DNA of 10,830 nucleotides from Spirochaetota bacterium (GTDB taxonomy: Bacteria; Spirochaetota; Spirochaetia; Treponematales; UBA12059), in assembly GCA_029565815.1 (NCBI GenBank), contig JAKQNL010000363.1, forward strand, positions 1 through 10,830. Reading direction: 5' to 3'. A program made the translations under genes and the position numbers. The notes under the pieces were generated by a model. That model was given only the letters and a program-made list of their open reading frames with translations, was not told the DNA's origin and searched no databases. Shown in pieces: positions 1-10,830 of this stretch (positions within the stretch are counted from its first letter, which is position 1; every line of letters starts with the position of its first letter).

Positions 1-540
1 GCTTGGGTTGAATATCTCGCGGCGGAAATTGAGCACCAGCGTGGGCAATATGAACACCAGCCCGCGCCTGTCCGATTCGTTGCGTATCAGATAGGCCACG
101 CGCTCGTCGTAAAAGGCGGCCTCGTCTATGATCCAGGTGCCGGCTTCTGGGTGGCAGGCAAGTACCGACTCAAGCTCGAATGAATCGCGCACCACGGATA
201 TGTCGTCGCCGCAGCGCTCAAAGCCGCCACGGTAGGCCAGGGCGTCGTCCGGGTAATCCGGGAAGCGCCCCTGGTCCATGCGCGATCGCACAAAGTGCAG
301 GCGCCTGCGGTCGGCGCCCTCCGTGGTTGTCATGGCCGCCACCCGCGCGCCTTTGGACAGGGCAACGCGGGAGTCTCGCCACACGCGCGCCGCGAACTCG
401 GTTTTGCCCGAGCCCATGGGCCCGATAACCAGGATGCGGCGCGCTGGTTTGGTAAAGTCGAAGTGGTCGTAGGAGCGGTGAACCCGCAGTTCCGGAAAAC
501 CAAGGCTTGCCAGGAAGCTTGGCGAGTCGGCCTCTATCAC
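1..540 (-). CDS. Thymidine kinase-like P-loop protein (C-terminal part outside window)
   Basis: The visible 180 codons begin at a GTG whose last bases overlap the stop of the preceding gene (GTGA overlap, 537-540), with a GGAAGG ribosome binding site 9 bases upstream. Residues 36-47 form a Walker A loop (ILVIGPMGSGKT). Residues 137-146 read IIDEAAFYDE, at the place where thymidine kinases of the TK1 family carry their DE-x-QF motif; E140 would be the catalytic base. The later segment LVLNFRREIF (168-177) matches the lasso approach region of that family. Family knowledge: TK1-type enzymes phosphorylate thymidine with ATP in the cytoplasm to salvage dTMP. Odd points are about 35 residues ahead of the P-loop, GPMG in place of the usual GPMF, and Ala where the family usually has Gln after DEx. 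The C-terminal zinc-binding part is not visible. It could be a diverged kinase or another P-loop NTPase; I favour a TK-like function with moderate confidence. Confidence 0.65.
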   Translation of the reverse strand, partial: MIEADSPSFLASLGFPELRVHRSYDHFDFTKPARRILVIGPMGSGKTEFAARVWRDSRVALSKGARVAAMTTTEGADRRRLHFVRSRMDQGRFPDYPDDALAYRGGFERCGDDISVVRDSFELESVLACHPEAGTWIIDEAAFYDERVAYLIRNESDRRGLVFILPTLVLNFRREIFNPS

Positions 541-1604
541 AGTTCCTGGCCTTCCGCCAGGTCCTCTATATCCTCAGACGGCGGGATGGCGTGGTGCACG
601 GTGGACATAAGAAAACCAAGGCCTAGCACGGCTAGTCCTACCCATAAGAAATTCCCGCTTAGGCTTCTTGCCACAAAGTGCGCATATTCTGCAAGTGCCG
701 GAAAGGATGTGATAAGTCTAGAAGCTTCCTTGCCTGCCGCGCGCGCAGGGTTAAACAGCATGGGCACTATACCAAGGACAGCAAACACGGCCCCCGGTGG
801 AATGAGCCGAGCACCAAGGGAGCCAAGCCGCTTGCGCAATTCGGTTTCGGAAATACATGCGCTTGCAACGGCAAGGCCCAGGCCGACCAGCAACAGGCTG
901 AGGGCTCCTGGACCCATGCCCTGCTGGATTTGTTCCAGATCGATACGCTCAAGGGCGTTTGCACTCTGGACGGCTTTTCCCTGTGTCGATGCAACTGCGT
1001 TTGTTTCATCCGGCGTATCCTGCGGTGTAGGCCGAAGGATGTCCGGTAAGCTCTGTATGCCTTCCTGGATGGCTTTTGTCAAAAGCTCTGGGCTCAGGCT
1101 GGATGCATCGATAGCCGCTTTTGCAGCTGCTTGAGTTTCCGCGCTTGGCGTGGCGTTTGGCTGTGTTTCGCTTGCTGCCTGTGCTGCCGCTAGGCGCAGG
1201 TAGCTTTGTGCAAACTGGCCAGCATTGGAGCCTATGGCCGTTTTGATGGGAGCTAGGTCCAGCATAAGCTCGGCCTTTCCGTCGCGTATGCTTTGGAAAA
1301 ACCTGTCGATGCCGCTAGTGAGCATGCGCGAAACATCGGCGCTGCCCAGGCTTTCCTGCATGGCGCTTACCAGAGCCGGGCCGTTAAACCTGATGCCGCT
1401 CACGGTTATGGTTTCCGGCATTGTATCCGGCAGCTTAGGAGACTCGAGCACTGCTGCAAAACGGCGGTCTTCCACTAAGGCCTTGTATCGATCCGGGGAA
1501 AGCACCCAGGGCCGGACGGACATGAGTGTCATGCCTCCAATAAGGGCCGGCAAGGCAAGAAACACATAGATGAGCCTGCCAAGCGCACGTTTAAGTTTAA
1601 TCAC
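537..1604 (-). CDS. Unrecognised integral membrane protein with large extracytoplasmic domain
   Basis: I do not recognise this 355-residue protein. It starts at GTG (1604-1602), inside the last codons of the upstream binding-protein gene (8-base overlap), with AGGA about 7 bases before it. A basic N-terminus (KLKRALGR) leads into a membrane segment at about residues 9-29. Residues 30-230 are a soluble region, probably outside the cytoplasmic membrane, with an alanine/glutamine-rich stretch at roughly 139-170 that looks like a flexible linker. Three more hydrophobic segments follow at about 232-250, 267-285 and 317-336, and the protein ends in an acidic tail (SEDIEDLAEGQEL). This gives four predicted segments. 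Its stop overlaps the start of the TK-like gene, so the two are probably translated together. No catalytic motif is visible. Its position after a solute-binding protein does not make it a permease: it has no EAA loop and does not resemble ABC permeases. Confidence 0.8.
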   Translation of the reverse strand: MIKLKRALGRLIYVFLALPALIGGMTLMSVRPWVLSPDRYKALVEDRRFAAVLESPKLPDTMPETITVSGIRFNGPALVSAMQESLGSADVSRMLTSGIDRFFQSIRDGKAELMLDLAPIKTAIGSNAGQFAQSYLRLAAAQAASETQPNATPSAETQAAAKAAIDASSLSPELLTKAIQEGIQSLPDILRPTPQDTPDETNAVASTQGKAVQSANALERIDLEQIQQGMGPGALSLLLVGLGLAVASACISETELRKRLGSLGARLIPPGAVFAVLGIVPMLFNPARAAGKEASRLITSFPALAEYAHFVARSLSGNFLWVGLAVLGLGFLMSTVHHAIPPSEDIEDLAEGQEL

Positions 1605-3207
1605 CTAGGTATCCTGCGCGTGTATTCGGTACAAGGGCAACGGTCGGAAGGGCGGTGGCTCCTATGAATGCCATGGTCTTAAACGGGTGTATGTCCATGG
1701 GGTTAGAGTACCAGCCGGAAATGCTCGCTATATCTATCACGTTGAACGACAGGGAGTGGTACACGGGCATAACCACCGCTTGGTCCAGGAGCATGGCTTC
1801 GGCTTTTTCCAGTATGCGCATTCGGGCCGAGCCTTCCGCTTCCATGGATGATCGGACCAGGGCGTCGTATTCCTTACTCTTGTATGCGCCGTCGTTCAGG
1901 TTGGAGTCGCTTTGCCACATAAGGAGGAAGGCCGCAGGATCTGCAAAGTCACCTATCCATCCGGTAAACGAAAGATCAAAGCCGTCCTGCCGCACTTCCC
2001 TCATGTTGCCGTAACTATCCACGGGAACCTTTTCTACCCGTATGCCGTATTCCGCCCAGGCTTCTTCCATGATGCCCAGGGCTTTTTCCACGCTGCCTCC
2101 GGCCTGCACCACAACCCGTATGGGCGGCAGGCGTTTTGGATCGGCAAAGCCAGCCGCCTTAAGGAGGGCCATGGCTTCGGCTGCGTTTGGCTGTATGATA
2201 CCGGTGGGGGACTCGTAGCCTTCAAAGGGCAGTATGAGGGTTGCCGTTGGCGTGTAGTAATCTTCCGCATTACGGATTTCCGACCAGGGCACCAAAAGGG
2301 CAAGGGCACGGCGAACGCGGCTGTCTTTCCACGGCGATCGGCCGGAGTTCCAGAAGAAGTAACCGGTGCCGAACATGGGCGCGTACTGTATGTCTTCGGG
2401 AACCAACAGTGAATCTATGTTCACGGTGTCGGTTATCCAATGCACTTCGCCGTCGTTGTAGCGCTGGGAACCCTCGTCGTCGGTTTTGATGAATACGGCC
2501 CGTATGCGCGGAATGGACACCGAGCTTCTGTCCCAGTACGTGTCGCTTTTTGTAAAGATCATCTCCTCGTCGCTGACGGAAACCAGGCGGTACGGACCGT
2601 TGCCTATTACGTCTTCCGGTTTCCAAACGCGCTTGCCTCGCAGCGAAGGGTGCACCGGAACAAAGGCGCCGTGGCACAGAAGGCGCGTGAAATATGCAGC
2701 AGGAGCGACCAGTTCAACCGTAAGGGTGTGCTCGTCCTCCGCCCGTATGCCCACGGTAGACGGCGAAACACCGGATTTTGCGCGGTACTGCTTTGCCCCC
2801 TTAATGATTTCCAGAAACACCGCGTACTCGCCCTTGGTTTCCGGCGCAAGCAGGTACAGCCACGATTCGACGAAGTCCTGGGCCGTTATCGGGCTGCCGT
2901 CGGCCCACTTTGCGTTCGCTCGTATCGTAAAGGTCCAGGTTTTTCCGTCCTTGGACTTTTGGAAGGATTCGGCCAGGGCACGAACCGGTTCCAAAGTCTG
3001 GCTGTCGTAGGTGAACAAGCCTTCGTACAGGGCGGTGAACATTTGCATTTCGTGCGAGTAGATGGCTTTGTACGGATTCAGCTCTATGGGCGAATCCGAC
3101 AGGCCTATTACCAGCTCCTCGGCGGCGCCCGGCGCGGTCAGCGCGCTTTGCGCGCCTATAGACAGCGCGGTGACGAAAACGAACAACAGTATCGGAAGAC
3201 GCTTCAT
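1597..3207 (-). CDS. Extracellular solute-binding protein, family 5 (OppA-like oligopeptide-binding)
   Basis: This 536-residue protein is a periplasmic binding protein of the peptide/nickel/opine class (SBP family 5), which delivers oligopeptides to an ABC importer. ATG is preceded by AAGGAG with a 5-base spacer (3213-3218), a strong ribosome binding site. Residues 1 to about 25 are a signal peptide with a long hydrophobic core. There is no cysteine in it, so it looks cleaved by signal peptidase I rather than being a lipoprotein. Hallmarks are the early LNPYKAIYSHEMQMFTALYE segment (43-62) and the WTFTIRANAKWADGSPITAQDF block (91-112), which is highly typical of OppA proteins. The C-terminus carries about 20 hydrophobic or neutral residues beyond the usual domain end near HPFKTMAFI. 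No oppBCDF genes are in the window, so it may feed a transporter encoded elsewhere. It follows the 472-residue gene by only 25 bases and overlaps the next gene by 8 bases, so it is probably operonic with both. The family call is firm; the substrate is unknown. Confidence 0.9.
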   Translation of the reverse strand: MKRLPILLFVFVTALSIGAQSALTAPGAAEELVIGLSDSPIELNPYKAIYSHEMQMFTALYEGLFTYDSQTLEPVRALAESFQKSKDGKTWTFTIRANAKWADGSPITAQDFVESWLYLLAPETKGEYAVFLEIIKGAKQYRAKSGVSPSTVGIRAEDEHTLTVELVAPAAYFTRLLCHGAFVPVHPSLRGKRVWKPEDVIGNGPYRLVSVSDEEMIFTKSDTYWDRSSVSIPRIRAVFIKTDDEGSQRYNDGEVHWITDTVNIDSLLVPEDIQYAPMFGTGYFFWNSGRSPWKDSRVRRALALLVPWSEIRNAEDYYTPTATLILPFEGYESPTGIIQPNAAEAMALLKAAGFADPKRLPPIRVVVQAGGSVEKALGIMEEAWAEYGIRVEKVPVDSYGNMREVRQDGFDLSFTGWIGDFADPAAFLLMWQSDSNLNDGAYKSKEYDALVRSSMEAEGSARMRILEKAEAMLLDQAVVMPVYHSLSFNVIDIASISGWYSNPMDIHPFKTMAFIGATALPTVALVPNTRAGYLGD

Positions 3208-3232
3208 GATTGCTCCTTAAAAATCCGCCTGG

Positions 3233-4651
3233 TTACGATTCGCGTATGCCCAGACGCTTCATCTGTTCCAATTCTTCCTGCAGGGATAGGTACTCGTGGC
3301 GTTTTTGGTTTGCCTTTACCATGGCTAATTTTATCACGCCAAGCTCCGGACTTGCATTCTTTATCTTGTTTTTCATCTCGGTTGACGAAAGGGCATCCTG
3401 AAAGTATTCGTTGAACGCGCTTGCCCGGCGGAAAAAATTCTGCAGCTCGTCTATGCTTTTTTGCAGGAAGCTGTAGCACTGGTCTTCGGACGCTTCCTCC
3501 AGCCGCGCGTATGCAGAGGAGTTTTTCGCGGCCATCGCATTGAGCGACTGGGCTCGTTTTGCGCCGTCGGTGATGAATGCGGTAAAATCCAGGGTTTCGT
3601 TCCTGCGCTCGCTGGAAACCGGATCCAGGTAATCCACCTCGTGCACCACGTGTTCTGCCTTGTGTCCGAGCATGTCCCGCACGGCGCGCTTTAGCTTGGT
3701 GAAGAACGATTTGTCCAGGGATTCCAAGCTTGCCTGGTTTTCTTCCAGCTTGTGCACCGCGTCGCTCATGGCAAAACCCGCGCCTATGACCAGCCTTGCT
3801 CCTTCGAGCACTATGGCTTTGTAGTTGCGTGCCGTGCCCTGTTTTTTTTGCCCCTGGTTCTTGACGGCAAGCCGGGCAAGCACGGCGTCGCGCAGCGATA
3901 CCGAATCGGATGAATAATCCTCCAGGAGGGTTTCCTCCACCAGTTCTTCGGAAAAGGGCAGGGCGTTGCCAAGTTCTGCGATACGGTTTTTGATCTTCTT
4001 CACGGCGTCGTCGCGGTGGGTAACCACGTAATCCCGCTCCAGGTTCATAGCCTGCGTGACCATGCGCCTGAGTTCCAGTTTGTAGCGCTCCCGGTGCAGG
4101 TCGGACAGCTCCTTGAGCGTCTGGAAAATCCGCTTTATGGATTTTTCCAGCTGCAGCATGGATTCGTTGAGTATGCCCGTGGACAAGGGGTCGGAACCCT
4201 TACGGACTATGCTTACCAATTCGGCAAAGTAGCGGGTGTTGATGTGGGGGCTGGTTTCGGTAAAGTGAACGAAGTTGAAATATTTACCCAGGGCTACCAG
4301 GCGCTTGATGCGGCCCATGGTTAAGAAGTCCACGCTGAACTGGTAGTAGTTGTTGAGGAAGTCCAGGTACGACTCGAACTGGGACAGGCGCATGCACATT
4401 TGGTCCAGCTTTTCGCTTTCCGGAAACGGGGTTTCCGGCGGCAGGCCGACCTCGGAGATTTTCAGCTCGTACTTGTAGGGGTCTTCGTGGATGAGGCCTT
4501 TGCGTAGGAGCACGTTGTACACCGCCTGGTATGCGGTTTGGAACAGCTTGTAATCGTCTTTGAGCTGTTTAAGCTCCGTCCGATCCATGGCTTCGGATTT
4601 TGCCAGGATGGCTTGGTCGAGACGCTCGATGTATGACTGACTTTCTCCCAT
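3233..4651 (-). CDS. Unrecognised 472-residue soluble, helix-rich protein
   Basis: I do not recognise this protein and assign no function. It has no signal peptide and no convincing membrane segment, and it is rich in Glu, Lys, Leu and Arg, so it looks cytoplasmic and mostly helical. Likely coiled-coil stretches are near the N-terminus (from about residue 5 to 40), in the centre (YKLELRRMVTQAMNLERDY and following) and at the C-terminus (SLQEELEQMKRL). A more hydrophobic patch, AIVLEGARLVIGAGFAM, lies about two thirds along and could be a buried helix. No Walker, kinase, nuclease or DNA-binding motif was found. The start is ATG at 4651-4649. An in-frame TAG lies just upstream, so the gene cannot extend further. 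There is no Shine-Dalgarno sequence, and a candidate promoter ends 8 bases before the ATG, which suggests a leaderless transcript. It probably heads the operon that continues into the binding protein 25 bases downstream. It may belong to a lineage-restricted family. Confidence 0.8.
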   Translation of the reverse strand: MGESQSYIERLDQAILAKSEAMDRTELKQLKDDYKLFQTAYQAVYNVLLRKGLIHEDPYKYELKISEVGLPPETPFPESEKLDQMCMRLSQFESYLDFLNNYYQFSVDFLTMGRIKRLVALGKYFNFVHFTETSPHINTRYFAELVSIVRKGSDPLSTGILNESMLQLEKSIKRIFQTLKELSDLHRERYKLELRRMVTQAMNLERDYVVTHRDDAVKKIKNRIAELGNALPFSEELVEETLLEDYSSDSVSLRDAVLARLAVKNQGQKKQGTARNYKAIVLEGARLVIGAGFAMSDAVHKLEENQASLESLDKSFFTKLKRAVRDMLGHKAEHVVHEVDYLDPVSSERRNETLDFTAFITDGAKRAQSLNAMAAKNSSAYARLEEASEDQCYSFLQKSIDELQNFFRRASAFNEYFQDALSSTEMKNKIKNASPELGVIKLAMVKANQKRHEYLSLQEELEQMKRLGIRES

Positions 4652-4659
4652 ACGGCACT

Positions 4660-4688
4660 AGTATCGCCGAAAACTGGCCTGAGGGCAA
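4660..4688 (-). promoter_or_regulatory. Candidate sigma-70-type promoter before the 472-residue gene
   Basis: On the minus strand TTGCCC (4688-4683) and GATACT (4665-4660) are separated by exactly 17 bases; each matches four of six consensus positions. The gap between the phoR stop and the next ATG is only 44 bases, so this is the only place for a local promoter. Transcription would begin about at the ATG, in keeping with the missing ribosome binding site. No terminator hairpin is visible in this gap, so read-through from phoR is also possible. The matches are modest and could be chance. Confidence 0.35.
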
Positions 4689-4695
4689 GTTGCGG

Positions 4696-6492
4696 CTATG
4701 AATGTAGTGCTTGTGCTGGTAGCACAATAACGAACACGCTGCCGCCGCCTTCCCTGGCTTCCGCCCGTACGCTGCCCCCGTGGGCATTGCAAATGTGGCG
4801 CACAATGGCCAGCCCCAGACCGGTACCGCCAAGCTCCCTGCTGCGCGCTTTGTCCACGCGGTAAAAGCGCTCGAAGATGCGTGTGCGGTCTTTTTCCGGT
4901 ATGCCCGGCCCCCGGTCGGCAACCGTGAATACGGCGTTGCCCTGTCCGTCGGGCCAGGCTTCGGCTTCCACGATGCCGCCTTGGGGGCCGTAGCGCAGGG
5001 CGTTTTGCATGAGGTTGACCAGGGCTTGTTCCAATAGGCCTGCACTGGCAAGGAGGCGCAATGCCGGGTCGGCTCTAAGGCTTATGGTAGCGCTACGCTC
5101 GGTGGCCATAAGGCTGCAGGTTTCGCTTGCTCGGCTTAGGACTAGGGTTGCAGACACGCTTTCCATGGACAAAGCTGGCCTGTCCCCGTCTTCCAGCGCA
5201 GCCAGGGTCAAGAGGTCCTCAACCATGGCTCCCATGCGTTCGGCGTGGCGGCTGGCTATACCTAAAAAGCGCTGTGCATCCTGTGGGCTTGCGTCCTCCA
5301 GGGCTTCCAAAAAGCCGCGGATAAGGGTAATGGGCGTACGCAGTTCGTGGGATACGTTGGACACGAAGTCGCGTCGCACTTGTTCCAGTTTTTTAAGCCG
5401 GGTTATGTCCGCCAGGGCAAGCACCGCTCCGTGGCGGCCGTCCGGCCAGGCTATGGGCTGGGCCGTTACCAACAGGGTGCGGGTTTCCGGCCCGAAGGCC
5501 AAAAGCTCGCTTTCCTGCCTCTGCGCCTGGAGGGCACATGCTGTTGCAAGCTCGGAAAGGGCAGCATTGCCGCCGGCTTTAAGGATGTGGCTGCCTTCTG
5601 AATCGTTGGCCATGCCAAGGAGAATTTTTGCGCGAGGGTTTGCGCGTATGACAGCTAAGTCCGGGTCTACCGCTATAAGACCTTCACCCAGGGCATCGAG
5701 TATGGCCGATAGCTCCCGGCCTAGGCTTTCGGAGCTTGCAATTCGTTCGGACAGCTCGGCGGCCATAGCGTTGAGCGCGCCGGACAGTTGGTTTAGTTCG
5801 GGGAATTCCGAGCTTGGCGCGCGGGTGTCGAATGCGCCAGAACTCCAGTCCCTGGCCGATGCTGCAAGGCTCGACAGGGGCTTAGACAGCCTCCGCGACA
5901 GGGTAACGGCAGCCCAGGCTGTAAGCACGGCCAAGATGGCAGAACCGACAAGGGATGCTTGGATATAAGGTTGTGCCCGCGCGCGCAGGTCTGGTAGGGC
6001 AAGGGAAAGGCGCAGGGCAGCGGCTATCGATCCGTCTTTGTATACAGGAGCCGCTGCGTACACCATGTCCTGGCCCAGGGTTGACGATGGCCGTATGGCG
6101 GATGCTGGCCGCCCTGCCAGAGCTTGCATCAGTTCCGGGCGGTTTAGATGATTGTCCATGGATGCAGGATCGCCCCTGGAGTCGCCGGCTACCCTACCGT
6201 CTGGCAGTACCAGGCTTACGCGCAAGCCGCTGTCCATGGCGCTTGAATCGCAGAATTCGTCGGCCCGATCAGGGTCTGCAAAGGCGGCCAGGGCGCCTAC
6301 CGTTGCCTCCAGGGAAGACCGGGCACTGTCGCGGTTCAAGCCGGCCATGGCCAGGGCCGCCGGCAGGCCGACCGCTACAAGACCGGCTGTCAGGGTGCCT
6401 AGCACCAGAGCAACAATGCGGGTTGGGAATCCTGCAGGCTTTCGCGATTGCCTGTGCCGAGCCGATCGCCTGGTGTGCGCCGCATGTGTCAC
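4696..6492 (-). CDS. phoR: Phosphate regulon sensor histidine kinase PhoR
   Basis: This 598-residue membrane kinase would autophosphorylate when phosphate is scarce and pass the phosphate to the adjacent PhoB. Start is GTG (6492-6490) in a GTGA overlap with the phoB stop, with GAAGGA 8 bases upstream. Order of parts: basic tail 1-23, membrane segment about 24-50, extracytoplasmic region about 51-178, second membrane segment about 180-198, HAMP linker 199-252, PAS-like domain about 256-365, then the kinase core. H-box SNVSHELRTP places the phospho-accepting His at 382. The N-box is LVNLMQNALRYGP (491-503), G1 is VADRGPGIP (524-532), the F-box is RIFERFYRVD (538-547) and G2 is GGTGLGLAI (555-563). 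All catalytic motifs are intact. The large sensor region of about 130 residues differs from E. coli PhoR, which has almost none, so it may sense something directly. In E. coli, PhoR is held inactive through PstSCAB and PhoU; here PstB and half of PhoU are missing, so that control may be altered. Confidence 0.92.
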   Translation of the reverse strand: MTHAAHTRRSARHRQSRKPAGFPTRIVALVLGTLTAGLVAVGLPAALAMAGLNRDSARSSLEATVGALAAFADPDRADEFCDSSAMDSGLRVSLVLPDGRVAGDSRGDPASMDNHLNRPELMQALAGRPASAIRPSSTLGQDMVYAAAPVYKDGSIAAALRLSLALPDLRARAQPYIQASLVGSAILAVLTAWAAVTLSRRLSKPLSSLAASARDWSSGAFDTRAPSSEFPELNQLSGALNAMAAELSERIASSESLGRELSAILDALGEGLIAVDPDLAVIRANPRAKILLGMANDSEGSHILKAGGNAALSELATACALQAQRQESELLAFGPETRTLLVTAQPIAWPDGRHGAVLALADITRLKKLEQVRRDFVSNVSHELRTPITLIRGFLEALEDASPQDAQRFLGIASRHAERMGAMVEDLLTLAALEDGDRPALSMESVSATLVLSRASETCSLMATERSATISLRADPALRLLASAGLLEQALVNLMQNALRYGPQGGIVEAEAWPDGQGNAVFTVADRGPGIPEKDRTRIFERFYRVDKARSRELGGTGLGLAIVRHICNAHGGSVRAEAREGGGSVFVIVLPAQALHS

Positions 6493-7193
6493 CGGGCGTT
6501 TCCTTCGTCAGCGAAGCGGTAGCCTACGCCGCGCACGGTTTCCACAAGGGAGCCGTATTCGCCCAGCTTGCGCCTTAGTGATACGATCTGTACGTCCACC
6601 GATCGGTCGCTTACCGGATAGTCGCCGCCCTTAACCGAGTCGATGATGGCCGATCGCTCGTACACCCGGCCCGGGTGCCGCATAAGGAGGGCTAAAAGCT
6701 GAAACTCGGTGGCCGACAGATCCACGCGCGTACTGCCGGCCGTTACCTGGTGCATGGCCGGATCCAGCACTATGCCGGATGCGGACAGGATGGTTTTATT
6801 ACTAGCTGGCTCTTCGTGCTGGCTGCGGCGCAGGGCTGTGCGCACACGGGCTACCAGTATCCGCGGGCTGTAAGGTTTAGTTACATAATCTTCTGCGCCC
6901 AGTTCCAGGCCTGTAACCACGTCGGCGTCCTCGCCCTTTGCGCTTGCCATGAGCACCGGCACCAGGCGGGTTTTTTCGTCGGCTTTTATACGCTTGAGCA
7001 CCTGAAGGCCGTCCAGGCCGGGCATCATCACATCCAGGATGATAAGGTCAGGCTTTCGGTTTAAGGCCATGGCAAGGCCTGAGTCCCCATCGGCGGTGGA
7101 AAGCACTTCGTAGCCTTCCTTACCCAGGGTGTAGGACAGAAGCTCGCGTATGTCGGGGTCGTCTTCCACGACCAGTATGCGGGCCTTAGACAT
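6489..7193 (-). CDS. phoB: Phosphate regulon response regulator PhoB (OmpR/PhoB family)
   Basis: This 234-residue DNA-binding regulator is the partner of PhoR. The receiver domain (about 1-120) has the acidic pocket E10-D11-D12, phospho-acceptor D54 in LIILDVMMPG, switch residue S84 and K106 in TKPY. The C-terminal winged-helix domain (about 135-230) has the recognition-helix and wing signatures DRSVDVQIVSLRRKLG and VETVRGVGYRF. I chose the ATG at 7193-7191 (MSKARILVVEDD) because the domain begins there and it lies 2 bases after the stop of the upstream pstA/phoU frame. The frame stays open to an ATG at 7250, but those 19 extra residues overlap the upstream gene and do not belong to the fold. 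The ribosome binding site is weak, so translation may depend on coupling to the upstream gene. It probably binds Pho-box repeats upstream of pstS and autoregulates the operon. Confidence 0.93.
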   Translation of the reverse strand: MSKARILVVEDDPDIRELLSYTLGKEGYEVLSTADGDSGLAMALNRKPDLIILDVMMPGLDGLQVLKRIKADEKTRLVPVLMASAKGEDADVVTGLELGAEDYVTKPYSPRILVARVRTALRRSQHEEPASNKTILSASGIVLDPAMHQVTAGSTRVDLSATEFQLLALLMRHPGRVYERSAIIDSVKGGDYPVSDRSVDVQIVSLRRKLGEYGSLVETVRGVGYRFADEGNAR

Positions 7194-7195
7194 GG

Positions 7196-7504
7196 CTATT
7201 CGTTCAGCTCGCAGTGCTGGCCGGATACCATGAACACCACCGCTTCGCACAAATTGGTTACGTGGTCCCCCAGGCGCTCCAGGTAGTTGGCCGTGGCTAT
7301 GAGTTTGACCGCCTGGCCGGCCTTGTTTGGGTGCTGGCTCAGGTAATCCAGTACATCCTTCACGAACAGGCGGTGTTGTTCGTCCACCTGGTCATCCTGG
7401 GCGGCTGCCTTGCGCGCAAGGGCTTCGTCCCTGCCAAGGTAGGCCTGGATGGCGTCGTGGAGCATGGTTCCGCCCACATCGGCCATGGATTTCAAGGATG
7501 CCAG
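7196..7504 (-). other. phoU: phoU remnant: C-terminal half of PhoU within the fusion frame
   Basis: This part of the fusion frame encodes about 102 residues that align end to end with the second three-helix repeat of PhoU, starting near residue 125-130 of the roughly 240-residue E. coli protein. The conserved metal-site motif E403-R-L-G-D407 (fusion numbering) and a D364-x-x-x-D368 pair are kept. The first PhoU repeat, its start codon and its ribosome binding site are missing. PhoU normally is a two-repeat cytoplasmic protein that links the Pst transporter to PhoR and represses the regulon under high phosphate. The remnant has no plausible independent start with a ribosome binding site, so it would be made only as part of the fusion. 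Confidence 0.8.
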
Positions 7505-8485
7505 GGAGCGGGGGTAAAGGACGGCGCCGGTGAGGATACGGTCCATGCCAGCAGGCAGTACGTGGTGCCAGATGGTCTGCCACTTGCTTGCCCCAACGGC
7601 CAGGGCAGATTGCCTAAGGCTTTGAGGAATGGCCCGCAGGGCTTCCTGGGCATTGATGATGATAACCGGCAGGATTAGGAGGGCAAGCGTTAAGCCTGCG
7701 GACAATATGGTGCGGCCGTTTGCCCCATCGCCAGAACCGAAACCGAAGGCTGCGCCGGATGTGACAGGTTCCAAGGCGCGCACAAAGATGGCCAGGCCGA
7801 GCATGCCGTAGATGATGGACGGAACGCCTGCAAGGTTATAAATATTTACCCTGATGAATCGGTTAAGCCTATTGTCCTTGGCGTATTCCTCGAGCCAAAT
7901 GGCGGCCGCTATGCCCACGGGAAAAGCCAACAGTATGGTAATGAGTATGGTGGACAAGGTTCCGAGTATTGCTGCCCGAATGCCCGCGGCCAAGGGCCTG
8001 GATGATTGTTCCGAGGACAGAAAACGCGGGCTTACCCAGGAGCGGAACACCAGGGTGGATTCCGGAAATCGCTGGGCAGCATCGGCAAACAGCGTGTCGC
8101 GGGCGAAGATGGATTGGAACAGGGGCCAGGTGTATGCAACTTCCGGTTTTACCACTTCGGTATAGGCTATCTCCAAAAGCTCGTCGCGGCTTCGGTCCGC
8201 CAAGGGCATTTCCAAAGCCAACGCCCGCGATCGGCGCGATGACAGGTGTTCGTCCAGGGTCGCAAGGAGCTGTTCCTTGTTCTGTTTGTCCAGTTCTATT
8301 CCGTCGCGTTGTAGGACGGAAGGTTCCACCGAGTTGACCATGGCAACGTAGCCGAAGGCTTCGTCCGCCACGCTTACGATAAGGGTAGCAAGAAAGAGTA
8401 TGCCCACGATGGTTGCTATAAGGAATGCGTTGCGCCAGATGGTTCTTGTTGTGTGGCGCCTGGCCAGTTGGGTGCTTGCGCTCAT
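7196..8485 (-). CDS. In-frame fusion: truncated PstA permease joined to the C-terminal half of PhoU
   Basis: One frame of 429 residues encodes two incomplete proteins. Residues 1 to about 322 are PstA, the phosphate ABC permease: membrane segment 19-41, a long periplasmic loop 42-165, then segments near 171-195, 213-236 and 258-280, followed by the cytoplasmic EAA loop (281-312, QSALAVGASKWQTIWHHVLPAG) that docks the ATPase. After ILTGAVL the expected Arg-Ala-x-Gly-Glu-Thr helix and last membrane segment are absent. From about 328 to 429 the sequence is PhoU second repeat: MLHDAIQAYLGRDEALA, DDQVDE (364-369), YLERLGDHVTNLCE (401-414) and an ending like E. coli PhoU (GQDFRH there, GQHCELNE here). 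No pstB lies between or elsewhere in the window. Start ATG overlaps the pstC stop (ATGA) with GGGAGA 7 bases upstream. Topology is self-consistent: the PhoU half would hang from the membrane on the cytoplasmic side. Transport is probably lost. An assembly join must be excluded. Confidence 0.88.
   Translation of the reverse strand: MSASTQLARRHTTRTIWRNAFLIATIVGILFLATLIVSVADEAFGYVAMVNSVEPSVLQRDGIELDKQNKEQLLATLDEHLSSRRSRALALEMPLADRSRDELLEIAYTEVVKPEVAYTWPLFQSIFARDTLFADAAQRFPESTLVFRSWVSPRFLSSEQSSRPLAAGIRAAILGTLSTILITILLAFPVGIAAAIWLEEYAKDNRLNRFIRVNIYNLAGVPSIIYGMLGLAIFVRALEPVTSGAAFGFGSGDGANGRTILSAGLTLALLILPVIIINAQEALRAIPQSLRQSALAVGASKWQTIWHHVLPAGMDRILTGAVLYPRSLASLKSMADVGGTMLHDAIQAYLGRDEALARKAAAQDDQVDEQHRLFVKDVLDYLSQHPNKAGQAVKLIATANYLERLGDHVTNLCEAVVFMVSGQHCELNE
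7500..7525 (-). other. PstA/PhoU fusion junction (site of the missing pstB)
   Basis: PstA character ends at ILTGAVL (residues 317-323) and PhoU character is clear from about residue 328 (LASLKSMADVGGTML). The join therefore lies within about 25 bases here. From usual family sizes, about 70-80 residues of PstA, the whole ATPase of about 250 residues and about 110-130 residues of PhoU are missing, that is roughly 1.3-1.4 kb. No insertion sequence, repeat or scar is visible at the join. Confidence 0.7.
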
Positions 8486-9399
8486 TCGTAGGTCTCCCGG
8501 TATTTGTTGACGATGCGCCTGGAAACCATGTTAAGCGCAAGTGTTGCTAGAAACAGCACCATGGCTATGGCAAAGAGGCTGCGGTAGTCTACCGAGTCGT
8601 AGGACAGGTCTCCGCCAGATATCCGCACGATGTGTCCGGTCATGGTTTCTGCCGACTTGAATGGGTTGAGTGTAAAGCGGGGGCCTGCGCCTGCGGCCAG
8701 GGCGACTATCATCGTTTCGCCAACCGCCCGCGACAGGGCCAGTATGAATGCAGCCGCTATGCCGGAGAACGCCGCCGGCACCACCACCTGTACGCTGGTT
8801 TCCAGCCTGGTGGCGCCAAGAGCATAGGATGCCTCGCGCAGGCTCCTCGGTACCGCGGACAGGGCATCCTCGCACATAGAGCTTACCAAAGGCAGTATGA
8901 GTATGCCCATGACCAGGCCTGCCGACAGGGTGTTGTATACGTCCACCGTGTCTGCTCCAAGTACGCCGCGCAAGAGGGGCGTAACCACAGTTAATGCAAA
9001 GTAACCGTATACGACGGTAGGAATGCCTGCAAGCACTTCAAGTATTGGCTTGAGCGTGTCGCGCACTTTTTGCGGCGCGTATTCGGCCAGGTAGATAGCA
9101 ACCATCAGGCCCAAAGGCAGGGCTACGAGCATTGCAGCAAGGCTTGTGGTGATGGTTGCCGTAAGCAGGGGCAGTATGCCGAACTTGCCTATGGCCGGTT
9201 GCCACTCGGTGCCGGATACGAACTCCCACAGGCTTACATCCTTAAAGAATGTGCTCGATTCGTTTCCAAGCACCAGCGCGATGCCCAGGGTGGTAAGCAC
9301 GGAAACTGCGGCGCAGAAAAACAGAAAGGCCTGGACGATAGCCTCGCCCGGCCTGGCCCTGCGTTTGAACGGATGATCGGCAGGTGCTGTTTGCTTCAT
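8482..9399 (-). CDS. pstC: Phosphate ABC transporter permease PstC
   Basis: This 305-residue inner-membrane protein is one of the two permease subunits of the high-affinity phosphate importer. Membrane segments are expected near residues 21-45, 78-104, 118-141, 158-178, 210-235 and 275-295, the six typical of PstC. The EAA loop (about 180-209, SVPRSLREASYALGATRLET and VVVPAA) would contact the ATPase, and the RAVGETM signature (224-230) of PstC is present. Length is normal (E. coli PstC is 319), so unlike its partner it is intact. I prefer the ATG at 9399-9397: it gives a natural N-terminus (MKQTAPADHPFKRR) and has GGAAAG/GCGAG purine-rich sequence just upstream. An in-frame ATG at 9423 adds 8 residues but has no ribosome binding site. 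The stop overlaps the next start (ATGA). A hairpin element separates it from pstS and could lower its expression relative to pstS. Confidence 0.93.
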   Translation of the reverse strand: MKQTAPADHPFKRRARPGEAIVQAFLFFCAAVSVLTTLGIALVLGNESSTFFKDVSLWEFVSGTEWQPAIGKFGILPLLTATITTSLAAMLVALPLGLMVAIYLAEYAPQKVRDTLKPILEVLAGIPTVVYGYFALTVVTPLLRGVLGADTVDVYNTLSAGLVMGILILPLVSSMCEDALSAVPRSLREASYALGATRLETSVQVVVPAAFSGIAAAFILALSRAVGETMIVALAAGAGPRFTLNPFKSAETMTGHIVRISGGDLSYDSVDYRSLFAIAMVLFLATLALNMVSRRIVNKYRETYE

Positions 9400-9434
9400 G
9401 GAACTCGCTTTCCGTAGAGGCATCTAGGATTTTT

Positions 9435-9615
9435 GCCACGGAGACGCAGAGAGCACAGAGATGCGGGGGTGGAAGGGGGAAGTTTCCCCCTCGCTCCGAA
9501 AGTCCGGCGACGCCGGACGTTTCTTCTCTACCCCCTCGCCGGGGGATACCCCCGGACCCCTGCGGCGCTCCGCACTGCTCGCGCCGCATCTCCGTGGTCT
9601 CCGTGCCTCTGCGGC
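9435..9615. repeat. Intergenic hairpin-rich repeat element with imperfect 32-bp inverted ends
   Basis: The left end (9435-9466) and right end (9584-9615) are inverted copies matching at 25 of 32 positions. They carry the 'ccacggagac-cagag' type motif that recurs between genes in many bacterial genomes. When read as minus-strand RNA (the pst transcript), four of the seven mismatches become G-U pairs. Inside are further hairpins: 9475-9490 (7-bp arms, GT centre), 9502-9518 (7-bp arms, 3-base loop), 9539-9555 (7-bp arms, 3-base loop) and 9561-9574 (5-bp arms, 4-base loop). It begins about 7 bases after the pstS stop and ends about 36 bases before the pstC start, so it nearly fills the gap. It encodes no protein I would believe. 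It resembles a miniature non-coding mobile or REP-like element. In the minus direction it lacks a U-run, so it is more likely an mRNA stabiliser or partial attenuator than a simple terminator; on the plus strand it is followed by a T-rich run (9616-9624). Confidence 0.8.
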
Positions 9616-9622
9616 TTGTTTT

Positions 9623-10597
9623 TTAATACCTGCCCTTAACGGCAGCGCGCCAGGCTTCCTTGGCTTTTTTTATCTCGGCGGCCGGGGCGGGGAAGTAGCC
9701 CACTTCCTTGAGCGCTTCGGCAACGTAGGTAAGGTAGTAGGCTATGAATGCAGCTACCTGGGGTTTGTCGTTCATGATCTTCGCATCGCTATAAACGAAG
9801 ATGGGCCGAGCAAGGGGGTAGCTTCCCTTGTCCACGTTGGCTGCGTTCGCGGCTACACCGTCGATGGACAGAACGTTCAGCTTGGCCTTGTTTTCCATAT
9901 AGTAAGCGAAACCGAAGTAGCCGATGGCGTACTGGTCATCCGCAACGCCGCGAACCAGCACGTTGTCGTCCTCGGACAGCTGCAGATTGCGGGCGGACAG
10001 GAGCGGTGCCTTGTCCTTCTTGAACAGGTGCTCAACAAAGTAGGTAAAGGTGCCGGAGTCGGTGCCCGGGCTAAAGCGCTTGATTTCCTTCTTGGGCCAG
10101 GAAGCGCGAACGTCGGACCAGTATACGGCGGTGGAGAAAGCAAGCTTAAGCTCGGCCTGGGTAATGTCCTTGGCAAAGGTGTTGCTCTTACTGACAACCA
10201 CGGCCAGGGCGTCGGTGCCGATGCGGAACTCGATGGGCGTGCGGCCTATGGCTTTTGCCCAATCGATCTGGGTTGCGCTAATGGCAACGGACGCGTTGGC
10301 TATGTCGGTTTCGCCGGCTTTTGCCCAGCGCTCAAAACCGGCGCCAGAGCCTATGGAGTCGATGGTAACTTGTCCGGCAAAGCCGTCTTCCTTAAACATG
10401 GAAACGATGGCTTCGGAAACCGGGTACACGGTGGAGCTGCCGGCGGTGATGACGGTGCCGGTAACCTTGCTGGGGTCGATACCGGGCAGGAGCTTGTCCG
10501 GGTCATCGCTGGTTTTTGCTATCCAGGTGAACATGCCCTGGGCAAAAGCGCTCGTGGCAGCCAGGGCCAACAGGCCGATAAGTACTGTCTTCTTCAT
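9623..10597 (-). CDS. pstS: Periplasmic phosphate-binding protein PstS
   Basis: This 324-residue exported protein captures inorganic phosphate and hands it to the PstCA channel. The start is ATG at 10597-10595 with GGAGG 8 bases upstream. It opens with a textbook signal peptide, MKKTVLIGLLALAATSAFAQ, with likely cleavage after AFA and no lipobox cysteine. The phosphate-binding loops are visible: TAGSSTVYP (51-59), GSGAGFER (83-90) and SPGTDSGTFTYF (176-187). The DQYAIGYFGFAYY segment (221-233) is also characteristic. Length is normal for PstS. The frame remains open upstream to 10801, but the extra residues lack any secretion logic and cross the regulatory region. It is the first gene of the operon and is followed by a hairpin element, an arrangement that would favour high PstS levels. 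Confidence 0.95.
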   Translation of the reverse strand: MKKTVLIGLLALAATSAFAQGMFTWIAKTSDDPDKLLPGIDPSKVTGTVITAGSSTVYPVSEAIVSMFKEDGFAGQVTIDSIGSGAGFERWAKAGETDIANASVAISATQIDWAKAIGRTPIEFRIGTDALAVVVSKSNTFAKDITQAELKLAFSTAVYWSDVRASWPKKEIKRFSPGTDSGTFTYFVEHLFKKDKAPLLSARNLQLSEDDNVLVRGVADDQYAIGYFGFAYYMENKAKLNVLSIDGVAANAANVDKGSYPLARPIFVYSDAKIMNDKPQVAAFIAYYLTYVAEALKEVGYFPAPAAEIKKAKEAWRAAVKGRY

Positions 10598-10669
10598 TCG
10601 GTATTCCTCCGTATAGTAAACGTTACGGAAAGAACATACGCGCCTCGGATAAGGGCTGTGCAAGAAGAT

Positions 10670-10686
10670 TGTTAGGATTGTGTTAA
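10670..10686 (-). promoter_or_regulatory. Pho-box-like direct repeat upstream of pstS
   Basis: On the minus strand TTAACA (10686-10681) and CTAACA (10675-10670) are separated by 5 bases, an 11-bp period. That matches the spacing of PhoB/PhoP binding repeats; Bacillus PhoP uses TTAACA-like hexamers. A third in-phase hexamer at 10664-10659 (CTTGCA) is a weak match. The site lies about 75-90 bases before the pstS ATG, and a phoB gene is in the same operon. I cannot fix the -10 element: TATGTT follows a TTGCAC hexamer at a 19-base spacing, which is long. No half of the E. coli-type CTGTCAT pair is repeated, although one CTGTCA occurs further upstream (near 10735). Confidence 0.45.
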
Positions 10687-10792
10687 AAACCTCTCCAGGC
10701 ACTGCTCGCAATTGTGCCTCCTTCATTATTGACAGATTAGCATTGAGGTACGACGCTTCTGCTATCTTTTCGATACCTAAAAGGGGTGCTTT

Positions 10793-10830
10793 ATGAAACA
10801 TGTCGTACGTGTGCTGGCTTTATTTGCACT
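10793..10830 (+). CDS. Start of a divergent gene, probably exported (partial)
   Basis: Only the first 12 codons are in the window (MKHVVRVLALFA). ATG is preceded by AAGGGG with a 6-base spacer, a good ribosome binding site. A short basic start followed by hydrophobic residues is typical of a signal peptide or membrane anchor. The product cannot be named. It is divergent from pstS across a 195-bp gap (10598-10792) that holds the Pho-box-like repeat, so it could share phosphate control. A TGCTATCTT extended -10-like sequence (10760-10768) lies about 25 bases before the ATG. Confidence 0.6.
   Translation, partial: MKHVVRVLALFA

Follow-up and report, generated by a model that had tools for sequence, protein, structure and literature searches.

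Has an uncultured spirochaete lost the ATPase of its Pst phosphate importer and joined what was left of the permease to half of PhoU? The window, the whole stretch of 10,830 nt that was analyzed, is contig C299; the draft genome from which it comes totals 1,946,444 bases, spread over 452 contigs, and is 67.33% complete. On its minus strand, the window carries, in order, pstS, pstC, a fused ORF, phoB, and phoR (Table 1), followed by three further ORFs: the first has no Pfam match above threshold, the second encodes a family-5 solute-binding protein, and the third has no Pfam match at all. The ten best-matching named loci all come from metagenome bins of the Spirochaetes/Spirochaetales type, and many of the lower-ranked ones are Chloroflexi.

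Table 1. Features of the phosphate locus, in window positions
Feature	Position	Strand	Evidence
Fused ORF: truncated PstA plus second PhoU repeat, 429 aa	7196..8485	-	ORF list, Pfam, BLASTP, NCBIfam
PstA part, residues 1-323; stops after EAA-type cytoplasmic loop	7517..8485	-	Pfam, BLASTP, alignment
Join: PstA codon 323 CTT / PhoU-derived codon TAC	7516..7517	-	BLASTP, comparison with relatives
PhoU second repeat, residues 324-429 plus stop	7196..7516	-	Pfam, NCBIfam, comparison with relatives
pstC, intact; 4-nt overlap with fused ORF start	8482..9423	-	ORF list, Pfam, alignment
pstS, ORF as listed; start common to relatives is Met69	9623..10801	-	ORF list, Pfam, alignment
phoB response regulator; ATG at 7193, two bases past fused stop; listed ORF starts upstream at 7250	6489..7193	-	ORF list, Pfam, BLASTP
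phoR histidine kinase with HAMP, PAS, HisKA, and HATPase_c domains	4696..6492	-	ORF list, Pfam, BLASTP

What does the fused frame encode? Its 429 codons contain no internal stop. In Pfam, BPD_transp_1 covers residues 189-323 but breaks off at position 116 of its 184-position profile; a single complete PhoU domain follows, at residues 331-416. In BLASTP against relatives, PstA homology stops at residue 323 in each of the four loci whose PstA match is long, and PhoU homology begins at residue 324 in five of five, which places the join between window positions 7517 and 7516. Looser HMMER and tblastn PstA matches often extend to residue ~338-342 and alone would blur this point. In NCBIfam, the PstA model TIGR00974 reaches profile position 192 of 272 at 175.4 bits, under its cut-off of 193.45 (the intact PstA P0002 scores 239.3 bits). 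The PhoU model TIGR02135 matches at positions 114-211 of 212 only, with 81.7 bits against a cut-off of 130.25; the intact PhoU P0162 has two PhoU repeats and scores 214 bits. The PhoU half corresponds to residues 114-219 of this 219-aa protein at 87.7% identity. The fusion thus has neither the full BPD_transp_1 domain of the PstA family nor more than one of the two repeats of the PhoU family, and, because it falls below the curated cut-offs of both parents, we call it neither PstA nor PhoU. The initial annotation had read one open frame running through PstA to the EAA loop and on into the second half of PhoU, with the join within 7500-7525, the fused frame still coupled to phoB, and the neighboring genes in the order and strand given above; Pfam, BLASTP, NCBIfam, and the ORF list bear this out.

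Set beside PstA (TIGR00974; E. coli PstA, PDB 9k3s chain A), the first 323 residues of the fusion are alike, with P0002 as the nearest listed intact relative, but the segment after the EAA loop is missing. With it have gone the last membrane helices and the equivalent of E. coli Arg220 (R220), which aligns with the P0002 segment just past the join point. Set beside PhoU (TIGR02135; PDB 1xwm and 1t72), the fusion has a complete second repeat with the ERLGD motif but lacks the first repeat.

How much DNA is missing, and did an ancestor possess it? An otherwise normal operon lacks the end of PstA, pstB in its entirety, and the first PhoU repeat, as had been claimed; Pfam and NCBIfam coverage agree, and the 10,830-nt window holds no PstB frame. 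In relatives, the interval between the equivalent points contains pstB, flanked by the remainder of pstA and the first half of phoU. It measures 1416-1476 nt in the nine locus rows with PstA identity of at least 60%, so that the in-frame deletion proposed by the initial annotation fits the intact operons of relatives, while its proposed size of 1.3-1.4 kb was slightly low. Across 43 rows (selected for a PstA match that has >45% identity, is >200 residues long, and extends to residue 320, plus a PhoU match whose start falls within the first four residues), the interval ranges from 1373 to 2636 nt; these rows include some distant loci with doubtful PhoU points and some places fetched twice (e.g., L008, L029, and L032). 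In G001, a same-genus genome that is 57% complete, a single contig carries the pstA end together with pstB, phoU, phoB, and phoR, and the PstB scores 384.3 bits to TIGR00972, over the cut-off. Within the family, 20 of 23 genomes, counting the source genome, have a PstB over the cut-off; those without are the source genome, G003, and G005. Because relatives keep pstA-pstB-phoU, and G001 keeps the pstA end, pstB, and phoU, sequence comparison supports a probably intact ancestral operon that lost ~1.4 kb.

Are the missing proteins encoded elsewhere? The source genome, 67% complete, has no PstB over the TIGR00972 cut-off and 31 weaker ABC matches. Searched with the same-genus PstB, it gives a best-scoring match of 34% identity; the top identity is 42% over 69 residues. 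The best TIGR00972 match, on C444 (209.9 bits, under the cut-off), was rejected as PstB because it scores higher on amino-acid ABC ATPase models (312.1 bits to TcyN and 284.5 to GlnQ, both under those models' own cut-offs). The PstB that defines a PstSCAB importer is thus found neither in the operon nor in the 67% of the genome that is represented. The same genome contains no second copy of the pst locus, and its only other PhoU-family match is the PhoU-like tail (PF01895) of a Na/Pi cotransporter (PF02690) on C435 (1298-2968; L004), a possible alternative phosphate route. A Pit transporter (PF01384) was not found in it. These searches went the way that the claimed loss of pstB predicts; with one third of the genome missing, the absences of pstB and PhoU are suggestive only.

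Does the fusion occur anywhere else? Among ~5.8 billion proteins, it forms a cluster of its own, with one member sequence on two contigs (the longest of 10830 bases) that may not be independent. The window's exact PhoR is listed on one contig only, which suggests that the second contig bearing the fused protein is not a plain copy of the window contig; the PhoR cluster comprises six member sequences, which means that other data contain close alleles. Our protein search, which scored only the 8000 candidates sharing most words, returned 7583 matches. Among the best 120 of these, the next match is P0002 (listed at 80% identity over 81% of the query; 85.8% when the first 323 residues are compared), and none is an intact PstA closer than P0002, so no same-species intact allele was seen. 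No match spanned both halves in 38 relatives or in the 41 other genomes of the class that had a match of E 1e-60 or better (247 others searched). The DNA around the join matched one side or the other in 7 of 295 other genomes of the phylum and was matched across the join in none, with G010 matching both sides at two separate places; these three genome sets overlap. We found no paper describing a PstA-PhoU fusion in a literature search that left most subscription journals outside.

Did the join, known here from assembled sequence alone, form in a cell? It may instead be that pstA and phoU were brought together by a chimera formed in library preparation or amplification, or by the abutting of contig ends during assembly or gap removal, and that living cells keep an intact operon. 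We consider such an artifact a strong rival, short of even probability. The high fragmentation of the genome and the confinement of the fusion to one of the genomes examined favor it, as does the G001 contig, which likewise starts inside pstA, ~13 residues before the join point. The listing of the exact fused protein on two contigs, possibly not independent, speaks against it, as does the lack of any closer intact PstA among the best 120 matches.

The bases at the join bear on both possibilities. Immediately after the join point, P0002 and the other relatives printed have Ala (GCN) in nearly all rows and Ser in a few, where the fused gene has TAC; immediately before it, P0162 and near relatives have Pro (CCN), where the fused gene has CTT. 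If Ala and Pro are ancestral, the two sides would share at most about one base. Because there appears to be almost no homology at the join, collapse over a long repeat is unlikely, and a repeat-mediated deletion is likewise disfavored by the relatives' sequences, which offer no homology of k-mer length. A repeat scan of 7100-10830 detected no direct repeat at the join, the scan being blind to repeats shared with the lost DNA. Assembly graphs should not collapse over sequences sharing about one base, which counts against that form of artifact, but ligation chimeras also give almost homology-free joins. The remaining routes are nonhomologous joining in the cell and a chimeric molecule or contig join.

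How old could a genuine deletion be? The PstA part has a mean identity of 59.9% to 118 other listed PstA proteins, versus 60.0% for P0002, and the PhoU half 55.2% to 117 other listed PhoU proteins (2 of 119 were dropped by a length and pairing filter), versus 57.0% for P0162, a gap of about two residues. The flanking pstS, pstC, phoB, and phoR align without large internal gaps, PstC and PstS over their conserved length. An 8-aa gap in PstC relative to four relatives was set aside as a sign of decay, because it lies in the variable N terminus. Since neither half is clearly accelerated and there is no long decay, the deletion is either young or not real, and both observations also favor an artifact. 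A long-standing new function is not arguable from these constraint data. Among the 120 matches listed per search, the nearest are P0002 for the PstA part and P0162 for the PhoU half. The two look like one sister lineage, P0162 and a related PhoR, P0242, each being listed on contigs of 3805 bases. A chimera across species is unlikely, because both halves have their nearest listed relative at similar identity (85.8 and 87.7%), pointing to one lineage.

The locus is best explained, in our view, by a young loss-of-function deletion of pst genes in one lineage, which we hold to be somewhat probable; that the deletion is real at all, whether a plain loss of function or a working fusion, is the broader claim and a fairly probable one. 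A recent, illegitimate deletion of ~1.42 kb in one spirochaete lineage would have eliminated pstB together with the end of pstA and the first half of phoU. The Pst importer would then be dead, its ATPase gone and its permease truncated. The PhoU-PstB link that makes PhoR a phosphatase would be lost, PhoR would stay kinase-on, and the Pho regulon would be expressed constitutively. Phosphate would enter by another route, for example, the Na/Pi cotransporter of the same genome. The fused product, if made and stable, would be a four-helix membrane stub with a folded half-PhoU in the cytoplasm and no necessary function.

How does this compare with known mutants? E. coli PhoU binds PstB and PhoR (PMC4423584), deleting any one transporter gene or phoU leaves PhoR kinase-on (PMC5775613), and pst-phoU mutations generally lead to constitutive Pho expression (PMC3511308); changing R220 of E. 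coli PstA blocked transport but not signaling (PMC5775613). The locus resembles the PHO-constitutive pst-phoU mutants of E. coli in that Pst genes are lost, phoB and phoR are intact, and PhoR is expected to be kinase-on; it differs in being an in-frame chimera in an uncultured spirochaete, with a phenotype predicted from sequence. If the deletion is real, pst function would have been lost naturally, in a lineage outside the laboratory that retains PhoB-PhoR, offering a direct way to ask whether a single PhoU repeat held at the membrane has any effect. If the join is an artifact, the lesson is that an in-frame join in a draft metagenome bin can mimic a new domain architecture.

Might the fusion itself work? 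The PstA stub would anchor half-PhoU at the membrane, where it could still act on PhoR independent of PstB; we consider this improbable. The frame is kept, its start overlaps pstC by 4 nt, and its stop lies two bases from phoB, but any join of two open frames stays in frame one time in three by chance. An AlphaFold2 model of the fused protein, built from a 56-sequence alignment, has a mean pLDDT of 84.5 and a pTM of 0.53. It contains four helices of membrane length (residues 3-43, 164-201, 221-242, and 257-284); because these precede half-PhoU, and given the EAA loop and the usual topology, half-PhoU is predicted to sit on the cytoplasmic side. For the PhoU half (residues 331-429), the model gives a confident bundle of helices with block pLDDT 88-98, which favors a working protein. 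Against it, the PstA core after truncation is poorly predicted (block pLDDT 61-79 over residues 221-300), and the join stretch, residues 318-322, falls below a pLDDT of 50. E. coli PstA and several PhoU structures head the PDB fold matches to the model, none reaching an E-value of 0.001. Also on the favorable side, 1vct (titled as potassium-channel related) and 2bkn (of unknown function) align with the model over 98 columns at 2.3-2.4 Å, their E-values (0.23 and 0.30) being weak; each presumably holds a single PhoU-like repeat.

Transporters with PhoU tails do exist, namely, Na/Pi cotransporters (PMC13170248), of which C435 in the source genome is one. Like the fusion, these proteins (PF02690 plus PF01895) are membrane phosphate transporters ending in a PhoU domain; however, their permease is unrelated and their architecture is established, whereas the fusion carries half an ABC permease. 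PhoU normally has two repeats, the fusion is seen in the source genome only, and the identity comparisons reveal no distinct selective regime, all of which weigh against a working fusion. That a real, expressed, membrane-anchored half-PhoU controls PhoR without PstB is very improbable; if true, either one membrane-held PhoU repeat would suffice to signal phosphate sufficiency, or it would lock the Pho regulon in one state. A new signaling protein has nothing in its favor apart from the open frame and the foldable half-PhoU, and the signaling relic and the adaptation to high phosphate proposed by the initial annotation are conjectures that gained no support from the sequence analysis.

Other features of the window lie outside the fused gene. 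A promoter and terminator scan gave counts near the shuffled expectation. The pstS-pstC spacer (9424-9622) contains a 32-nt imperfect inverted repeat, 78% complementary, with arms at 9435-9466 and 9584-9615; because parts of the spacer recur in the same genome, at C176:4-75 (90%) and C419:806-930 (78%), it may be a small dispersed element. The 472-aa ORF adjoining phoR (3233-4651) stays below the Pfam cut-offs (for COG2p_C, 24.6 bits against 27) and is a conserved neighbor, ~62% identical in G018 and G022, where it lies in the same neighborhood.
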